Assembly: GCA_017619755.1 (NCBI GenBank)
Contig: JAFZRU010000025.1
Span: forward strand, 1-64,000
Length of the DNA stretch: 64,000 nucleotides
From: Prevotella sp.
GTDB lineage: Bacteria; Bacteroidota; Bacteroidia; Bacteroidales; Bacteroidaceae
Reading direction: 5' to 3'
The number at the start of each line of letters is the position of its first letter. Positions within the stretch are counted from its first letter, which is position 1. Below the pieces are notes generated by a model. The model did no database searches. It was not told the DNA's origin and saw only the letters and a list, made by a program, of their open reading frames with translations. A program made the position numbers and the translations under genes. Of this stretch, positions 1-64,000 are shown piece after piece.

Positions 1-537
1 GATGACGGGGTCGAGCTTGCCCGCCCTGGCGGCCTCCACCAGGTTTTTGGCGTATTTGGCGAGACTCTGGTAGTTGTCATCGGCAGACTGTGAGTTGACG
101 TTGCTGCCTTGTCTGAGTGCGCTGATGGCCGCCCTCAGGTCCTTCTCGTTGACACCAGCGTCCTTAAGTATTCTGCTGGCATTGGAAGGCACTTGGAGGA
201 TGGCGATGAGCATGGGTTCTATGGAGACGAATTCGTCACCCATTTTCTGCGAGATGTCCAAGGTTTGATTCAGCACGTTGTTGGTGGCGCTGCTGTAATA
301 GGTGTCTCCCCCTTGCACTCGTGGCAGGTGCTCCACCTCGCTGTCCACGGCCTTCTCCACTTGGTTGGCGTTGACACCGAGTTTTTGGAAGATGAAGTTG
401 CACACATCCTTGCCCTTGACCATGATGCCTTTGAGGAGATGTACGGGTTCCACGTATTGTTGTCCCCGTTGTTGCGCAGTTTGTATGGCCTCTTGCATGG
501 CCTCCTGCGCCTTGATGGTGAATTTGTCGAATGTCAT
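1..537 (-). CDS. clpB: ClpB disaggregase, N-terminal part (runs off the window)
   Basis: The minus strand from 537 reads MTFDKFTIKAQEAMQEAI and continues open for 179 codons to the window edge, ending at LDPVI, the conserved junction between the ClpB N-terminal domain and its first AAA+ module. ClpB is the ATP-driven cytoplasmic disaggregase that works with DnaK. Only the Clp-N double repeat and the linker are visible here; both ATPase modules lie outside the window. The start is the first ATG, preceded by an AT-rich leader. No heat-shock operator was recognised upstream. Confidence 0.95.
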   Translation of the reverse strand, partial: MTFDKFTIKAQEAMQEAIQTAQQRGQQYVEPVHLLKGIMVKGKDVCNFIFQKLGVNANQVEKAVDSEVEHLPRVQGGDTYYSSATNNVLNQTLDISQKMGDEFVSIEPMLIAILQVPSNASRILKDAGVNEKDLRAAISALRQGSNVNSQSADDNYQSLAKYAKNLVEAARAGKLDPVI

Positions 538-639
538 GGTTTTATCTCCTATTTTGTTGTGTTTTTTGCTATGTTTTCGCCCTTGTGGGGTCAAAATCCA
601 TGCCAGAGGAGGGTGGTGACATTTTGTCACTCTTTTATG

Positions 640-1500
640 TCAAAGTGTCTTGTTCTCTTGAAGAAAGTTTTTGAGTTGCGGCATCAAGCTCTTGGCCTTC
701 TCCCTTCCTATGTCATACACCCTCTGCATCTCTTCGGGCTTGTGGGAGATGTGTCCGATGGGGAGCGGGGCGTCGGGTTGGATAACGAAAATACTGCCTG
801 TTGCTGCCTGTTGTGCCACGTAGTCGAGTTGTTCGTTGTACATGAGGTGCCGTTGGTCGAGCGCCTTTACCATGAGGGGGTATTTCCTCAGACTGAGGCG
901 CATGAGGGGCATGAAGGGGTTGTGTTTCTTGCGGTAGCCGGAAGGCTGTGTCAGCACGACGACGTTGCGGTGGTATCCCTCGCTCTCGATGAACCGCAGG
1001 GGGATGGAGTCTGCCACACCTCCGTCGAGCAGTTTTTTCCCATCAAGCGGTACCACCCGTGAGACGAGGGGCATGGAGGCCGAGGCCCTCACCCAGTCGA
1101 AGAACTCATGTCCTGCCTTGTCGCATTTTCGATAGACGGCCTCGCCTGTTTCCACGTCGGTGCATACCACGTAAAAGGCCATGGGGTTGTCGTCGTAGGC
1201 CTGGCAGTCGAAGATGTCGAGGCGGGTGGGTAGTTCGTGGTAGGCGAACTGAGCCCCGAAGAGGTCTCCTGTCTTGAGCCATGAGCGGAGGCTGCAGTAT
1301 CTCCAGTCTTTGGCGAAGCGCTTGTTGTATCGGATGGCGCGTCCCGGCTGCCGCGAGACGTAATTGGAGCCGAAGGCGGCTCCGGCGGAGACACCCACGG
1401 CGGAGTCGAACAGGATGCCTTCTTCCATCATGGCATCCATCACGCCGGCGGAGAAGAGGCCGCGCAACGCGCCGCCTTCAAGCACAAGGGCGGTTTTCAT
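640..1500 (-). CDS. Patatin-like phospholipase (YjjU-like)
   Basis: A 286-residue patatin-family serine hydrolase, presumably a cytoplasmic or membrane-associated acyl hydrolase. The N-terminus MKTALVLEGGALRG carries the glycine-rich oxyanion segment, the nucleophile elbow is GVSAG (Ser38), and the second dyad residue lies in DGG near residue 160. These are the three family signatures, and the length is normal for YjjU-type proteins. I chose the start at 1500 because upstream in-frame codons encode low-complexity sequence and would lie across the promoter; an A-rich AAAAAGAAAAG stretch precedes the ATG. The substrate cannot be told from the sequence. Confidence 0.85.
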   Translation of the reverse strand: MKTALVLEGGALRGLFSAGVMDAMMEEGILFDSAVGVSAGAAFGSNYVSRQPGRAIRYNKRFAKDWRYCSLRSWLKTGDLFGAQFAYHELPTRLDIFDCQAYDDNPMAFYVVCTDVETGEAVYRKCDKAGHEFFDWVRASASMPLVSRVVPLDGKKLLDGGVADSIPLRFIESEGYHRNVVVLTQPSGYRKKHNPFMPLMRLSLRKYPLMVKALDQRHLMYNEQLDYVAQQAATGSIFVIQPDAPLPIGHISHKPEEMQRVYDIGREKAKSLMPQLKNFLQENKTL

Positions 1501-1569
1501 TTTTCTTTTCTTTTTGATGTTTTGCGACGGCGGAGCCGTCGCCTGCGGAGAACTGAAAGGATGTCGGGG

Positions 1570-1600
1570 CAAAGGTAATGGAAAAAGGTGGGAGGGCAAA
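1570..1600 (-). promoter_or_regulatory. Bacteroidetes-type promoter for the patatin gene
   Basis: On the minus strand TTTG (1600-1597) is followed after 19 nt by TACCTTTG (1577-1570), matching the Bacteroidetes -33/-7 consensus TTTG-N19/21-TAnnTTTG. Transcription would begin near 1563, about 60 nt before the ATG at 1500. Confidence 0.7.
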
Positions 1601-1689
1601 GGGAAAAGGAGATTTTTTTATGTTGGCGGTGCGGCGTAGGCGGGGCGACGGCGGAGCCGCCGCTTGCGGAGAAGCGGCGGGGCGGGCGG

Positions 1690-3843
1690 TCACCAGATGG
1701 GGTTTTGGTGGTTTTGAGGGTGGTTCTGAGGGTGGTCCTTGGGATGGGTGAAGCGGGGGAGGGGCATCTCGTGGAAGCAGATGTGGAGGCCGATGGCGCG
1801 TGTCATGAGGAGGTCGTCGTGCTTTCCGTCGGTGGCTCCGTAACTACCATTCTGCCTTCTGACGTAGGTGGCGTATTCGTCGAGGCATCTCTCGTCGCGC
1901 TCCACGTAGAGCCTTTCCCTCACCACCTCCACGAGGGTGGAGATGATTTCGGGCTTGGTCTTGACGTTGGTGTGGAAGCCGTATTTCACCGGTGCGCGTC
2001 TTTTGATGTCTTCCGGGCTTTGCCGTCGTGCATAGAGGTTGGGATAGACATCGCGGATGGCGTTGAGGATGTAGGCCGACTGGTCCCCTCCTTCGAGCCA
2101 TCGCTCGTCGTCGTGCGTTTCGAGGGTGTTGGACTCCACCACGAGCAGGGCGTCGTCGTAGAGGTGCGCCACCTGCACGGCCTTCCATGCGAGGAGGTCC
2201 ATGTCGATGTGTCCGTACCATTGTGCACAGACCTCCGGCCTTCCTCCCTCCATCATCCAATACCTGTCGAAGACGCAGATGACAGACCAGTCCGCCTTGG
2301 CGCTTCTTCCTCCGATGTCCACGACGACGAGGTACCTGTCGGTGACTTTTTCCTCGCCGAGGCTTTCCGGCGGCGCCCACACCCACAGCGGTCCCCCTTC
2401 GTCGTGGAGGTGCAGGTTGCGCAGGGCGGCCGGACCTTTGACGGCCTCTGCCGCGATGTCCCCTTTCATGCGGGGCGGGCGGCAGTCGTTTCGGAAGGCT
2501 TCTATGCTGTAGGGGTCGAAGACGTGTGCCCCGGAGTGTTGGAATGCCTCGATGTCGTCGGAGGGGAATTCCGCCGCCATGTCTCCGTGGTCGTTGTATT
2601 TCCTCCGCTCGCAGACATACCAGTAGATGGCCTCCAAGGTGGCACCCATTTCCCACAGTCGGAAGAGGTATTTCCCCGTTTCCACACGCTGGCTTTCCAA
2701 GGTGTTGTCCTCTCGGTGTCTCCACAGGTTTTCTGCGAATTTCTCCGGGTTGACGACGGGAAGGGCATATCGCTCTATCTTCCACCACGGCACGAAGACG
2801 GCCTTGAACTGTGAGAGTTGGCGTTTTGCCGCGTCGTATTCCCTTTGGAAGAAGTTGCCGGTGCCGTTGGCTGTGGACTCATAGACAATCATCGTCATGG
2901 GGCGGTAGGAGGCTCCCGCGCATGCCGACCGTATGAGTTCTTCGGGTGTTTTGTTGTCGGTGTGTTTCCAGAACGCCACCTCCGTGCAGTGAACGAGGGC
3001 GGAGTCGCCTCCCCTGGCGGAGTTGGGCGTCTCAGCCGAACCCACCTTGATTTTACAGTTGCGTATGGGTATGTGCCGGAGCAACCGTGTGTTTCGGTCT
3101 CCGATCATCTTGGCATTCTTGTCCTTGGGTTGTTGCGTGTTGTCGTCCTCCTCCCCTTCAAGCGGAAAGATGGCATGGTGTTGTTCTTCTTCGGTCGCTT
3201 GTTGTTGCTCGTCGTCGCAGGCAAAGGACGCTTTTTGCAGGAGCCTCACCGGGTATCGCTCCATCACCTTGTCGAACATGCTGCTCACCTCTGCGGAGGC
3301 TGTTTTCACATGGCCCACGATGAGCGAGTTGAGGCCCTTGGCGTGCATGAGTTGCAGCCAGGCCATGTAGATTTGCGTGACGGTGCTACCTCCCCATTGC
3401 CTGGCTTTCAGCACGATGACCCTGATGGGCTTTTGTGCGATGCGTTCTTCCTCGAAAGCCTCGACGAGCCTCCTTTGCGGCCTGTTGAGAGAAAAGGGGA
3501 TGTCGTCCCCTCCGTCCTTGGGTTTGATGCGCACATATCTCCACGCCCAGTAGCAGAAGTCGTGCCGGCACCTGATGACTTCGAACCGTTCTGCTCCCTC
3601 TTGCGTGCTGATGCGCTCCTGTTTGGCGTATGCCGCGATGCTTCCCGTCATGACGATGCGGCTCACGTGAGGGTCGTCCATCATGGTGTCGGGTAGGAAG
3701 AGAGGATGTGGAAGATAGTCAGGGATGCAGACTTTTGTTCGTCGGAGAGGTGCTCCTTGTCCCGTGGCAGGTATGAATGGTGTGTTGATTCGCTCTTTCC
3801 GGAGTTGGTTCTCCTTGAGTATGTCCTTGATGACGTTGTTCAT
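1690..3843 (-). CDS. Phage terminase large subunit
   Basis: A 717-residue DNA-packaging motor protein. The ATPase half has a Walker A-like segment VLKARQWGGST at about residues 144-154, followed by the IVGHVKTASAEV segment of large terminases. The C-terminal RNase H-like nuclease starts with VVVDIGGRSAKADWS near residue 505 and ends with an acidic GKHDDLL near 675, so both catalytic halves look intact. A -7 box lies 27 nt upstream of the ATG. No portal gene is adjacent; the flanking genes are a host patatin on one side and small unknown genes on the other, which is odd for a functional prophage. GC content is as high as in the host genes around it. Confidence 0.85.
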   Translation of the reverse strand: MNNVIKDILKENQLRKERINTPFIPATGQGAPLRRTKVCIPDYLPHPLFLPDTMMDDPHVSRIVMTGSIAAYAKQERISTQEGAERFEVIRCRHDFCYWAWRYVRIKPKDGGDDIPFSLNRPQRRLVEAFEEERIAQKPIRVIVLKARQWGGSTVTQIYMAWLQLMHAKGLNSLIVGHVKTASAEVSSMFDKVMERYPVRLLQKASFACDDEQQQATEEEQHHAIFPLEGEEDDNTQQPKDKNAKMIGDRNTRLLRHIPIRNCKIKVGSAETPNSARGGDSALVHCTEVAFWKHTDNKTPEELIRSACAGASYRPMTMIVYESTANGTGNFFQREYDAAKRQLSQFKAVFVPWWKIERYALPVVNPEKFAENLWRHREDNTLESQRVETGKYLFRLWEMGATLEAIYWYVCERRKYNDHGDMAAEFPSDDIEAFQHSGAHVFDPYSIEAFRNDCRPPRMKGDIAAEAVKGPAALRNLHLHDEGGPLWVWAPPESLGEEKVTDRYLVVVDIGGRSAKADWSVICVFDRYWMMEGGRPEVCAQWYGHIDMDLLAWKAVQVAHLYDDALLVVESNTLETHDDERWLEGGDQSAYILNAIRDVYPNLYARRQSPEDIKRRAPVKYGFHTNVKTKPEIISTLVEVVRERLYVERDERCLDEYATYVRRQNGSYGATDGKHDDLLMTRAIGLHICFHEMPLPRFTHPKDHPQNHPQNHQNPIW

Positions 3844-3869
3844 TTTGCGGTGCTATAGACTTTTTCCCG

Positions 3870-3877
3870 CAAAATTA
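3870..3877 (-). promoter_or_regulatory. -7 box (TAATTTTG) for the terminase gene
   Basis: TAATTTTG on the minus strand fits TAnnTTTG and lies 27 nt upstream of the terminase start. No clear TTTG is seen 19-21 nt further upstream. Confidence 0.5.
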
Positions 3878-3925
3878 GTGTAAGAAATAAGATTTAAGAT
3901 GTCATTTTGCCGAAAACACAAAATC

Positions 3926-3955
3926 TCACCGATATGACGTTGGTCGTATCGGTGA
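3926..3955 (-). terminator. Hairpin terminator downstream of the 3985-4164 gene
   Basis: TCACCGATA (3926-3934) pairs with TATCGGTGA (3947-3955), and after one mismatch GAC pairs with GTC around a GTTG loop. Read on the minus strand, the hairpin follows the small gene and is succeeded by the T-rich GATTTTGTGTTTTC, as in an intrinsic terminator. Confidence 0.6.
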
Positions 3956-3984
3956 TGATGCTATTTGGTTGTTACCGTAATCTA

Positions 3985-4164
3985 TTATTCCTCGTCCCAG
4001 ACAGAATGTTGGTTGACCAGGATTTCCGTTCCACTGCTGATTTGGCTGCTTTCTACAGTGTAGGGGTTTTTCTCATCGAAAACAGGTAAGCTCATTTCCA
4101 AAATATTATCCTCGGCGTCCACAGATTGCACTCGGATTGTTGGAATAAGATAGATTCTTTTCAT
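3985..4164 (-). CDS. Small conserved-type hypothetical protein
   Basis: A 59-residue protein starting MKRIYLIPTIRVQSV. Many Prevotella genomes carry short proteins opening with MKK-IY-PT followed by a variable tail, but their function is not known and I assign none. The start at 4164 was preferred over an upstream ATG (4197) because of its family-like N-terminus and the longer leader it leaves behind the -7 box at 4206-4213. A hairpin terminator follows, so this looks like a monocistronic unit between the terminase and the hairpin-cluster element. Confidence 0.55.
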   Translation of the reverse strand: MKRIYLIPTIRVQSVDAEDNILEMSLPVFDEKNPYTVESSQISSGTEILVNQHSVWDEE

Positions 4165-4205
4165 ATCAGTAAGTATGTGAAGTTTTGATTTCTGCAAATT
4201 TTCGG

Positions 4206-4213
4206 CAAAAGTA
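4206..4213 (-). promoter_or_regulatory. -7 box (TACTTTTG) for the 3985-4164 gene
   Basis: TACTTTTG on the minus strand fits the Bacteroidetes -7 consensus, about 40 nt upstream of the ATG at 4164. The -33 element is not obvious. Confidence 0.45.
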
Positions 4214-4266
4214 GTCTTTTATTTTCACTTCGTCTTGATTAATTGAATTTTTCTTTCATTTGTTAA

Positions 4267-4443
4267 CGTTTTTTAGGAGTAATCGCCTGATATAGTAACA
4301 ACTCGATCATGCTAATGCTCATCGGGATTTGTAATCCCGATGTGTTGAATATCAGGATTTTTAATCCGAAAAACGCATTACAAATGCTTTATTCAATGGG
4401 GTCGGATTGCAAATCCGACCGAGCGTCGTTTTTTAGGAGTAAT
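4267..4443. mobile_element. Cluster of 3-nt-loop hairpins between 17-bp direct repeats
   Basis: CGTTTTTTAGGAGTAAT occurs at 4267-4283 and again at 4427-4443. The 143 bp between contain four hairpins of one design, xATT-NNN-AATx with 3-nt loops: a 10-bp stem at 4320-4342 (CATCGGGATT/AATCCCGATG), GGATT/AATCC at 4355-4367, GCATT/AATGC at 4375-4387, and a 9-bp stem at 4400-4420 (GGTCGGATT/AATCCGACC). This fills most of the 316-bp gap between the genes ending at 4164 and 4481. The structure suggests a non-autonomous REP/MITE-like element with a target duplication; no transposase is present. Confidence 0.6.
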
Positions 4444-4480
4444 GGGAGGAAAGTGAGTGATAAGAGTGATGAGGTCTTTC

Positions 4481-5119
4481 CTAATAGATGATTCTTCTTT
4501 CGTTGCCTCTTTCCCAGATGTTTTTTCTGTCAGCGGCGGCGAGACCACCAATGATGTCGGACGGCGGAGCGGGTCTGAAGTCCCCGTGTGCTCCTGTGGG
4601 GCAGTGTATGTTGGCGGTTCGTCTTCTCTCTTCGAGGAAGTCCTCTATTTTGGCATTTCTTCCTTTGATCTCCCCTTCTCTGGCAGCTGTGGCGAGGTCT
4701 TCATCGTAGTGCAGGGCGTGGAGGAGTTTTTTGATGGTTCTCTTGCCCATCTTCCCCTTTTCGATGTCCTTGGCGAGTGAGAGCACCAGGTTGGTGAAGG
4801 CTTTTCTCTCTTTCTCGTCCATATCGTCGTCGGCGAGGGCTTGGCAGGCTGATTCCGCTTGCTCGATGAAGGAGAGGGGAGGGGTCTCCGAAGGGTTTAA
4901 GGGGTTCAAGGGGTTTAAAGAGTTCAAGGGGTTTAAGGGCTCTGAGGGCTCTGAGGACTTTAAGGTCTCTAAGGACTTTAAGGTCTCTAAGGTCTCTAAG
5001 GACTTTAAGGTCTCTTGGGGCTCTGTGGTCTCTTGAGGCACTTGTGTTTCTTGGTTCTCGGGTGCTTCTTGTTGTGCGGTGGTGTTGTCCGCTTCTTGGC
5101 ATTGTTTTTCTTTTTCCAT
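4481..5119 (-). CDS. Hypothetical protein with a tandem-repeat insert
   Basis: A 212-residue protein of unknown function. Residues about 1-28 are Glu/Gln-rich; about 28-76 are a degenerate tripeptide repeat (LKSLET, LNPLNS types) encoded by a period-9 DNA array; the rest is a helical charged domain containing GRNAKIEDFLEERRR. Its place upstream of the terminase on the same strand would fit a small packaging accessory protein, but I see no DNA-binding motif and this is only a guess. The start at 5119 is set by the -7 box at 5144-5151, which rules out the upstream ATG at 5179. Confidence 0.55.
   Translation of the reverse strand: MEKEKQCQEADNTTAQQEAPENQETQVPQETTEPQETLKSLETLETLKSLETLKSSEPSEPLNPLNSLNPLNPLNPSETPPLSFIEQAESACQALADDDMDEKERKAFTNLVLSLAKDIEKGKMGKRTIKKLLHALHYDEDLATAAREGEIKGRNAKIEDFLEERRRTANIHCPTGAHGDFRPAPPSDIIGGLAAADRKNIWERGNERRIIY
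4893..5036. repeat. Period-9 array, family B (YTnnAR plus 3 nt), inside a gene
   Basis: About 16 tandem 9-nt units such as TTTAAGGGG, TTTAAGGTC and TCTAAGGAC. Nine is three codons, so the frame of the 4481-5119 gene is kept and the array is read as a tripeptide repeat. The same unit type occurs outside genes at 61522-61623. Confidence 0.75.
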
Positions 5120-5143
5120 ATCGATGATTTTTGATGTTCGTGG

Positions 5144-5151
5144 CAAAGGTA
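5144..5151 (-). promoter_or_regulatory. -7 box (TACCTTTG) for the 4481-5119 gene
   Basis: TACCTTTG on the minus strand lies 25 nt upstream of the ATG at 5119 and supports that start. The 292-bp gap 5120-5411 also holds a divergent promoter at 5355-5386 and nothing else that I recognise. Confidence 0.55.
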
Positions 5152-5354
5152 GTTCAAGAATGGATTTTGGACGTGTCATTTTGAGATGGATGCGCTTGTT
5201 TGTTCGTCAACTACGTATCTCACGTTGTTTTTCGTGGTTTTTGGGTTGTTGTGTTGAAATGGCCCGTGAACGGGAGGCGTTTTTATAAAGTTTTGATTAT
5301 GAGCGTTTTCCATTATCCGTTTTCATTATAGTTCTCAAAAATGGCAGGTAGGGC

Positions 5355-5386
5355 TTTGAATCGCCTATGTTGGTGTTGTACCTTTG
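5355..5386 (+). promoter_or_regulatory. Complete Bacteroidetes-type promoter
   Basis: TTTG (5355-5358), 20 nt, then TACCTTTG (5379-5386). Transcription would start near 5393, just before the ATG at 5412, and would include the rhomboid gene. Confidence 0.75.
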
Positions 5387-5411
5387 CAAGCGCAAAAAGT
5401 CAGTTGAGAAA

Positions 5412-5882
5412 ATGAATAATCAAGCCATGGAAAAAACAAAGAGAAAAACACGTCGCACCTTGTTTGAGTATCGCGACGAACGAAGCCGGGAGTTGCTTCG
5501 CGTATTTTATGAAGAGTTGGGCGCATCGTCTTACGACAATGTGTATGATGTGCTTCGCAGGGTGGTGTCACGCCCATCCTCCCGTTTCTGGGTAAGTGAG
5601 GAGCGTGCCTTCCGCATCATCTCCTCCATGCATCGCCGTCCCCTTCCTGCCCGTTGCCACCCCTTGAAGCGTGAGATGTATGAAGAGATCTTCCGTCGTT
5701 GCAAAGCGTTGCAGTTGTTGCATCCCGAGTGGCCCCTGTCCCGCTGTGTATATCATGTGGTCAGTCATGAGGCACCCAAGTTCTACCTCTCCGTAGTGAG
5801 TGCCCATTCCCTTATTTGTGAAGAGCGTAATCGATGCCGTGCCGCCTATTTGCTAAAGCTTCGTCGCTTGTTGTCGGCTTAG
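5412..5882 (+). CDS. Hypothetical basic protein upstream of the rhomboid gene
   Basis: A 156-residue, Arg/Lys-rich, predominantly helical protein with no membrane segment and no family that I recognise. The start MNNQAMEKTKRK is fixed by the promoter at 5355-5386; an in-frame codon at 5367 lies inside that promoter. Its last 49 bases overlap the rhomboid gene in another frame, so the two are probably co-transcribed and translationally coupled. The basic N-terminus would allow nucleic-acid binding, but no helix-turn-helix or zinc motif is visible. Confidence 0.6.
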   Translation: MNNQAMEKTKRKTRRTLFEYRDERSRELLRVFYEELGASSYDNVYDVLRRVVSRPSSRFWVSEERAFRIISSMHRRPLPARCHPLKREMYEEIFRRCKALQLLHPEWPLSRCVYHVVSHEAPKFYLSVVSAHSLICEERNRCRAAYLLKLRRLLSA

Positions 5883-6370
5883 TGTCGGTGTTGTTGTCGG
5901 TTGCCGGTACCCTCGACTTGTTGTCATTCGAGGGTGTCGGCATCCGTCCAGGCGGCCCTTTGTGGTGCCGCCTGGTTCACCCCTTTGTCCATGTCGGGGT
6001 GTTGCACGCCCTGCTCAACGTGTATGTGTTTTGGCAGTTGGTGTTTTTCTTCCCGTTTCGCCTCCGTCATCTGCTGTTGGCCTATGTCGTCTCATGCTCC
6101 TGCCCCTGTGTGGTGGCCTTATGGTCTCCGTCGCTGGCCCATGGCCTGTTGTTGCATGGATCCTGCGTCGCCGGTCTTTCGGGGGTGGTCTTTTTCCTCA
6201 TGGGCGGTGTGGTGTGGCGTGTGGCACGCCCCATTCGCTTCTGCCTCATGCTGTTGGGTTGGCAGTTGTTCGGCATGGCCCTTGGCTCGATGGCGGTGGG
6301 GCTGCACCTCTACTGCTTTGCAGCGGGGGTGGTGATGGGCAAGAGGGTTAATTCTTCGCCAGTTGCTTGA
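5834..6370 (+). CDS. Rhomboid-family intramembrane serine protease
   Basis: A 178-residue multi-pass membrane protein with the rhomboid signatures: HVGVLHALLN in the second membrane segment (His53, His58, Asn62, the pattern of E. coli GlpG), GLSGVVFFLMG with the nucleophile at Ser116, and GLHLYCFAAG with the dyad His158. It should cleave transmembrane helices inside the inner membrane. It is shorter than GlpG and lacks its cytoplasmic domain. The start overlaps the preceding gene by 49 bases. The 3' end overlaps the convergent DUF4236 gene by 23 bases. The substrate is unknown. Confidence 0.8.
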   Translation: MPCRLFAKASSLVVGLVSVLLSVAGTLDLLSFEGVGIRPGGPLWCRLVHPFVHVGVLHALLNVYVFWQLVFFFPFRLRHLLLAYVVSCSCPCVVALWSPSLAHGLLLHGSCVAGLSGVVFFLMGGVVWRVARPIRFCLMLLGWQLFGMALGSMAVGLHLYCFAAGVVMGKRVNSSPVA

Positions 6371-7061
6371 GTCCTTCGGCGTAGTCTTGCTCGATGGTTT
6401 GCAGGGCTTCGTCAAAATCCATTCCGAAGACTTTTACTCCCTGTGGTTTGATGTTGGTGTACATGATGTCGAGAATTTCGGCGTGTGCCTTGTTGAGCTC
6501 CTCCACCGTCTCGGCCTCTGCCATCACTTCCACGAGTCTCTCCACCTCAGCGGTGTAGGCTTTGGTGGGTGCGTTGTCAGCCCTTTGGCTACCCTTGGTG
6601 GCTTTGGTGCCTTTGGTGGTGGTCTTTGCCTTTTTCTCCGTCTTGGTGGTTTTCTTGGAGGTTTTCCTTGCGGGTCGCTCTTCTTCCTCTTCTTCCTCCT
6701 CCTCGCTTGCCACCACGGTCTTTCCGGTGAAGTGCTTGGCGATGAAGAAGGCGGCGATGCCGGCCACGATGGCCACGGCGCACATCACCACGAAGAGTGT
6801 GAAGTTTTGCAGGGCGATGCCCAAGGCATATCCCAGGAGTCCCACGACGATGAGCGTTCCGATGCCCCAAAGGAGTGCAGCACCCACTTTGGTTTTGTTA
6901 TAGATGCCCGTGCCAGGGATGCTGGTGTTGAAATAGGCCCCTTTTTTGCTGATGTTGAGTTTGGCTCCCCTTGGGCCGATGGAGACGCTCATCCCTGATT
7001 TGTTGAGGTTGAGTGTCACCCATGGGAGGATTTTGATGGTTTTTCTGAAATAGGTAGGCAT
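6348..7061 (-). CDS. DUF4236 protein with two membrane segments and an H1-like linker
   Basis: A 237-residue protein whose first 50 residues (MPTYFRKTIKILPW, GMSVSIGPRGAKLNISKKG, SIPGTGIY) match the DUF4236 domain. Two hydrophobic segments follow at about 60-85 and 88-110. Next come a run of nine glutamates, a Lys/Thr-rich stretch reminiscent of histone H1 tails, and a C-terminal helical domain. The role of DUF4236 is not known. The gene lies 24 nt downstream of serB on the same strand and may be co-transcribed with it. Confidence 0.8.
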   Translation of the reverse strand: MPTYFRKTIKILPWVTLNLNKSGMSVSIGPRGAKLNISKKGAYFNTSIPGTGIYNKTKVGAALLWGIGTLIVVGLLGYALGIALQNFTLFVVMCAVAIVAGIAAFFIAKHFTGKTVVASEEEEEEEEERPARKTSKKTTKTEKKAKTTTKGTKATKGSQRADNAPTKAYTAEVERLVEVMAEAETVEELNKAHAEILDIMYTNIKPQGVKVFGMDFDEALQTIEQDYAEGLKQLAKN

Positions 7062-7085
7062 ATTTGAAAGAATAAGTTGGATGAA

Positions 7086-8315
7086 TTAGTTTTTTCCTTG
7101 TTCTCCGAGGTAGGAGTCTTTGAACCCGAGGAAGTACAGTACACCGTCGAGGCCGATGGTGTTGATGGACTGCTTGGCGTTGGCCACGACTCTTGGTTTG
7201 GCGTGGAAGGCGATGCCTAATCCGGCCTCCGACAGCATGGGTAGGTCGTTGGCGCCGTCGCCCACGGCGATGGTTTGCGCCAGGTTGACTTTCTCCACCT
7301 GTGCGATGAGTTTGAGCAGTTCCGCCTTCCTGTGTCCATCTACCACTTCCCCGAGGTATCTTCCGGTGAGTTTTCCCTCCTCGTCGATTTCCAGTTCGTT
7401 GGCATACATGTAGTCGATGCCGTATCTTCTTTGCAGGTGTTCGCCGAAGAAGGTGAATCCACCGCTGAGGATGGCAATTTTGTAGCCATATCTTTTGAGC
7501 ACCGCCATCAGCCTGTCCACTCCCTCCGTAATGGGCAGGTTGTCAGCAATTTCCTGCATGACCCCCACATCGAGACCTTTGAGCAGCGCCACCCTCTCCG
7601 TGAAGCTCTCCTTGAAGTCAATCTCCCCTCTCATGGCCCTCTCAGTGATGGCTTTCACCTTGTCGCCGACGCCGGCGCGGATGGCCAGTTCGTCGATGCA
7701 CTCCGTTTGTATGAGCGTGGAGTCCATGTCGAAGCAGATGAGTCGTCTCATTCTTCGATACATGTCGTCGCGTTGCAGGGAGAAGTCGAAGGCCATCTTG
7801 GCCGACAGTTTCATGAGTTGCGCCTGCATCTCGTGGCGGTTGGGGGTTCCTCTCAGGGAGAACTGTATGCATGCCCTGCTGTTGTTTTGCGGGAGTTTGA
7901 TGCTCTGTCTTCCTGTGAGGCGCATGATGGAGTCGATGTTGAGGTCTTGGGCCGCGATGACTTTCGCCGCCGCTTCTATCTGTGCTGCGGTGAGTTTTCG
8001 TCCGATGAGCGTGAGGATGTATCGGTTTTTTCCTTGTCTTCCCACCCATGCCTCGTACTCGTCGTCGGAGATGGGCGAGAAGCCGATGTTCACGCCCAGT
8101 TCGGTGGCCTTGAAGAGCAGTTCCTTGAGCACTTGTCCGGAGTGTTGCTCGTCGATGCGTATGAGGATGCCGAGCGAGAGCGTGCTGTGGATGTCGGCTT
8201 GTCCGATGTCGAGGATTTGTGCGTTGTATCGTGCGAGGATGCCCATGGCAGAAGCCGTGAGTCCTGGGCGGTCCTGGCCGGTGATGCTGATGAGTATTTG
8301 TTCTTCTTTTTGCAT
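7086..8315 (-). CDS. serB: Phosphoserine phosphatase with two ACT domains
   Basis: A 409-residue enzyme converting O-phosphoserine to serine in the last step of serine synthesis. Two ACT-type regulatory domains fill residues 1-180 (ISITGQDRPGLTASAMG at the start; a second copy beginning YILTLIGRKLTAAQ). The HAD domain follows, with the catalytic FDMDSTLI, LSGGFTFF and GDGANDLPML. The ACT domains suggest allosteric control by an amino acid, probably serine. The 36 nt to copA upstream are mostly a period-9 repeat array. Confidence 0.95.
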   Translation of the reverse strand: MQKEEQILISITGQDRPGLTASAMGILARYNAQILDIGQADIHSTLSLGILIRIDEQHSGQVLKELLFKATELGVNIGFSPISDDEYEAWVGRQGKNRYILTLIGRKLTAAQIEAAAKVIAAQDLNIDSIMRLTGRQSIKLPQNNSRACIQFSLRGTPNRHEMQAQLMKLSAKMAFDFSLQRDDMYRRMRRLICFDMDSTLIQTECIDELAIRAGVGDKVKAITERAMRGEIDFKESFTERVALLKGLDVGVMQEIADNLPITEGVDRLMAVLKRYGYKIAILSGGFTFFGEHLQRRYGIDYMYANELEIDEEGKLTGRYLGEVVDGHRKAELLKLIAQVEKVNLAQTIAVGDGANDLPMLSEAGLGIAFHAKPRVVANAKQSINTIGLDGVLYFLGFKDSYLGEQGKN

Positions 8316-8324
8316 GATGTTTTT

Positions 8325-8357
8325 TTATAGTGGCTATAGTGACTATAGTTTCTATAG
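8325..8357. repeat. Period-9 array, family A (CTATAG plus 3 nt), short
   Basis: Four units: TTATAG, then CTATAG at 8334, 8343 and 8352, separated by TGG, TGA and TTT. CTATAG is self-complementary. The last unit supplies the TAG stop of copA (8352-8354 on the minus strand), so the array spans the whole copA-serB gap. Confidence 0.75.
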
Positions 8358-10298
8358 ATATTTCAGTCTTAGTGAGTTGAGGACGACGCTGATGCTGGAG
8401 CATGCCATCATGGCACTGGCCCATGCGGGGGTGATTTGGAAGTCGATGCCGGCGAGGCGGGCGGCTCCTGCTGCGAGCGGGATGCTGACGACGTTGTAGA
8501 TGAAAGCCCAGAAGAGGTTCTGCCTCACCATGCCCACCGTCTGTCGGCTGATGTTCAGGGCTTGCGGGATGTGTCTTAGGTCGTCGCCTATGAGAGTGGT
8601 CTGTGCCACATCGATGGCCACGTCGGTGCCTTTTCCCATGGCGATGCTGACGTCGGCACGCGCCAGGGCTTGTGTGTCGTTGATGCCGTCGCCCACCATG
8701 GCCACGCACCGCCCCTGCTTTTGCAAGTCGGCCACAAGGCCTTCCTTGTCTTTCGGTTGCACACGGCTTCTCACGTGTGCAATGCCGACTTGTCGTGCCC
8801 AGAAGTTGGTGGCCTCCTCATTGTCTCCGCTCATGAGATACACCTCCACTCCCATGTCGTGCAGTTGTGCGATGGCCTCTTGTGCGTGTGGTTTCAGCGT
8901 CTCCCGCTGCTCCGGTCTCAGGGTGTCGGCCTTGGTGAAGTCGATGTCGGGGTTGGGGTTGGTGAGCGTTCCTGTTTTGTCGATGACCATGGCATCCACT
9001 TTCCTGATTTGCTCCAACGCCGCTGCGTCCTTGATGAGAATGTTGTGCGTAGCCGCCTTTCCTATTCCCACCATGAGTGCTGTGGGCGTGGCCAACCCCA
9101 AGGCGCAGGGACATGCCACGACAAGCACGGCGACAGCCGACATGATGGCTTGCGGCAGTGCGGCGTTGCCTCCTGCCACCCACCATGCGATGAAGGTGGC
9201 GAGGGCGAAAGCGGCCACGGCGGGGACAAACCATCGTGCGATGCGGTCCACGGTGCGTTGCACTGGCGACTTGCTGCCTTGTGCCTCCTCCACCATCTTG
9301 ATGATGTGTGCCAGCGTGGTGTCGTCACCCGTCTTGCGAGCCTTGAGGCGCAGGCGTCCTTGGCTCAGCACCGTTCCGGCGAGTACCTCGCTGCCGGCTT
9401 GCTTGAGTGCCGGGGCTGGTTCGCCTGACACCATCGCCTCATCGACGTAGGCGCCGTCGGTCGTCATGAAGCTGGTGGCCCATGTGACGACACCGTCCAC
9501 CGGTATTCTGTCGCCGGCCCTCACCTCCACCACGTCGCCTTTCTCGATGGTCGCGATGGGCACCTCCTCCAAGATGGGTTGTCGGCTGCCGTCGGCTGCC
9601 GTTCTCTCTCCTTGGTAGATGCGTGCCGTCTTGGGAGCCATCCTCACGAGTTGGCTGATGGCGCTCGTCGTGGCCTTGCGCGTATGCATCTCCATGAGGC
9701 GCCCGGTGAGGACGAAGGTGATAACCATCACCGAGGCGTCAAAATAAGTGTGCCACTCCATCCCGCGCACCCCCCAGGTATTGTCGCCGAAAAAGGTGTT
9801 GTAGGTGCTGAAGAGCCAGGTGATTCCCGTGCTGAGGGCCACGAGGGTGTCCATGCTCGCGTTGAGGTGTCGTGCCTGTTTCCAGGCAGTGACATAGAAC
9901 TCCCTCCCGCAGTACACAATGTTGGCTAATGCGAGGATGAGCGCACATTGGTTGGCCATGTCCTTCCCCCCCACGTGGAGCCATCCCATGGAAATGGCCA
10001 TGGTGAGGATGGCGAGCACCCATGAGACGAGTGTCTTCTTCTTCAACAGCGTATATTCTCGTCGCTCTATTTCCTCCACGCTGCGGCCTTCCTCTATCAC
10101 CAAGTCGAAGCCGATGGCGTTCACCTCCCGCTTCATGTCCTCGGGTGTGATGGCCGCCTCGTCCCACTCCACGTTGGCGGTGCGGGTGCTCAGCGACACG
10201 GTGGCGGATGTCACGCCCGGCAGTGTTTGCAGCCGTCGTTCCACGTTGGCCGCACACGCCGCGCAAGCCATTCCCACCACCGGAATGTTTCTTTTCAT
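8352..10298 (-). CDS. copA: Copper-exporting P1B-type ATPase
   Basis: A 648-residue inner-membrane cation pump. The N-terminal HMA domain has GMACAACAANVE (CxxC at about residues 11-14). The membrane segments include the P1B metal motif CPC (VACPCALGLATP), followed by the phosphorylation loop DKTGTLT and the hinge GDGINDTQAL. CPC with one HMA domain indicates Cu(I)/Ag(I) export. The start at 10298 gives the usual HMA N-terminus; an upstream extension would encode non-conserved residues. It is divergent from the deoxynucleoside kinases. The stop codon lies in a CTATAG repeat unit. Confidence 0.92.
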   Translation of the reverse strand: MKRNIPVVGMACAACAANVERRLQTLPGVTSATVSLSTRTANVEWDEAAITPEDMKREVNAIGFDLVIEEGRSVEEIERREYTLLKKKTLVSWVLAILTMAISMGWLHVGGKDMANQCALILALANIVYCGREFYVTAWKQARHLNASMDTLVALSTGITWLFSTYNTFFGDNTWGVRGMEWHTYFDASVMVITFVLTGRLMEMHTRKATTSAISQLVRMAPKTARIYQGERTAADGSRQPILEEVPIATIEKGDVVEVRAGDRIPVDGVVTWATSFMTTDGAYVDEAMVSGEPAPALKQAGSEVLAGTVLSQGRLRLKARKTGDDTTLAHIIKMVEEAQGSKSPVQRTVDRIARWFVPAVAAFALATFIAWWVAGGNAALPQAIMSAVAVLVVACPCALGLATPTALMVGIGKAATHNILIKDAAALEQIRKVDAMVIDKTGTLTNPNPDIDFTKADTLRPEQRETLKPHAQEAIAQLHDMGVEVYLMSGDNEEATNFWARQVGIAHVRSRVQPKDKEGLVADLQKQGRCVAMVGDGINDTQALARADVSIAMGKGTDVAIDVAQTTLIGDDLRHIPQALNISRQTVGMVRQNLFWAFIYNVVSIPLAAGAARLAGIDFQITPAWASAMMACSSISVVLNSLRLKYL

Positions 10299-10373
10299 AC
10301 CTGTGAAAACCGTTTTCGGCGGCGAAATTACAAAAAAAACATGACTTATGGAAGGAAATTCAAAAATTTGCAC

Positions 10374-10381
10374 TAACTTTG
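10374..10381 (+). promoter_or_regulatory. -7 box (TAACTTTG) for the deoxynucleoside kinase pair
   Basis: TAACTTTG lies 24 nt upstream of the GTG at 10406. It overlaps an in-frame TTG (10379) that therefore cannot be the real start. A weak TTATG lies roughly 25 nt upstream as a possible -33 element. Confidence 0.55.
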
Positions 10382-10405
10382 CTTCGTCATACAAAAAAGA
10401 TAGTC

Positions 10406-11029
10406 GTGCATATTGTCATAGCAGGAAACATCGGCAGTGGTAAGACGACGCTCACCACTTTGCTCGCCCGCCATTATGGTTGGACGCCCAAATTCGAGGC
10501 GGTGGAGTTCAACCCCTATCTCGACGACTACTACAAGGACATCCCCCGGTGGTCGTTTGCCTTGGAGGTGTACTTCCTGAAGCAGCGATTTAAGGACTTG
10601 CTTGACATCGCCCAGACGGAGGAGACGGTGATTCAGGACCGCAGCATCTTCGAGGGTGTCCATGTGTTCACCGCGAACAACTACGCAATGGGCAACCTCG
10701 ACGACCGCGACTACAAGTGTTACATGGAGTTGTTCGAGTCTATGATGTCCGTGGTGCGCGTGCCGGAACTGATGATTTATCTCCGCGCCTCCATCCCTCA
10801 CTTGGTGGCCAACATCCAGAAGCGTGGTCGCGAGTACGAGCAGCAGATGCAACTTGACTATCTGAAAAATCTCAACATACTTTACGACGAATTCATTTAC
10901 AAGAAATATCCGGGGCGGGTGCTCACGGTGGATGTTGACTCGCTCGATTTCTTAGAGCGTAAGTCGGACTTTGCCTCGCTCACCGACCGCATCGACGGCA
11001 TCCTCTACGGACTGTTCCCAGAACCTTAA
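10406..11029 (+). CDS. Deoxynucleoside kinase, first of a tandem pair
   Basis: A 207-residue kinase that phosphorylates deoxynucleosides in the salvage pathway. It has a P-loop GNIGSGKTT near the N-terminus, the substrate-side DRSIFE motif and the KRGREYE lid region. A GTG start (MHIVIAGNIGSG) is chosen because it aligns exactly with the ATG of the next gene, gives an identical length and lies downstream of the promoter. The two proteins are clear paralogues 13 nt apart. The specificity (dA, dG or dC) cannot be read from the sequence. Confidence 0.88.
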   Translation: MHIVIAGNIGSGKTTLTTLLARHYGWTPKFEAVEFNPYLDDYYKDIPRWSFALEVYFLKQRFKDLLDIAQTEETVIQDRSIFEGVHVFTANNYAMGNLDDRDYKCYMELFESMMSVVRVPELMIYLRASIPHLVANIQKRGREYEQQMQLDYLKNLNILYDEFIYKKYPGRVLTVDVDSLDFLERKSDFASLTDRIDGILYGLFPEP

Positions 11030-11042
11030 ACCACAGCACACC

Positions 11043-11666
11043 ATGCACATAGCAGTAGCCGGAAACATCGGCAGCGGGAAGACGACGCTGACCAAAATGC
11101 TCGCCAAGCGTTACGGGTGGGAGCCCCGTTTCGAACCAGTAGATAACAATCCCTACTTGGACGATTTTTACGCCGACATGGAGCGGTGGTCGTTCAACTT
11201 GCAAATATATTTTCTCAACAAACGCTTCAAGGAGGTGGTGGAGATATCCAAAAACAAGGCTTACATCATCCAAGACCGCACCATCTTCGAGGACGCTCGC
11301 ATCTTCGCCCCCAACCTTCACGACATGGGGATGATGAGCGACCGTGACTTTGCCAACTACAGCGACCTCTTCGACTTGATGATTTCCTTGGTGGGCCTTC
11401 CCGACCTGATGCTCTACATCCGCTCGACCATTCCCAACCTCGTGGCGCAGATTTCCAAGCGCGGGAGGGAGTTTGAGAAGTCCATACGCATCGACTACCT
11501 CCAGGGGCTTAACGACCGCTACGAAGAGTGGATTGCCGGTTACAAGGGGCAGCTCATCATCATCGACGGCGACCACTGCAAGTTTGAGAGCAGTCCCGCC
11601 GACTTCGAGCGCATCACCGACCAAATCGACTCCCGCCTCTACGGCCTCTTCCCCTTTGGGGAATGA
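11043..11666 (+). CDS. Deoxynucleoside kinase, second of a tandem pair
   Basis: A 207-residue paralogue of the preceding kinase, with MHIAVAGNIGSGKTTLTKML at the N-terminus, DRTIFE and KRGREFE. Equal length and adjacency point to tandem duplication. In Lactobacillus, comparable adjacent kinases form a dAK/dGK heterodimer, so a heteromeric enzyme is possible here. After the stop, TTGCAA-AATAG-TTGCAA could form a weak hairpin ahead of a T-rich stretch. Confidence 0.88.
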   Translation: MHIAVAGNIGSGKTTLTKMLAKRYGWEPRFEPVDNNPYLDDFYADMERWSFNLQIYFLNKRFKEVVEISKNKAYIIQDRTIFEDARIFAPNLHDMGMMSDRDFANYSDLFDLMISLVGLPDLMLYIRSTIPNLVAQISKRGREFEKSIRIDYLQGLNDRYEEWIAGYKGQLIIIDGDHCKFESSPADFERITDQIDSRLYGLFPFGE

Positions 11667-11788
11667 AAGGACGTTTCAAGAGGTTGCAAAATAGTTGCAA
11701 CACTGTTCATTGATATTATTTTTTCTTAAAAATTCTTTCGTTTTGAAAGATTTTGTGCAAAAGATAGGTGTTATTGAAAAAAAATACC

Positions 11789-11796
11789 TAATTTTG
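11789..11796 (+). promoter_or_regulatory. -7 box (TAATTTTG) before the secreted-protein cluster
   Basis: TAATTTTG in the 294-bp gap between the kinases and the cohesin/dockerin gene predicts a start near 11803 and a leader of about 158 nt. A well-placed -33 is not evident. I recognise no riboswitch in the leader. Confidence 0.45.
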
Positions 11797-11960
11797 CACC
11801 TTGATTTTAAGGCATGTTTTAAAAGGCCACTAAAGGCATGCGTCATCTGTAGTCAGAAAGACAAAAACGGAGCCTTGTTTGCAAGGCCAAACACATCTCC
11901 GACATCAGTAACCTAATAGCTGGAGGGTCATCAAACCAGCAGTGTGACATAAATAAAAAA

Positions 11961-12605
11961 ATGCAAAAGAAGTACATCATCATCGTTCTTGTGATGCTTG
12001 GTTTCGCCTTGGAAGGCATAGCCAAGTCCATCAACACGTTTGGTTTCACCATCGGTGCCGGCCAGACAAGGGAGTTCTACATCAACATGAACACCACCCG
12101 TAACAACCTCATTTCGTTTCAAATCGACTTGAAGATGCCCGCCGGCCTCTCTGTCAATGTGGATCAATGCGGCTTGGCCGGACATGTGACCGACACGGAA
12201 CAGGCTCTCTTTGTGGGCAAGTTGGAAGACAATCTCTATCGCCTGATGTCCACTTCCTTCCATCTCACGCCAATGACGATGGCAGAAGAGCCTTTGGTGA
12301 AGATTTCCGTCACGGCTGACGACACCTTCAAGGGTGGCACGATCAATTTGGTCGATATGTTCACCATTAACGACAGTGGCACGAAGGTGGTGTGGATCAG
12401 TGACGCTTGTGAAGTTCCCCTTGGCAAGGTGATACTTGGCGATGTGAATTACGACGGTGTTGTGTCCGTGACCGACTTGACGGAGTTGGTGGATTTCATC
12501 CTTGGCAAGGAGAAGCTCTACAAAAGTGCCTACGACGTGAGTGGCAACGGTGTTGTGGAGGTAAGTGACGTGTCCACCCTCACTGACTTGTTGATGGGCA
12601 AATAA
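11961..12605 (+). CDS. Secreted cohesin-like/dockerin-like protein
   Basis: A 214-residue exported protein: a signal peptide (about 1-21, ending GIAKS), a beta-rich domain resembling cohesins (about 22-150), then two dockerin-type Ca-binding repeats, GDVNYDGVVSVTDL and DVSGNGVVEVSDV, at about 158-212. Both loops keep the D-x-N/S-x-D/N-G pattern. It starts a cluster of four related genes. Cohesin-dockerin pairs mediate tight non-covalent assembly outside the cell, so this may be a surface or matrix scaffold piece. No enzyme domain is present. Confidence 0.75.
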   Translation: MQKKYIIIVLVMLGFALEGIAKSINTFGFTIGAGQTREFYINMNTTRNNLISFQIDLKMPAGLSVNVDQCGLAGHVTDTEQALFVGKLEDNLYRLMSTSFHLTPMTMAEEPLVKISVTADDTFKGGTINLVDMFTINDSGTKVVWISDACEVPLGKVILGDVNYDGVVSVTDLTELVDFILGKEKLYKSAYDVSGNGVVEVSDVSTLTDLLMGK

Positions 12606-12656
12606 GATGAGTGATTTGCGAAAAAATCAAAAACAAAACAATAAAAAGAAACCATT

Positions 12657-13805
12657 ATGAAAAAGTTTTTACTTGGATTTGCCATGTTGCTTGCAGCTGG
12701 CACTCTGTCCGCACAGGAAGACTACTTGACAGTGTCACCCTCCACCATCTCGCTCAAGCCTGGTGAGGCTCAGGATGTCACTATCACTTACAACGGGCCA
12801 CTGGACAATGAATATCTCTACAACTCTTTCCAACTCGTTGTCGAGATGCCCATTGGTGTGGAGCCAACAACTGTAAAAACGGTGAAGAGGGGAAAGCAAA
12901 CATTTTATTACAATGTTGACTTGCTGAATTCTCTTGGCGACCAAGGATTCCAGTATGGTGAGAACTTTGTTAGATACGACGATGCCAGCAACACCACTGG
13001 TTACAACATTTATCGCATCCTTATATTCATCGTTGGTGACTACACCTTCCCCTACGGCCCCGAAGAGGGTGAGACTTGGGACAGCATCGTGGAGGACCTC
13101 TTCAAAATCCGCGTCATGGCCACCGATGAATTGGAGACCGGCGAATTCCAACTCAATGTGAGTGATGTGAAATTCACCTATCCCGAAATGGACGCGCAGG
13201 GCAAAGTGTCGCAAGTGGGTGTGGAATTCCCCAACGTACCAATGGAATACAACCTTGGCATCGACTACACCATCGGCGAGTCTGGCTACGGCACCCTCTG
13301 CTGGCCGAAGGCCCTGGACTTCAGTTCCAACGACTTTGACGCCAACATCGGCGTTGCTGTCACCGGCACCACCGACATGTCTCTGAGCAGCGTGACGAAA
13401 GTGCCTGCCTCCACCCCGCTGGTCATCAAGGGCGCTCCAGGCACCTATAGCCTCAGCACGACGAAGGACGAGACCGACGATGTCTCCGAAAACGTCCTGT
13501 CAGGCACGCCTACGGGTACCTTGGTGGTGAATAATGGCGACAACATCTTTGCACTTGCCAACAAGAGCGAGGGCATCGGCTTCTACCGCTGCCTTCCCGA
13601 GGTGGTGATTCCCCAATACAAGGCCTATTACACCACCGATGACGCCAGTGCTCCCTTCTTCCTCTTCGAGGAGACCAGCGGCATCCACCAGGTTGACAGT
13701 GCCGTTGAGGCTTCCGACGTTTACACCATCTCTGGTGTGAAGGTGGGCAAGACCACTCAGAAGGGTGTTTATATCATCAATGGAAAGAAGATTGTCGTCA
13801 AGTAA
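12657..13805 (+). CDS. Secreted beta-rich protein with a sorting-type C-terminus
   Basis: A 382-residue exported protein with signal peptide MKKFLLGFAMLLAAGTLSAQ. Residues about 25-190 form a cohesin-like or Ig-like beta domain, and 205-340 a second domain starting YTIGESGYGTLCWPKAL. The C-terminus YTISGVKV..GVYIINGKKIVVK is of the kind found on type IX-secreted Bacteroidetes proteins and is nearly repeated at the end of the giant protein downstream. There is no dockerin. It lies 51 nt after the preceding gene and is probably in the same operon. Confidence 0.7.
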   Translation: MKKFLLGFAMLLAAGTLSAQEDYLTVSPSTISLKPGEAQDVTITYNGPLDNEYLYNSFQLVVEMPIGVEPTTVKTVKRGKQTFYYNVDLLNSLGDQGFQYGENFVRYDDASNTTGYNIYRILIFIVGDYTFPYGPEEGETWDSIVEDLFKIRVMATDELETGEFQLNVSDVKFTYPEMDAQGKVSQVGVEFPNVPMEYNLGIDYTIGESGYGTLCWPKALDFSSNDFDANIGVAVTGTTDMSLSSVTKVPASTPLVIKGAPGTYSLSTTKDETDDVSENVLSGTPTGTLVVNNGDNIFALANKSEGIGFYRCLPEVVIPQYKAYYTTDDASAPFFLFEETSGIHQVDSAVEASDVYTISGVKVGKTTQKGVYIINGKKIVVK

Positions 13806-13870
13806 TCAAGGCGCACAACCATGAATCCCTGCGCAAGCCCCGGTATCAGGGAGCTATAAGTGGGATAAGG

Positions 13871-13911
13871 TCCCGAATTGTGGAATGAAGTCATCATTCC
13901 GCAATTCGGGA
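13871..13911. other. 18-bp stem hairpin between secreted-protein genes
   Basis: TCCCGAATTGTGGAATGA (13871-13888) pairs with 13894-13911 with one mismatch around the loop AGTCA. No T-run follows, so it may be a processing or attenuation structure rather than a classical terminator. The rest of the 250-bp gap (13806-14056) contains an AT-rich TATATATATAATAAGG stretch but no clear promoter. Confidence 0.5.
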
Positions 13912-14056
13912 TTAAAGAGACACCCCCGCCGCTCCTGCCGTGGCTTGTCATCAGACTTGAGACCACCCTGTCTATCCTCTTATATATATAATAAGGTATA
14001 AGAAAGGGTTGTTCCATCAAGCACCAATCACCGAACCTATTAAATAAACAACTGAT

Positions 14057-17000
14057 ATGAAACATTTACGATTACTGTTAACTTTTATGTCAGCCTGCGC
14101 TGTGACGATGGTCTCCGCCTCCAATTTCCTGGTGGAAGGCATTCGTTACAACGTGACGGACGCCACTGAGCAGACCGTCGAACTCACTGGCTGGGATAGA
14201 AATTATTTCAGCAACCTGAACAACCCCGTTGACCCCCCCGTGGGTAATAACGAAGAAGACGCCGACGGCCCGTCGGAGTTTGAAATCCCCTGGCGCGTGT
14301 TCTACAACGGTATCTACTACCGTGTCACAGGCATCGGCGAGGAGGCTTTCTCCGACTGCACGACGCTTAAGACCATCACCATTCCCAACTCTGTGGAGTC
14401 CATAGGTGAATACGCCTTCCAGGACTGCATCAACCTTCAGGTGGTGAAAGTACAGTGGATCAACCCTCTTCCCATCGATGAGAGTGTCTTTGCGGGGGTC
14501 AACTGCGAGGCAGCCACCCTTTATGTCCTCTCTGGCTATGCCGATGTTTACAAGGCAGCCGACGTGTGGAAGAATTTCGGCTCCATCAACATCTATTATG
14601 ACACCAATGTCAACATGTGGTTCAAGGATCCTCACGCCAAGTCCATCTGTGTGGCCAACTGGGACACCAATGGCGATGGAGAGTTGAGCTATCACGAGGC
14701 ACAAGCCGTTACCGACCTTGGTGCGGCATTCATGGATGACACGGAGTTGACGAGTTTCACGGAGCTCCGCTCTTTCAGCGGTCTCACCTCCATTAGCCCG
14801 TCCACTTTCAAGGGCTGCACCGCCCTCACGGAGGTCATCATCGCCAACAAGGTCACTTCCATTGGTCAGGAGGCCTTTGCCGGCTGTACCGCCTTGGAGA
14901 GTGTCACCTTCCAGCCCTCGGTGATATCCATTGGTCACTCCGCCTTTGCCGGCTGCAGTGCCTTGGGCAATTTCACGCTTCCCTCCAACCTTGTCACCAT
15001 CGGTGAGCATGCCTTCGACGGTTGCGCCAGCATCACCTCCGTCACCATTCCCTCCAAGGTGGCTTCCATTGGAGATGGAGCCTTTGCCAATTGCACCTCC
15101 AACACCTCTTTCACCGTCAATTCGAACAACAAGACCTTCGCCAATAGTTCGGGAAAGACCTATATCACCAACAAGTCTGACAAGAGTGTGTTGTATGCTT
15201 ACGCTTGCGGCGCATCCAATAAGACTGTCACTCTCAGCTCGACCGTTTTGGAGGTTCGTCCTTACGCCTTCCAAGGCGCACAGAACATCACCCAGCTCAC
15301 CTTGACCAATGTGGTGATTGTGGGCAACGACGCTTTCTCCGACTGCGCCAACCTCTACACCCTCTTCTTGCCTGAAACCCTTGCCAGCATCGGCACCAAT
15401 GCCTTCGCCGGCGTGGCCAAAGGCATACGCGTGGAGGTGAAATGGCCGTCGCCGCTTGAAATCAGCGACGGTACGTTCAGAAATTACGTGCCAGAGGATG
15501 CCGACGGTTTCACCGGTCGTCTCTTCGTGCCAGCCGGCACCCGTGCCGACTACGCCTCCGCCACCGGTTGGGATTGGTTCTACTTCATCCAGGAGGGTAC
15601 GATTGCCGACTACGCCAAGAAGATCATCACCTTTGCCGACGAGAAAACCCGTGAGATGTGCGTCACCGCCTTTGACAGTGACAACGACGGCTACCTCACC
15701 ACCGACGAGGCATCCGAAGTGTCCTCCATCGGCACCATCTTCCAGAATTCCGACATTGGCAGTTTCGCAGAGTTGAAATATTTCACCGGCCTCATCGCCA
15801 TTGATGACGACGCCTTCAACGGGAGCACGCTGTCTTCCGTCACCTTGCCCGAGAGCATTCTGACCATCGGCGACAACGCCTTCGCCAACTGTGTGAACCT
15901 CACCAAGTTCAATGTACCTGCAGCCGTGGAGTACATTGGCAACGGCGTGTTGGCCTCTTGCTCTTCTTTGAAGACCATCACGGTGAGCGCCGACAACGCT
16001 AATTACATCGGTGCAAGCAGTGGGTCGCTCTTCACCAAGGATCTTTCCATCATCCTACAGTTCCCGGCCAACAGCAACCTGACCTCCATCTATCTGCCCA
16101 ACGGTGTCAAGACCATTGCCCCGGAGGCTTTCAGGGGAGCTTCCAAGTTGAAGTCCATCAACCTTTCCACCACCGACATCACTTCCATTGGCTCGAAAGC
16201 CTTCTCCGGCTGTACGGGAATCAGCAGTTTCAAGGTGGGATGGGCCACCCCGCTCGAAGTGTCTGAAGACATCTTCGAGGGCGTTGACTTGGCCAATGAC
16301 ACTCTTTACGTGCCCAGCGGCATGGAGAACCTCTACCAAGCGGCTCCAGTGTGGAAGAAGTTCGGCGTCGTAGAGACCTTCAAGTCGTTTATCATCTTCC
16401 AAGACCCTGTGGTGGAGAGTATCTGCCTCGAAAAGTGGGATGCCAATGGCGACGGAAAGATGAGCTACAGCGAGGCCGCTGCCGTCACCACTTTGGACAA
16501 TGTCTTTGAGGGCAACACCCAGATTACCTCGTTTGAGGAACTCGCCGAGTTCTCCCTCACCGCCATCCCCGACAATGCTTTCAGGGGCTGCACCGCCTTG
16601 GCCAAGGTGAAGTTGCCCTCCAGGTTGACCACCATCGGCGCCGGTGCTTTCGAGGGTTGCTCCGTGTTAGGCAATGTCACCTTGACCGCTCCGCTGACCA
16701 CCATCGGCGACAAGGCATTCTATGGCTGTGACGCCATCACCGGTTTCAGCATCACCGAAAAAGTGGCAAACATCGGCAAGGGAGCCTTTGCCAATTGCAA
16801 ATCGCTCACAGGGTTCTACGTCGCTTCGAAAAACGCCCACTACCGTGCCATCAGCTACATCCTCTTCTCTCGCGACTCCACCACTGTGGTGCAGTTCCCC
16901 GCAGCTTTGAGCCGTTCCAATTTCGAGGTGTCGAGCAGCGTGTTCAAGAACATCGCCCCCTACGCCTTCAGCGGTGCCGTCAACCTCAAGACGGTTGTCT

Positions 17001-20000
17001 TCAACTCCGCCGAGACCATTGGTGAATACGCCTTTGAGAAATGCTTGAAACTCACCACCCTCACTATCGGCGATAACATCAAGACCATCGACGAGGGAGC
17101 CTTCTCCGATTGCTCCAACCTCTACACCATCGTCCTGCCCGCGACGCTGTCCAACATCGGCTCCGGTGCCTTCACCGGTTTGGCCAAGGGTGTCCGCGTG
17201 GAGGTGAACTGGCCCACACCGCTCAGCATCAGTGCCGGCACCTTCAGCAATAACGAGCCTTCATCCGACGGCGTCACCGGTCGCCTCTTCGTGCCGGCTG
17301 GCACACGTTACGACTACGCCTCCGCCACCGGTTGGGATTGGTTCAACTTCATCGAGGAAGGTACGATAGCCGACTACGCGCAGAAGATCATTACATTCGC
17401 TGACGAGAAGACCCGTGAGAAGTGCGTTGCCGCTTTCGACAGCGACAAGGATGGCTACCTCACCACCGACGAGGCCGCCGCTGTCACCTCCCTCGGCACC
17501 GTCTTCCGTGGCTCCGAGATTGGCAGTTTCGCCGAGCTGAAGTATTTCACCGGCCTCACCGCCATTGACAACAATGCCTTCGACGGCAGCACAGTATCGT
17601 CCGTCACCCTTCCCGAGAGTGTGACGACCATTGGTAACAACGCCTTTGCCAACTGCCCCAAGCTCACCACGTTTAACGTGACGGCGGGAGTGAAGAACAT
17701 CGGCAACGGCATCCTCGCCTCCTGCGCCGCCTTGAAGACCATCACCGTGAGTGAGGACAATCCTTATTTCATCGGTTCAAGCAGTGGAGCGCTCTTCACC
17801 AAGGATCGTTCCGTCATCTTGCAGTTCCCTGCCAACTGCTCCCTGACCACCATCTATCTGCCCGAAGGAGTGAATACTGTGGCTCCGGAGGCTTTCAGGG
17901 GTGCTACCAAACTCCAGTCCGTCAACCTTTCCGTAAGCGACATCACCTCCATTGGTGCGAAAGCCTTCTCCGGCTGCACGTCGCTCAACAATGTGAAAGT
18001 GGGATGGGCCACTCCGCTTGAGGTGTCGGCAGACATCTTCGAGGGCGTTGACTTGTCCAAAGCCACGCTCGAAGTGCCTGGCGGCGTAGAGGAACTCTAC
18101 CAAGCGGCTCCCGTGTGGAAGGATTTCGGCAATGTCGTGACTTTCAAGTCGTTCATCTTCTTCCAGGATCCCGAGGTGGAGAGCATCTGTGTCGCCAATT
18201 GGGATGCCAATGGCGATGGTAAGGTCAGTTATGAGGAGGCCGCTACTGTCACCTCTTTGGGCAACGTCTTCGAGGGCAACACCAAGATTACTTCGTTTGC
18301 TGAGTTGACAGAGTTCACCGCCATCACCTCCATCCCCGAAAAGGCTTTCAGTGGTTGTACATCCCTTACTAAGGTGACACTGCCCACCAAGATCACCAGC
18401 ATCGGTGCCTACGCTTTCGAGGGTTGCACCGTGTTGGGTAATGTCACCCTTCCCACCACGCTGACCTCCATCGGCTTCAAGGCCTTCTATGGTTGCGACG
18501 GCCTCACCGCCGCCACCATCCCTGCCAATGTGGTAAGCATCGGCAATGGCGCCTATGGCAGTTGCTCTTCGCTCAAGTCGTTCACCGTCAATTCGAAGAA
18601 TACCGCTTATCGTGCCATTGGCTACATCCTCTTCACCCGCGACTCCACCACTGTTGTGCAGTTCCCCGCCGGCATCAGCCGCACGACCTTCGAGGTGTCG
18701 AGCAGCGTGTTCAAGACCATCGCCCCCTACGCCTTCAGCGGTGCCGTCAACCTCAAGTCGGTTGTCTTCAATTCCGCAAGGACCATCGGCGAGCGTGCCT
18801 TTGAGAATTGTCTGGGTCTCACCACCCTCACCATTGGTGACAATATCACCACCATCGGCGAGAGTGCCTTCCGCGGTTGCCAGAACCTGCAGGCCATCAC
18901 GCTTCCCACCAATGTCGCCTCCATCGGCTCCAAGGCCTTCAACGGCATGCCTGCCGCAGTGAGGTGCCAGGTGTCGTGGACCACGCCTCCGGCCATCCCC
19001 GCCAACACCTTCTCCAACTTCGAGACGCTTTCGAACGGACAAGTGGCAGGCCTCCTCTTCGTGCCGAAGGGCAGCAAGACCGCCTACGAGGCCGCCACAG
19101 GTTGGGATTTCTTCACCATTGTCTATGAGGGCAACATGGCCGATTACGACGCCACGCTCATCAGCTTCGCCGACGCCACCGTCAAGCAGCTTGCCGTGGC
19201 CGCCTGGGACACCAATGGCGACAACCAGCTGAGCTATGATGAGGCAGCCGCCGTGAAGTCCATCGGTACCGTCTTCTCCGGCAAGCCCCTCACCACTTTC
19301 AACGAGTTGCAATATTTCACCGCTCTCACCGAGGTGAGCAACAACGCGTTCAAGAACACCGGCCTCACCGCCATCACCATGCCCGAGGGCATCACCCGCA
19401 TCGGTAACTCCGCCTTCCAAGGCACCGCCATCAGCAAGTGGAACACCCTCCCGGGCCTGAAGGAGATTGGCGACAGCGCTTTCGCCTACAACACCGGCTT
19501 CACCGCGCTCACCATCTCTGCCAACATCACCAAACTCGGCACCGGCGCCTTCAAGGGCTGTCCCAAGCTCACCTCCATAGGCGTGCAGACGGACAATCCC
19601 TATTACTCCGCTTCCGGCGGCGTGCTTTACAACAAAGAAGGCACCACCTTGCTGCAGTTCCCCGCTGCAAAGACCATCTCCGGCGACTATGTCATCAACA
19701 GTGCAGTGACCTCCATCGGCGAGGACGCCTTCCTCATGGTCAAGAACCTCACGTCGGTCAGCATCCCCGTCGGCGTCACCTCCATCGGGAAGAACGCCTT
19801 CCGTGGTTGCGCCGCCCTTGAGAACGTCACTGTGGAGTGGCACACCCCGCTCGCCGTGCCTGCCAACACCTTCGAGGGAGTTGACGTGGCCAACGCCACC
19901 CTCAACGTGCCAAAGGGCACCGAGGGTCTCTACCGTTCCGCCTCCGTATGGAAGGACTTCGGTATCCTCAAGACCTACCTTGACGACGTTGCCATACTCG

Positions 20001-21541
20001 ACTTCGAGGATCCCCTTGTCAAGTCCATCTGTGTGTCTCATTGGGACACCGACGGCGATGGTGAGCTCACCGTTGGCGAGGCGAAGGCCGTGACCAAACT
20101 GGCCACCTATTTCCGCGGCCAGGAAATCACCAAGTTCAACGAACTGCAATACTTCACCGGCCTCACCGCCATCACTTCGAGTGCCTTCAACGGTTGCGAG
20201 AAATTGGAGGAGGTGAAACTCCCCAACACCATCAAGGAGATTGCCTACGCCGCCTTCAACAGTTGCTCCAGTTTGAAGACCTTCGAAATCCCGGCTTCCG
20301 TGACGGTGATCAACACCAACGGCGCGTTCCCCAACTGCTCGTCGCTGCAGAGCTTCACCGTGGCAAGTGGCAACACCCGCTTCTGTGCTGTTGACGGCGT
20401 GCTATTCGACAACGCCCAAAGCACCCTCGTGGCCTATCCTGGCGGCAAGGCTGGCGAATACACGGTTCCCACCAGCGTCACCTCCATCCGCCTCTATGCC
20501 TTCTGCGGTGCGCCGAAACTCACCGAGTGCCACCTGCCGAAGACCATCAGGGCCATCCCGGAGGGCGCCTTCGACAAGTGCACCGGCCTCACCTACATCA
20601 ACATCCCCTCAACGGTGGAGAGCATCGGCAAGTTCGCATTCTACGAGTGCCCGTCCCTGCGCGTCATCAAGGTGGGAAAGAGCACCCCGCTTGGAATCAA
20701 CGGCAACGTGTTCCAAAACACCCTGACCGACGAGATTCGCCTTTACGTACCTGCTGGTTCGAAGTATGACTACATGGGTGCCGAGGTGTGGAACAATTTC
20801 GCTGAATACATCGAGTATCCCAACTGCGACGTCAACGCCGACGGCTTTGCCGACATGCTCGACGCCGTGGACATCCTCAAGTATGTCATCGGCACGCCGG
20901 TGGACACCTTCGACCCGTACCTTGCCGACTTCGACGACGACGAGTTTGTCACCGTGGGCGACGCTGTTGTCCTCGTGGGCAAGATTGCCGAGGGAGAGGC
21001 TGCACCCAACATCAATGCCGCCCCCGTGCACTTCACAGGCAGCGAGGAACTCACCCTCACTCGTTCCTCCAACGACGTGGTGTCATTCGGCATCAGCAGC
21101 CCCACCCGCTACACCGCCTTCCAGTTCGACCTCACCCTTCCGGAGGGAGCCGAGGTGGAGTTGGCACAGCTTAGCGAGCGCGCCACACGCGGTCACCAGC
21201 TGCTCTACAACAAGATTGGTGAGAACACCTACCGTTTCGCCTCCATCTCTTTCAACAACGCTCCCCTCAGCAAGGCCGAGGGCGCCGTGGTCAACATCCA
21301 GACCGCCTATTGCGGCTCCGACGAGGTAAAGGCAAGCAACATCAAGTTTGTCACCACCTCCGGCGTCATCCATACCTTTGACAACGTGGAGACCGCCATG
21401 CCCACCGGCATTGTGGAAATCGCCGCCCATGAGGGTGCTGCTTCCGTCAACGGAGCTTACTACAACCTCAACGGCGTCAAGGTGGAGCGTCCCGGAAAGG
21501 GCGTTTACATCGTCAACGGAAAGAAAGTAATCATCAAATAA
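14057..21541 (+). CDS. Giant BspA-like leucine-rich-repeat surface protein
   Basis: A 2494-residue exported protein. After a signal peptide come many LRR_5/BspA-type repeats (pattern IG..AF.GC..L..V.LP..). Seven EF-hand-like loops (DTNGDGELSYHEA type) interrupt them, starting at about residues 203, 540, 795, 1128, 1383, 1718 and 1997. The spacings (337, 255, 333, 255, 335, 279 residues) show that a two-part module of about 590 residues has been triplicated. Near the C-terminus are a dockerin-type pair (DVNADGFADMLDAVD, DFDDDEFVTVGDAVV), a cohesin-like domain and a sorting-type tail GVYIVNGKKVIIK. BspA proteins of oral Bacteroidetes bind fibronectin and fibrinogen; adhesion is the likely role. 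Confidence 0.88.
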   Translation: MKHLRLLLTFMSACAVTMVSASNFLVEGIRYNVTDATEQTVELTGWDRNYFSNLNNPVDPPVGNNEEDADGPSEFEIPWRVFYNGIYYRVTGIGEEAFSDCTTLKTITIPNSVESIGEYAFQDCINLQVVKVQWINPLPIDESVFAGVNCEAATLYVLSGYADVYKAADVWKNFGSINIYYDTNVNMWFKDPHAKSICVANWDTNGDGELSYHEAQAVTDLGAAFMDDTELTSFTELRSFSGLTSISPSTFKGCTALTEVIIANKVTSIGQEAFAGCTALESVTFQPSVISIGHSAFAGCSALGNFTLPSNLVTIGEHAFDGCASITSVTIPSKVASIGDGAFANCTSNTSFTVNSNNKTFANSSGKTYITNKSDKSVLYAYACGASNKTVTLSSTVLEVRPYAFQGAQNITQLTLTNVVIVGNDAFSDCANLYTLFLPETLASIGTNAFAGVAKGIRVEVKWPSPLEISDGTFRNYVPEDADGFTGRLFVPAGTRADYASATGWDWFYFIQEGTIADYAKKIITFADEKTREMCVTAFDSDNDGYLTTDEASEVSSIGTIFQNSDIGSFAELKYFTGLIAIDDDAFNGSTLSSVTLPESILTIGDNAFANCVNLTKFNVPAAVEYIGNGVLASCSSLKTITVSADNANYIGASSGSLFTKDLSIILQFPANSNLTSIYLPNGVKTIAPEAFRGASKLKSINLSTTDITSIGSKAFSGCTGISSFKVGWATPLEVSEDIFEGVDLANDTLYVPSGMENLYQAAPVWKKFGVVETFKSFIIFQDPVVESICLEKWDANGDGKMSYSEAAAVTTLDNVFEGNTQITSFEELAEFSLTAIPDNAFRGCTALAKVKLPSRLTTIGAGAFEGCSVLGNVTLTAPLTTIGDKAFYGCDAITGFSITEKVANIGKGAFANCKSLTGFYVASKNAHYRAISYILFSRDSTTVVQFPAALSRSNFEVSSSVFKNIAPYAFSGAVNLKTVVFNSAETIGEYAFEKCLKLTTLTIGDNIKTIDEGAFSDCSNLYTIVLPATLSNIGSGAFTGLAKGVRVEVNWPTPLSISAGTFSNNEPSSDGVTGRLFVPAGTRYDYASATGWDWFNFIEEGTIADYAQKIITFADEKTREKCVAAFDSDKDGYLTTDEAAAVTSLGTVFRGSEIGSFAELKYFTGLTAIDNNAFDGSTVSSVTLPESVTTIGNNAFANCPKLTTFNVTAGVKNIGNGILASCAALKTITVSEDNPYFIGSSSGALFTKDRSVILQFPANCSLTTIYLPEGVNTVAPEAFRGATKLQSVNLSVSDITSIGAKAFSGCTSLNNVKVGWATPLEVSADIFEGVDLSKATLEVPGGVEELYQAAPVWKDFGNVVTFKSFIFFQDPEVESICVANWDANGDGKVSYEEAATVTSLGNVFEGNTKITSFAELTEFTAITSIPEKAFSGCTSLTKVTLPTKITSIGAYAFEGCTVLGNVTLPTTLTSIGFKAFYGCDGLTAATIPANVVSIGNGAYGSCSSLKSFTVNSKNTAYRAIGYILFTRDSTTVVQFPAGISRTTFEVSSSVFKTIAPYAFSGAVNLKSVVFNSARTIGERAFENCLGLTTLTIGDNITTIGESAFRGCQNLQAITLPTNVASIGSKAFNGMPAAVRCQVSWTTPPAIPANTFSNFETLSNGQVAGLLFVPKGSKTAYEAATGWDFFTIVYEGNMADYDATLISFADATVKQLAVAAWDTNGDNQLSYDEAAAVKSIGTVFSGKPLTTFNELQYFTALTEVSNNAFKNTGLTAITMPEGITRIGNSAFQGTAISKWNTLPGLKEIGDSAFAYNTGFTALTISANITKLGTGAFKGCPKLTSIGVQTDNPYYSASGGVLYNKEGTTLLQFPAAKTISGDYVINSAVTSIGEDAFLMVKNLTSVSIPVGVTSIGKNAFRGCAALENVTVEWHTPLAVPANTFEGVDVANATLNVPKGTEGLYRSASVWKDFGILKTYLDDVAILDFEDPLVKSICVSHWDTDGDGELTVGEAKAVTKLATYFRGQEITKFNELQYFTGLTAITSSAFNGCEKLEEVKLPNTIKEIAYAAFNSCSSLKTFEIPASVTVINTNGAFPNCSSLQSFTVASGNTRFCAVDGVLFDNAQSTLVAYPGGKAGEYTVPTSVTSIRLYAFCGAPKLTECHLPKTIRAIPEGAFDKCTGLTYINIPSTVESIGKFAFYECPSLRVIKVGKSTPLGINGNVFQNTLTDEIRLYVPAGSKYDYMGAEVWNNFAEYIEYPNCDVNADGFADMLDAVDILKYVIGTPVDTFDPYLADFDDDEFVTVGDAVVLVGKIAEGEAAPNINAAPVHFTGSEELTLTRSSNDVVSFGISSPTRYTAFQFDLTLPEGAEVELAQLSERATRGHQLLYNKIGENTYRFASISFNNAPLSKAEGAVVNIQTAYCGSDEVKASNIKFVTTSGVIHTFDNVETAMPTGIVEIAAHEGAASVNGAYYNLNGVKVERPGKGVYIVNGKKVIIK

Positions 21542-21552
21542 CCATCGACACA

Positions 21553-22203
21553 ATGAATAAGAAAATCATATTCTTGGCCATGGCCCTCCTGTGCCTCGCC
21601 AATGTTACCAAGGCAGAGAATGTGGGCATTGATGATTTCACCATCAAGCAGGGCGAGACCATCCAGGTGGGCATCAAGCTCAGCAACACCCACACCAACC
21701 TCACGGCGTTCTCGATGACGCTGACGCTGCCCGAGGGTCTTACCCTCGTTGACGCCACGCCCACCGCAAGGTATGGTGGCTCCATCACCATAGGCATGCC
21801 CGACACAGACACCTACAACATCTGCGGCATCTGGATGAATGGCAACAGCCTCGGTGCCATCAGCGGCTTCTCCGGCAACCTGCTCATCCTCACCCTTGCC
21901 GCCAGCATCGACTTCGATGGCGGTACGGGTACGCTCACCGATGTTGATTTCATCACCATCGACCGCCAGCATGTCAGGCCCGCCGACATCTCCTTCACCG
22001 TTCAATACGAGCGAGCCTCCGACCTTTTCATCGGAGATGCCAACATGGATGGTGAGATTGACGTGTCGGATGTCATGACGGTGGTCAACAAGAGTCTCGG
22101 CAAGGAGGTCACACCCTTCAACATGGGCAATGCCGACACCAATGAGGACGGCATCATCGACGTCATCGACGTCATGAACATTGTCTATCTCGTGCTGCAT
22201 TGA
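21553..22203 (+). CDS. Secreted cohesin-like/dockerin-like protein
   Basis: A 216-residue exported protein built like the one at 11961: a signal peptide (MNKKIIFLAMALLCLANVTKA), a cohesin-like beta domain (about 22-150), then two Ca-binding dockerin repeats (GDANMDGEIDVSDVMTVV and NADTNEDGIIDVIDVMNIV). It lies only 11 nt after the giant protein, so it is co-transcribed with it. A strong terminator follows directly. A structural partner role for the giant protein is plausible, but untested. Confidence 0.75.
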   Translation: MNKKIIFLAMALLCLANVTKAENVGIDDFTIKQGETIQVGIKLSNTHTNLTAFSMTLTLPEGLTLVDATPTARYGGSITIGMPDTDTYNICGIWMNGNSLGAISGFSGNLLILTLAASIDFDGGTGTLTDVDFITIDRQHVRPADISFTVQYERASDLFIGDANMDGEIDVSDVMTVVNKSLGKEVTPFNMGNADTNEDGIIDVIDVMNIVYLVLH

Positions 22204-22226
22204 TTTTGGCACGACGACATTATATA

Positions 22227-22262
22227 AAAACTCCCGCCACGAAAATGGCGGGAGTTTTTTTT
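22227..22262 (+). terminator. Intrinsic terminator of the secreted-protein operon
   Basis: AAAACTCCCGCCA (22227-22239) pairs with TGGCGGGAGTTTT (22246-22258) around the loop CGAAAA, and a run of eight T follows the GC-rich stem. It separates the surface-protein operon from the capsid operon. Confidence 0.9.
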
Positions 22263-22273
22263 AGGGGTGATGA

Positions 22274-22320
22274 CGAAATAACGGAATAACGTGATAACGA
22301 AATACGGAATAACGTCATCA
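22274..22320. repeat. Period-8 array, family D (CGNNATNN), copy 1
   Basis: Six units (CGAAATAA, CGGAATAA, CGTGATAA, a 7-nt CGAAATA, CGGAATAA, CGTCATCA). The array is bounded by the inverted 9-mers GTGATGACG (22267-22275) and CGTCATCAC (22313-22321). It lies between the operon terminator and the capsid promoter. Confidence 0.75.
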
Positions 22321-22361
22321 CACCTATATCAAAATGACATCCCTTCCGGCTTTTCTCATAT

Positions 22362-22369
22362 TATCTTTG
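22362..22369 (+). promoter_or_regulatory. -7 box (TATCTTTG) for the capsid operon
   Basis: TATCTTTG is a perfect Bacteroidetes -7 box, predicting a start near 22376 and a leader of about 53 nt before the ATG at 22429. No good TTTG lies at the -33 position. Confidence 0.6.
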
Positions 22370-22428
22370 CACCCGGATTGTAAAACTTGCACTCCTTTTA
22401 TTATCAACATCCAAAAAACAAAGAAAAC

Positions 22429-23898
22429 ATGAGAAAAGCCAAGAGACTGAAGGAACTCCTTCCCCTCGCCTTGCGAGGAATGGCCCTCGCCGCTGCCGGT
22501 ATGGACGCCGGCATGTTGATGGCCGCCGCCGCCGACCTTCCCGACGCCGGCAAGACCCGTGGAGGCAACGAACGCTACAAAGGCACCACGGAGCCACACG
22601 ACACCGCCGGGGCAGCACCCCTCAACCCCACCAACCCCGAGGGCATCTTCACCGAGAGTTACTCACGCATCGACGGTGACGCCGAGATGTACCAGAAGGA
22701 CATCGACGAGCGCATCACCCGCATCCGCCCCATGGCGACCCCCATCGACCAGATTTCGCGGTACGCCAACGCCCAACGAGCCAAGTCGTTTGAGGTGAAA
22801 TACTACAGCGTCGGCACCCGCCCTGTGAAAACCAAGCTCACCGCCGCCGTCACCGCGTCGAGCAACGTCTCCACCGCCATCCAGGTGGCCGACCCCGACA
22901 TGTTCACCCTCGACGACACCATCCGCGTCGTCGGCGTGAAAGCCCTCTTCAACTACAAGGGAACCGCCTACAACGCCCACGCCGCCTCCACCCCCGACCT
23001 CGTGCTTTGCGTCTGTGGCAAAACCTCCAGCGGCCAACCCATCGTCTATGCCGTCAACGGTTCCATGGTCAACGACCAACCTATCGGCCTGCCAGCCATC
23101 AGCAACAACACCACGCTCATCCGCATGGGCAAGTCGTGCGGAGAACTTGACGTGCAGACCGGCCGTTTCAACAACATCCCCACCTCCGAGTTGCAGTACT
23201 GCCAGAACTTCATGGCGCAGATCGAGCAGTCCACCCTCGACAAGATTGCTGCCAAGGAGGTCAACTGGGGCTTCTCCGACTTGGAGGAGGACAGCATCTA
23301 CGACATGCGCCTCGCCATGGAAAACTCCTTCCTCTTCGGGGACATGAACGTCATCAACCACAGCGTGAAGGATGGCATGTCGCAATGGTTCACCAAGGGC
23401 ATCTGGTGGCAGGCCGGCAAGGACATCGAGGTGGGCGCCTTCGACAGCACCAAGCAAACCACCGTCATCACCGACAACGACCTGGTGGACATCTCCAAGG
23501 ACCTCTTCGTTGGCACCGGCATCGGCAACAAGCGCAAGGTGCTGCTCTGCGGCAGCGACTTCCTCGCCGCCCTCTCCAAAATCGACAGCGACAAGTTCCG
23601 CCTGAAGGACACCGTGGAAATCTGGAACCTCAAGTTCAAGTCGTGGGAGACCGACTTCGGTGAGATTCTCGCCATGCACGACGAACTCTTCGACCTCAAC
23701 GGCATGTCCGACTGCGCCTTCGCCCTCGACCCCGAGTTCCTTACCAAGAAGACCTATCTCAGTTGGAGCCGCAACATCCTCGACCTGAAGAAGGCCGGCG
23801 TGCGCAACACCGATGCCGTCGTCATCCAGGAAATCAGCTGCCTCTATCTCCGCTACCGCAAGGCCCACGCCCGTCTGCAACTGGCACAGCCCGAGTGA
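22429..23898 (+). CDS. Probable phage major capsid protein
   Basis: A 489-residue protein heading a run of phage-type structural genes. After a basic N-terminus it contains ATPIDQISRYANAQRAKSFE and the C-terminal half GDFGEILAMHDELFDL-type region with a conserved ISCLYLRYRKAHARL end, a layout typical of tailed-phage capsid proteins in the HK97/SU10-like group. I could not confirm the fold. The start at 22429 follows the promoter and an A-rich leader. No protease or scaffold gene precedes it. The next gene begins 17 nt downstream. Confidence 0.62.
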   Translation: MRKAKRLKELLPLALRGMALAAAGMDAGMLMAAAADLPDAGKTRGGNERYKGTTEPHDTAGAAPLNPTNPEGIFTESYSRIDGDAEMYQKDIDERITRIRPMATPIDQISRYANAQRAKSFEVKYYSVGTRPVKTKLTAAVTASSNVSTAIQVADPDMFTLDDTIRVVGVKALFNYKGTAYNAHAASTPDLVLCVCGKTSSGQPIVYAVNGSMVNDQPIGLPAISNNTTLIRMGKSCGELDVQTGRFNNIPTSELQYCQNFMAQIEQSTLDKIAAKEVNWGFSDLEEDSIYDMRLAMENSFLFGDMNVINHSVKDGMSQWFTKGIWWQAGKDIEVGAFDSTKQTTVITDNDLVDISKDLFVGTGIGNKRKVLLCGSDFLAALSKIDSDKFRLKDTVEIWNLKFKSWETDFGEILAMHDELFDLNGMSDCAFALDPEFLTKKTYLSWSRNILDLKKAGVRNTDAVVIQEISCLYLRYRKAHARLQLAQPE

Positions 23899-23915
23899 CC
23901 CCAAACCCCTCCGCC

Positions 23916-24293
23916 ATGCTCAAGACCTACATCGCCCAAACGGAGATGTGCATCAACGTGAGGGTGGGGGAAGGCCACGCCCATGTGGCCTTCATCCCCC
24001 ACACGTTGGGAGGCTCCTCCTTCGCCACCGACGACCCGCGCCTCCAAGAAGCCATCGAGAAACACCGCCATTTCGGCACCCGCATCCACCTCGCCCCTCC
24101 GACAGAGGCAGAACCGCCCGCCAAGGCCGAGGAGAACAAGGAGCAAAAGCCCACCCATCTCACCTTCACCTCCTTGGCCGACGCCAAGGACTACTGCGCC
24201 GACACCTTCGGCGTGTCGAGAACCCTCCTGCGCACCGTCGCCCAGATCGAGGCCCTCGCCGCCGACAACGGTGTCATCATCCACTTAAAATGA
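23916..24293 (+). CDS. Small phage-type protein after the capsid gene
   Basis: A 125-residue protein starting MLKTYIAQTEMCINVRV. The N-terminal half is beta-rich, the middle is a Pro/Glu/Lys linker, and the C-terminal 45 residues (SLADAKDYCADTFGVSRTLL) form a small helical domain of the kind seen in head-associated phage proteins. Position between capsid and connector genes suggests a head decoration or completion role. No enzymatic motif is present. Confidence 0.5.
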   Translation: MLKTYIAQTEMCINVRVGEGHAHVAFIPHTLGGSSFATDDPRLQEAIEKHRHFGTRIHLAPPTEAEPPAKAEENKEQKPTHLTFTSLADAKDYCADTFGVSRTLLRTVAQIEALAADNGVIIHLK

Positions 24294-24312
24294 ACCCATC
24301 ACCCACCATGCC

Positions 24313-24939
24313 ATGAGATACAGCCTGAAGAAAATCATCCACGACACCCGCCTCTTCCTCGACCTCAACCACGACGCGCCGCCGCTCGTGGAGACCCTCC
24401 ACGACGGCAACCTCTCCATCGACGACATCATACGCTCGAAGGTGGAGACCGCCGCACGACAGGTGGCGCAACGCCTCGACAACCTCCTCCTCGCCCCAGG
24501 AAAGCCCATCAGGGCAAGCCTCGCCTGGCCCGAGGGCGTCCCGGGGTACGGCATGGCTGTCCTGCCGCTGCCCGACGACTGCCTGCGCCTGCTCACCGTG
24601 CGCCTCACCGACTGGCGGCGTCCGGCGCACATCATCACCGAGAACGACCCGGAGTACCGTTGGCAGCACACCCCGTGGCCTGGCGTGGGCGGCAACCCCT
24701 CGCGCCCCGTAGCGGCCATCTGCCAGCGTCCCACGGGCATGGTGGCCGAGTTGTACTCCTCCGACGGAGGACGCGACGTGGCCATCGCCGTCGCGCAATA
24801 CTACCCCGTGCCGCACGTGACAGCCGACGGCACCGTCGATATCCCCTCGCTCGCCTACGACGACGTCATCAGGCAAGTCGCCATGCTCACCGCAGAAACC
24901 ATTGGATACGCCAACGAAACGACAAAAGCCATCATCTAA
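24313..24939 (+). CDS. Putative head-to-tail connector (adaptor) protein
   Basis: A 208-residue protein (MRYSLKKIIHDTRLFLDLNH) with a helical N-terminus, a beta-rich middle (YGMAVLPLPDDCLRLLTVRL) and a C-terminal helix with acidic residues. Size, composition and position after the capsid genes and before the fibre gene fit ring or adaptor proteins that close the portal of tailed phages. This is inference from context; no specific family was recognised. It is 13 nt upstream of the fibre gene and in the same operon. Confidence 0.5.
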   Translation: MRYSLKKIIHDTRLFLDLNHDAPPLVETLHDGNLSIDDIIRSKVETAARQVAQRLDNLLLAPGKPIRASLAWPEGVPGYGMAVLPLPDDCLRLLTVRLTDWRRPAHIITENDPEYRWQHTPWPGVGGNPSRPVAAICQRPTGMVAELYSSDGGRDVAIAVAQYYPVPHVTADGTVDIPSLAYDDVIRQVAMLTAETIGYANETTKAII

Positions 24940-24952
24940 CATCATCATCACC

Positions 24953-27900
24953 ATGCGAAACATCCATCAACACCTCTACGACCTCGGCACTTTCCCCTCC
25001 ATGGGCAGCGTGTGGACCACGCTCCCCAAGGGCGGGAGGCCGGGCGACTTCATACACATCGGCCCCTACCTCTACGTGTGGGACGAGCAGCAATGCAACT
25101 GGATGCTCGACGACCACCCACGCACCGACTCCTATTGGCTCCTGCAACAAACCGGCGACCTCCATCTCATGGGCGACATGAAGGTGGGGGGAAGGCTCAC
25201 CACCCGCCACCACGCACATTTCAAGGGCGACGTCACCGTGGAGGGGACGCTGCGCTGCCACCACCTTGCCGGACACGACAAGGGCCTCTTCCCCAGCGCC
25301 GACGACTTGCGACAGGCCATCCCCATGCCAAGGAAGGGCGACTGGGCCTTGGTGGGGAGTGACGAGACACCACAACTGTGGCAGTGCAACAACGACGGGG
25401 AGTGGGTGAACGCGGGGACGGCACATCTCGCCGGAGCATTCGACCTTCACGCCTACGACCGTGTGCGCGCCATCGTGGAGGATGCCGTGGCACAAGGCTA
25501 TGTCTTCGCCGGAGTGGCCAACCCCGACACCAACCCCCACCAACCCTTCGACTACAACGTGTGCTACCTCACCTCCACCAACGGCACCTATGTGCATTTC
25601 GGCAACATCGAGGTGCGCCATCTCTCCATGCTGCTGTGGGCTCCCGACGAATACAACCTGCGGCGGTGGACGGCGAAGAGCCTCCTCGGAGAGGTCTTTG
25701 TCAGCACCGACAACATCGCCGACGGAGCGGTGACCATCGAGAAAACCACCGGCATCACCGAACTCATCGACCAGGAGGCGCAGGAGAGAAAGAACAGTGA
25801 CCTCGCCCTCACCGGTAGAATACAGGCCGACGAAAGGCTCATGGTCCGCTCCGTCTCCGTCAATGCCGGGGAAAGGAAACTGCCCGACGAGGACGGAAAC
25901 GTCAACCTCGTCATCCCGCAGGGCGGGGGAGGGGCGGACGAAGACCTCGCCAACCAGGTGAGCGTCAACACCAACAACATCACCTCGCTCTTTGAGCAGG
26001 TGGCCGCGCTCCAAGGGGAGAACGCCGCCGCCGTCAAGCGCATCATGTTTTGGCAGGACGAGCAACCGGCGGCTCCCATGAGGGCGGGGATGCTGTGGTA
26101 CAGCCCCTCCGCCCAGACGCTCTACGCCTCCGTCGTCATCGGCACCAACCCGCAGACCCACCAAAGGGTCTATGGTTGGGAGGAAGCGGATGTGGATGTC
26201 GCAGCCATCTACATGGACGTGGTGAACAACCGCCTCTATCGTTACGACCTCGATGTGAACGACCTTGTGGAAATGCCACAAGCATCAGGGCAACCCGCCC
26301 CCGTGGAAATCGACACCGAACTCTCCACCACCTCTGAAAATCCCGTCCAAAACAAAGCCATCGCCCTCAAGGCCAACTCCATTGAGGAGGGGCTCAGGCA
26401 ACAAGCCGGGGCCATCGCCACTGCCGCCGCCAACTGGGCATCCCTCGCCGAACAGACGCAATCCAACACCGACGACATCGGCGACAACGCCTCCGCCATC
26501 GCTTCCCTTCAGGACGCACAAATCAGCCAACTGCAAACGCAGCTCCAGCCCGACGGACTGCACATCTGGGCCGAGAAAACCGACGGTGGAACGACCAACG
26601 ACATCGTCGTGCCTTATGCCACCACGACAACGCCGGGCATCCTCTCCGTGGAGGACAAGGCCATCATCGACAGCATCGGACAGGACGGGCAGGAGGGGAC
26701 TGACATCTCGCTCACGGCACGCATCGCCAGTCCGCTCTACCCCGAGCATTACCTCACACAGGCGCAGGTCGAGGCGGGCGTGAAATACTGCCCGGAATAC
26801 CACAAATGGCCGCTCGTGTGGCACTCCACCCCGGAAAACTACGCCTTCCACGACGGCACGCTCATCACACAGGAGCAACTCGCCGCGCTCAACACGGCCA
26901 TCGCAGCAGCCACGGACAACACGTTCTCCGGCGAGGTCTTCGCACCCTCGAAATGGATTTACCCGGCTTGGGAGGTTTACGCCGTGCAGCAGGGCAGTTC
27001 CTACACCACGACACCCCAGCCGTGGAGAGGGGTGCCGCATGCCAACGATGTGTTGTGGGACGAGCCGCGCAAGAGGTTCGTGCTGTATTTCAACGACACC
27101 GTCTATACCAAGTGGGGCAACAGCCACCTGTGGATGGACGAAAACGGAAAGCCCGTCATGGACACGCTCCATGTGAGGATGCCCAAGTGGGTGAAGGAAA
27201 CGTGGACGAGTGCGACGGTGGGCACAAGGTGGAAGCCACAGGAAAGGCCGCAGTCGCTCATCTGGAACGGCACGGAGTTCAACGACGCCATCGACGGCAT
27301 CACCGACTTTTGGCAGGCCGTCAAGCAGTGCATTGCAGCCACCAACAAGTTGCGCCTTGCCCCGGGAAAACTCTATTATGGCATGATGGCCTCCAACTAC
27401 GACTCGTCGGGGAACTCCACAGACAGGATCGCCCTGCAACCCCACGCCGACATCGACGGGCAGGGTGGTGGCCTGTTCATCCGAAAGGACAACGCCATGC
27501 CGACGGGGACGTCGAACATCTTTTATGTCTCGCGCTTGTCGTCACAAACGCCGGCCTACATCGAGGGCGTGCGCATCCACGACATCACCGTCGCGTCCGT
27601 CAGCGACCACTACGGATGGGGGACCTACGTGCCGACACAACCTCGGCTATCCGTTGCAGACAGCGGCATCCTCCTCCTCAACATCCAGTTCAACGCCAGA
27701 GACATCACCGTGGAGAACGTGAACACCTTCAACCTCCACTCGGACTTCTCCATCGAATCGACCGAGGGCAAGGAGAACAGGAGGGTTGTGTTCAGAAACG
27801 TCGTTTCCAAGAACGTCTATTCCAACGTCCTTGGAAAGGTCTCCGGCTGCATCTTCGACAACTACGACGTGACCAGCGACGGACACGCGGGAGGCGGAGG

Positions 27901-28990
27901 GCACCTGATTTATTTCCAAGGCTCCAATTTCGGGGTGACGTTCCGCAACTGCCGCTTCGTGCAGTTGGAGCGTTACCGCCAGCCGATGTTCGACCTCAAC
28001 GGCGCATCGAACGTCGCCGCCTACACCGACAGCGCGATGGAGTTCCACAACTGCTACATCGAGGGCGCAAAACTCTTCTTCGCGGGGACGATGTCCAACA
28101 ACGACTACGCAAGGTTCAGGTGGCTGCGGTTCTTCAACAGCACCCTCTTCGTCAAGTACAGGACATACGGTGCCACGCACTACGTGTCCAACAACAGCCA
28201 CTCGGACGGGAAATTCACCAACTGGCAGTTCGAGCATTGCAACATTTCATGCCCGGAGGCGTTCGTCATCTTCGGAAACAGGTACTACTTCAACGACAAA
28301 CAGCTCATCGTGCGTGACTGTGTGCTGCAAAGATACAAGGGAGGGGAGGCGGACACGTCGGCGTTCTTCCCGGGATTCAACGGGAAGTTCATTTCTGAGA
28401 GAAATTACGTCGAACTGGCCGTCAACGAGGGGGTGGCCTCCAACTGGACGCCCGTCCGATACATCAACGACGATGCCACGCCATACGTCGTGGAGGCACG
28501 CTCGGGAGCCATCATGCCCACGACCAACATCCACCGCCATGCCGTGCCAGCCGGAGCCGACACCATGCTCAAAGTGAAACGCGCCGCACTCGGCATCGAG
28601 GGATTGAGAGGCTTCTACTCGCAACTGCCCTCCACCGCCGCCGACGGCACGCTATACTACGACCTCACCTACAACCGCCCGCTGTGGGCCTACAACGAAA
28701 GGACGACCCAAAACAGCACGTCAATGAGTAGCGATGTCACCTCGGCAAGCATCCTCACCTGGTACGACGAGGACGGACAAGCGGCCATCGACCTCTCATT
28801 AGAGCTCCCCACCCAACCCCTGAAGCTCCTCGCTGGCCCCACCACCGACCGCCCTGGCGAAGACGACGTCCCTGACGGCACGGTCTATTTCGACACCACC
28901 CTCAACAAGGCACTCTTCGCCGCGCATATCCCCGACGGCACGGGGCATACGCTCTTCGCCTGGGTTGATGCCAGCGGGAGAGGGGGGTAA
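24953..28990 (+). CDS. Large tail fibre/spike protein with a parallel beta-helix
   Basis: A 1345-residue protein. The N-terminal third has short beta modules (GDLHLMGDMKVGGRLTTR), then repeated coiled or Ala-rich spacers around residues 290-550. Residues about 870-1150 form successive rungs typical of pectate-lyase-like right-handed beta-helices (DITVASVSDHYGW, NVVSKNVYSNVLGK, FRNCRFVQLERY). The C-terminus contains two similar segments with DGTLYYD and DGTVYFD. This is the build of a receptor-binding spike, possibly with polysaccharide hydrolase activity. A TCTAGA array begins directly after the stop. Confidence 0.65.
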   Translation: MRNIHQHLYDLGTFPSMGSVWTTLPKGGRPGDFIHIGPYLYVWDEQQCNWMLDDHPRTDSYWLLQQTGDLHLMGDMKVGGRLTTRHHAHFKGDVTVEGTLRCHHLAGHDKGLFPSADDLRQAIPMPRKGDWALVGSDETPQLWQCNNDGEWVNAGTAHLAGAFDLHAYDRVRAIVEDAVAQGYVFAGVANPDTNPHQPFDYNVCYLTSTNGTYVHFGNIEVRHLSMLLWAPDEYNLRRWTAKSLLGEVFVSTDNIADGAVTIEKTTGITELIDQEAQERKNSDLALTGRIQADERLMVRSVSVNAGERKLPDEDGNVNLVIPQGGGGADEDLANQVSVNTNNITSLFEQVAALQGENAAAVKRIMFWQDEQPAAPMRAGMLWYSPSAQTLYASVVIGTNPQTHQRVYGWEEADVDVAAIYMDVVNNRLYRYDLDVNDLVEMPQASGQPAPVEIDTELSTTSENPVQNKAIALKANSIEEGLRQQAGAIATAAANWASLAEQTQSNTDDIGDNASAIASLQDAQISQLQTQLQPDGLHIWAEKTDGGTTNDIVVPYATTTTPGILSVEDKAIIDSIGQDGQEGTDISLTARIASPLYPEHYLTQAQVEAGVKYCPEYHKWPLVWHSTPENYAFHDGTLITQEQLAALNTAIAAATDNTFSGEVFAPSKWIYPAWEVYAVQQGSSYTTTPQPWRGVPHANDVLWDEPRKRFVLYFNDTVYTKWGNSHLWMDENGKPVMDTLHVRMPKWVKETWTSATVGTRWKPQERPQSLIWNGTEFNDAIDGITDFWQAVKQCIAATNKLRLAPGKLYYGMMASNYDSSGNSTDRIALQPHADIDGQGGGLFIRKDNAMPTGTSNIFYVSRLSSQTPAYIEGVRIHDITVASVSDHYGWGTYVPTQPRLSVADSGILLLNIQFNARDITVENVNTFNLHSDFSIESTEGKENRRVVFRNVVSKNVYSNVLGKVSGCIFDNYDVTSDGHAGGGGHLIYFQGSNFGVTFRNCRFVQLERYRQPMFDLNGASNVAAYTDSAMEFHNCYIEGAKLFFAGTMSNNDYARFRWLRFFNSTLFVKYRTYGATHYVSNNSHSDGKFTNWQFEHCNISCPEAFVIFGNRYYFNDKQLIVRDCVLQRYKGGEADTSAFFPGFNGKFISERNYVELAVNEGVASNWTPVRYINDDATPYVVEARSGAIMPTTNIHRHAVPAGADTMLKVKRAALGIEGLRGFYSQLPSTAADGTLYYDLTYNRPLWAYNERTTQNSTSMSSDVTSASILTWYDEDGQAAIDLSLELPTQPLKLLAGPTTDRPGEDDVPDGTVYFDTTLNKALFAAHIPDGTGHTLFAWVDASGRGG

Positions 28991-28994
28991 ATAA

Positions 28995-29054
28995 TCTAGA
29001 TTATCTAGATGGTCTAGATTTTCTAGATGCTCTAGATGCTCTAGATTTTCTAGG
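28995..29054. repeat. Period-9 array, family C (TCTAGA plus 3 nt)
   Basis: Seven units start every 9 nt from 28995: six perfect self-complementary TCTAGA hexamers and a final TCTAGG, with spacers TTA, TGG, TTT, TGC, TGC and TTT. It fills the gap between the fibre gene and the next gene. Confidence 0.85.
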
Positions 29055-29077
29055 ATTTAATATTTCTCTCAAAGACC

Positions 29078-29650
29078 ATGAAAAAGATTTTCCTTTCTAT
29101 CAAAAAGCCTGTGACGCTGCGCGAGGTGGCGATGCTCACCGCCTACATCGGCGTGAAGCATGCCGATGTGGCGGAGCATTTTGAGCGGTTGGCCGTGGTG
29201 AAGGCCGATGCCCCTTTGCTCGAAACCTTCTGGCGTGACACCTGCACCAAGGCCGACCACGCCTTTCAGGAATACTTGCAAGGCGAATCATCTTCTCCCC
29301 CAGGGACGCAGGACGAACCTTCTTCTCCCCATACCCCTCCCCACAGCGATGCCCTCCGCCCTCACGATGATGACTATCACGCTCGCCTCGCCCTTCCTGA
29401 CAACTGGGACGACGGCCAACGCCGGACATTGGAGGGCGCCCTTCACGCCTTCTTTGTGCACCATGTCGTGGCTCGGTGGCTCGACATCGTTATGCCCGAG
29501 GCGGAAAACCTCCATGCCACAAAGGCCGAAGAACAACTGACCCTGCTGAAAAACGCGCTCGAAAAGAGAAAAAGGGCTCCCAGGCCAGATGCTCCAGGGG
29601 GACGGGATTTCGGGATAGCGGGATTTCGGGATGACGGGATGACGGGATGA
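29078..29650 (+). CDS. Hypothetical protein of the phage-type cluster
   Basis: A 190-residue protein starting MKKIFLSIKKPVTLREVAML. Residues 1-70 are helical, about 70-95 a Ser/Pro-rich linker, and 105-175 helical with charged ends (ALHAFFVHHVVARWLDIVM). The last 16 residues (GRDFGIAGFRDDGMTG) and the TGA stop are encoded by a period-8 repeat array, so the present C-terminus was probably created by array growth into the gene. Position suggests a phage accessory protein. I recognise no family. Confidence 0.5.
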   Translation: MKKIFLSIKKPVTLREVAMLTAYIGVKHADVAEHFERLAVVKADAPLLETFWRDTCTKADHAFQEYLQGESSSPPGTQDEPSSPHTPPHSDALRPHDDDYHARLALPDNWDDGQRRTLEGALHAFFVHHVVARWLDIVMPEAENLHATKAEEQLTLLKNALEKRKRAPRPDAPGGRDFGIAGFRDDGMTG

Positions 29651-29706
29651 CGGGATGACGGGATTTCGGAATAACGGAATAACGAAATAACGGAATAACG
29701 AAATAA
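29603..29706. repeat. Period-8 array, family D (CGNNATNN), copy 2
   Basis: Thirteen uninterrupted 8-nt units: CGGGATTT and CGGGATGA types, then CGGAATAA and CGAAATAA types. CG and AT keep positions 1-2 and 5-6 in every unit. The array covers the last 16 codons and the stop of the 29078 gene and most of the gap to 29736. Confidence 0.9.
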
Positions 29707-29735
29707 CGAAAAAAAGAAATAACCATTTATTAGCC

Positions 29736-30233
29736 ATGAGAAAAACCACTACAGCCATTATCCGCTTGTCGAGGCAGCGGATCATTTACGACATTTCCAA
29801 CAACGCCTTTGTCGTGGGCGAGACCATCGCTGACGACCCACACGCCCGCCACCATGTGCAGGACGTGGTGGAGGGGCAGAACCGCGACCGCGTGGACCGT
29901 GTGGTGTGGCTCGCTTTCTGTCGGGCCAGAGCCTTTTTTGTCAAGTTTTTGGACGACCGCGAGGGCTGTCAGCCGCCACCCGAAGGGCGGCATCCCGAAG
30001 AGTATGTCATCCGCCTGTTCGTGCCGGGGGGCTTGTCGCGCCCCATGCTCGACTACTGGGCCATCCTCGTCTATGAGTATGTCACCGCCTCGGCCATCGC
30101 CGACTGGTTGGAACTGACGGCGCCGGAGAAGGCGGAGCCGTGGCGGCGGCGCATGGAGCAGGCGGAGGAGCGGTTGACCAAGAGCATCGCCACCAAGCGA
30201 CCGGTGGCACGTAAAAGGATGGAGGTGGTATGA
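29736..30233 (+). CDS. Hypothetical protein of the phage-type cluster
   Basis: A 165-residue protein (MRKTTTAIIRLSRQRIIYDI). It starts with helices containing NNAFVVGETIADD and ends in a long charged helix (EPWRRRMEQAEERLTKS). The middle (EYVIRLFVPGGLSRPMLDYW) is beta-like. Its place directly after the D array and before the integrase, on the same strand as the capsid genes, suggests a phage tail or connector accessory. No family was recognised. Confidence 0.5.
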   Translation: MRKTTTAIIRLSRQRIIYDISNNAFVVGETIADDPHARHHVQDVVEGQNRDRVDRVVWLAFCRARAFFVKFLDDREGCQPPPEGRHPEEYVIRLFVPGGLSRPMLDYWAILVYEYVTASAIADWLELTAPEKAEPWRRRMEQAEERLTKSIATKRPVARKRMEVV

Positions 30234-30259
30234 GAGTGTGTGTTTAAGAAAAGAGCATC

Positions 30260-31459
30260 ATGACATCAATCAAGATCAAGTTCAGACCTTCCATGGTGGA
30301 AGGCAAGGAAGGTGGCATATACTTCCAAATCATCCATAATCGTGTAGTCCGTCAGTTGAGCACGGACTACAAACTTTTTGCCAATGAATGGGATACAGAA
30401 GCAGAAGCCATCATTTTCAATGATGAGCGTTTCAACACCTTGTGCAGCATCGATGAACGCTTGAAATGGGACACCTCCCGAATGGAAAAAGTCATCAGGC
30501 AATTGGATGCCGACAGGGGCAGATACTCGGCTGACGACGTCATCAACGCATTCTCCAGGATGAAGAAAGATGTCTCTCTGTTTTCATTCATGCATGGTGT
30601 CATAGCCCAACTGAAACAGTTGGGCAGGGTCAGGACGTCGGAAACCTATACCGCCACGTTGAAAAGTTTCATGGCTTTCCGTGAAGACATCGACGTGCCG
30701 CTCGACGGCATCACCTCCGACCTGATGCTCCTGTATGAGGCCTATCTGAAAACGAGGGGAGTGCGCATGAACACCATATCGTTCTATATGCGCATTCTCC
30801 GGGCGGTCTATAACCGTGCCGTGGAGAAAGGACTGACACCACAGAACAAACCCTTCCGTCATGTCTATACGGGAATAGACAAGACGGTCAAGCGGGCCAT
30901 ACCCATCAAGGCTCTCAAGGCATTGAAGGATTTGGACTTGTCCATGAAGCCGGCGTTGGACTTTGCCCGTGATATGTTCCTCTTCAGTTTCTACACAAGG
31001 GGTATGTCTTTCGTGGATATGGCTTACCTCAAAAAGAAGGACCTTCGAAACGGTATCCTGACCTATCGCAGACGAAAGACGGGGCAGCAACTGACCATCA
31101 AGTGGGAGAAATGCATGGAGGAGATTGTCGCCAAATATCCTGACAACCCCACGGCTTACATGCTGCCCATCATCAAGGAAAAGGAGAACGAGCGAAGGCA
31201 ATATGACAATGCCCTGCATTTGGTCAATTACCATTTGAAAGACCTTTCGGAGATGCTCAAACTCCAGCGTCCTTTGACTATGTATGTGGCTCGTCACTCC
31301 TGGGCGAGTGCCGCAAAGGCAAAGAATGTACCCCTGTCAGTCATCAGCGAGGGCATGGGGCATGATTCAGAGGTGACGACGCAAATCTACCTCGCCTCCT
31401 TGGAAACGTCGGTGGTGGATAAGGCAAACAGGATGATATTGGGATTGCTGTCGAAGTAG
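30260..31459 (+). CDS. Tyrosine recombinase (Bacteroidetes phage/transposon integrase)
   Basis: A 399-residue site-specific integrase. Residues 1-95 form the arm-binding domain and 105-200 the SAM-like core-binding domain. The catalytic domain has Arg247 (FYTRGMSFVDMAYL), Lys273, Arg345 in YVARHSWA, His368 in GMGHDSEVTTQIY, and the nucleophile Tyr377. All catalytic positions appear present; Tyr instead of His before the second Arg is common in this subfamily. It lies between the capsid cluster and the restriction island and could have mobilised either. No attachment-site repeat was identified. Confidence 0.88.
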   Translation: MTSIKIKFRPSMVEGKEGGIYFQIIHNRVVRQLSTDYKLFANEWDTEAEAIIFNDERFNTLCSIDERLKWDTSRMEKVIRQLDADRGRYSADDVINAFSRMKKDVSLFSFMHGVIAQLKQLGRVRTSETYTATLKSFMAFREDIDVPLDGITSDLMLLYEAYLKTRGVRMNTISFYMRILRAVYNRAVEKGLTPQNKPFRHVYTGIDKTVKRAIPIKALKALKDLDLSMKPALDFARDMFLFSFYTRGMSFVDMAYLKKKDLRNGILTYRRRKTGQQLTIKWEKCMEEIVAKYPDNPTAYMLPIIKEKENERRQYDNALHLVNYHLKDLSEMLKLQRPLTMYVARHSWASAAKAKNVPLSVISEGMGHDSEVTTQIYLASLETSVVDKANRMILGLLSK

Positions 31460-31683
31460 AATGGGATTTGTTTAGCAAATTTCTCATTCTCTTTTCAAGA
31501 GACGGACATTTGGCTACAAAGATAGTCAAAAAAAACCAAATTTCACCTTTTTACAATGAAATAATGAGTGTTTTCCATATAACGATGTCTGTTTGTTTAG
31601 TAAGATGTAGGCAAGTGGTTTGAAAAACACCATTTATCACGGCTTTGTGCTTTTCTTCGTCTCTTGAAAAGAGACGAAGAACT

Positions 31684-34600
31684 ATGGAACTACCCAAGCA
31701 ATTCGACAACATCACCCATCGTGTCATAGACGACTTGAAAGCCACGTTGTTGCGTGGCTCCAAGGTGTCGATGGCCGCTGCGTCCTTCTCCATCTACGCT
31801 TTTGAAGCCTTGCAAAAGGAGTTGGCCCAGGTGGATGAATTGCGCTTTATCTTCACCTCCCCTACCTTCAACAAAGAGCAGGCAAAGAAGCAGAAGCGGG
31901 AGTTTTATATCCCCAAACTCCACCGTGAAAGGACGCTTTACGGTTCGGACTTTGAAATCAAGCTGCGCAACAGCCTTACACAGCGTGCCATCGCCAAGGA
32001 ATGTGCCGACTGGATCCGACGGAAAGTGCGTTTCAAGACCAACATTTCCCAGATGAACATGCCGGGCTTCCTCAACGTGAAAACGGATGATGAACTTTAC
32101 ACCTACATGCCGTTCAACGAGTTCACCACCACGGAACTGGGTTGCGAGCGCGGCAACAACATCTTCCAGCTCATCCAACGGATGCCCACCCCCATGTCCG
32201 ATGCCTACCTGAAGAATTTCAACGACTTCTGGCAGGACAAGGAAAACTTCGCAGATGTGACAGAGGCCATCATCGAGAACATTGAAAATGTGTATCGGGA
32301 GAATGCTCCGGATTTCATTTATTTCGTCACCCTTTACAACATTTTCAACGAATTTTTGGAGGACATCAGCGAAGACGTGCTACCCAATGAAGCCACAGGT
32401 TTCAAGTCGTCACAAATCTGGAACAAGCTCTACAATTTCCAGAAGGATGCGGCACTTGCCATCATCAACAAATTGGAAACCTACAACGGCTGCATCTTGG
32501 CGGACAGCGTGGGCCTCGGCAAGACCTTCACGGCTCTTTCCGTCATCAAATACTACGAAGGGCGCAACAAGTCCGTGCTGGTGCTTTGCCCCAAGAAGTT
32601 GTATGACAATTGGAACACCTATAAGAGCAACTACAAGAACAACCCGTTGGAAAAGGACCGCTTGCGCTATGACGTGCTGTTCCACACGGACTTGTCGAGA
32701 GAGCAGGGAAAGAGCAATGGCATCGACCTTGCCTTGCTCAACTGGGGCAATTACGACTTGATTGTCATTGACGAAAGCCACAATTTCCGCAACGGCGGCA
32801 AGGTGACGACCGACGAGGACGACGAGAACCCGCGTGAGAACCGCTATCTGCGACTGATGAACAAGGTCATCCGTGCAGGGGTGAAAACGAAGGTCCTCAT
32901 GCTGTCGGCCACACCCGTCAACAATCGCTTCAACGACCTCAAAAACCAACTGCAATTAGCTTACGAGGGGGAGCAGTCGCTCATCAACGACAAGTTGGAC
33001 GTGGACCGCCCCATTGAGGACATCTTCCGTTCGGCACAGGCGCAATACAATGCTTGGGCGCATATCGACGACCCGAAGGAGCGCACGGCGGAGCGGTTGT
33101 TGGAGATGCTTTCGTTCGACTTCTTCCAAGTGTTGGACGCCGTCACCATCGCACGAAGCCGCAAGCACATCGAAAAATACTATGACACGGCAGACATCGG
33201 CAAGTTCCCGACACGTCTGCGCCCCATATCCAAGCGTCCGCATCTGACAGACCTCAACGAGGCCATCACTTACGAGGAAATATCGGGACAGTTGGATGAC
33301 TTGAACCTCGGTGTATATGCGCCCTCAGACTACATCCTGCCCTCCAAAAGGGACAAGTATGAGATAGACAAGGACGGTGAAGGCTCCTATCTCGGCATGT
33401 CGGGACGTGAGAAGGGACTGAAGAAGCTCATGGCCATCAACCTGCTGAAACGCTTGGAGTCGTCGGTCAACTCCTTCCGCCTGACGTTGGAGCGCATGAA
33501 GGAGCAGATAGACGAGACTTTACGCGCCATTGAAGCCTTCCTCGAAACCCATCAGGATGCACGAGTTTCATTGCAGACGATGGACAACATGCTGGACGGC
33601 GACGACAGCGAGAATGACTTCCTCGTGGGTGGCAAGAAGACGCGCGTCTCGTTGGCGGACATGGACTGCCGCTCGTGGAAGCGTGACCTGAAAGCCGACC
33701 AGGACACCATCGGACTGCTGCTGATCATGCTTCGGGACATCACTTCGGAGCACGACAGCAAATTGCAAATGCTGATGAAAAATCTCCGTGAGAAGTTTGC
33801 ACAACCCATCAACGGAGACAACAAGAAAGTTCTTATCTTCACGGCTTTTTCCGATACAGCGGAATACCTTTATGACCACCTTGCCACGGCCATTAGGGAG
33901 AAGACCGGTCTGCATACGGGGCTTGTCACGGGCAATGGCGTGAGGTCCACCATCAAGGGGCTGCGTTCGGACTTCAACAGCATCCTCACGCTTTTCTCGC
34001 CCATATCGAAGGAGGCAGACAAACTGTTGCCCAACATCCATGAGGAAATAGACGTGCTGATAGCCACCGACTGCATCTCCGAAGGACAGAACTTGCAGGA
34101 TTGCGACTATCTCATCAACTATGACATTCACTGGAACCCCGTGCGCATCATCCAGCGGTTTGGCCGTGTCGATCGTATCGGTTCGCGCAACGAGGTCATT
34201 CAGTTGGTGAACTACTGGCCCGACATCGAATTAGATGACTACTTGCGCTTGAAAGGTCGTGTTGAGGCTCGCATGACAGGGGTGAACATCACGGGGGCGG
34301 GCAACAGCAACGTGTTGCTTTCCGACGAGGAACAGGCCGACCTCGACTACCGCAAGAGTCAGTTGAAGCGGTTGCAGGAGGAAGTGGTTGATTTGGAGGA
34401 CATGGACACGGGCATCAACATCATGGACTTGGGGCTGAATGAGTTCCGACTGGACTTGTTGGCCTATATGCAGGAGAACCCCGACATCGAGCATACGCCA
34501 TACGGTATGAGTGCCGTGGTGCCGGCCAATGAACAGGCGCAGCCGGGGGTCATCTTCATCTTGAAGAACCGTAGCAATGCCGTGAACATCGGACGGCAAA

Positions 34601-34941
34601 ACCTTCTCCATCCGTTCTACATGGTCTATCTGTCAGATATGGGTGAGACCATCATCAACCACTTGTCGCCGAAACGTCTGCTCGACACCATGCGCCTAAT
34701 TTGCAAGGGGCGCACCGAACCTATTTTGGAGCTTTGCCACGCCTTCAACAAAGAGACAAAGGATGGCAAGCAGATGGACAAGTACAGCCAGCTCCTGCGC
34801 CGCGCCGTGGAGAGCATCGTGGAGCAAAAAGAGGAAGACGACTTGGCAAGTCTTTTCATGGCGGCGGAGACCACGGCGCTCGTGGGCGACATCACAGGGT
34901 TGGACGACTTTGAGTTGATTTGTTTTTTGGTGATTAAGTAA
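31684..34941 (+). CDS. SNF2-type helicase with a PLD-like N-terminus (type III R-M island)
   Basis: A 1085-residue protein. The N-terminal 170 residues resemble phospholipase-D-type domains found in restriction enzymes. Walker A is DSVGLGKTFTAL at about 275-285, Walker B is VIDESH at about 360, LSATPVNNR is motif III, and QRFGRVDRIG at about 825 is motif VI. Such helicases are found with DUF4391, Mod and Res genes in extended type III restriction islands and resemble the DrmD-type helicases of DISARM. The start at 31684 is chosen for its purine-rich upstream sequence (GAGACGAAG); an earlier ATG adds only 13 residues. Confidence 0.85.
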   Translation: MELPKQFDNITHRVIDDLKATLLRGSKVSMAAASFSIYAFEALQKELAQVDELRFIFTSPTFNKEQAKKQKREFYIPKLHRERTLYGSDFEIKLRNSLTQRAIAKECADWIRRKVRFKTNISQMNMPGFLNVKTDDELYTYMPFNEFTTTELGCERGNNIFQLIQRMPTPMSDAYLKNFNDFWQDKENFADVTEAIIENIENVYRENAPDFIYFVTLYNIFNEFLEDISEDVLPNEATGFKSSQIWNKLYNFQKDAALAIINKLETYNGCILADSVGLGKTFTALSVIKYYEGRNKSVLVLCPKKLYDNWNTYKSNYKNNPLEKDRLRYDVLFHTDLSREQGKSNGIDLALLNWGNYDLIVIDESHNFRNGGKVTTDEDDENPRENRYLRLMNKVIRAGVKTKVLMLSATPVNNRFNDLKNQLQLAYEGEQSLINDKLDVDRPIEDIFRSAQAQYNAWAHIDDPKERTAERLLEMLSFDFFQVLDAVTIARSRKHIEKYYDTADIGKFPTRLRPISKRPHLTDLNEAITYEEISGQLDDLNLGVYAPSDYILPSKRDKYEIDKDGEGSYLGMSGREKGLKKLMAINLLKRLESSVNSFRLTLERMKEQIDETLRAIEAFLETHQDARVSLQTMDNMLDGDDSENDFLVGGKKTRVSLADMDCRSWKRDLKADQDTIGLLLIMLRDITSEHDSKLQMLMKNLREKFAQPINGDNKKVLIFTAFSDTAEYLYDHLATAIREKTGLHTGLVTGNGVRSTIKGLRSDFNSILTLFSPISKEADKLLPNIHEEIDVLIATDCISEGQNLQDCDYLINYDIHWNPVRIIQRFGRVDRIGSRNEVIQLVNYWPDIELDDYLRLKGRVEARMTGVNITGAGNSNVLLSDEEQADLDYRKSQLKRLQEEVVDLEDMDTGINIMDLGLNEFRLDLLAYMQENPDIEHTPYGMSAVVPANEQAQPGVIFILKNRSNAVNIGRQNLLHPFYMVYLSDMGETIINHLSPKRLLDTMRLICKGRTEPILELCHAFNKETKDGKQMDKYSQLLRRAVESIVEQKEEDDLASLFMAAETTALVGDITGLDDFELICFLVIK

Positions 34942-35060
34942 CGATAAATATTTATGATGGGAAAAAATAAAAAACACGAATTACCACGAATTATCCATTA
35001 ATTCTGACGCACAACAATTGATGATTAATTATATGTTGACAATTGTAGTAAGTTTTTACT

Positions 35061-35074
35061 AAAGGAGGAGGTGA
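35061..35074 (+). promoter_or_regulatory. Unusually strong Shine-Dalgarno before the DUF4391 gene
   Basis: AAAGGAGGAGGTGA contains GGAGG and GGAGGTGA, full complements of the 16S rRNA tail, 3 to 9 nt before the ATG at 35077. Bacteroidetes genes usually lack such sites. It favours ATG 35077 over the in-frame GTG at 35071, which lies inside the site. Confidence 0.75.
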
Positions 35075-35076
35075 AC

Positions 35077-35757
35077 ATGGATAATATCTTGCACTATCCT
35101 CAGTCCACCATCGTCAACCGCGTAGTGCCGAAGACGATGTTTTACAAGTTCATGGAGGTGAGCCCTCGTATGAAAACACGCTTCGTCAATGATGTGGTGA
35201 ACATCACTTGGCTCTACAAGTTGTCGGCTTCCTCCTTGAATGTCACCGACACAGCGGATATGAAAGAGATTGAGGTGTTTGTGGTGAACCTCAAACAACC
35301 GGATTGCCCGACAGACCTCTTCACTTTTATAGACACGAACATGCCGCACCATATCGTCTTTGTCCTTGTGCATGATAACCATGCCATGCTGCTCATCAAC
35401 TTCAAGGAATGGGCGGATGACACGCATGAAAAGTTTCGTATCCGCCAGGCATTTGCTTCGCCGTGGATGGCAATGGATGAATTGTCATTGACAATTCAAG
35501 GGCAGTCACTGCCACGCATCTATGAGAATTTTGTGGCACAAGTGTCGGGCATTGGTGAGCACAAGGCTGGCAGCATGGCGGAAATCGTTAGCCTTCGGAA
35601 GCAAATCGCAACCGTTGAAATAGAGCTGCAAAGTTTGGAGAAACGGATGCGAAAAGAGCCACAACTTGACAGACAACTTGCTTTGAATAAACAAGTGAAG
35701 GCGAAACGCAAGGCATTGGAGGAACTGAAACAAAAAATGGAGGAACTAAGCGTATGA
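35077..35757 (+). CDS. DUF4391 protein of the type III R-M island
   Basis: A 226-residue protein. It opens with VVPKTMFYKF and a domain containing ITWLYKLSASSLNV and IVFVLVHDNHAMLLINFKEW, characteristic of DUF4391, and ends in a long coiled coil (about 170-226). Family members regularly lie beside SNF2 helicases and type III Mod/Res genes, but their biochemical role is unknown. A strong Shine-Dalgarno sequence drives translation. A small gene on the other strand separates it from mod. Confidence 0.8.
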   Translation: MDNILHYPQSTIVNRVVPKTMFYKFMEVSPRMKTRFVNDVVNITWLYKLSASSLNVTDTADMKEIEVFVVNLKQPDCPTDLFTFIDTNMPHHIVFVLVHDNHAMLLINFKEWADDTHEKFRIRQAFASPWMAMDELSLTIQGQSLPRIYENFVAQVSGIGEHKAGSMAEIVSLRKQIATVEIELQSLEKRMRKEPQLDRQLALNKQVKAKRKALEELKQKMEELSV

Positions 35758-35786
35758 CACACTCAATATTCCTCCAAAATCATTTT

Positions 35787-36035
35787 TCATTTACGCATCA
35801 ACTTGATGTACCATTCATCTGTTGGCTCTGCATGGTAATAAACTTTCCCATCACCTCCAAGTTCCCAAGTATCCATGACTTCAATTGTAAGATAGGGAAG
35901 TTTTTCAAATTGACCTATGCTAAGAAACATTCGTTCAAGCCGACGGAATTTTCTATTACACACACGCTTCCCGCTCTTTTGGGATTTACAACAAGCCCAG
36001 TATGTGATGGGCGTACGTTTCCTACTTCTACTCAT
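35787..36035 (-). CDS. Small MSRSRK-family protein, antisense inside the R-M island
   Basis: An 82-residue basic protein starting MSRSRKRTPITYWACCKSQK and continuing CNRKFRRLERMFL. The opening MSRSRK-TPI and the following R-rich block match a small widespread bacterial family of unknown function. The C-terminal half (EVMDTWELGGDGKVYY) also looks like real protein. It starts at 36035; a longer upstream extension lacks similarity to the family. It is the only minus-strand gene in the island, sits between DUF4391 and mod, and is locally AT-richer than its surroundings. Confidence 0.65.
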   Translation of the reverse strand: MSRSRKRTPITYWACCKSQKSGKRVCNRKFRRLERMFLSIGQFEKLPYLTIEVMDTWELGGDGKVYYHAEPTDEWYIKLMRK

Positions 36036-36190
36036 AATGACTCGAATGTTATGAGCGGCCACAACGTCTTGTCGCGCCACTCGGTTAAACATTACGAGGC
36101 AATGATAATTAATAGGTTCTTCATATCCTGGAATTATATAGTGCAAAGTAACAACAAATAATCGAAACAAACAAATAAAACGATAAAAAC

Positions 36191-38134
36191 ATGGAATTAA
36201 AACATTTAGAACGGGAAACACCCAATGGCGCACAACTCAATCTCGATGCGCTTTATCAAATAGCACCGTCTTGCTTCACGGAAGCAAAGGGTGAAGATGG
36301 CGTAGTTCGCCGTGTAATTAATTGGGACAAACTCCGCTTACTTCTTGGCGACAATGCTGTAGAGGATGCCCCAGAAGTCTATGACTTTACATGGGTGGGC
36401 AAGCGGGCTGCTCTGCGTGAGGCGGCAGCACCTATCAACAAGACACTGCGCCCATGCCCCGAAGAGAGTGTAGATTGGGACACCACACAAAATCTCTACA
36501 TCGAGGGAGACAACCTCGAAGTGTTGAAACTACTCCAAAACTCGTATATGGGTAAAGTCAAAATGATATACATTGACCCGCCGTATAACACAGGCAATGA
36601 CTTTGTGTATCATGATGACTTTCATAGAACACAGCGTGAAGAAGATGAAGCTGCTGGGGTTATCAATGAAGAGGGTGAACGTATGGTAAAGAACATGGAA
36701 TCGAATGGAAAGTTCCACTCGGATTGGTGCTCTATGATTTATGCTAGGCTGATGATTGCTCGTTCATTATTGTCGGAAGATGGGTTCATATTCATTAGTA
36801 TAGATGATAATGAGATTGAAAATCTTAGAAAGATTTGTGATGAAGTTTTTGGTTCACATAATTTCAAAAGTCAATCAATAATCATTAATAATAGGGGTGG
36901 TCGTGATTACGGAGGAATAGCATTACAGCATGATTATATACTAATATATGCCAAAAGTGATTTATCAATACTCAATCTTATAAATGAAAAAGATAAAGAG
37001 TTCCAGTATTATGATGAGAAGGGTGGCTTTAACTTAATGGAGTTAAGAAACCGTAATGTAAAATTTAATAATCAAAATCGTCCTAATCTTTGCTATCCTT
37101 TTTACGTAAATCCTCAGAAAAAGGATAAAAACGGTCTTATGGAAATATCTCTAGAACCAGCACCTGGATTTGTAGAAGTATATCCTGCGAAATCTAATGG
37201 TATTCAAACGGTCTGGAGATGGGGAAAAGAAGAAAAAGCTAGAAAAAATCTTAATATTGAGATTTTTGGAAAAGCTAACCAAAAAGGAGGCTATATGATA
37301 GTTCAAAAATATCGGAAGACCTCAAAAATGCAGCGAAGTGTATGGGATGAAAAGGAATTTGTAAACGAAAGAGGCACTGAAGCAGTAAAACAATTGTTTA
37401 ATAACAAATCATATTTTGATTATCCTAAATCATTATTTACTATTAAGCGTGTCATAGAATTGGGAGCTGATGAAGATTGTATAATTCTCGACTTCTTCTC
37501 TGGTTCATCGACAACCGCCCATGCTGTGATGCAATTAAACAGTGAAGATAACGGCACACGAAAATATATTATGGTTCAATTGCCCGAACCCGCAACAGAG
37601 CAAGCGCAGGACGAAGGTTATAATAATTTATGCGATGTTGCCAAGGAGCGCATTCGTCGTGCGGGCAAGAAAATCAAGGCCGATAACCCTTTAACCACTC
37701 AAAATCTCGACACAGGTTTCCGAGTTTTCAAATGCGATAGTAGCAACTACAAGGACGTGGCTTTTGCACCAAAAGACTACAATCAACAACAGCTCGAATT
37801 TTTTGTTGAAAACATCAAGGAAGACCGCAATGACCTTGATTTGCTATTTGACTGTATGCTCCGTTGGGGCGTAACGCTTGACCTGCCTATGACATCCACC
37901 ACTGTGGATGACTGTGTTATCCACAACGTGAATGACGGCGACCTCGTGGGTTGCTTCACTGGTGTTGTGTCGGAAGCCGTCATCGATGCTATCGCAGAGA
38001 TGCAGCCCGTGCGCGTGGTCTTCCGCGACAGCAGCTTTACGGACGCCGCCAGCAAGATGAATCTCTTCGAGTTGTTCAAGCAGAAATGCGAATGGAGCGA
38101 TGAGGAAGTACGCAACAATGTCCGTGTCATTTAA
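36191..38134 (+). CDS. mod: Type III restriction-modification DNA methyltransferase
   Basis: A 647-residue N6-adenine methyltransferase that modifies the recognition site and gives the Mod-Res complex its specificity. Catalytic motif DPPYNTG lies at 129-135 and the AdoMet-binding FFSGSSTTAHAVM near 435-447, the beta-class order. Between them (about nt 36730-37480) lies the target-recognition region, visibly AT-richer than both flanks, as if replaced by recombination. The ATG at 36191 follows an A-rich leader. Res begins 14 nt downstream. Confidence 0.92.
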   Translation: MELKHLERETPNGAQLNLDALYQIAPSCFTEAKGEDGVVRRVINWDKLRLLLGDNAVEDAPEVYDFTWVGKRAALREAAAPINKTLRPCPEESVDWDTTQNLYIEGDNLEVLKLLQNSYMGKVKMIYIDPPYNTGNDFVYHDDFHRTQREEDEAAGVINEEGERMVKNMESNGKFHSDWCSMIYARLMIARSLLSEDGFIFISIDDNEIENLRKICDEVFGSHNFKSQSIIINNRGGRDYGGIALQHDYILIYAKSDLSILNLINEKDKEFQYYDEKGGFNLMELRNRNVKFNNQNRPNLCYPFYVNPQKKDKNGLMEISLEPAPGFVEVYPAKSNGIQTVWRWGKEEKARKNLNIEIFGKANQKGGYMIVQKYRKTSKMQRSVWDEKEFVNERGTEAVKQLFNNKSYFDYPKSLFTIKRVIELGADEDCIILDFFSGSSTTAHAVMQLNSEDNGTRKYIMVQLPEPATEQAQDEGYNNLCDVAKERIRRAGKKIKADNPLTTQNLDTGFRVFKCDSSNYKDVAFAPKDYNQQQLEFFVENIKEDRNDLDLLFDCMLRWGVTLDLPMTSTTVDDCVIHNVNDGDLVGCFTGVVSEAVIDAIAEMQPVRVVFRDSSFTDAASKMNLFELFKQKCEWSDEEVRNNVRVI

Positions 38135-38147
38135 TCCTCATTGAACT

Positions 38148-41100
38148 ATGAAGAAACTAACGCTAAAGTTCAAGAACCAACAATTCCAGACGGACGCCGC
38201 CCGTGCTGTGACCGACATCTTCCACGGTCAGCGCAATCAAGCGATGCTGGAGTTCACCCATGACATGGGTATCCCGAAGGACAGCACCGAAGACCTCTTC
38301 GACGTGGTGGGCTTCCGCAACCAACCACTAAGCGTGCCTGCTGGACAGGTGTTGGAGAACATCCGCGCCATCCAGATGCCGGCACAGTTGCGCCCTTCAG
38401 AAACGATAGACACCAATGACTTGCGCCTGACCATTGAGATGGAGACGGGAACAGGCAAGACCTACACCTACATCAAGACGATGTATGAGTTGAACAAGCT
38501 CTATGGCTGGAGCAAGTTCATTATCGTGGTGCCGAGCATCGCCATTCGCGAGGGTGTGTGCCGCTCTTTTGAGATTATGAGCGAGCATTTCGCCGCCGAA
38601 TACGGCAAGCGCATCCAGTCGTTCATCTACGACAGCAAGCAGTTGACGAAAATCGACCAGTTTGCCAGCGACTCGAACATACACGTGATGATTATCAACA
38701 CCCAGGCCTTTGCCGCCCGTGGTGAGGATGCTCGCCGTATCTATATGAAATTGGATGCCTTCCGCTCCCGCCGCCCCATCGACGTGATTGCCGCTACCAA
38801 TCCCATCCTGATTATCGACGAGCCGCAGTCGGTGTTGGGCGCCGACAAGAAGAATGCCACCCGCAACCGCTTGAAAGAGTTTCATCCCCTTTTCACTTTG
38901 TTGTATAGTGCCACCCACCGCGCCGACGACATCGTCAATATGGTCTATCGCTTGGACGCGATGGATGCCTACAACAAGAAGTTGGTGAAGAAGATTTCGG
39001 TCAAGGGAATCAACCAGAAAGGCTCTACCGCTACCAACGGCTACCTGTATTTGGAAAGCATCGAACTCTCCACGGGTAATCCACGCGCCCGCATCGGTTT
39101 CGACAAGCGGCAGGCCAATGGTGTGAAACAAGTGATACAAATGGTGAGTGACGGCTTCGACATCTATCAGCAGTCTGGCGGGTTGGAGGAATATGCCCAC
39201 GGCTACCGCATTGAAAGCATTGACGGCTACAATCGCACGGTGCGTCTGCTCAATGGCACTGTTCTTCATGAGGGTGACATGGTGGGGCGTGTCAACGACA
39301 TCTATGTGCGCCGTCATCAAATACGGGAAACCATCAAATCACACATTCTCAAAGAGCGAAAACTGTTTCCCAAAGGCATCAAATGCTTGTCGCTGTTCTT
39401 CATCGACCATGTGGACAACTACCGCATTTACAACCAGGGGGGAGGAACGAGCAAAGGTAAATTTGCGGAAATCTTCGAGGAAGAATATGACAAAATTGTC
39501 GGCTCGCTCCAACTGGAATTTCAGGATGATCCCGAATATGTCAATTACCTGAAACGCTTCACGGCAGAACAAGTGCATAATGGCTATTTCTCCCGGGACA
39601 AGAAAGGAAAGTTCATTCAGCCTTCTGCTACCGAACTACGTAATGAAAGTAGTAATGATGCTTCGGCATACGACCTTATCATGAAAGACAAGGAGCGTCT
39701 GCTTTCATTCAGTGAACCGACACGTTTCATCTTCTCTCACTCAGCCTTGAAAGAAGGTTGGGACAATCCCAATGTCTTCCAGATATGTACGCTGAAAGAC
39801 TCTGACAACCAAACGAAGAAACGGCAGGAGGTGGGGCGTGGCATGCGTCTGTGCGTGAACAACAACGGTGAACGGCAGGACGAGAGCGTGCTACATGGAG
39901 GTGTGTTCGAGGTAAATGAACTGACCATCATTGCCAGCGAGTCATACAACTCCTTTGCAACCAAACTCCAAACGGAGATTGCAGAGGCTGTTGGCGACCG
40001 TCCGATGAAGGTGACACCAAGCCTGTTTACGGGTATGGTGGTAACCAATGCGCGTGGAGAGCAAAAAACGCTCGATGAACTGAAATCAAGCTTCTTGTTT
40101 GCTGCGTTGGCTATGAGTAGGTATGTGTCTGAGCAAGGCCAGCTCACCCAGAAATTCCACGATGACAAGCAACAAGGGAAGTTGGACTTCGGCGCAGAAT
40201 TTAACGAGTACAAGGGCGACATTGTGAAGCGGCTCGACGCCGTGTTCAATCCCGATGCCATCAAACCTGAAAATGCCCGTCAGACGAAAGAGGCACATTT
40301 TGACCGCCAGAAGTTCGAACGCAAGGAATTCCAGGAGTTATGGCGCAAAATCAATCATCAGACTTATTTTACCGTCGATTTCAAGACCGAAGACCTTGTT
40401 GAGCGTTCTGTCACCACTCTTGACAATCACTTGCAAGTGTCGGAAATAAAGATTGAGGTGGTGGAAGGCACGATGGACAAGATACAGAGCAAGGAGCAAC
40501 TGTTACAGGGCGACGCCATGAAGATGAAGGTGAACGGTGCCACCACCTCAACCATCCATGAGTTGGTGGGAGACCGCGTGAAATACGACCTTGTGGGCAA
40601 GTTGGTGGAGGCTACTGGACTGACCCGCCGGGTTATCGTCACCATCTTGCAGAAAATCAGCCCCAATACATTCTATAAGTTCAAGGCCAATCCTGAGGAA
40701 TTCATCATCCGTGCCGGAAACATCATCAATGAGTGCAAGGCCATCGCCGTCATCGAGCATGTGAAATACCATAAGCTCAACAAAGCGTTTTCCTCGGACA
40801 TTTTCAATGCGTCAACCTTGAAAGGCCGTCTGGGCGTGAATGCCATGGAATCGCACAAGTCGCTCTATGACCTTGTGGTGGTTGATTCACAAGGCGTCGA
40901 AATGGACTTCGCCAAGGATTTGGAAAACCACAAGGAAGTGGCTGTCTATACCAAACTGCCCAACGGCTTCTACATCAACACGCCCGTAGGCCATTACAAC
41001 CCTGACTGGGCCATCGTGTTCAAGGAGGGGGCAGACATCAAGCATGTCTATTTCGTGGCAGAAACCAAAGGCTCTCTTGAAGAATCACAACTCCGTGAGT

Positions 41101-41216
41101 CGGAGCGGTCGAAGATTGCTTGTGCGCGTCGTCACTTCGCCACCATCGCCGACTCCACCATCACTTATGATGTCGTCCGCAGTTACGAGGATTTGAGGAA
41201 TGTGATTACCAAATAG
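38148..41216 (+). CDS. res: Type III restriction endonuclease subunit
   Basis: A 1022-residue helicase-nuclease that cuts unmodified DNA in complex with Mod. Walker A is ETGTGKTYTYIK at about 99-110, the Walker B-like motif is IIDEPQ near 224, and a helicase VI-type segment KRQEVGRGMRL lies near 563. The C-terminal PD-(D/E)xK nuclease shows NPDWAIVF (about 950) and VAETKGS (about 970). All parts look intact and the length is normal for the family. It follows mod by 14 nt and ends at a hairpin. Confidence 0.92.
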   Translation: MKKLTLKFKNQQFQTDAARAVTDIFHGQRNQAMLEFTHDMGIPKDSTEDLFDVVGFRNQPLSVPAGQVLENIRAIQMPAQLRPSETIDTNDLRLTIEMETGTGKTYTYIKTMYELNKLYGWSKFIIVVPSIAIREGVCRSFEIMSEHFAAEYGKRIQSFIYDSKQLTKIDQFASDSNIHVMIINTQAFAARGEDARRIYMKLDAFRSRRPIDVIAATNPILIIDEPQSVLGADKKNATRNRLKEFHPLFTLLYSATHRADDIVNMVYRLDAMDAYNKKLVKKISVKGINQKGSTATNGYLYLESIELSTGNPRARIGFDKRQANGVKQVIQMVSDGFDIYQQSGGLEEYAHGYRIESIDGYNRTVRLLNGTVLHEGDMVGRVNDIYVRRHQIRETIKSHILKERKLFPKGIKCLSLFFIDHVDNYRIYNQGGGTSKGKFAEIFEEEYDKIVGSLQLEFQDDPEYVNYLKRFTAEQVHNGYFSRDKKGKFIQPSATELRNESSNDASAYDLIMKDKERLLSFSEPTRFIFSHSALKEGWDNPNVFQICTLKDSDNQTKKRQEVGRGMRLCVNNNGERQDESVLHGGVFEVNELTIIASESYNSFATKLQTEIAEAVGDRPMKVTPSLFTGMVVTNARGEQKTLDELKSSFLFAALAMSRYVSEQGQLTQKFHDDKQQGKLDFGAEFNEYKGDIVKRLDAVFNPDAIKPENARQTKEAHFDRQKFERKEFQELWRKINHQTYFTVDFKTEDLVERSVTTLDNHLQVSEIKIEVVEGTMDKIQSKEQLLQGDAMKMKVNGATTSTIHELVGDRVKYDLVGKLVEATGLTRRVIVTILQKISPNTFYKFKANPEEFIIRAGNIINECKAIAVIEHVKYHKLNKAFSSDIFNASTLKGRLGVNAMESHKSLYDLVVVDSQGVEMDFAKDLENHKEVAVYTKLPNGFYINTPVGHYNPDWAIVFKEGADIKHVYFVAETKGSLEESQLRESERSKIACARRHFATIADSTITYDVVRSYEDLRNVITK

Positions 41217-41246
41217 TCCTTATTGCAATAATCATGCGAGATAAAT

Positions 41247-41281
41247 GGGCGGAAACTTGTGTTTTTTTCAAGTTTCCGCCC
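41247..41281 (+). terminator. 13-bp hairpin after res
   Basis: GGGCGGAAACTTG (41247-41259) pairs perfectly with CAAGTTTCCGCCC (41269-41281) around a T-rich 9-nt loop. It lies 31 nt after the res stop and is the likely end of the restriction operon. The rest of the gap to 41397 is AT-rich without a recognised feature. Confidence 0.65.
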
Positions 41282-41397
41282 GTTTGCTTGATTTCAAAAT
41301 GGGTTATATATACTATTACAGCATCCATTGTTCATACAAATGAATGGAAAGTTGACTATCTCTTGAGTGCTTTGACATGTTGAATCTTGATGAGAAA

Positions 41398-41429
41398 TTT
41401 GGTTGTTTGCAAAATATTGCCTAATTTTG
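41398..41429 (+). promoter_or_regulatory. Complete Bacteroidetes-type promoter for the 41456 gene
   Basis: TTTG (41398-41401), 20 nt, TAATTTTG (41422-41429). The predicted start is near 41436, 20 nt before the ATG. Confidence 0.75.
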
Positions 41430-41455
41430 TGGCGGAAAACAAAAAAAACTGAGAT

Positions 41456-41677
41456 ATGTTTGGGACTATTATTGCATTGGCCATCTTTTTTGCCGCCGCC
41501 CTGGCGGGATGGGCCATTGCCGAGCTGAAAGGCAAGGCTTGTGAGTACGAGCAAGACGAGGAGGAGAAGGCCGTGGACTGTCAGTTGGCCGAACAACTCC
41601 ACAAGAACGGGTTCACGGAGCTCACCATCAAGGATGTCATCAAGAGCATCAGCACGAAGGGCTTCAAGACCACTTAG
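41456..41677 (+). CDS. Small single-pass membrane protein
   Basis: A 73-residue protein: a hydrophobic helix at about 3-22 (IIALAIFFAAALAGWAIA), then a soluble acidic stretch (YEQDEEEKAVD) and a C-terminal basic end (IKSISTKGFKTT). It has its own consensus promoter and a strong terminator, so it is very likely expressed as a single-gene unit. I know no function for it; a holin or toxin-like role is possible from the build alone but not supported otherwise. Confidence 0.65.
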   Translation: MFGTIIALAIFFAAALAGWAIAELKGKACEYEQDEEEKAVDCQLAEQLHKNGFTELTIKDVIKSISTKGFKTT

Positions 41678-41695
41678 GAAACAACCCTGCAACAT

Positions 41696-41739
41696 CACCA
41701 AGCAGCCCTGACATGAGAACATGTCAGGGCTGCTTGGTG
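41696..41739. terminator. Bidirectional terminator with a perfect 20-bp stem
   Basis: CACCAAGCAGCCCTGACATG (41696-41715) and its exact complement (41720-41739) surround the loop AGAA. It lies between convergent genes and serves both. Confidence 0.85.
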
Positions 41740-41759
41740 TTTATTGCCTTGCTGTCTTC

Positions 41760-43586
41760 CTATGGCACCGGTGCGATGGGTTTGACCACGTCGCCGGAGG
41801 GCATGACGTTCTTCAGTAGCTCTTCGTAGAGGCGCTGCACATCGAGGGTGTTGTTGTCCTTGATGTTTTGTTGGAAGATTTTCTTTGCGACGTCTTTCTG
41901 GATGTTGTTGGGCACGATGATGTTGCGCCACATTTGCGCCCAGTAGGAGTTGTCGATCACCTCGTTGTTGTATTTTCTCATTTTCATCTCGCTGATGTTG
42001 CCATTGTAGATGATGCTGAGGATGTCCTTGTATTTCGTGCTCTTCAGCGAGTCCATCCTCCATACGTCGTGGTAGCGGAGGTAGTCGCGGTCCATTTCCT
42101 CCAAGGCGAAAACGTCATCGCTGTCGTCGATGATGAGGCCTTCGGTGTCTTCGTTGACGCTCACCGGTTTCACCTCTCCGTCGTTGTTCACTTGCTGCTT
42201 CTTGCTGGTTTGAGTCGTTGGTGCGAGAAGTCGGTTGATGGGCCATGCCCATTTCCCGGTGAAGCCCCAGGCAAGGAGGGCGTAGGTGGCGAGAGTGAAG
42301 GCCACCATGAAGGCGAACTTGAGGAAGCGGAGGGCGTTTTTCGAGGTCTTGGTGAGTTTCCTCGGGATGTGCATGACATATCCGTTGAGGTCCTTCTCCA
42401 CGTTGTAGCCTTTCACCTTCCCGTTGTTGAGTTGTGAGAACAGCCGGTCGTTGGTGCCCACGTCCACCATGGCCTCTATGGGGCGTCCGTCGCCGAAGTC
42501 GAGTGTCACCCGCGTGAGGTCGTGTTGCGGTTCGGGTGTATAGACATACTCTTGCTGCTTGATGATGCCTGGCGTCACTTGGATGTCGGCGTTTTTCATC
42601 CCCTCGCAGGAGAAATGGATGTACCCTGCGTTGTTCACCTTGTCCTCATACACCTTGATGAGGTAGCATCCGTTGCTGTCGGGCATCAGTTGGTCGCCTT
42701 CATATCTCACGATGCAGCTTCTGAGGAGCCGTCCGTTGTGCTTGACGAAGAATTTCAGTTCGTAGTAGAACTTGATGGTCCGCTCGTCGATGCGGATGGT
42801 GTTGGTGGCGGTGTCGAAATATCCGTGGGGACTGGGTTTCGTCACGTCACCTCGCACGTCGATGGTCATCGGCAGCATCCCTTCCTTCCCCTTGAGGTTG
42901 ATGCGCTTGGTGTCGCCCTCCTTCACCTGTCCGTACTCGTAGCCTTGTGGCGACTTGATTTTGAAGGTCCTTAGCACGAGCGAGTGGATGTGCTTGCACT
43001 GCTGCGGGAAGGCCGGGTGTACGCTGTCAGGGATGAGGTAGATGGAGTTGGTGAGTCCGAAAAATTCCTGGTCGGGGAATTTGATGAGGTTGGCAATCTC
43101 ACCCTTCGTCTTGTAGTTCATGTAGTAGGTGAGCGGCGCTCCCTCGCTCTTGGCAGCTTTCTTGAGGGCCTTGGGATATCCGGGAAAGGTGTCGGTGGAG
43201 AGCGTCTTGTGGATGGCGGCCAACGCTTGCAGGAAGCGCTGGTTGTCGCCGGGCTTCTCGTCCTTCGCCACCATGGTCTTGTAGGCTTTCGAGAGGGCGT
43301 CCAATTGCTCCAGCACCTTCATTCCGTCGATGGTGACATGCGCGATGTTGGTGAGGATGGCATATTCTATGAAGCCGTCCTCTGTGGCTTCGATGAGGGA
43401 AGCCTGAAGGTTGCATCCGTCGGGGTACAGGCGGATGTTGTATGCCGAACTGGTGGAGATGTGACGCATGTCGTCACCGTTGTTCCGCAGGCGGAAGTCG
43501 TAGGCGCAGTCGGCGGGGTAGGCAATGATGGGGGCGAGACCGTCATGCCCCATTTGCTTGTTGATGTTGATTCTGATGGATTCCAT
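41760..43586 (-). CDS. Large unknown protein with one membrane helix
   Basis: A 608-residue protein of no family that I recognise. Residues 1-435 are soluble and mixed alpha/beta, with a beta-rich section around 230-420 (GYFDTATNTIRIDERTIKFY). A single hydrophobic helix (FMVAFTLATYALLAWGF) lies at about 448-466, and a polar C-terminal domain of about 140 residues follows. It has its own -7 box 41 nt upstream, so it is separate from the 43691-47045 gene set. I chose the start MESIRININKQMGHDG at 43586; upstream in-frame sequence is antisense to coding DNA. Confidence 0.6.
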   Translation of the reverse strand: MESIRININKQMGHDGLAPIIAYPADCAYDFRLRNNGDDMRHISTSSAYNIRLYPDGCNLQASLIEATEDGFIEYAILTNIAHVTIDGMKVLEQLDALSKAYKTMVAKDEKPGDNQRFLQALAAIHKTLSTDTFPGYPKALKKAAKSEGAPLTYYMNYKTKGEIANLIKFPDQEFFGLTNSIYLIPDSVHPAFPQQCKHIHSLVLRTFKIKSPQGYEYGQVKEGDTKRINLKGKEGMLPMTIDVRGDVTKPSPHGYFDTATNTIRIDERTIKFYYELKFFVKHNGRLLRSCIVRYEGDQLMPDSNGCYLIKVYEDKVNNAGYIHFSCEGMKNADIQVTPGIIKQQEYVYTPEPQHDLTRVTLDFGDGRPIEAMVDVGTNDRLFSQLNNGKVKGYNVEKDLNGYVMHIPRKLTKTSKNALRFLKFAFMVAFTLATYALLAWGFTGKWAWPINRLLAPTTQTSKKQQVNNDGEVKPVSVNEDTEGLIIDDSDDVFALEEMDRDYLRYHDVWRMDSLKSTKYKDILSIIYNGNISEMKMRKYNNEVIDNSYWAQMWRNIIVPNNIQKDVAKKIFQQNIKDNNTLDVQRLYEELLKNVMPSGDVVKPIAPVP

Positions 43587-43626
43587 AGAAATGCGTGTGG
43601 TAGATGATGTGTTCCCTATTCCTTTG

Positions 43627-43634
43627 CAAATATA
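43627..43634 (-). promoter_or_regulatory. -7 box (TATATTTG) for the 608-residue protein gene
   Basis: TATATTTG on the minus strand lies 41 nt upstream of the ATG at 43586. No clear -33 TTTG was found. Confidence 0.45.
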
Positions 43635-43690
43635 CGAAGAAAAATCCATTTCTCTGTCATTTTGCAACTTTTTTTGGAGATTTTTCGCAT

Positions 43691-46456
43691 TTATCCATTT
43701 TTCCCCCTCATCCTCTTTTGGAAGGTGACGCTCGCCCCCTCGATGCTCTCCCCGGCAGCAAGGCATCCCACGGCCACGATGCGCCACCACGGGTAGGGGC
43801 TTCCCCGGCGGTCGCAGAGGTATTGGTGGCGGCTGCTTCCGACAAGATGCCAGTGGTGGAGGTCGTGGCTGCCGTAGAGGGCGACGCCCACGTGGCTGCC
43901 TTCGGGGCCTCGGTGACAGAACAGCCCTCTCACGAGCATGCGCTCCACGGTCTTCGGCACATGGAGGCTTCCCCATGCGAGGGGTCTCGTCACGAGGGCC
44001 ACCGCCTGCCGTTTCCGGCCTTTGGTGACGAGCCTTGACACCACCTCGTGACCGTCGGTGGTCTCATGGCACCAGATGTCTGTTCCGTCGTCTATGATGC
44101 GTCCAGGACTGCGGTCGGTCATTCCCCATGTCTTGTTTGGCAGCGAATAGACGAGCATGGGTTCGCTGGGGTTGTCGGAGAAGAGCCACAGCCGGTCGTT
44201 GGCGGCGTCGTAGGCCATCCGGGCGTCGTCCATGAAGGTTCCCGTCCAGTCGGGGAGGTGTTCTGGAATTTGCAAGGTCGGTTCCGTGGCGAGCATTTCC
44301 ACCAAGTGGGGCAGGGCGGTTGGCGGGAAGGGCGTTCCCCGTAGGCTGTCGGAGAGGCAGGAGCATGTGGAGCCCCTTAGCAGCATGAGGCCGCGTGTGG
44401 AGATGAAGGCCACGGCGTCCGACGTGGCCACCATCTGTCCGGGTCGCCGCAGGGTCATCCGCGTGACAGCCTGGTGGGCGTGCCACCGTCCGCCGCTGAA
44501 GCGGAGGAGCCACACGCCGTCGTCGGTGAAGGCGTGGAACTGTCCGTCGCCGTACAGCCCGTCGGCGCTCCGCCGCATGCTCGGCGTGATGCCCTGCAAC
44601 TCCCCGCTCCCCACGTGCATGGCGGTGGAGTCGTCGGTCAGGAGGGGTGCGTCTTCCTCCGAGGTGAGCAGTCGGTTGGTGGCGCAGGGAAGCGTCCAAC
44701 TCTTCCTTGCCTTGGCGAGGTGCTCCTCAAATGTTTCCGCACTTTCCTCCTCCCACAGCATGTAGATGGTGTCGTAGCGTCCCGTCGCCTCGTCGTAGGC
44801 CAAGGAGCGCACTTGTTGCAGGAGGAGGGAGTGGAGGGCGGGGCGTCCCGTGCGGTGCGCCTGTCCCCCGGCGGTGAAGACGGCCACTGCCAGTCCCTTG
44901 CTTTCGAGGGCTTCGAGTGGTTGGCGCGTGGTGTAATGGTGTTGCTCGCCGCCCTTCGTTATGCGCAGGTGGTATTCCAGTTCCCTGACGTGGTGGCCGG
45001 GGAATGTCATCATGCCCGGCAGCGGATATTGCACCTCCCCCGCCCACCACACCTCGCCGGGGACGGCGTCGGTGGTGAGGCCCCTCACCACGAGCGTGGC
45101 GGTGAGGCCGTCGCTGTTGTCGTCGATGTCGGCACGTGTGCCGGCCACCATTTCGGCGGCACGGGCTGCTTCCGCCTCCTCGCCCTCCATGGCGCGTCGC
45201 GTGTCGGCATCGAGGGTGTGGTAGCGGTATCTCAGACCTATTTCCAAGGGGGAGTGCAGGACGGTGGTGGTGGCGGCGAGTGTCAGGCGGTTGTTGTGGG
45301 CGATGGCGTGACGTGCTCCGTAGGTGGTGCGATGGAGGTCGGCGAGGGAGACGGGCGTGCCGCCCTCGGCGATACCCTGCACCATCAGCGGCTGCCCCAA
45401 AGACTCCCGCCCGATGGTCATCGCATGGTGGAAGGGCAGGGTGTCGAGGAGGTGGATGATGGCCTTTCTGTCGAGGTGGGCGAAGTGGAGGCTCGTGGTG
45501 CGTCCTTGTTCGTCGGTGTCGATGTCGGCGTGGCAGGGGTCGAGGAGGCGCAACGGACGTGTGAGGAAGACATCTACCCCCTCCACGATGTCGGCGTCCA
45601 TGGCACGGGCGCTTCTCATCTCCACGGTGATGTAGTGGCGGTGAGCCCATGCGTCCATGGTGAGACGTCCGGCCTCGTGGTCGGCGGTGATGATGCTGGG
45701 CAGTCCGGCGGGGAGCAGTGCGAAGGGGTTGGAGACCATGAGGTGCCTCCCGTCGCTGATGCGCAGGGCGGCCACGCCAAGGCACACATGTTTCATCGCC
45801 CCGGGACCCAAGAGCGATAGTTGGCGGTCGAGGTCGCTCTCCATCAGGGCGGCGAGCATCGTGGCGCCGGTGGCGTATTGCTCGCTGCCGACCCATTCGG
45901 CGAGCATGCGGGCGGGGAGCGTGGGGCGCGTGACGAGGGCTTTTCCGGCCTGGTCGAGGTAGTTGGCTGTGCTGCCATCGAGGGGGATGCTGGCATGCAG
46001 CGGGATTTGTTGGTCTTGCGTCAGCGTGATGTCGTAGAGCAGGTCGTCGTGTCCAACGGTGGCGTAGGTGTTTTCCGACTCCCGCCACACGGCGAGGAGC
46101 AGGTCGTCGTCCATCACCATGCAGAGGGTGTCGCCGATGGCCGTGAGTGTGTTGGCGCGGCTCGGGGTGGTGGCTATCAAACCCGAGGGACCGCCTCCCG
46201 GCGTGTGCCAGTGGTAGTTGAAGCCGCCGTCGCTGCGTGGTGTCTCGGTGATGAGGCGTGTCGTCCCGTCGTGACGGTGGGTGCCGGCCAAGCGACTTCC
46301 GGCGGGCATGGCGGTGGATGCCTCCCGGTCGGTGGCGATGGGTTGCAGTGCGCCGTCTTCGGCGATGAGGTTGAGCAGGAGGGCGCAGTGGCCTTCGGGG
46401 GTCTCGTGGTCGCTGGGCGACGTGGAGAGGGTGTTGAAATGGATGTGTGTGTTCAT
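43691..46456 (-). CDS. Large beta-rich protein, probably a phage tail/stabilisation component
   Basis: A 921-residue protein composed mainly of short beta strands with repeated Trp/Gly turns (WLFSDNPSEPMLVYSLPNKTWGM near residue 775), as in propeller-like tail proteins of Bacteroidetes phages. No catalytic motif and no signal peptide are present. It is translationally coupled to the upstream small gene through an ATGA overlap (46456-46453), which fixes the start. The phage assignment rests on build and context and is only moderately sure. Confidence 0.45.
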   Translation of the reverse strand: MNTHIHFNTLSTSPSDHETPEGHCALLLNLIAEDGALQPIATDREASTAMPAGSRLAGTHRHDGTTRLITETPRSDGGFNYHWHTPGGGPSGLIATTPSRANTLTAIGDTLCMVMDDDLLLAVWRESENTYATVGHDDLLYDITLTQDQQIPLHASIPLDGSTANYLDQAGKALVTRPTLPARMLAEWVGSEQYATGATMLAALMESDLDRQLSLLGPGAMKHVCLGVAALRISDGRHLMVSNPFALLPAGLPSIITADHEAGRLTMDAWAHRHYITVEMRSARAMDADIVEGVDVFLTRPLRLLDPCHADIDTDEQGRTTSLHFAHLDRKAIIHLLDTLPFHHAMTIGRESLGQPLMVQGIAEGGTPVSLADLHRTTYGARHAIAHNNRLTLAATTTVLHSPLEIGLRYRYHTLDADTRRAMEGEEAEAARAAEMVAGTRADIDDNSDGLTATLVVRGLTTDAVPGEVWWAGEVQYPLPGMMTFPGHHVRELEYHLRITKGGEQHHYTTRQPLEALESKGLAVAVFTAGGQAHRTGRPALHSLLLQQVRSLAYDEATGRYDTIYMLWEEESAETFEEHLAKARKSWTLPCATNRLLTSEEDAPLLTDDSTAMHVGSGELQGITPSMRRSADGLYGDGQFHAFTDDGVWLLRFSGGRWHAHQAVTRMTLRRPGQMVATSDAVAFISTRGLMLLRGSTCSCLSDSLRGTPFPPTALPHLVEMLATEPTLQIPEHLPDWTGTFMDDARMAYDAANDRLWLFSDNPSEPMLVYSLPNKTWGMTDRSPGRIIDDGTDIWCHETTDGHEVVSRLVTKGRKRQAVALVTRPLAWGSLHVPKTVERMLVRGLFCHRGPEGSHVGVALYGSHDLHHWHLVGSSRHQYLCDRRGSPYPWWRIVAVGCLAAGESIEGASVTFQKRMRGKNG

Positions 46457-46833
46457 TGGTGGCAAGCGGTGATGAGTGGTAGTGCCGTACCTATTCCCGG
46501 CAGTGCGGTGGGTCTCCCCACTCTGAGCGAGAGGGTCTGGGTGGCGTGGCATTGGTGGAGGATGTGTGTGGCGAGTGGTTTGCTGAAGACGCGCAGGTAG
46601 TGTCCGCTTTTCACGCGGCGGCAGGTGCAGGCGTGGCGGCCGGTGGCCTCACCCCCTCTGCGTGAGACGTAGAGGTAATGCTCCGTGGAGTCTCCTTCCT
46701 CTTCCGCGATGTTCACCACGTCGCCCGGGTTCAGGTCGAGGGTCTTGGCCACGTGTGCGGTGAGGTCGATGCGTCCGTCGGGGTGGAAGGTGATGTCCGC
46801 CCGTCGGGTGATGTTGATGACGGGATGTGTCAT
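46453..46833 (-). CDS. Small protein coupled to the large beta-rich gene
   Basis: A 126-residue protein. The first half (INITRRADITFHPDGRIDL, then LDLNPGDVVNIAEEE) resembles a small swapped-hairpin AbrB-like fold but lacks a convincing motif; the second half is basic with HACTCRRVKSGHYLRVF. Both ends overlap neighbours by ATGA (46833 and 46456), so the start at 46833 is well supported. A phage accessory role is inferred from the operon only. Confidence 0.55.
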   Translation of the reverse strand: MTHPVINITRRADITFHPDGRIDLTAHVAKTLDLNPGDVVNIAEEEGDSTEHYLYVSRRGGEATGRHACTCRRVKSGHYLRVFSKPLATHILHQCHATQTLSLRVGRPTALPGIGTALPLITACHQ

Positions 46834-47045
46834 GGCATGGCCCTCCATCTGAAGGTGACGGTTGCGATATAGACAAATGTCCGGGTTTCTTCAATGCGGC
46901 GGCGGTGGGCGGCGGCCTCTTCCTTGGTGAGATGAATGGCCGAGGCGATGTAGTAGCGGTCGCCGCTCCCCCGCTCGCCGATGATCACTGCATAGCACTT
47001 GGTGCCAAACAGGAAGGTGCTGATTTCATGGATTAGATGTCTCAT
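46830..47045 (-). CDS. Small hypothetical protein, first gene of the coupled set
   Basis: A 71-residue protein (MRHLIHEISTFLFGTKCYAV) with an amphipathic N-terminus and a helical, charged centre (LTKEEAAAHRRRIEE). It overlaps the next gene by an ATGA and leads the minus-strand unit that is divergent from the S24 repressor. No promoter matching the Bacteroidetes consensus is visible on this strand between 47046 and 47166. Confidence 0.5.
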   Translation of the reverse strand: MRHLIHEISTFLFGTKCYAVIIGERGSGDRYYIASAIHLTKEEAAAHRRRIEETRTFVYIATVTFRWRAMP

Positions 47046-47141
47046 TGTTTCTTTTTTTGATTGAATTCCTGAATTTTTTAGCTATTTCTAAACGAAAAAT
47101 TAAATTTTTATTAGTTGTTTATAAAAATATGTTGATTTTTA

Positions 47142-47173
47142 TTTGTTTTTATTTATTATTTTTCCTATCTTTG
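47142..47173 (+). promoter_or_regulatory. Complete Bacteroidetes-type promoter for the S24 repressor
   Basis: TTTG (47142-47145), 20 nt, TATCTTTG (47166-47173). The start would be near 47180, giving a long leader of about 153 nt. Confidence 0.75.
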
Positions 47174-47208
47174 CATCGTTCTTCACTTAAATGGGGAGAA
47201 AATGCATT

Positions 47209-47225
47209 ACCGATTGGAAATCGGT
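47209..47225 (+). repeat. Solitary 3-nt-loop hairpin in the repressor leader
   Basis: ACCGATT-GGA-AATCGGT has the same GATT-NNN-AATC design as the cluster at 4320-4420. It lies in the predicted untranslated leader of the S24 repressor. The remainder of the 287-bp gap 47046-47332 is AT-rich. Confidence 0.55.
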
Positions 47226-47332
47226 TGCAAATATAAGCACAAACAAAGCGAAATCCAAATCTTAGTTAATATTTTAAGTTTTATTAATATTATTCTTTAT
47301 AATATTATGTGTAGTTTATAAAATAATAGGCC

Positions 47333-48112
47333 ATGAAGGAAAGATTGAAAATGATAGTTGCTTGGATGTTGGAGGAGCGTGTGGCTTCCTCGCAGCGAAG
47401 CTTGGCGGAGACGATGGGCTACAACCCTTCGTCGTTCTCGCAGATTATCAACCAGCGTGTGCCGCTGAGTGAGAAGTTTCTCCATCGCTTGGAGACCATA
47501 GCACCCCGTATCAACTTGGAATGGGTGCGCACGGGCAAGGGGGACATGCTTTTGGAAAAGGGCATGGAGGACGACCTGCTCTTGTTGGGGAAAGACAAGA
47601 AGATGGAGTTTGTCACGGAGAATCCCCATGGGGCGCGCATCTACGAGGTGGACAACAAACTCTTCATGCGGGTCAAGCACGTGCCGTTTGCCGCTTTCGG
47701 ACAGTTTGCCAACGACTCCGACCGCTTGGACCCATACGAGGAGGAGTGGGGGTGGGAGACCTACGAGGTGGACCGCAAGGCGCGGGGGAATTACCTCTCC
47801 TTCGAGGTGAAGGGCGAATCCATGGACGACGGCACACGGCAGGGCTTTGAGTCGGGAGACCGTGTGTTGGTGCGGGAGTGGGAGCGCGACCGTTGGAGTT
47901 CTCTCTGCTACAAGGACCATCCCTTCTGGGTGGTGGTCTTCGGCAGCAGCGTGCTGATCAAGCAGATCATCGACCAAGACCCCGAAAATGGCACGTTCAC
48001 CTTCCACTCTCTCAACCCCTCGCCGGAATATGCCGACTTCACCCTCAGTCAGAACGACATACGCGCACTCTACCGCATCATTACCAAAAAGACACGCCAG
48101 ATATTTTATTAA
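47333..48112 (+). CDS. S24-family (CI/LexA-like) transcriptional repressor
   Basis: A 259-residue regulator. An HTH domain occupies about 15-65 (SLAETMGYNPSSFSQIIN), and a C-terminal S24 peptidase fold contains the nucleophile Ser163 in VKGESMDDG, a GDRVLVREW loop and the catalytic Lys210 in SSVLIKQI. These residues would allow self-cleavage or dimerisation. No clear Ala-Gly cleavage site was found. Phage repressors of this build usually control the divergent gene set, here 47045-43691. The ATG at 47333 is 31 nt before the GH20 gene region's upstream neighbour ends; the two genes are 31 nt apart. Confidence 0.88.
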   Translation: MKERLKMIVAWMLEERVASSQRSLAETMGYNPSSFSQIINQRVPLSEKFLHRLETIAPRINLEWVRTGKGDMLLEKGMEDDLLLLGKDKKMEFVTENPHGARIYEVDNKLFMRVKHVPFAAFGQFANDSDRLDPYEEEWGWETYEVDRKARGNYLSFEVKGESMDDGTRQGFESGDRVLVREWERDRWSSLCYKDHPFWVVVFGSSVLIKQIIDQDPENGTFTFHSLNPSPEYADFTLSQNDIRALYRIITKKTRQIFY

Positions 48113-48143
48113 GGTGAATTCTGTTACTTCAATGCAAGCAGTT

Positions 48144-49766
48144 ATGAAAAGACATGTATTTTTCCTGTTGGTTTTTGCCCTCCCTCTCCTGTCATCGGCG
48201 CAGGAGTTGGCGGATTTCAACGTCGTGCCGAAACCTCGTCAGTGCGTGGAGCAGAAAGGCGGGCCTTTCGCCCTCTCGTCGCTCGCCGCCATCGTCTATG
48301 AAGGGGGTGATGAGATGCGCCGCAATGCCTCTTTCCTTGCCGAATACATCGGCGAGGTGGTGGGCAAGGAACCTCCAGTGCGCTCTTCCAAGGTGCGGGG
48401 GAGTGCCATCACCTTGCGCCTGAACAAGAAGATGACGGGCGAGGAGGCCTACCGCATCAGCGTGAACCAGAAGGGGGTTGTCATCGAGGGCGCCACGCCG
48501 CAGGGGGTCTTCCGTGGTGTGCAGACATTCCGAAAGGCGCTGCCGGTGCATGCCGCCGGCGAGGTGCTGGTGCCGGCGGTGGTGGTGGACGATGAGCCAC
48601 GTTTCGCCTACCGGGGGATGCACCTCGACGTGAGCCGGCATTTCTTCGACATGGACTTCGTCAGGCAGTACATCGACATGCTGGCCCTCCACCACATCAA
48701 CGTCTTCCATTTCCACCTCACCGACGACCAGGGGTGGCGGGTGGAAATCAAGAAATACCCGAAACTCACGGAGGTGGGGGCCTGGAGGAATCGCACGGTG
48801 GTGGGCCGCAACACGGGGCTATACTATTGGCAGCGCCATGGAGGTTATTTCACGCAGGATCAGATACGCGACATCGTGGACTATGCGGCGCGGCGTTACA
48901 TCACCGTGGTGCCGGAAATCGACATGCCGGGACACATGGTGGCGGCTCTCGCGGCATACCCGGAATTGGGTTGCACCGGCGGCCCTTACGAGGTGGAGCC
49001 TAACTGGGGGGTGTTCGATGACATCCTCTGCGCTGGAAAGGAGAAGACGTTTGAGTTCGTCGAGGGGGTGCTGGAGGAACTTGTTGGACTCTTCCCGGCG
49101 GAGTATTTCCACATCGGGGGCGACGAGGCTCCGCGCACGCGATGGAAGGAGTGTGCCCTCTGCCAGCAATGCATCCAACAAGAGGGACTCAAGGGCGACG
49201 GGGAGCACTCGGCGGAGGACCGCCTGCAAGGGTATTTTATGAAAAGGGTGGAGCGCTTCCTCAACAGCAAGGGGAAGAAGGTCATCGGTTGGGATGAGTT
49301 GCTCGACTGCGACGTCAACCCATCCACCACCATCATGAGCTGGAGGGGCGTGGAAGGAGGAATGACGGCCTCTGCAAAGGGGCACGACGTCATCATGGTG
49401 CCCACCTCATGGTTTTATTTCGACTACTACCAGACAAATGAGGAGGATTGGGTGAAGCCTTTCCTCATTGGCGGATATGTTCCTTTGGAGAAGGTGTATT
49501 CCTTCGAGCCGGCTCCCGACACGCTCACGCCGGAGCAGCGGGCGCACATCATCGGCCTCCAAGCCAACCTGTGGACGGAATACATCTATGCCAAGGAACT
49601 CGCAGAATATCAGGTGCTCCCCAGAATGGGTGCCTTGTCAGAGCTCCAGTGGATGCTCCCAGAGCAAAAAAACTATGAGGAGTATAAGGCAAGGCAAAAA
49701 AGGCTCAACACGATTTACGAGGCAAAGGGATGGAAATATTGCAAGGAGGAATTTAAAAAAGAATGA
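48144..49766 (+). CDS. Beta-N-acetylhexosaminidase (GH20)
   Basis: A 540-residue exported glycosidase removing terminal N-acetylglucosamine or N-acetylgalactosamine, likely in host glycan or peptidoglycan use. A signal peptide MKRHVFFLLVFALPLLSSAQ is followed by a GH20b domain (about 25-145) and the TIM-barrel catalytic domain with FHLTDDQGWRVEI and the Asp-Glu pair in HIGGDEAPR near residue 322. The start at 48144 gives the best signal peptide; another ATG four codons earlier is possible. It is in line with the S24 gene, but I see no functional link. A D-type repeat array starts right after it. Confidence 0.93.
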   Translation: MKRHVFFLLVFALPLLSSAQELADFNVVPKPRQCVEQKGGPFALSSLAAIVYEGGDEMRRNASFLAEYIGEVVGKEPPVRSSKVRGSAITLRLNKKMTGEEAYRISVNQKGVVIEGATPQGVFRGVQTFRKALPVHAAGEVLVPAVVVDDEPRFAYRGMHLDVSRHFFDMDFVRQYIDMLALHHINVFHFHLTDDQGWRVEIKKYPKLTEVGAWRNRTVVGRNTGLYYWQRHGGYFTQDQIRDIVDYAARRYITVVPEIDMPGHMVAALAAYPELGCTGGPYEVEPNWGVFDDILCAGKEKTFEFVEGVLEELVGLFPAEYFHIGGDEAPRTRWKECALCQQCIQQEGLKGDGEHSAEDRLQGYFMKRVERFLNSKGKKVIGWDELLDCDVNPSTTIMSWRGVEGGMTASAKGHDVIMVPTSWFYFDYYQTNEEDWVKPFLIGGYVPLEKVYSFEPAPDTLTPEQRAHIIGLQANLWTEYIYAKELAEYQVLPRMGALSELQWMLPEQKNYEEYKARQKRLNTIYEAKGWKYCKEEFKKE

Positions 49767-49772
49767 TGGCGG

Positions 49773-49916
49773 CGTTATGACGTTATCCCGTTATGACGTT
49801 ATTCCGTTATAACGTGATTCCGTCATTCCGGGATTCCGTGATAACGTTATTCCGTTATTCCGAGATGACGTTATTTCGGGATTCCGGGATGACGTTATTT
49901 CGAGTTTTCGTCATTG
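49773..49916. repeat. Period-8 array, family D (CGNNATNN), copy 3
   Basis: Eighteen units of exactly 8 nt, for example CGTTATGA, CGTTATCC, CGTGATTC and CGAGATGA. All but one (CGAGTTTT) keep CG at positions 1-2 and AT at 5-6. The array runs into the 3' end of the four-helix-bundle gene and supplies its TAA stop. Confidence 0.92.
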
Positions 49917-50650
49917 ATGTTTCTCGTTCCTCGGCATTCTGGATATGCTGAGCAGCTCCAGAATTCTTTGCCGGAGTTGATGCCTTTTTTGGCCATGCGT
50001 TTGAGCATGGGCTTGCCGCAGACGGGGCAGGAGGGAGCGTTGTTTTCCTTGCTCTGCTCCTGGCGATAGCTGAGACGCACGGCAGTGAGGCCTTCAGTGA
50101 AGCCCCCTTCCTGCTTGAAGGCCTCCATCTGGGCTTCTATCTGCTTGCCAAGCATCATGACAAGCCTGTTGCATAGCACGATGATGCATTGTGCCATCGT
50201 GATGGAATTGTCCTTTTCCAGCCATGGGTCAAAATGATGCTTCTGTCTCAGAATATGGATGCAGCTGTTATATTGGACGTCATCTTGGTAGGTGGGTTTT
50301 TCAAGAGGGATGGCAGCCACTTGACGGTATTCTTGCGACAAAGACGACCAGGGAAGTTGCTCTTGTCGCAGCAGCCAGTTGAGATAGTCGTTGGTTAGTT
50401 CGGCGAGTGTGGCTCGTGCCACATCTGTCAATCGCATTTCTGTCTCACGAGAAGTAGATTGGCGAGAATTGCCTTCAGCTATGTTTGCAGGGGCCGAGCG
50501 GGCTGCCTGTGTCATCTGGTCATAAAGCCGTCCGCAAGGGTCGTTGGTGTGGTTCAGATAGCGTGAACAGAATTCTTGCGTAGCAAGCTGAATGACATTT
50601 GCAAGAACCCATGTGTCCAGCCAATAATATCCGAACCTTTTTATTTTCAT
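49895..50650 (-). CDS. Four-helix-bundle protein with suffix domain and zinc ribbon
   Basis: A 251-residue protein. Residues about 8-125 form a four-helix bundle of the 23S rRNA intervening-sequence/bAvd type (ARSAPANIAEGNSR is characteristic). A suffix domain (about 130-195) follows, and a topoisomerase-type zinc ribbon CPVCGKPML..CSAYPECRG sits at about 208-240. Bundles of this type bind nucleic acids or reverse transcriptases; the ribbon also suggests nucleic-acid contact. Period-8 arrays lie at both ends, and the final codons NDENSK plus stop are array DNA. No reverse transcriptase is nearby. The exact role is unknown. Confidence 0.8.
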   Translation of the reverse strand: MKIKRFGYYWLDTWVLANVIQLATQEFCSRYLNHTNDPCGRLYDQMTQAARSAPANIAEGNSRQSTSRETEMRLTDVARATLAELTNDYLNWLLRQEQLPWSSLSQEYRQVAAIPLEKPTYQDDVQYNSCIHILRQKHHFDPWLEKDNSITMAQCIIVLCNRLVMMLGKQIEAQMEAFKQEGGFTEGLTAVRLSYRQEQSKENNAPSCPVCGKPMLKRMAKKGINSGKEFWSCSAYPECRGTRNINDENSK

Positions 50651-50673
50651 GTTTTTTTGTTTTTTTGTTGTTT

Positions 50674-50769
50674 CGTTATTTCGGGATTTCGTTATTCCGG
50701 GTTTTCGTTATGACGTTATCCCGTTATAACGTTATTCCGGGATTCTGTGATTCCGATGCCTCGTCATTC
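50674..50769. repeat. Period-8 array, family D (CGNNATNN), copy 4
   Basis: Twelve 8-nt units (CGTTATTT, CGGGATTT, CGTTATAA and so on), with two degenerate units near the end. It lies directly upstream of the four-helix-bundle gene and reaches into the polysaccharide deacetylase gene, whose TGA stop is part of the last unit CGTCATTC. Confidence 0.88.
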
Positions 50770-51375
50770 AAAAACCTTGAAAGCATAGCCTTGCTCGCGA
50801 AGCCATCTGAGGGACGCGGGCAAGGCTATGTGGAGTTTGTCGATGCTTTTGAGGGAGTCGTGGAAGGTGATGATGGAACCGTTGCGCGTGTATGTCATGA
50901 CATTCTCCACCACGTCGCTTGCTGTCATGTGGCGGGAATAGTCGCGGGTGACGAGGTCCCACATGATAATCTTGTATTTTTTGCGGAGCCAGTAGTATTC
51001 GGCGGGAGTCATCCACCCGTGGGGCGGGCGGAAGAGGTGGGCGCCTATCAGTTGGTTGGCTTTCTCCGTGTTGTCGATGTAAGTTTTGGTGAGATGCTTC
51101 AGCCCTCCGAGATGGTTGAAGGTGTGGTTGCCCACTTGATGCCCCTCCTCCACCACTTGCTGGTGGAGGTGGGGGTATTTGCGCACGTTGTCGCCTACCA
51201 TGAAGAAGGTGGCTTTGACTTCAAAGTCGCGCAGGGTCTTCAGGATGAACGGCGTCGCCTCGGGGATGGGTCCGTCGTCGAAGGTGAGATACACCGCCCG
51301 CTCGTGCTTGTCCATCCGCCACAGTGCGCGTGGGAACATCCATCTTAGCCAGAAAGAGGGTTGCTCAAGGATCAT
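50764..51375 (-). CDS. Polysaccharide deacetylase (NodB family)
   Basis: A 203-residue metal-dependent deacetylase of N-acetylated sugars (CE4-type). Conserved TFDDGP (Asp33-Asp34) and HTFNH (His84, His88) supply the catalytic base and metal ligands, and the C-terminal part has a weaker ITFHDS. It begins 9 nt after the stop of the GT117 gene on the minus strand, so it is translated from the same message. There is no signal peptide; the N-terminus has a mildly hydrophobic segment (FWLRWMFPRALW). The stop lies in a period-8 repeat. Confidence 0.88.
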   Translation of the reverse strand: MILEQPSFWLRWMFPRALWRMDKHERAVYLTFDDGPIPEATPFILKTLRDFEVKATFFMVGDNVRKYPHLHQQVVEEGHQVGNHTFNHLGGLKHLTKTYIDNTEKANQLIGAHLFRPPHGWMTPAEYYWLRKKYKIIMWDLVTRDYSRHMTASDVVENVMTYTRNGSIITFHDSLKSIDKLHIALPASLRWLREQGYAFKVFE

Positions 51376-51384
51376 GCGGCTGTA

Positions 51385-54300
51385 TCAATAGGCGGAGCTG
51401 AGTTTTGCCTCGTAAGCACCGAGAAGCTTGTTAAACTGGTCCAAGTGCTTGTCATACCATGCCTGGTCGATGTTCTCCATCTTGTGCAGCAGCAGTTGCA
51501 TGGAACCAAAGTGCAGCCTTTCGATGTCGTATTTCGATGCGGCGACGTAGTTGGAACTGTTGGAGAAATACCAGTTGATGTATTGCTGGGCGTTGTTCCA
51601 CATGTTGTCGGCGATTTCCGTGGCGCGTTTCTTGTTGCCCAAGCTGCCCCATGCGCTGAGGAAGTCGTAGGCCCCGCTGAAGTAGGTCATCGGCACGTTG
51701 TACTCCGGTATCTCCTTCTCGGCTTTCTCCAACACCTTGCGGGCCATGTCCGGCTTTCCTTCCTCTATGAGGTTGGTGGCCAGCTCTCCCATCAGCTTGC
51801 GGTGGGTGTAGCACATGCGCATGATGGTCTGGTCGAGGTACAGTCCGGGCTTGTCGAGACCTCCGAAGCGGAACTTGTTCATCACGCGGTCGTAGGTCTT
51901 CTCCGTGTCCATCATGGTGGAGGGGGAGTCGGGGGCGTTGACGGTGAACGGGGTGATGCGGCATGCAAGGCCTTCCTGGATGAAGTTCTCTCCCAAGTTC
52001 ATGTAGTTCTCGCTTCCCACAGTGATGGCGACGTAGATGGGTCTGGTCCAGTTGGCCTGGGATATCATTTCGAGCATCATGAGGTCGCCCTTTCCGAGGC
52101 TGTTCTTTCCAGCGAGCGAAATCATCATCTGGTCGGGAATCTCGTCGTCCACGATTTTCATGCCGCTCTTTCTGACGGCCTCCTTGTCGATGTCCATGAG
52201 CAGTGAGTCGGTAGGCACCACGTGTGCGTCAGCCTCCACACCGGCATAGGTGAGGATGTCGTTCTTGATGCGCCGCTGCTCCTCGTTCAAGTCGCTGCGC
52301 ACCCAGTACTTGAGGACGTTTTTCAGTTCAAACGGGTTGGTTCCCAGGTTGTTGGCGGCGATGTCGGGATATTGCTTGTAGAATTCCCTGATGGCGGCTT
52401 TCAACTCAGGCTGCACGCGCACCACGTCGTTCGTGCCGGAGCAGTAGTCGATTCGTGGCCATGTGATGGGCACGCTGGGCGAGTCGTAGGCCGGTCTCAG
52501 CATCTGGTCGATGTACCAGTCGGTCTGCAGGTAGCTGAGGTTGCACACGCGGGCGTCTGTTCGGTTGCCCTCCGTCTCCTGATTGTACCACAAGGGGAAG
52601 GTGTCGTTGTCGCCGTTGGTGTAGATGATGGGGTAGCCCTTGTCGGGCAGTGAGTTGAGGTAGTTGAGGCCGAAGTCGCGGCAGGTGTATCTTCCGCTGC
52701 GGTCGTGGTCGTCCCATGTTTGCGAGGCCATCTGTATGGGAATGGCGAGGCATGCAAGTCCGGCGAGTGCCGCCACGGCGGTCTGTTTCAGTCCGAGTTT
52801 CTTCAGCCAGTCGATGATGGCCGTCACGCCGAGGCCGCACCAGATGGCGAAGGCGTAGAAGGAACCGGCGTAGGCGTAGTCGCGCTCACGTGGTTGGTTG
52901 GGTGTTTGGTTGAGATAGACCACGATGGCCAGACCTGTCATGAAGAAGAGGAAGAAAACGACCCAGAACTGCCTGATGCCCCTCTGTCCTCGGAAGGCTT
53001 GCCAGAAGAGGCCGAGCAGTCCGAGCAGCAATGGCAGGCAGTAGAAGACGTTATGCCCCTTGTTGGTTTTGAGCTCGTCGGGCAGCAAGTTCTGGTCTCC
53101 GAGGTTGAGCAGGTGGTTGTCAATGAAGTTGATGCCGGTGATCCAGTTGCCGTGCTCCTTCTCTCCACCGCCTTGGATGTCGTTCTGCCGACCGGCGAAG
53201 TTCCACATGAAATACCTCCAGTACATGAAGTTGCATTGGTAGGAGAGGAAGAAATTCATGTTGTCCATAAACGTGGGCATCTTGATCATCTGTTGGCTGT
53301 AGGTGGGAGGCTCCATCCGCCCTTTCACGTCGATGATGCTCTCATAGCTCTGTGCGTGTTGCGCGGAGTACATGCGTGGGAAGAACATGTTCTGTGCGTA
53401 GAGCGGCTGCTGCTTGTATTCCACGATGAAGTATTCGTCAGGGTCGGTGGGGTTGGCCTTCTCCCTTCTCTGGTAGATGGGAGCGCTCTTGGAGAATTTG
53501 ATCCTTCCCTCGTCGTCGATGGCGTACTCCGAGTTGTATGCCTGTCCGTAGAACAGGGGGCGGTAGCCGTATTGGTCGCGGCTGAGGTAGTTGCCGAGGG
53601 TGAAGATGTCCTCCGGCGAGTTCTGGTCCATCGGCGGGTTGGCCGATGAGCGTATGACGATGACGGCGTAGGTGGAGTAGCCGATCATGAGCATGAGCAT
53701 GCAGAGCAGGGTGGTGTTCTTCACCCTTGTGCTGATGAGCAGCGAACCTTTGTGTTTGATGCGCAGGCAGAGCCATAGGAGGGTGAGAACCACGATGCCG
53801 ATGAGCGCCGCACTCCATCCGTACCCGTAGAAGGGGATGCCGAGCATGGCCACTGCGAGGATGAATGACACGTTGACGCGAGCGGTGCTCTTATCTACGT
53901 AGCTCTCGTAGATGGCCCAGATGACGACGGTGACGAGGAGGATGAGGTAGATGATGACGCCGGTGTTGAACGGGCACCCGATGATGTTGACGAAGAGCAG
54001 TTCAAACCATCCTCCCACGGTGATGATGCCCGGCACGACGCCGTAAAGCACGGCGGCGACGATGGCGAAGGACAGCAGCAGCACGAGGAGAGAGCCTTTC
54101 AGGTTGGCGTCGGGGTTCTTGCGGTAGTAGAAGACGAGCACGATGGCGGGGATGCAGAGCAGGTTGAGCAGGTGCACGCCGATGGAGAGTCCCGTCATGT
54201 AGGCTATCAGCACGAGCCAACGGTCGCTGTGGGGCTGGTCGGCCTCGTCCTCCCATTTGAGGATGAGCCAGAACACCACGGCGGTGAAGGCGGAGGAGTA

Positions 54301-54744
54301 AGCATACACCTCGCCCTCAACGGCGCTGTACCAGAAGGTGTCGCTGAAGGTGTAGATGAGTGCCCCCACGAGACCGGCGGCCTCGATGGCTATCAATTTG
54401 CCGGTGGTGAGCTCGCTCCAGTCGCGCAGGATGAGGCGTCGTGCCAAGTGCGTGATGGTCCAGAAGAGGAAGAGGATGCACACGGCGCTGAGCAGTGCGT
54501 TCATGATGTTCACCATGTAGGCCACTTGCGAGGGGTCGCTTGCAAACTGCGAGAACAAGTTGGCGGTGAGCATGAAGAAGGGGGCCCCCGGTGGGTGTCC
54601 TATCTCCATTTTGTAACCTGTGGTGATGAATTCGGGACAGTCCCAGAAACTGGCTGTCGGCTCTACTGTGGAGCAATACACGATGGCGGCCACCAAGAAT
54701 GCCAGCCAGCCCATCGCATTGTCCACCAATCTGTACTTCTTCAT
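51385..54744 (-). CDS. DUF2723/GT117 membrane glycosyltransferase
   Basis: A 1119-residue integral membrane protein conserved in Bacteroidetes. The N-terminal region has SFWDCPEFITTGYKMEIGHPPGAPFF, the DUF2723 hallmark with acidic residues in the first periplasmic loop as in protein O-mannosyltransferase-like (GT-C) enzymes; I quote only part of it here as ASFWDCPEF and GHPPGAP. About a dozen membrane segments fill residues 10-680, and a soluble C-terminal domain follows. It probably transfers sugars from a lipid carrier on the periplasmic side. A -7 box lies 32 nt upstream. Confidence 0.85.
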   Translation of the reverse strand: MKKYRLVDNAMGWLAFLVAAIVYCSTVEPTASFWDCPEFITTGYKMEIGHPPGAPFFMLTANLFSQFASDPSQVAYMVNIMNALLSAVCILFLFWTITHLARRLILRDWSELTTGKLIAIEAAGLVGALIYTFSDTFWYSAVEGEVYAYSSAFTAVVFWLILKWEDEADQPHSDRWLVLIAYMTGLSIGVHLLNLLCIPAIVLVFYYRKNPDANLKGSLLVLLLSFAIVAAVLYGVVPGIITVGGWFELLFVNIIGCPFNTGVIIYLILLVTVVIWAIYESYVDKSTARVNVSFILAVAMLGIPFYGYGWSAALIGIVVLTLLWLCLRIKHKGSLLISTRVKNTTLLCMLMLMIGYSTYAVIVIRSSANPPMDQNSPEDIFTLGNYLSRDQYGYRPLFYGQAYNSEYAIDDEGRIKFSKSAPIYQRREKANPTDPDEYFIVEYKQQPLYAQNMFFPRMYSAQHAQSYESIIDVKGRMEPPTYSQQMIKMPTFMDNMNFFLSYQCNFMYWRYFMWNFAGRQNDIQGGGEKEHGNWITGINFIDNHLLNLGDQNLLPDELKTNKGHNVFYCLPLLLGLLGLFWQAFRGQRGIRQFWVVFFLFFMTGLAIVVYLNQTPNQPRERDYAYAGSFYAFAIWCGLGVTAIIDWLKKLGLKQTAVAALAGLACLAIPIQMASQTWDDHDRSGRYTCRDFGLNYLNSLPDKGYPIIYTNGDNDTFPLWYNQETEGNRTDARVCNLSYLQTDWYIDQMLRPAYDSPSVPITWPRIDYCSGTNDVVRVQPELKAAIREFYKQYPDIAANNLGTNPFELKNVLKYWVRSDLNEEQRRIKNDILTYAGVEADAHVVPTDSLLMDIDKEAVRKSGMKIVDDEIPDQMMISLAGKNSLGKGDLMMLEMISQANWTRPIYVAITVGSENYMNLGENFIQEGLACRITPFTVNAPDSPSTMMDTEKTYDRVMNKFRFGGLDKPGLYLDQTIMRMCYTHRKLMGELATNLIEEGKPDMARKVLEKAEKEIPEYNVPMTYFSGAYDFLSAWGSLGNKKRATEIADNMWNNAQQYINWYFSNSSNYVAASKYDIERLHFGSMQLLLHKMENIDQAWYDKHLDQFNKLLGAYEAKLSSAY

Positions 54745-54775
54745 AAGAATTATTTCAAAATTGACTATTTGGGGG

Positions 54776-54783
54776 CAAAATTA
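54776..54783 (-). promoter_or_regulatory. -7 box (TAATTTTG) for the GT117 gene
   Basis: TAATTTTG on the minus strand, 32 nt upstream of the ATG at 54744. The -33 is not clear. Confidence 0.5.
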
Positions 54784-54837
54784 CGAAAATCCAATGACTT
54801 TTCACCTATCTTCAGTGGTTTTTTGCGCTTTTTCTCC

Positions 54838-55290
54838 TCAAAAAACCATGGCCGCGCCATAGGCGACGACGAAATATCTCAACACCTTTCCCAAGAAGAC
54901 GCTCAATGCCGTGATGGAGGGGTTGGCTCTCATGAGGCCGAGGGTGATGCAGATGGCCGTCCCGATGATGGGCAAGAATGCGAAGAAGCCCATCCATGCG
55001 CCCTTGCTGCCCAAGAAGCGATGCGCTTTCTCCATGTGTTCCTGGCTCACGTGAAGGTAACGCTCCACCCATTCCATCTTCCCCATGTGGCCCACCCAGT
55101 AGTTGAACATGCTCCCGGCCCAGTTGCCGATGGTGCCGTAGATGAGCAGCGGCAACGGTTCCAATCCGGCGGCCACGAGGCCGGTCATCACCGCCTCGCT
55201 GCTGAATGGCAGGAAACTGCCGGCTATAAAGGCAGATATGAGCATGCCAGCGTAGCCATAGTTGACAAGAAATTGGATGAGGGCGTCCAT
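54838..55290 (-). CDS. YqaA/DedA-like membrane protein
   Basis: A 150-residue protein with three or four membrane helices. It starts MDALIQFLVNYGYAGMLISA and has the SFLPFSSEAV and GNWAGSMFNYWVGH segments typical of small DedA/SNARE-associated proteins (YqaA type), thought to act in lipid or proton-coupled membrane transport. It overlaps the end of the upstream gene by 67 bases in another frame, indicating coupled translation. Confidence 0.8.
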   Translation of the reverse strand: MDALIQFLVNYGYAGMLISAFIAGSFLPFSSEAVMTGLVAAGLEPLPLLIYGTIGNWAGSMFNYWVGHMGKMEWVERYLHVSQEHMEKAHRFLGSKGAWMGFFAFLPIIGTAICITLGLMRANPSITALSVFLGKVLRYFVVAYGAAMVF

Positions 55291-56207
55291 GTGTTGTATG
55301 CGATGATGGCCAGTGTTCCGAGAATGATGAAGTAGAAGGAGATGTTGGTGAGCCAGGTGTGCGTGAGGGTGAGGTAGTGGGCGATGAGGGGGCTGGTGTT
55401 GGCGATGGCCACTCCGAGGAGCAGTTTGTAGTGCTGCGGCTGCAAGGCGAGGAATGTGAAGGTGGCCAGGTCGATGGTGATGAATATCTCATGCAGCAGT
55501 CGGGTGCGCAGCTTGTCCTGGTATCCTTGGTTGGCGTAGTGTATGATGCCGATGAGCGCCAGGAACGCGGTCCATCCGATGGCAAGCCACTCATGCTCTC
55601 CGAACATGGAGTAGTCGCCGAGAGGGGCGAAACTTCTCAAGCGTATGAAATGACGGGCCGCCACCTCCGTGCCTCTCAGATAGACGATGGCGGGTCCTGC
55701 GAGCCAGTAGGGTGTGAACAGTCCCAGGACGGAGGCCCAGAAGGTCTTGGCGGTGAATGCCCGCAGGCATGCCGCCATGAGCACCCACAGCAATGGTACG
55801 TAGTAGAGGGCCTGCACGAACACCATGCTGGCGAGTCCCAAGCAGAAGAAGCCGTAGAACACCCATCCGGGCGACACTTTCCGCTGCTGGCTGTGGAAGA
55901 GCATGAAATGCAGTGCGATGAAGCACAGCATCATGATCTCCGCTTCGAGGTCTGGCACGATGAAGATGGCCGCCGCCACGAGCAGCAAGAACATGGACGG
56001 CGTGGCATGGCTGCTCACGCGGATGAGTTGGTGGGAACTGTTGAGCTCGGCCAGCAGGATGGTGGAGATGGCCAAGCATGCCAGCTGCATCCACCATCCT
56101 CCCTCCACCACTCCGTAGAGGTAGCAAGCCCCGCCCGCCACTGCTATGGACAATGGCAGGAAGATTTTGCTCTCTGTGAAGATGTTTTGGAAGCGCTTGT
56201 AGGCCAT
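55224..56207 (-). CDS. Multi-pass membrane protein of unknown function
   Basis: A 327-residue protein with about nine to ten hydrophobic helices and short polar loops. It starts MAYKRFQNIFTESKIFLPLS, 4 nt after purD, and its last 67 bases overlap the YqaA-like gene. No catalytic or transport motif was recognised. Bacteroidetes often have such a membrane protein next to purD; its role is unknown to me. Confidence 0.75.
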   Translation of the reverse strand: MAYKRFQNIFTESKIFLPLSIAVAGGACYLYGVVEGGWWMQLACLAISTILLAELNSSHQLIRVSSHATPSMFLLLVAAAIFIVPDLEAEIMMLCFIALHFMLFHSQQRKVSPGWVFYGFFCLGLASMVFVQALYYVPLLWVLMAACLRAFTAKTFWASVLGLFTPYWLAGPAIVYLRGTEVAARHFIRLRSFAPLGDYSMFGEHEWLAIGWTAFLALIGIIHYANQGYQDKLRTRLLHEIFITIDLATFTFLALQPQHYKLLLGVAIANTSPLIAHYLTLTHTWLTNISFYFIILGTLAIIAYNTWTPSSNFLSTMATLACSYLPL

Positions 56208-56211
56208 TGCG

Positions 56212-57480
56212 TTAAAGGTCGCTGCCGATGTCGCTGCGGAAATATTTTCCGGTGAAATCTATCTTCTTGGCTTCTTGGAAGCTCTTTGCCAAGGCCTCCT
56301 CCTTGTCGCGCCCGTAGCTGCTCACGGCGATGACGCGCCCTCCGGCTGTCACCACCTGCCCGTCGGCCATGGCGGTGCCGCTGTGGAAGACGATGGAGCC
56401 TTCCACCTTGTCGAGGCCGGTGATGGGGTAGCCTTTCTTGTATGCCTCCGGGTATCCACCGCTGACGAGCATGACGCATACGGCGGCGCGCTCGTCGGTC
56501 TCCACCACGCGGCGGTCCAGGTCGCCGGCGGCCACTCCTTCCAAGAGGTCCACCAAGTCGCTCTTCAGCCTGAGCATGACGCTCTCCGTCTCGGGGTCGC
56601 CCATGCGGCAGTTGTATTCTATCACCATCGGATTGCCCTTCACATTGGTCAGTCCGAAGAAGATGAAGCCTTTGTAGTCGATGCCCTCGGCAGCGAGTCC
56701 CTCCACGGTGGGCCTGACGATGCGGTCTTCCACCTTCTTCATCCACTCTTGGGTGGCGAAAGGCACGGGGCTGACGCTGCCCATGCCGCCGGTGTTGAGG
56801 CCGGTGTCGTGCTCGCCGATGCGCTTGTAGTCCTTGGCCTCCGGGAGCAGTTGGTAGTGATGGCCGTCGGTGATGGCGAAGACGGAGCACTCGATGCCGT
56901 CGAGATACTCCTCGATGACCACGCGGGCGGAGGCGTTGCCGAACATCCCTCCGAGCATCTCGCGAAGCTGCTGTTTGGCTTCTTCGAGGGTGGGCAGGAT
57001 GAGCACGCCCTTTCCGGCGCAAAGGCCGTCGGCTTTCAGCACGTAGGGAGGTTGAAGGGTCTCCAAGAAGGCGAGGCCTTCTTCGAGCGTCGTGCCGTCG
57101 AAGGTTTGGTAGCGTGCGGTGGGGATGCCGTGGCGTTGCATGAAGGCTTTGGCGAAGTCCTTGCTGCCCTCCAAGACGGCACCTCGTGCCGACGGGCCTA
57201 TCACGGGGATGTTGGCGGTGCGCGGGTCGGCGGCGAACTCGTCATAGACACCTTTCACCAAGGGGTCTTCGGGACCCACCACCACCATGTCGATGCCGTT
57301 GTCGGCGGCGAAGGTTTTCAAACCCTCGAAGTCGTCAGCTTTCAGGGCGATGTTCTCTCCCACGGTGGCGGTGCCGGCGTTGCCGGGGGCGATGTATAGT
57401 TGGCTCACTTTCTTGCTTTGTGCGATTTTCCAAGCGAGGGCGTGCTCTCGCCCGCCGCTACCCAATAGCATTATTTTCAT
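56212..57480 (-). CDS. purD: Phosphoribosylamine-glycine ligase
   Basis: A 422-residue ATP-grasp enzyme catalysing the second step of purine synthesis (phosphoribosylamine + glycine + ATP to GAR). The N-domain has [15 protein letters not shown], the ATP-grasp core [14 protein letters not shown], and the late motif [12 protein letters not shown]. It is of full length. The 101-nt gap to the upstream peptidase gene is mostly a CTATAG array. Confidence 0.96.
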
Positions 57481-57495
57481 CTTTTTTCTTTTTTT

Positions 57496-57573
57496 TTATA
57501 GTGGCTATAGTTTCTATAGAGGCTATAGTTTCTATAGTAGCTATAGTATCTATAGTTTCCATAGTGGCTATAG
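57496..57573. repeat. Period-9 array, family A (CTATAG plus 3 nt), long
   Basis: Nine hexamers start every 9 nt from 57496 (TTATAG, then CTATAG at 57505, 57514 and so on, one CCATAG), with variable 3-nt spacers. It fills the gap between the DPP IV-like gene and purD, upstream of the purD start. Confidence 0.9.
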
Positions 57574-57581
57574 GCTTGTGA

Positions 57582-59753
57582 TTACAGGTGTTCCTCGAAA
57601 TATTGTGTGATGCGCTCGTGTAGGTGTACGCTTTTATGCCCTCTCATGTTGTGGGGCTCTCCGGGATAGACGAAGAAATCGGGTTGTGTGCCGGCCTTGA
57701 TACACTCGTCGATGAACTCCAAGCAGTGCTGTGGCACCACCGTCTTGTCGTTGAGGCCTTGTATGATTTGCAGTCGCCCTTTCAGGTTTTTCGCCTGACG
57801 GAGCAGCGAGGTTTTCTCATATCCCTCGGGGTTGTCTTGCGGCGTGTCCATGTATCTCTCGCCATACATCACCTCATACCATTTCCAGTCGATGACGGGG
57901 CCTCCGGCCACTCCCACCTTGAACACGTCGGGGTAGTTGGTCATCAGGCTGATGGTCATATAGCCTCCGTAACTCCACCCATGCACGCCGATGCGGTTGG
58001 CATCCACATAGGGCAGTTGCTTGAGGTATTCCACTCCGCACATCTGGTCGGCCATTTCCACCTGGCCGAGTTGCCGGAAGGTGACTTGCTCGAACTCCAT
58101 CCCCCTGTCCTTGCTACCTCTGTTGTCGAGGATGAAGAGGAGGTATCCTTTTTGGGCCATATAGGTCTCCCAGCCCCTTGAATACCAATGCCATCGCGCC
58201 TCCACGTTGCGAGCGTGAGGGCCTCCATAGACATATATCACGGTGGGGTATTTCTTCTTGGGGTCGAAATGGGTGGGCTTCACCATGCGGTAGTAGAGGT
58301 CGGTGACACCGTCGGCAGCCTTGATGGTGCCGCAGCTATATTCCGGCGTGTCGTAGTCCGCCCATGGGTTGGGGGCGGTGAAGAGGCGTTGACGCTTGTC
58401 CTTTCCCAAGGTGGCGAGCTCGATGTTGCGTGGCACGTCGGGTTCGGTGTAGTTGTCGAAGAGCATGGTGCCTGATGCAGAGAGGATGGAGGTGTGTCGC
58501 CCGTCTTCCTGATAAGTGTTGGCGTGGCAGCCTTGTCCGTTGTCGATGAGTGTCCGCTTGCCGTTGGCCAGGCTCACCTCATAGAGGTTGTTTTGTATGG
58601 GACTTGCCTCTGTGGAGAGGATGACCACGCTGTTGCGCTTCTTGCAGAAGCCCACAAGGTCGAGCACCACCCATTTGCCTTGCGTGAGCTGCTTGAGTTG
58701 TTTGCCTTCCACGTCCATGAGGTAGAGGTGGTTGTAACCGTCCTTTTGGCTCTGGAGGATGAATTTTTTGGCATCCCAGGGTATGAAGGTGATGGGTGTG
58801 AGCGGTTCGGTGTATTTGTCGCTATGCTCATGGTAGATGATCTTCTCACGCTTTCCCGTGGAAGCTTCATACACGGTGAGGTCCATGTCGGTCTGGTCGC
58901 GGTTGAGCTCTTGGATGTAGATGCGCTTGCTGTCGGGACTCCACTGGATGTTGGTGAAGTAGCGGTCGGTGGGGTCGCCGGCGTCGAGATAGACGGTGGC
59001 TCCCGTGTCCATGTCATGTACGCCGACAGTCACTTGGTGGCTGGTCTCGCCGGCCATGGGGTACTTGTCAGGCTCCTCGGTGGCGATGCGGGTGGTCAGG
59101 TTCACCTGCGGGTAGTCGGTCACCATGCTCTGGTCCATGCGGTAGAAGGCGAGTTTGCGGCCGTCGGGGCTCCAGAAGGTGCCTTTGTAGATGCCAAATT
59201 CGTCGCGGTGCACGCTTTGCCCATAGACGATTTCGCGACTGCCGTCGGTGCTTACTTGCCGGGTGGAGCCGTCGCCGTCCTGCACGTAGAGGTTGTCGTC
59301 TTTCACGTAGGCTTGTGCGCGTGAAGCCGGACTCCAGTCGCTCACCTCGTATTCCTTTTCCTGCTGCCACACCACCTTGCTGTTTTTCCAATCATAGAGC
59401 AGCCGCAGTTCGTAACTCTCCAAGAGGGCGAGCGTCTGTCCGGGGTAGGGGAAGGTTGTGCTGTTGCAACTCCCTATGGCGTCCTTGCCAAGGGCGGCGT
59501 TCACCTCTTCACAAGAAAAGAGCTTTGTCTCACTCAGGTTCTTGGTGTCCACCGTGTGGCATGCTTCCCGGGTGTTGTGCACGAGGATGTCGCCCCACCA
59601 CGCATATTGCTTGTTTTCGGGGTTCATGGCGCGGTAGTTGGCGCCTCCGAAATTCAGGTCTTCCAGTGTGAATGTCTTTTTCTGAGCCATGGCGTTGGTG
59701 GGCAGCAGTGCTAATAATGCGAATAACCATGAAAGGGGTGTCTTTCTACTCAT
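57582..59753 (-). CDS. Secreted dipeptidyl peptidase IV-like serine peptidase (S9B)
   Basis: A 723-residue exported enzyme removing N-terminal dipeptides. A signal peptide (SWLFALLALLPTNAMAQ) precedes an eight-bladed beta-propeller (about 40-480) and an alpha/beta-hydrolase domain with the nucleophile in GWSYGGY (about Ser596), the Asp in NDKTVVP and the His in GEPHNM. The start ATG at 59753 overlaps the stop of the RNA methyltransferase gene (ATGAGTAG) with a GGAGGG sequence before it; a longer N-terminal reading would be antisense-like repeats encoded by the upstream gene. Confidence 0.92.
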   Translation of the reverse strand: MSRKTPLSWLFALLALLPTNAMAQKKTFTLEDLNFGGANYRAMNPENKQYAWWGDILVHNTREACHTVDTKNLSETKLFSCEEVNAALGKDAIGSCNSTTFPYPGQTLALLESYELRLLYDWKNSKVVWQQEKEYEVSDWSPASRAQAYVKDDNLYVQDGDGSTRQVSTDGSREIVYGQSVHRDEFGIYKGTFWSPDGRKLAFYRMDQSMVTDYPQVNLTTRIATEEPDKYPMAGETSHQVTVGVHDMDTGATVYLDAGDPTDRYFTNIQWSPDSKRIYIQELNRDQTDMDLTVYEASTGKREKIIYHEHSDKYTEPLTPITFIPWDAKKFILQSQKDGYNHLYLMDVEGKQLKQLTQGKWVVLDLVGFCKKRNSVVILSTEASPIQNNLYEVSLANGKRTLIDNGQGCHANTYQEDGRHTSILSASGTMLFDNYTEPDVPRNIELATLGKDKRQRLFTAPNPWADYDTPEYSCGTIKAADGVTDLYYRMVKPTHFDPKKKYPTVIYVYGGPHARNVEARWHWYSRGWETYMAQKGYLLFILDNRGSKDRGMEFEQVTFRQLGQVEMADQMCGVEYLKQLPYVDANRIGVHGWSYGGYMTISLMTNYPDVFKVGVAGGPVIDWKWYEVMYGERYMDTPQDNPEGYEKTSLLRQAKNLKGRLQIIQGLNDKTVVPQHCLEFIDECIKAGTQPDFFVYPGEPHNMRGHKSVHLHERITQYFEEHL

Positions 59754-61344
59754 CGTCATCCCTCCTTCCTTTTTTGCGGTCGTCTCTTCTGTCGAAGGGG
59801 CGCTTTCTGTCGAAGGGTCTTCCTCCGTCACGACGCTTGAAGCCTCCGTCGCGGTCGAAGCCCCTTCCAAACTTGCTGTCGCGGTCGAAGCCCTTTCCGC
59901 GCTTTCCGTCGCGGTCGAAGCCTTTTCCGCGTTTGCCGTCACGGTCGAAGCCTTTCCGACGCTCTCCATCGCGGTCGTAGTCGTCGCGTTTCCATCCCCG
60001 TTCCGTCCTCTTCTCCGGACGAGAGTCTTCCTTGCGTTTGAAGGTCTCCAGTTCGTGGCGGTGGAAGGTGAAGGAGCGGATGTCGGCTTCCTCGTTTTCG
60101 CTCTCCTCGTCGAGGCGCTGCTTGAACTCCCTGTTCTTCTTGAAGCGGTGCTTGTCGGCCATGGCCGCCTTCTCCTCCTCTGTCTTCACCACGCCTCCTT
60201 CGTTGCGGAAAGACTTGAGCTTTCCCTCGAAGATGGTGTATTTCCTGAATTCACATTCCAGCGAACCGTTGAAGACGGGTATCTTGATGGAAGGTCTCAG
60301 GCCGATTTGCTCGAAGCACTCCTCTCGGTAGCTGAGAATCCATGCTTCGTTGTTGGTGAAGGCGTGCTTGAGACGGTCGCCGATGGTGCGGTAGGTGGCC
60401 AGCAAGTCGGGAGTGGAGATGCGCTCTCCATAGGGCGGGTTGGTCACCATGATGCTTTTTTCTGCCGGCTGGGCGAAGTCCTTGATGTCGGCTTGCTCCA
60501 CGGTGATGACTTGCGACAGTCCGGCGGCGCGTACGTTGCGGCGGGCGGTGTTGACACATTTCATGTCGATGTCGTAGCCGTAGATGTGGTGCTCGAAGGG
60601 GCGCTCCTTGGAGTCATCGTTGTAAATCCTTTCAAAGAGCTCGGCATCGAAGTCGGGCCATTTCTCAAAGGCGTAGCTCTTCCTGAAAACGCCGGGAGAG
60701 ATGTTTTGTGCGATGAGCGCCGCCTCGATGAGCAGTGTGCCGGAGCCGCACATGGGGTCGATGAAGTCACATTCGCCTTTCCATCCAGTCATCAGGATCA
60801 TGCCGGCGGCGAGGACCTCGTTGAGGGGGGCCTCCACCGACTCTTGCCGGTAGCCACGCCGATGGAGCGACTGCCCGCTGGAGTCGAGGCTGAGTGTGCC
60901 GTCTTCGTCGGCAATGTGTATGTGCAGTCGGATGTCGGGGTTGGTGATGGAGATGTTGGGGCGGTTGCCGGTGCGCTCTCTGAATTGGTCCACGATGGCG
61001 TCCTTCACCTTGTAGGCCACGAACTTGGAGTGCCGGAACTCGTCGGAAAAGACGACGGAGTCGATGGCGAAGGTCTTACTGTTGTCCAAGTATTGGCTCC
61101 AGTCCACCTTGAGCACCTGCGTATATACGTCGTCGGCGCTCCGTGCTTTGAAGTGGATGATGGGCTTGAGAATACGGATGGCGGTGTGCAACTGGAAGTT
61201 GGCGCGGTACATCAGTTCCTTGTCGCCTTTGAATGACACCATACGGCGCCCTATTTGCACGTCGTTGGCTCCCAGTTCTGTCAGTTCTTGTGCCAAAATG
61301 GGCTCCAGGCCCATGAACGTCTTGGCAATCAGTTCAAATTCCAT
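59746..61344 (-). CDS. THUMP-domain class I RNA methyltransferase (RlmL-like) with a repetitive tail
   Basis: A 532-residue protein. THUMP domain at about 45-155; Rossmann methyltransferase with FIDPMCGSGTLLIEAA (about 190-205) and the catalytic-type NPPYGE (about 300). It corresponds to the m2G methyltransferase half of RlmL, acting on 23S rRNA. The C-terminal 90 residues (about 440-532) are an Arg/Asp/Gly/Lys-rich disordered tail with near-perfect 10-residue repeats (RDGKRGKGFD), as in RNA-binding RGG-like tails. The peptidase gene overlaps its stop. Confidence 0.9.
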   Translation of the reverse strand: MEFELIAKTFMGLEPILAQELTELGANDVQIGRRMVSFKGDKELMYRANFQLHTAIRILKPIIHFKARSADDVYTQVLKVDWSQYLDNSKTFAIDSVVFSDEFRHSKFVAYKVKDAIVDQFRERTGNRPNISITNPDIRLHIHIADEDGTLSLDSSGQSLHRRGYRQESVEAPLNEVLAAGMILMTGWKGECDFIDPMCGSGTLLIEAALIAQNISPGVFRKSYAFEKWPDFDAELFERIYNDDSKERPFEHHIYGYDIDMKCVNTARRNVRAAGLSQVITVEQADIKDFAQPAEKSIMVTNPPYGERISTPDLLATYRTIGDRLKHAFTNNEAWILSYREECFEQIGLRPSIKIPVFNGSLECEFRKYTIFEGKLKSFRNEGGVVKTEEEKAAMADKHRFKKNREFKQRLDEESENEEADIRSFTFHRHELETFKRKEDSRPEKRTERGWKRDDYDRDGERRKGFDRDGKRGKGFDRDGKRGKGFDRDSKFGRGFDRDGGFKRRDGGRPFDRKRPFDRRDDRKKGRRDDDE

Positions 61345-61374
61345 TTTCTGCGAGGTATATCACTATTTTCCATG

Positions 61375-61405
61375 CAAAGATAGTGCAAGCCGAACACAAA
61401 ACAAA
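61375..61405 (-). promoter_or_regulatory. Promoter for the RNA methyltransferase operon
   Basis: On the minus strand TTTG (61405-61402), 19 nt, TATCTTTG (61382-61375). The predicted start is near 61368, 24 nt before the ATG at 61344. Confidence 0.75.
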
Positions 61406-61509
61406 ATAAAAACCGGAGTTTTTGTTTTTTTTGTTGAGGCGCAGTCTATCTTCGCGCCAGCAGAAATAGTGCAAGCCGAACACAAAACAAAATAAAAACC
61501 GGAGTTTTT
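61381..61509. repeat. Two 43-bp direct repeats containing promoter sequence
   Basis: The same 43 nt occur at 61381-61423 and 61467-61509 (offset 86). The first copy carries the -33 element and the edge of the -7 box of the promoter above. Beside the second copy the -7 position reads TATTTCTG, a damaged box. This is part of the 403-bp gap 61345-61747, which also holds the B array (61522-61623) and a promoter at 61677. Confidence 0.85.
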
Positions 61510-61521
61510 ATGATTTTTGTC

Positions 61522-61623
61522 CTTAATGACCCTAAAGTCCTTAAAGTCGTTAAAGTCTTTAAGGTCTTTAAAGTCCCTAAAGTCCTTAAAGACTTTTTTC
61601 ATGTCTTTAAAGTCCTTAAAGTC
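61522..61623. repeat. Period-9 array, family B (YTTAAR plus 3 nt), intergenic
   Basis: Eight consecutive 9-nt units (CTTAAAGTC, TTTAAGGTC, CCTAAAGTC types) from 61522 to 61593, a T-rich break, then two more. The broken part also allows an inverted pairing (TTAAAGAC/GTCTTTAA). Confidence 0.88.
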
Positions 61624-61676
61624 TTTCTTGAAAACAATTTTTGCCCAAAAAGTTTTCTTTTGTTGTCGGGAATAGT

Positions 61677-61684
61677 TAACTTTG
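61677..61684 (+). promoter_or_regulatory. -7 box (TAACTTTG) for the lipid head-group operon
   Basis: TAACTTTG lies 63 nt upstream of the ATG at 61748 and downstream of the B array. A TTTG is present at a shorter than usual spacing (about 14 nt). Confidence 0.5.
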
Positions 61685-61747
61685 CATGTTTTAAACGCCG
61701 CATTCCCGTGCCATGAGTGTCCGGGGTGTGCCAAATGGTTGTCAACG

Positions 61748-62476
61748 ATGAAATTCGCAGTCATTGCCGCCGGCGAGGGTTCTCGGTTATACGGGGAGGG
61801 TGTTCACACCCCCAAGCCGCTTGTGAAAGTAGGCGGTGAGGCTTTGATAGACAGGTTGCTACGCATTTTCTCACGATGCGGGGCTACTGAGTTGGTGGTC
61901 ATTTGCAACGACCGTTCGCCGCGAGTGGCGGAACATCTGCGCCACCTCGTCGTCCCGGGACCCGCCGGCACTGCCCTGCCACTCACCCTCTTGGTGCGCA
62001 GCACACCGAGTTCCATGCACAGCTTCCATGAGCTTGCACCCCACTTGAAGGGCGGACTATTCTGCCTCACCACCGTCGATACCGTCTTCCGTGAGGAAGA
62101 GTTCGCCGGTTATGTGGACTTCCTCCGTCAGGCATGCGCTGGCGGTGCCGACGGTGTAATGGGCGTCACCCGCCATATCGATGACGAGAAGCCCCTCTTC
62201 GTGGATGTGACGAGCGACGGCAGCATCGCCGGTTTTCACGATGAGCGTGGACAATGTCACCATGTGTCAGCCGGCATCTACGGCCTCACTCCTCCAGCAT
62301 TGGGCACCCTTCAGCGGTGTGTGGAGCGCGGCGAGAGCCGTATGCGCAACTACCAGCGTGCGCTCATTGGTGAAGGCAGGCGGCTGTTGACATACGACTT
62401 TGGAACGGTGTTTGACATCGACCATGCCTCCGACATCCGCAAGGCGGAGGCCTTCATTGCGGAGGGCCGCCCATGA
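61748..62476 (+). CDS. MobA/IspD-like sugar or polyol phosphate nucleotidyltransferase
   Basis: A 242-residue transferase with the signature start MKFAVIAAGEGSRLYGEG followed by TPKPLVKVGG, i.e. the NTP-binding G-x-G-x-R and the substrate Lys. The middle has LTTVDTVF, with the metal-binding Asp. It probably activates a sugar or inositol phosphate as a CDP- or UDP-derivative. It overlaps the next gene by ATGA and lies upstream of a CDP-alcohol phosphotransferase, which fits a role in phospholipid head-group supply. The start at 61748 follows the promoter. Confidence 0.82.
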   Translation: MKFAVIAAGEGSRLYGEGVHTPKPLVKVGGEALIDRLLRIFSRCGATELVVICNDRSPRVAEHLRHLVVPGPAGTALPLTLLVRSTPSSMHSFHELAPHLKGGLFCLTTVDTVFREEEFAGYVDFLRQACAGGADGVMGVTRHIDDEKPLFVDVTSDGSIAGFHDERGQCHHVSAGIYGLTPPALGTLQRCVERGESRMRNYQRALIGEGRRLLTYDFGTVFDIDHASDIRKAEAFIAEGRP

Positions 62477-63288
62477 GGATGGTCTTCATCACACGCGAGG
62501 AACGCTTTTCGCCCAACTCCGTGGAGCGCGATGCCGCCATAGCGCAAGCCGTGGTTAACGAGTTGGCAGTAGCCGGCGTTGATGTGCGGATGGTGGGTGA
62601 GGGGGAGTTGTCCGAATGGCAGCCCCCGTTTACGGTGGATGTCTGGTTGTCGATGGGTCGCCTCCCGTCCACCACGGCTTTCCTCCGTGAGCGCGAGCGA
62701 CTGGGTGAGGCGACGCTCAACAGCGGCTCCGGCGTGGAGGCCTGCACCCGCGTGACGCTCCATCGCTTGATGCGCGACAACCACTTGCCCATGCCCCCCG
62801 ACAAGGGCTCGCATGGCTATTGGGTGAAGCGCGGCGACTCTGCTGCACAACAGCCGGGCGACGTGGTGTATTGCCCTGACGAGGATGCGGCTGACGAGGC
62901 CACCCGTCAGATGTTGAAGCGTGGCGTTGGCAGCGTGGTGGTGAGCGCACATGTCGTGGGCGACCTGGTGAAGTTCTATGGCGTGGAGGGGGCAGACTTC
63001 TTCCACACCAGTTATCCGGCAGAGGAGGGCTTCTCCAAATTTGGCGACGAGGAGCGCAACGGCCCGCCAAGGCATCACCCTTTCGACGCCACTTTCCTCC
63101 GTGCGGAGGCCGAGCGTCTGTCAAGGCTGCTCCACGTACCTGTCTATGGCGGCGACTGCATCGTCACGCAGGAGGGTGATTTGGCCATGATCGACTTCAA
63201 CGACTGGCCCAGTTTCGCTCCTTGCCGCAAGGAGGCCGCCCGTGCCATCGCCGCCCGTGCCGTTGACATGGCAAAAAAAGAGAATTAA
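62473..63288 (+). CDS. ATP-grasp-like protein
   Basis: A 271-residue protein with the layout of an ATP-grasp enzyme: an N-terminal Rossmann-like part (MVFITREERFSPNS, then LSMGRLPSTTAFL), the lid region GYWVKRGD near 116, and MIDFNDWPSF near 242, which fits the metal-binding D-x-N-x-P motif. Such enzymes ligate a carboxylate to an amine or similar group. It is coupled to the preceding gene (ATGA) and precedes the CDP-alcohol enzyme by 9 nt. The substrate is unknown. Confidence 0.65.
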   Translation: MRMVFITREERFSPNSVERDAAIAQAVVNELAVAGVDVRMVGEGELSEWQPPFTVDVWLSMGRLPSTTAFLRERERLGEATLNSGSGVEACTRVTLHRLMRDNHLPMPPDKGSHGYWVKRGDSAAQQPGDVVYCPDEDAADEATRQMLKRGVGSVVVSAHVVGDLVKFYGVEGADFFHTSYPAEEGFSKFGDEERNGPPRHHPFDATFLRAEAERLSRLLHVPVYGGDCIVTQEGDLAMIDFNDWPSFAPCRKEAARAIAARAVDMAKKEN

Positions 63289-63297
63289 CGTCATATC

Positions 63298-64000
63298 ATG
63301 ACCGACCTACATAGCACTTTAGAGATGAAACCCCTGTCAGAGATGACTTTCAACGAGATGCTGCGCGTCTCGTTCAAGTCTGACGACACGGAGGAGTGGC
63401 TTGACGTCCATTTTACACGGCCCGTCGGTCTCTTCTTCGCCTTGGGATGGATGCGTCTCAACGTCCACCCCAATGTTGTCACCATCATCTCCATCTTCCT
63501 CGGCGTGGCGGCCGGCGTAATGTTCTACCACACCGACCTCTTCCATAACATCATGGGGGTGGTGTTGCTCATGTTGGCCAATTTCTGCGACTCCACCGAC
63601 GGACAGATGGCACGGCTCACGGGAAAGAAGACCCTCTTGGGGCGCGTGCTTGACGGCTTCGCCGGAGACCTTTGGTTTGTCGCCATCTATTTGGCCATCG
63701 CCCTGCGCCTCACCATCATGCCCATGCCGGGAACAGACATCCCATGGGGCTACTTGGTGTGGATGCTCATCGTCCTCGCCGGCATCTTCTGCCACGCCCC
63801 CCAGGCCGCACTGGCCGACTATTACCGTCAGATACACTTGTGGATGCTCAAAGGCAAGGCCGGGAGTGAACTCGACAACTCCGTCCAACAGCGTCAAATC
63901 TACGAGAGCGTGCCAGCCGACCTGCCTTTCTTCCAACGTTGGCTGGCCAAGGCGTTTCATTCCAACTACGCCAATTATTGCTTAGGCCAGGAGCGGCAGA
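63298..64000 (+). CDS. CDP-alcohol phosphotransferase (runs off the window)
   Basis: At least 234 residues, open to the window edge. The family motif is visible as DSTDGQMARL..GRVLDGFAGD: D-x2-D-G-x2-A-R-x8-G-x3-D. The last Asp, however, is four rather than three residues after the previous one, with Gly in the canonical position. Five hydrophobic helices surround it. The enzyme would join a CDP-activated alcohol to a polar acceptor to make a phospholipid. With the nucleotidyltransferase upstream, an inositol-lipid type pathway is plausible; genes beyond the window would show it. Confidence 0.85.
   Translation, partial: MTDLHSTLEMKPLSEMTFNEMLRVSFKSDDTEEWLDVHFTRPVGLFFALGWMRLNVHPNVVTIISIFLGVAAGVMFYHTDLFHNIMGVVLLMLANFCDSTDGQMARLTGKKTLLGRVLDGFAGDLWFVAIYLAIALRLTIMPMPGTDIPWGYLVWMLIVLAGIFCHAPQAALADYYRQIHLWMLKGKAGSELDNSVQQRQIYESVPADLPFFQRWLAKAFHSNYANYCLGQERQ

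Follow-up and report, generated by a model that had tools for sequence, protein, structure and literature searches.

In REP/RAYT systems, many short intergenic repeats per genome go together with one associated protein, and RAYT genes are flanked by REPs. REPs are described as palindromes of 20–40 bp and the RAYT protein as a tyrosine transposase. Cyanobacterial STRR heptamers are comparable tandem repeats. A different system is found in the 23S intervening sequences (S23/IVP), where a gene of a four-helix-bundle family lies inside a 23S rRNA gene within complementary borders. According to PMC4990558, the Coxiella intervening sequence with the family gene forms a stem cut by RNase III, tandem GACAGAT heptamers of strain-variable number stand directly before the S23 start, and the Xanthomonas family protein is a pentamer. 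The family has also been reported in cas loci (PMC3936711), and Avd of diversity-generating retroelements is said to be similar to PF05635 in both its sequence and its structure (PMC10053308). Intergenic tandem heptamers with a patchy distribution and a proposed protein-binding role are known as the TAACTGA direct repeats of Beggiatoaceae, Cyanobacteria and five Bacteroidetes; the candidate binders that PMC4679880 puts forward are S1, Csp and Csr rather than the product of a repeat-flanked gene. Among the open-licence papers listed by our searches, we found none that links the four-helix family to tandem arrays or describes arrays of the kind presented here.

We analysed a 64,000-nucleotide stretch of the genome of a Prevotella sp., hereafter the window, in which a gene of the four-helix family (gene B) stands between two tandem arrays of an octamer. 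As with REPs, the repeats both flank a partner gene and occur scattered over the genome. However, they form arrays of 7–10 bp units with variable spacers, and gene B encodes a four-helix bundle without a Y1 transposase match, so that the array-gene-array unit may be seen as resembling REP/RAYT by analogy while probably being unrelated to it. Gene B belongs to the same protein family as the S23/IVP genes, which likewise have complementary borders. S23/IVP genes reside inside 23S rRNA genes, whereas gene B has protein genes as neighbours and arrays on either side; the family proteins of this genus also exceed S23/IVP proteins in length. Because the locus lies between a GH20 and a polysaccharide deacetylase gene, we rejected gene B as a 23S rRNA intervening sequence. 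The arrays share with TAACTGA repeats their intergenic tandem arrangement, their patchy distribution and a proposed role in protein binding, but the TAACTGA units are exact heptamers.

Tandem arrays in the window and in other genomes

An earlier note on this DNA had pointed to four places with 8-nt units in which CG and AT are fixed, and all four proved to be arrays of the word CGNNATNN, with perfect runs of 3–16 units:

22274..22320, no strand assigned: CGNNATNN array of 4 + 2 units, no family gene adjoining
29603..29706, no strand assigned: CGNNATNN array of 13 perfect units, no family gene adjoining
49773..49916, no strand assigned: CGNNATNN array downstream of gene B, containing the stop codon of B
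50674..50769, no strand assigned: CGNNATNN array upstream of gene B, containing the stop codon of gene C

The first array consists of a perfect run at 22274–22305 (4 units), a one-base phase slip and 2 further units to 22320. The third has 16 perfect units at 49773–49900 and continues as a chain to 49916 with one broken unit, CG and AT being intact in 17 of its 18 units. The fourth contains perfect runs at 50674–50697 (3 units) and 50706–50745 (5 units) and is degenerate past 50745. Such arrays are hardly expected by chance: the window shuffled by an order-1 Markov model gave, per shuffle, 0.94 runs of at least two units and 0.01 of at least three, and the three-unit pattern has 92 matches in the whole Prevotella sp. 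genome, compared with none for the reversed control. The pattern occurs in 42 of 100 same-genus genomes (own genome included), the control having no match in any of them. Public contigs with a four-unit run, among the matches listed, come mostly from Prevotella, Prevotellaceae, Bacteroidaceae and Bacteroidales, many of them from the rumen, and some from other phyla. Matches in Streptomyces, Proteus and other phyla, whose units are often identical, were set aside as unrelated.

With arrays delimited by Tandem Repeats Finder spans, which do not require CG or AT, the CG/AT columns of the three longer window arrays are 89–100% one base, and all 12 spacer columns are only 40–75% one base, as the earlier note had anticipated; in the short array at 22273 (3–4 units), two of the four spacer columns are invariant. 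The spacers are variable but not free, since a C directly after CG is rare, with 6 cases among 704 perfect units of the window and related loci, a count that omits 27 loci, mostly from other phyla. Neutral replication slippage, with family genes lying in such regions by coincidence, could be considered here, because simple repeats expand in this way and several kinds of array coexist in the own genome. Fixed cores next to varying spacers in the three longer arrays argue against slippage, and together with the gene-association evidence given below they make it highly improbable.

The ORF ends at 29650, 49895 and 50764 all fall within units, as had been noticed before, and the array at 29603–29706 overlaps the end of ORF 29078–29650. 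These stop codons within arrays look incidental. The array at 22274 lies before an ORF starting near 22387–22429. In two relatives (G201 and G063), the same gap contains no CGNNATNN; it has a YTTAARGWC-type array in G201 and a diverged stretch in G063, which suggests, from the sequence comparison, that arrays may turn over at this gap. Directly before this array, at about 22226–22262, a GC hairpin and a T run resemble a terminator, and a similar hairpin is present at the same gap in both relatives. In the region 14057–22203, the window encodes a BspA-type leucine-rich-repeat protein of 2494 aa that has a dockerin match, and after it another dockerin protein. Close downstream of the 29603 array is a tyrosine-recombinase/integrase-like gene at 30293–31459 (PF13102, PF17293, PF00589).

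The window also contains arrays of other words:

8326..8357, no strand assigned: short CTATAGNNN array
28995..29058, no strand assigned: TCTAGANNN array, period 9, the word also flanking family genes in other genomes
57493..57573, no strand assigned: CTATAGNNN array, period 9, the word also flanking family genes in other genomes
61519..61623, no strand assigned: YTTAARGWC array, period 9, similar words flanking one group of family genes

Other stretches of the own genome carry CTCCTATNNN, a word of period 10. Triples of TCTAGANNN occur in 27 of 100 same-genus genomes, with 35 in the own genome and 172, plus one reversed-control match, in G009. In G006 all five TCTAGANNN matches adjoin the family gene itself, for which reason a co-occurrence test with this word was dropped. 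A GACCTTAAAG-type period-9 array at 4893–5033 lies inside the coding region of ORF 4481–5179 (minus strand) with the frame kept; its translation would give a short repeated peptide.

Gene B between genes A and C

The span 49773–50769 is an array-gene-array unit around gene B, with genes A and C as outer neighbours:

48144..49766, plus strand: gene A, GH20 glycoside hydrolase, outer neighbour of B
49895..50650, minus strand: gene B, 251 aa four-helix-bundle protein with a C-terminal C4 zinc ribbon (PF01396)
50764..51375, minus strand: gene C, polysaccharide deacetylase, outer neighbour of B

The only Pfam and NCBIfam models that gene B matches above cut-off are those for the four-helix bundle and the zinc ribbon. 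It scores 48.2 bits against TIGR04258 (cut-off 40) and 31.2 against TIGR02436 (cut-off 24), is above the cut-off for PF01396, and lies just under the cut-off of PF05635 (31.1, cut-off 33.8). All of 40 aligned family members match both TIGR models (E <= 0.01) and 39 of them match PF05635 (E <= 0.001). The only solved relative found by sequence is 2GSC, with a profile match of E 2e-6; the predicted structure of B itself is poor, with a mean pLDDT of 47.

A DNA search of 398 genomes gave 30 loci, the window itself being one of them, and both A and C are present in 14 of the relatives' loci that were fetched. The two genes are adjacent, 12–323 bp apart, in 11 of these 14, and 909–1082 bp apart, with other sequence between them, in the remaining three (L214, L217, L227). 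The A–C gaps of all 14 contain no match to B and not even two consecutive CGNNATNN units; in G036, one of the genomes concerned, an orthologue of B is located elsewhere. The joint lack of B and its arrays in relatives speaks against the arrays being only regulatory sites of the gene. It also bears on the idea that arrays are pre-existing insertion hot spots for any mobile gene, with a word that the protein does not read. Arrays often lack a family gene, and an array of a different word, four CGTCCGACN units, is found in the A–C gap without B of one relative (L210, genome G239), both of which would suit hot spots. However, none of the 14 B-less gaps has a CGNNATNN run for B to enter, and it is protein relatedness, not the locus, that predicts the word (see below). 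We regard such hot spots as improbable.

Relatives of B at other places do have such arrays. The homologues in G097, G382 and G360 stand between two CGNNATNN arrays, and a period-8 array adjoins, at one flank or both, the orthologues of 67–75% identity in ten same-genus genomes (L232–L241); its word has diverged in L239, it is weak in L240, and one flank in L235 is a contig end.

Concordance of array word and family protein

Searching 100 same-genus genomes with the B protein gave 112 places in 56 of them; 108 were fetched (four fragment rows being omitted) and 107 counted after a 613 aa ORF (L341, E 2.7e-4) was dropped. An array was called flanking if it passed a fixed threshold and lay within 250 bp of the gene, and genes of 400–1200 bp served as controls. 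Arrays are present on at least one side of 81 of the 107 family genes, compared with 49 of 276 controls (p 2.5e-26), and on both sides of 17 family genes and 5 controls (p 1.0e-6). The control genes with an array number 19 of 152 in the own genome, 20 of 64 in G097, 10 of 32 in G059 and G063 together, and none of 28 in G003 and G024, two genomes without CGNNATNN matches. As the controls include stretches chosen for their arrays and possibly gene B itself, the comparison of 81/107 with 49/276 is conservative. The scarcity of flanking arrays at control genes further disfavours slippage. Counting against our main reading, 26 of the 107 family genes lack a flanking array at the threshold used.

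The words differ by family group and include TCTAGANNN, CTATAGNNN, ATAAGCCCN, TAAAGACCN, TGGGAGTTC and CCTACNAAA, among others. Close relatives of B at other places carry CGNNATNN-type arrays, and paralogues carry TCTAGANNN, CTATAGNNN, CTCCTATNNN and more. The second family gene of the own genome (C5:34080, L261) has CTCCTATNNN units, the word of own-genome arrays at C28:11699, C28:121062 and C5:40437; downstream of this gene, the word occurs in both orientations and thereby forms a large inverted repeat. The two flanks of one gene resemble each other (k-mer similarity 0.61, compared with 0.12 between genes, n=16), and the own partner flank is the best match for 11 of the 16 genes. Among 76 genes that have both an array and an intact protein, array similarity between a gene and its nearest protein in another genome is 0.47 (null 0.096). 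It is still 0.40 for the same number of genes once partners whose neighbour genes are homologous have been excluded (null 0.096, sd 0.018; 0 of 2000 permutations), and 24 of the 76 pairs reach a similarity of 0.5. A similarity of 0.40 at unrelated loci indicates that the word tracks the protein more than the place, which neither slippage nor hot spots would predict.

The CGNNATNN arrays away from B also tend to accompany the protein. They are found in all 12 genomes with a close relative of B (at least 66% identity; the copy in G055 is broken), compared with 30 of 88 others (p 1.1e-5; Mann–Whitney p 1.7e-6). The 30 genomes with arrays and no close relative count against our main reading; one of them, G059, has 76 matches in a genome that is about 99% complete. 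Likewise, genomes with distant full-length relatives of 55, 48 and 47% identity (G058, G086 and G071) have 0, 0 and 1 matches, which also counts against it; one of these distant relatives (L243) has another word. For TCTAGA-, CTATAG- and TTAA-type arrays of the own genome, no matching family gene was found among the two family genes detected in this 86% complete assembly. Finally, none of 118 public array loci (up to 8 kb) searched with eight queries contained a family gene, a further result against our main reading.

The claim that the flanking arrays act as transposon-style inverted ends was rejected for this genus, since in the 19 genes whose flanks are both periodic, the orientation is direct for 14, inverted for 3 and undecided for 2. 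These direct flanks, and the frequent position of arrays near the start or stop of family genes, would agree with autoregulation only, in which the protein regulates its own gene through the arrays, the scattered arrays being sites of its regulon, with no mobility involved. In addition to the A–C locus, where B and its arrays are missing together, two observations argue against it: the corresponding gap of G201 and G063 shows no counterpart of the 22274 array, and arrays of a single, nearly palindromic word were scattered, in a small test, over all gap types with 5 sense and 6 antisense readings (below). We therefore find it rather unlikely that autoregulation alone explains the arrays.

Beyond the genus, PF05635 matches were obtained from 157 genomes in a phylum-wide sample of 198. 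Among 30 canonical members fetched, a recognisable motif was found in 26, and 10 of those have a period-7 to -11 array, nearly all of period 7 or 8. A periodicity test on 58 flanks and 20 control flanks gave a weak signal, with p 0.02–0.05 at the two lowest thresholds and no difference at higher ones, which also counts against our main reading. In 29 usable members, loci that are not fully independent because some look orthologous to one another, the flanks resemble each other in inverted orientation (0.237, compared with 0.137; 0 of 5000 permutations) and less so in direct orientation (0.128, compared with 0.108; 38 of 5000 permutations), 16 of the 29 being clearly inverted and 3 clearly direct. 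The Coxiella heptamers would fit a pairing of array and gene by analogy, though PMC4990558 does not interpret them in this way. A viral contig carries a four-helix family gene at L372:2971–3564 with degenerate GTCGGAC-type repeats just upstream.

RNA folding, and the proposed recognition and mobility

The inverted canonical flanks (16 inverted and 3 direct of 29) and the RNase III-cut stem that PMC4990558 reports for the Coxiella intervening sequence with its family gene are what one might expect if transcribed arrays were long hairpins that end, protect or process mRNAs. Nine array folds, from seven stretches, two of them on both strands, do beat dinucleotide shuffles (z −2.9 to −10.1). When the spacers were permuted with the cores fixed, however, the mean z was −0.03 in 80 tests of 40 arrays, the longest of 43, some of them from overlapping loci of one genome, after L068, L100 and L134 had been dropped; 6% of the tests fell below −2 and some were strongly positive. 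Folding is thus not weakened on average by spacer permutation, which indicates that mainly the cores are kept. Single arrays stand out, among them the window array at 29603, which beats its own spacer permutations (z −3.24 on the plus strand). Hairpins with covarying spacers were rejected as a general explanation, in view of strong folding without an average spacer effect.

Position relative to genes was analysed for another word, not CGNNATNN, at 40 loci (30 in G069, 7 in G006 and 3 in G072), 3 of which lie at contig ends and 2 inside called genes. The remaining 35 arrays fall into 22 co-directional, 9 divergent and 4 convergent gaps. Among the 22 co-directional arrays, 11 are read on one strand (5 sense, 6 antisense) and 11 on both, the latter because the tested word is nearly palindromic. 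This small test of a near-palindromic word showed no preference for gap type or orientation, and a gene-end or terminator role was rejected on this basis; the previously suggested stop-codon or mRNA-end role thus found no support. An RNA-structure element, comparable to the 23S intervening sequences, is in our judgement quite unlikely. The lack of both a spacer effect and a strand preference leans instead to recognition by the cognate protein, with either double-stranded DNA or a word readable on both strands as its target.

The earlier proposal of selection for a binding or structural pattern rather than slippage is therefore divided: recognition fits the data, and RNA pairing of the spacers is unsupported overall. 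The strongest support for recognition is that the word recurs beside close relatives of B elsewhere, while paralogues carry other words. We consider it likely that each array word serves one four-helix protein as its cognate site, and that the gene and its two arrays together form a mobile unit which leaves arrays without the gene behind. Each kind of array might then be the set of recognition sites for one TIGR02436/TIGR04258/PF05635 protein, the core letters (here CG..AT) being contacted by the protein and the spacers not being read in detail. The protein might form a ring-shaped oligomer with perhaps one unit per subunit, an attractive arrangement because the 2GSC protein is reported as a pentamer. 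The gene would be gained and lost together with its flanking arrays at intergenic sites, and gene-less arrays might be non-autonomous derivatives or target sites that have spread and lengthened over time. We infer physical binding, DNA as the ligand, the oligomeric state and dispersal driven by the protein from these genomic patterns; the family has no known catalytic domain, which counts against the protein as the mover of the DNA.

More broadly, and with considerable reservation, the four-helix (23S_rRNA_IVP-like) family could be a large class of mobile array-bounded genes for ring proteins, each with its own tandem word, the pairing of protein and word constituting a diversified recognition code that seeds cognate arrays. 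With these findings, a widespread protein family of unknown function, matched in 157 of 198 genomes, gains a partner and a role that can be tested. They also offer a possible explanation for short intergenic tandem repeats that earlier work had noted but not linked to a partner. Should the pairing amount to a recognition code, an alignment of protein-word pairs could reveal which residues read which bases.
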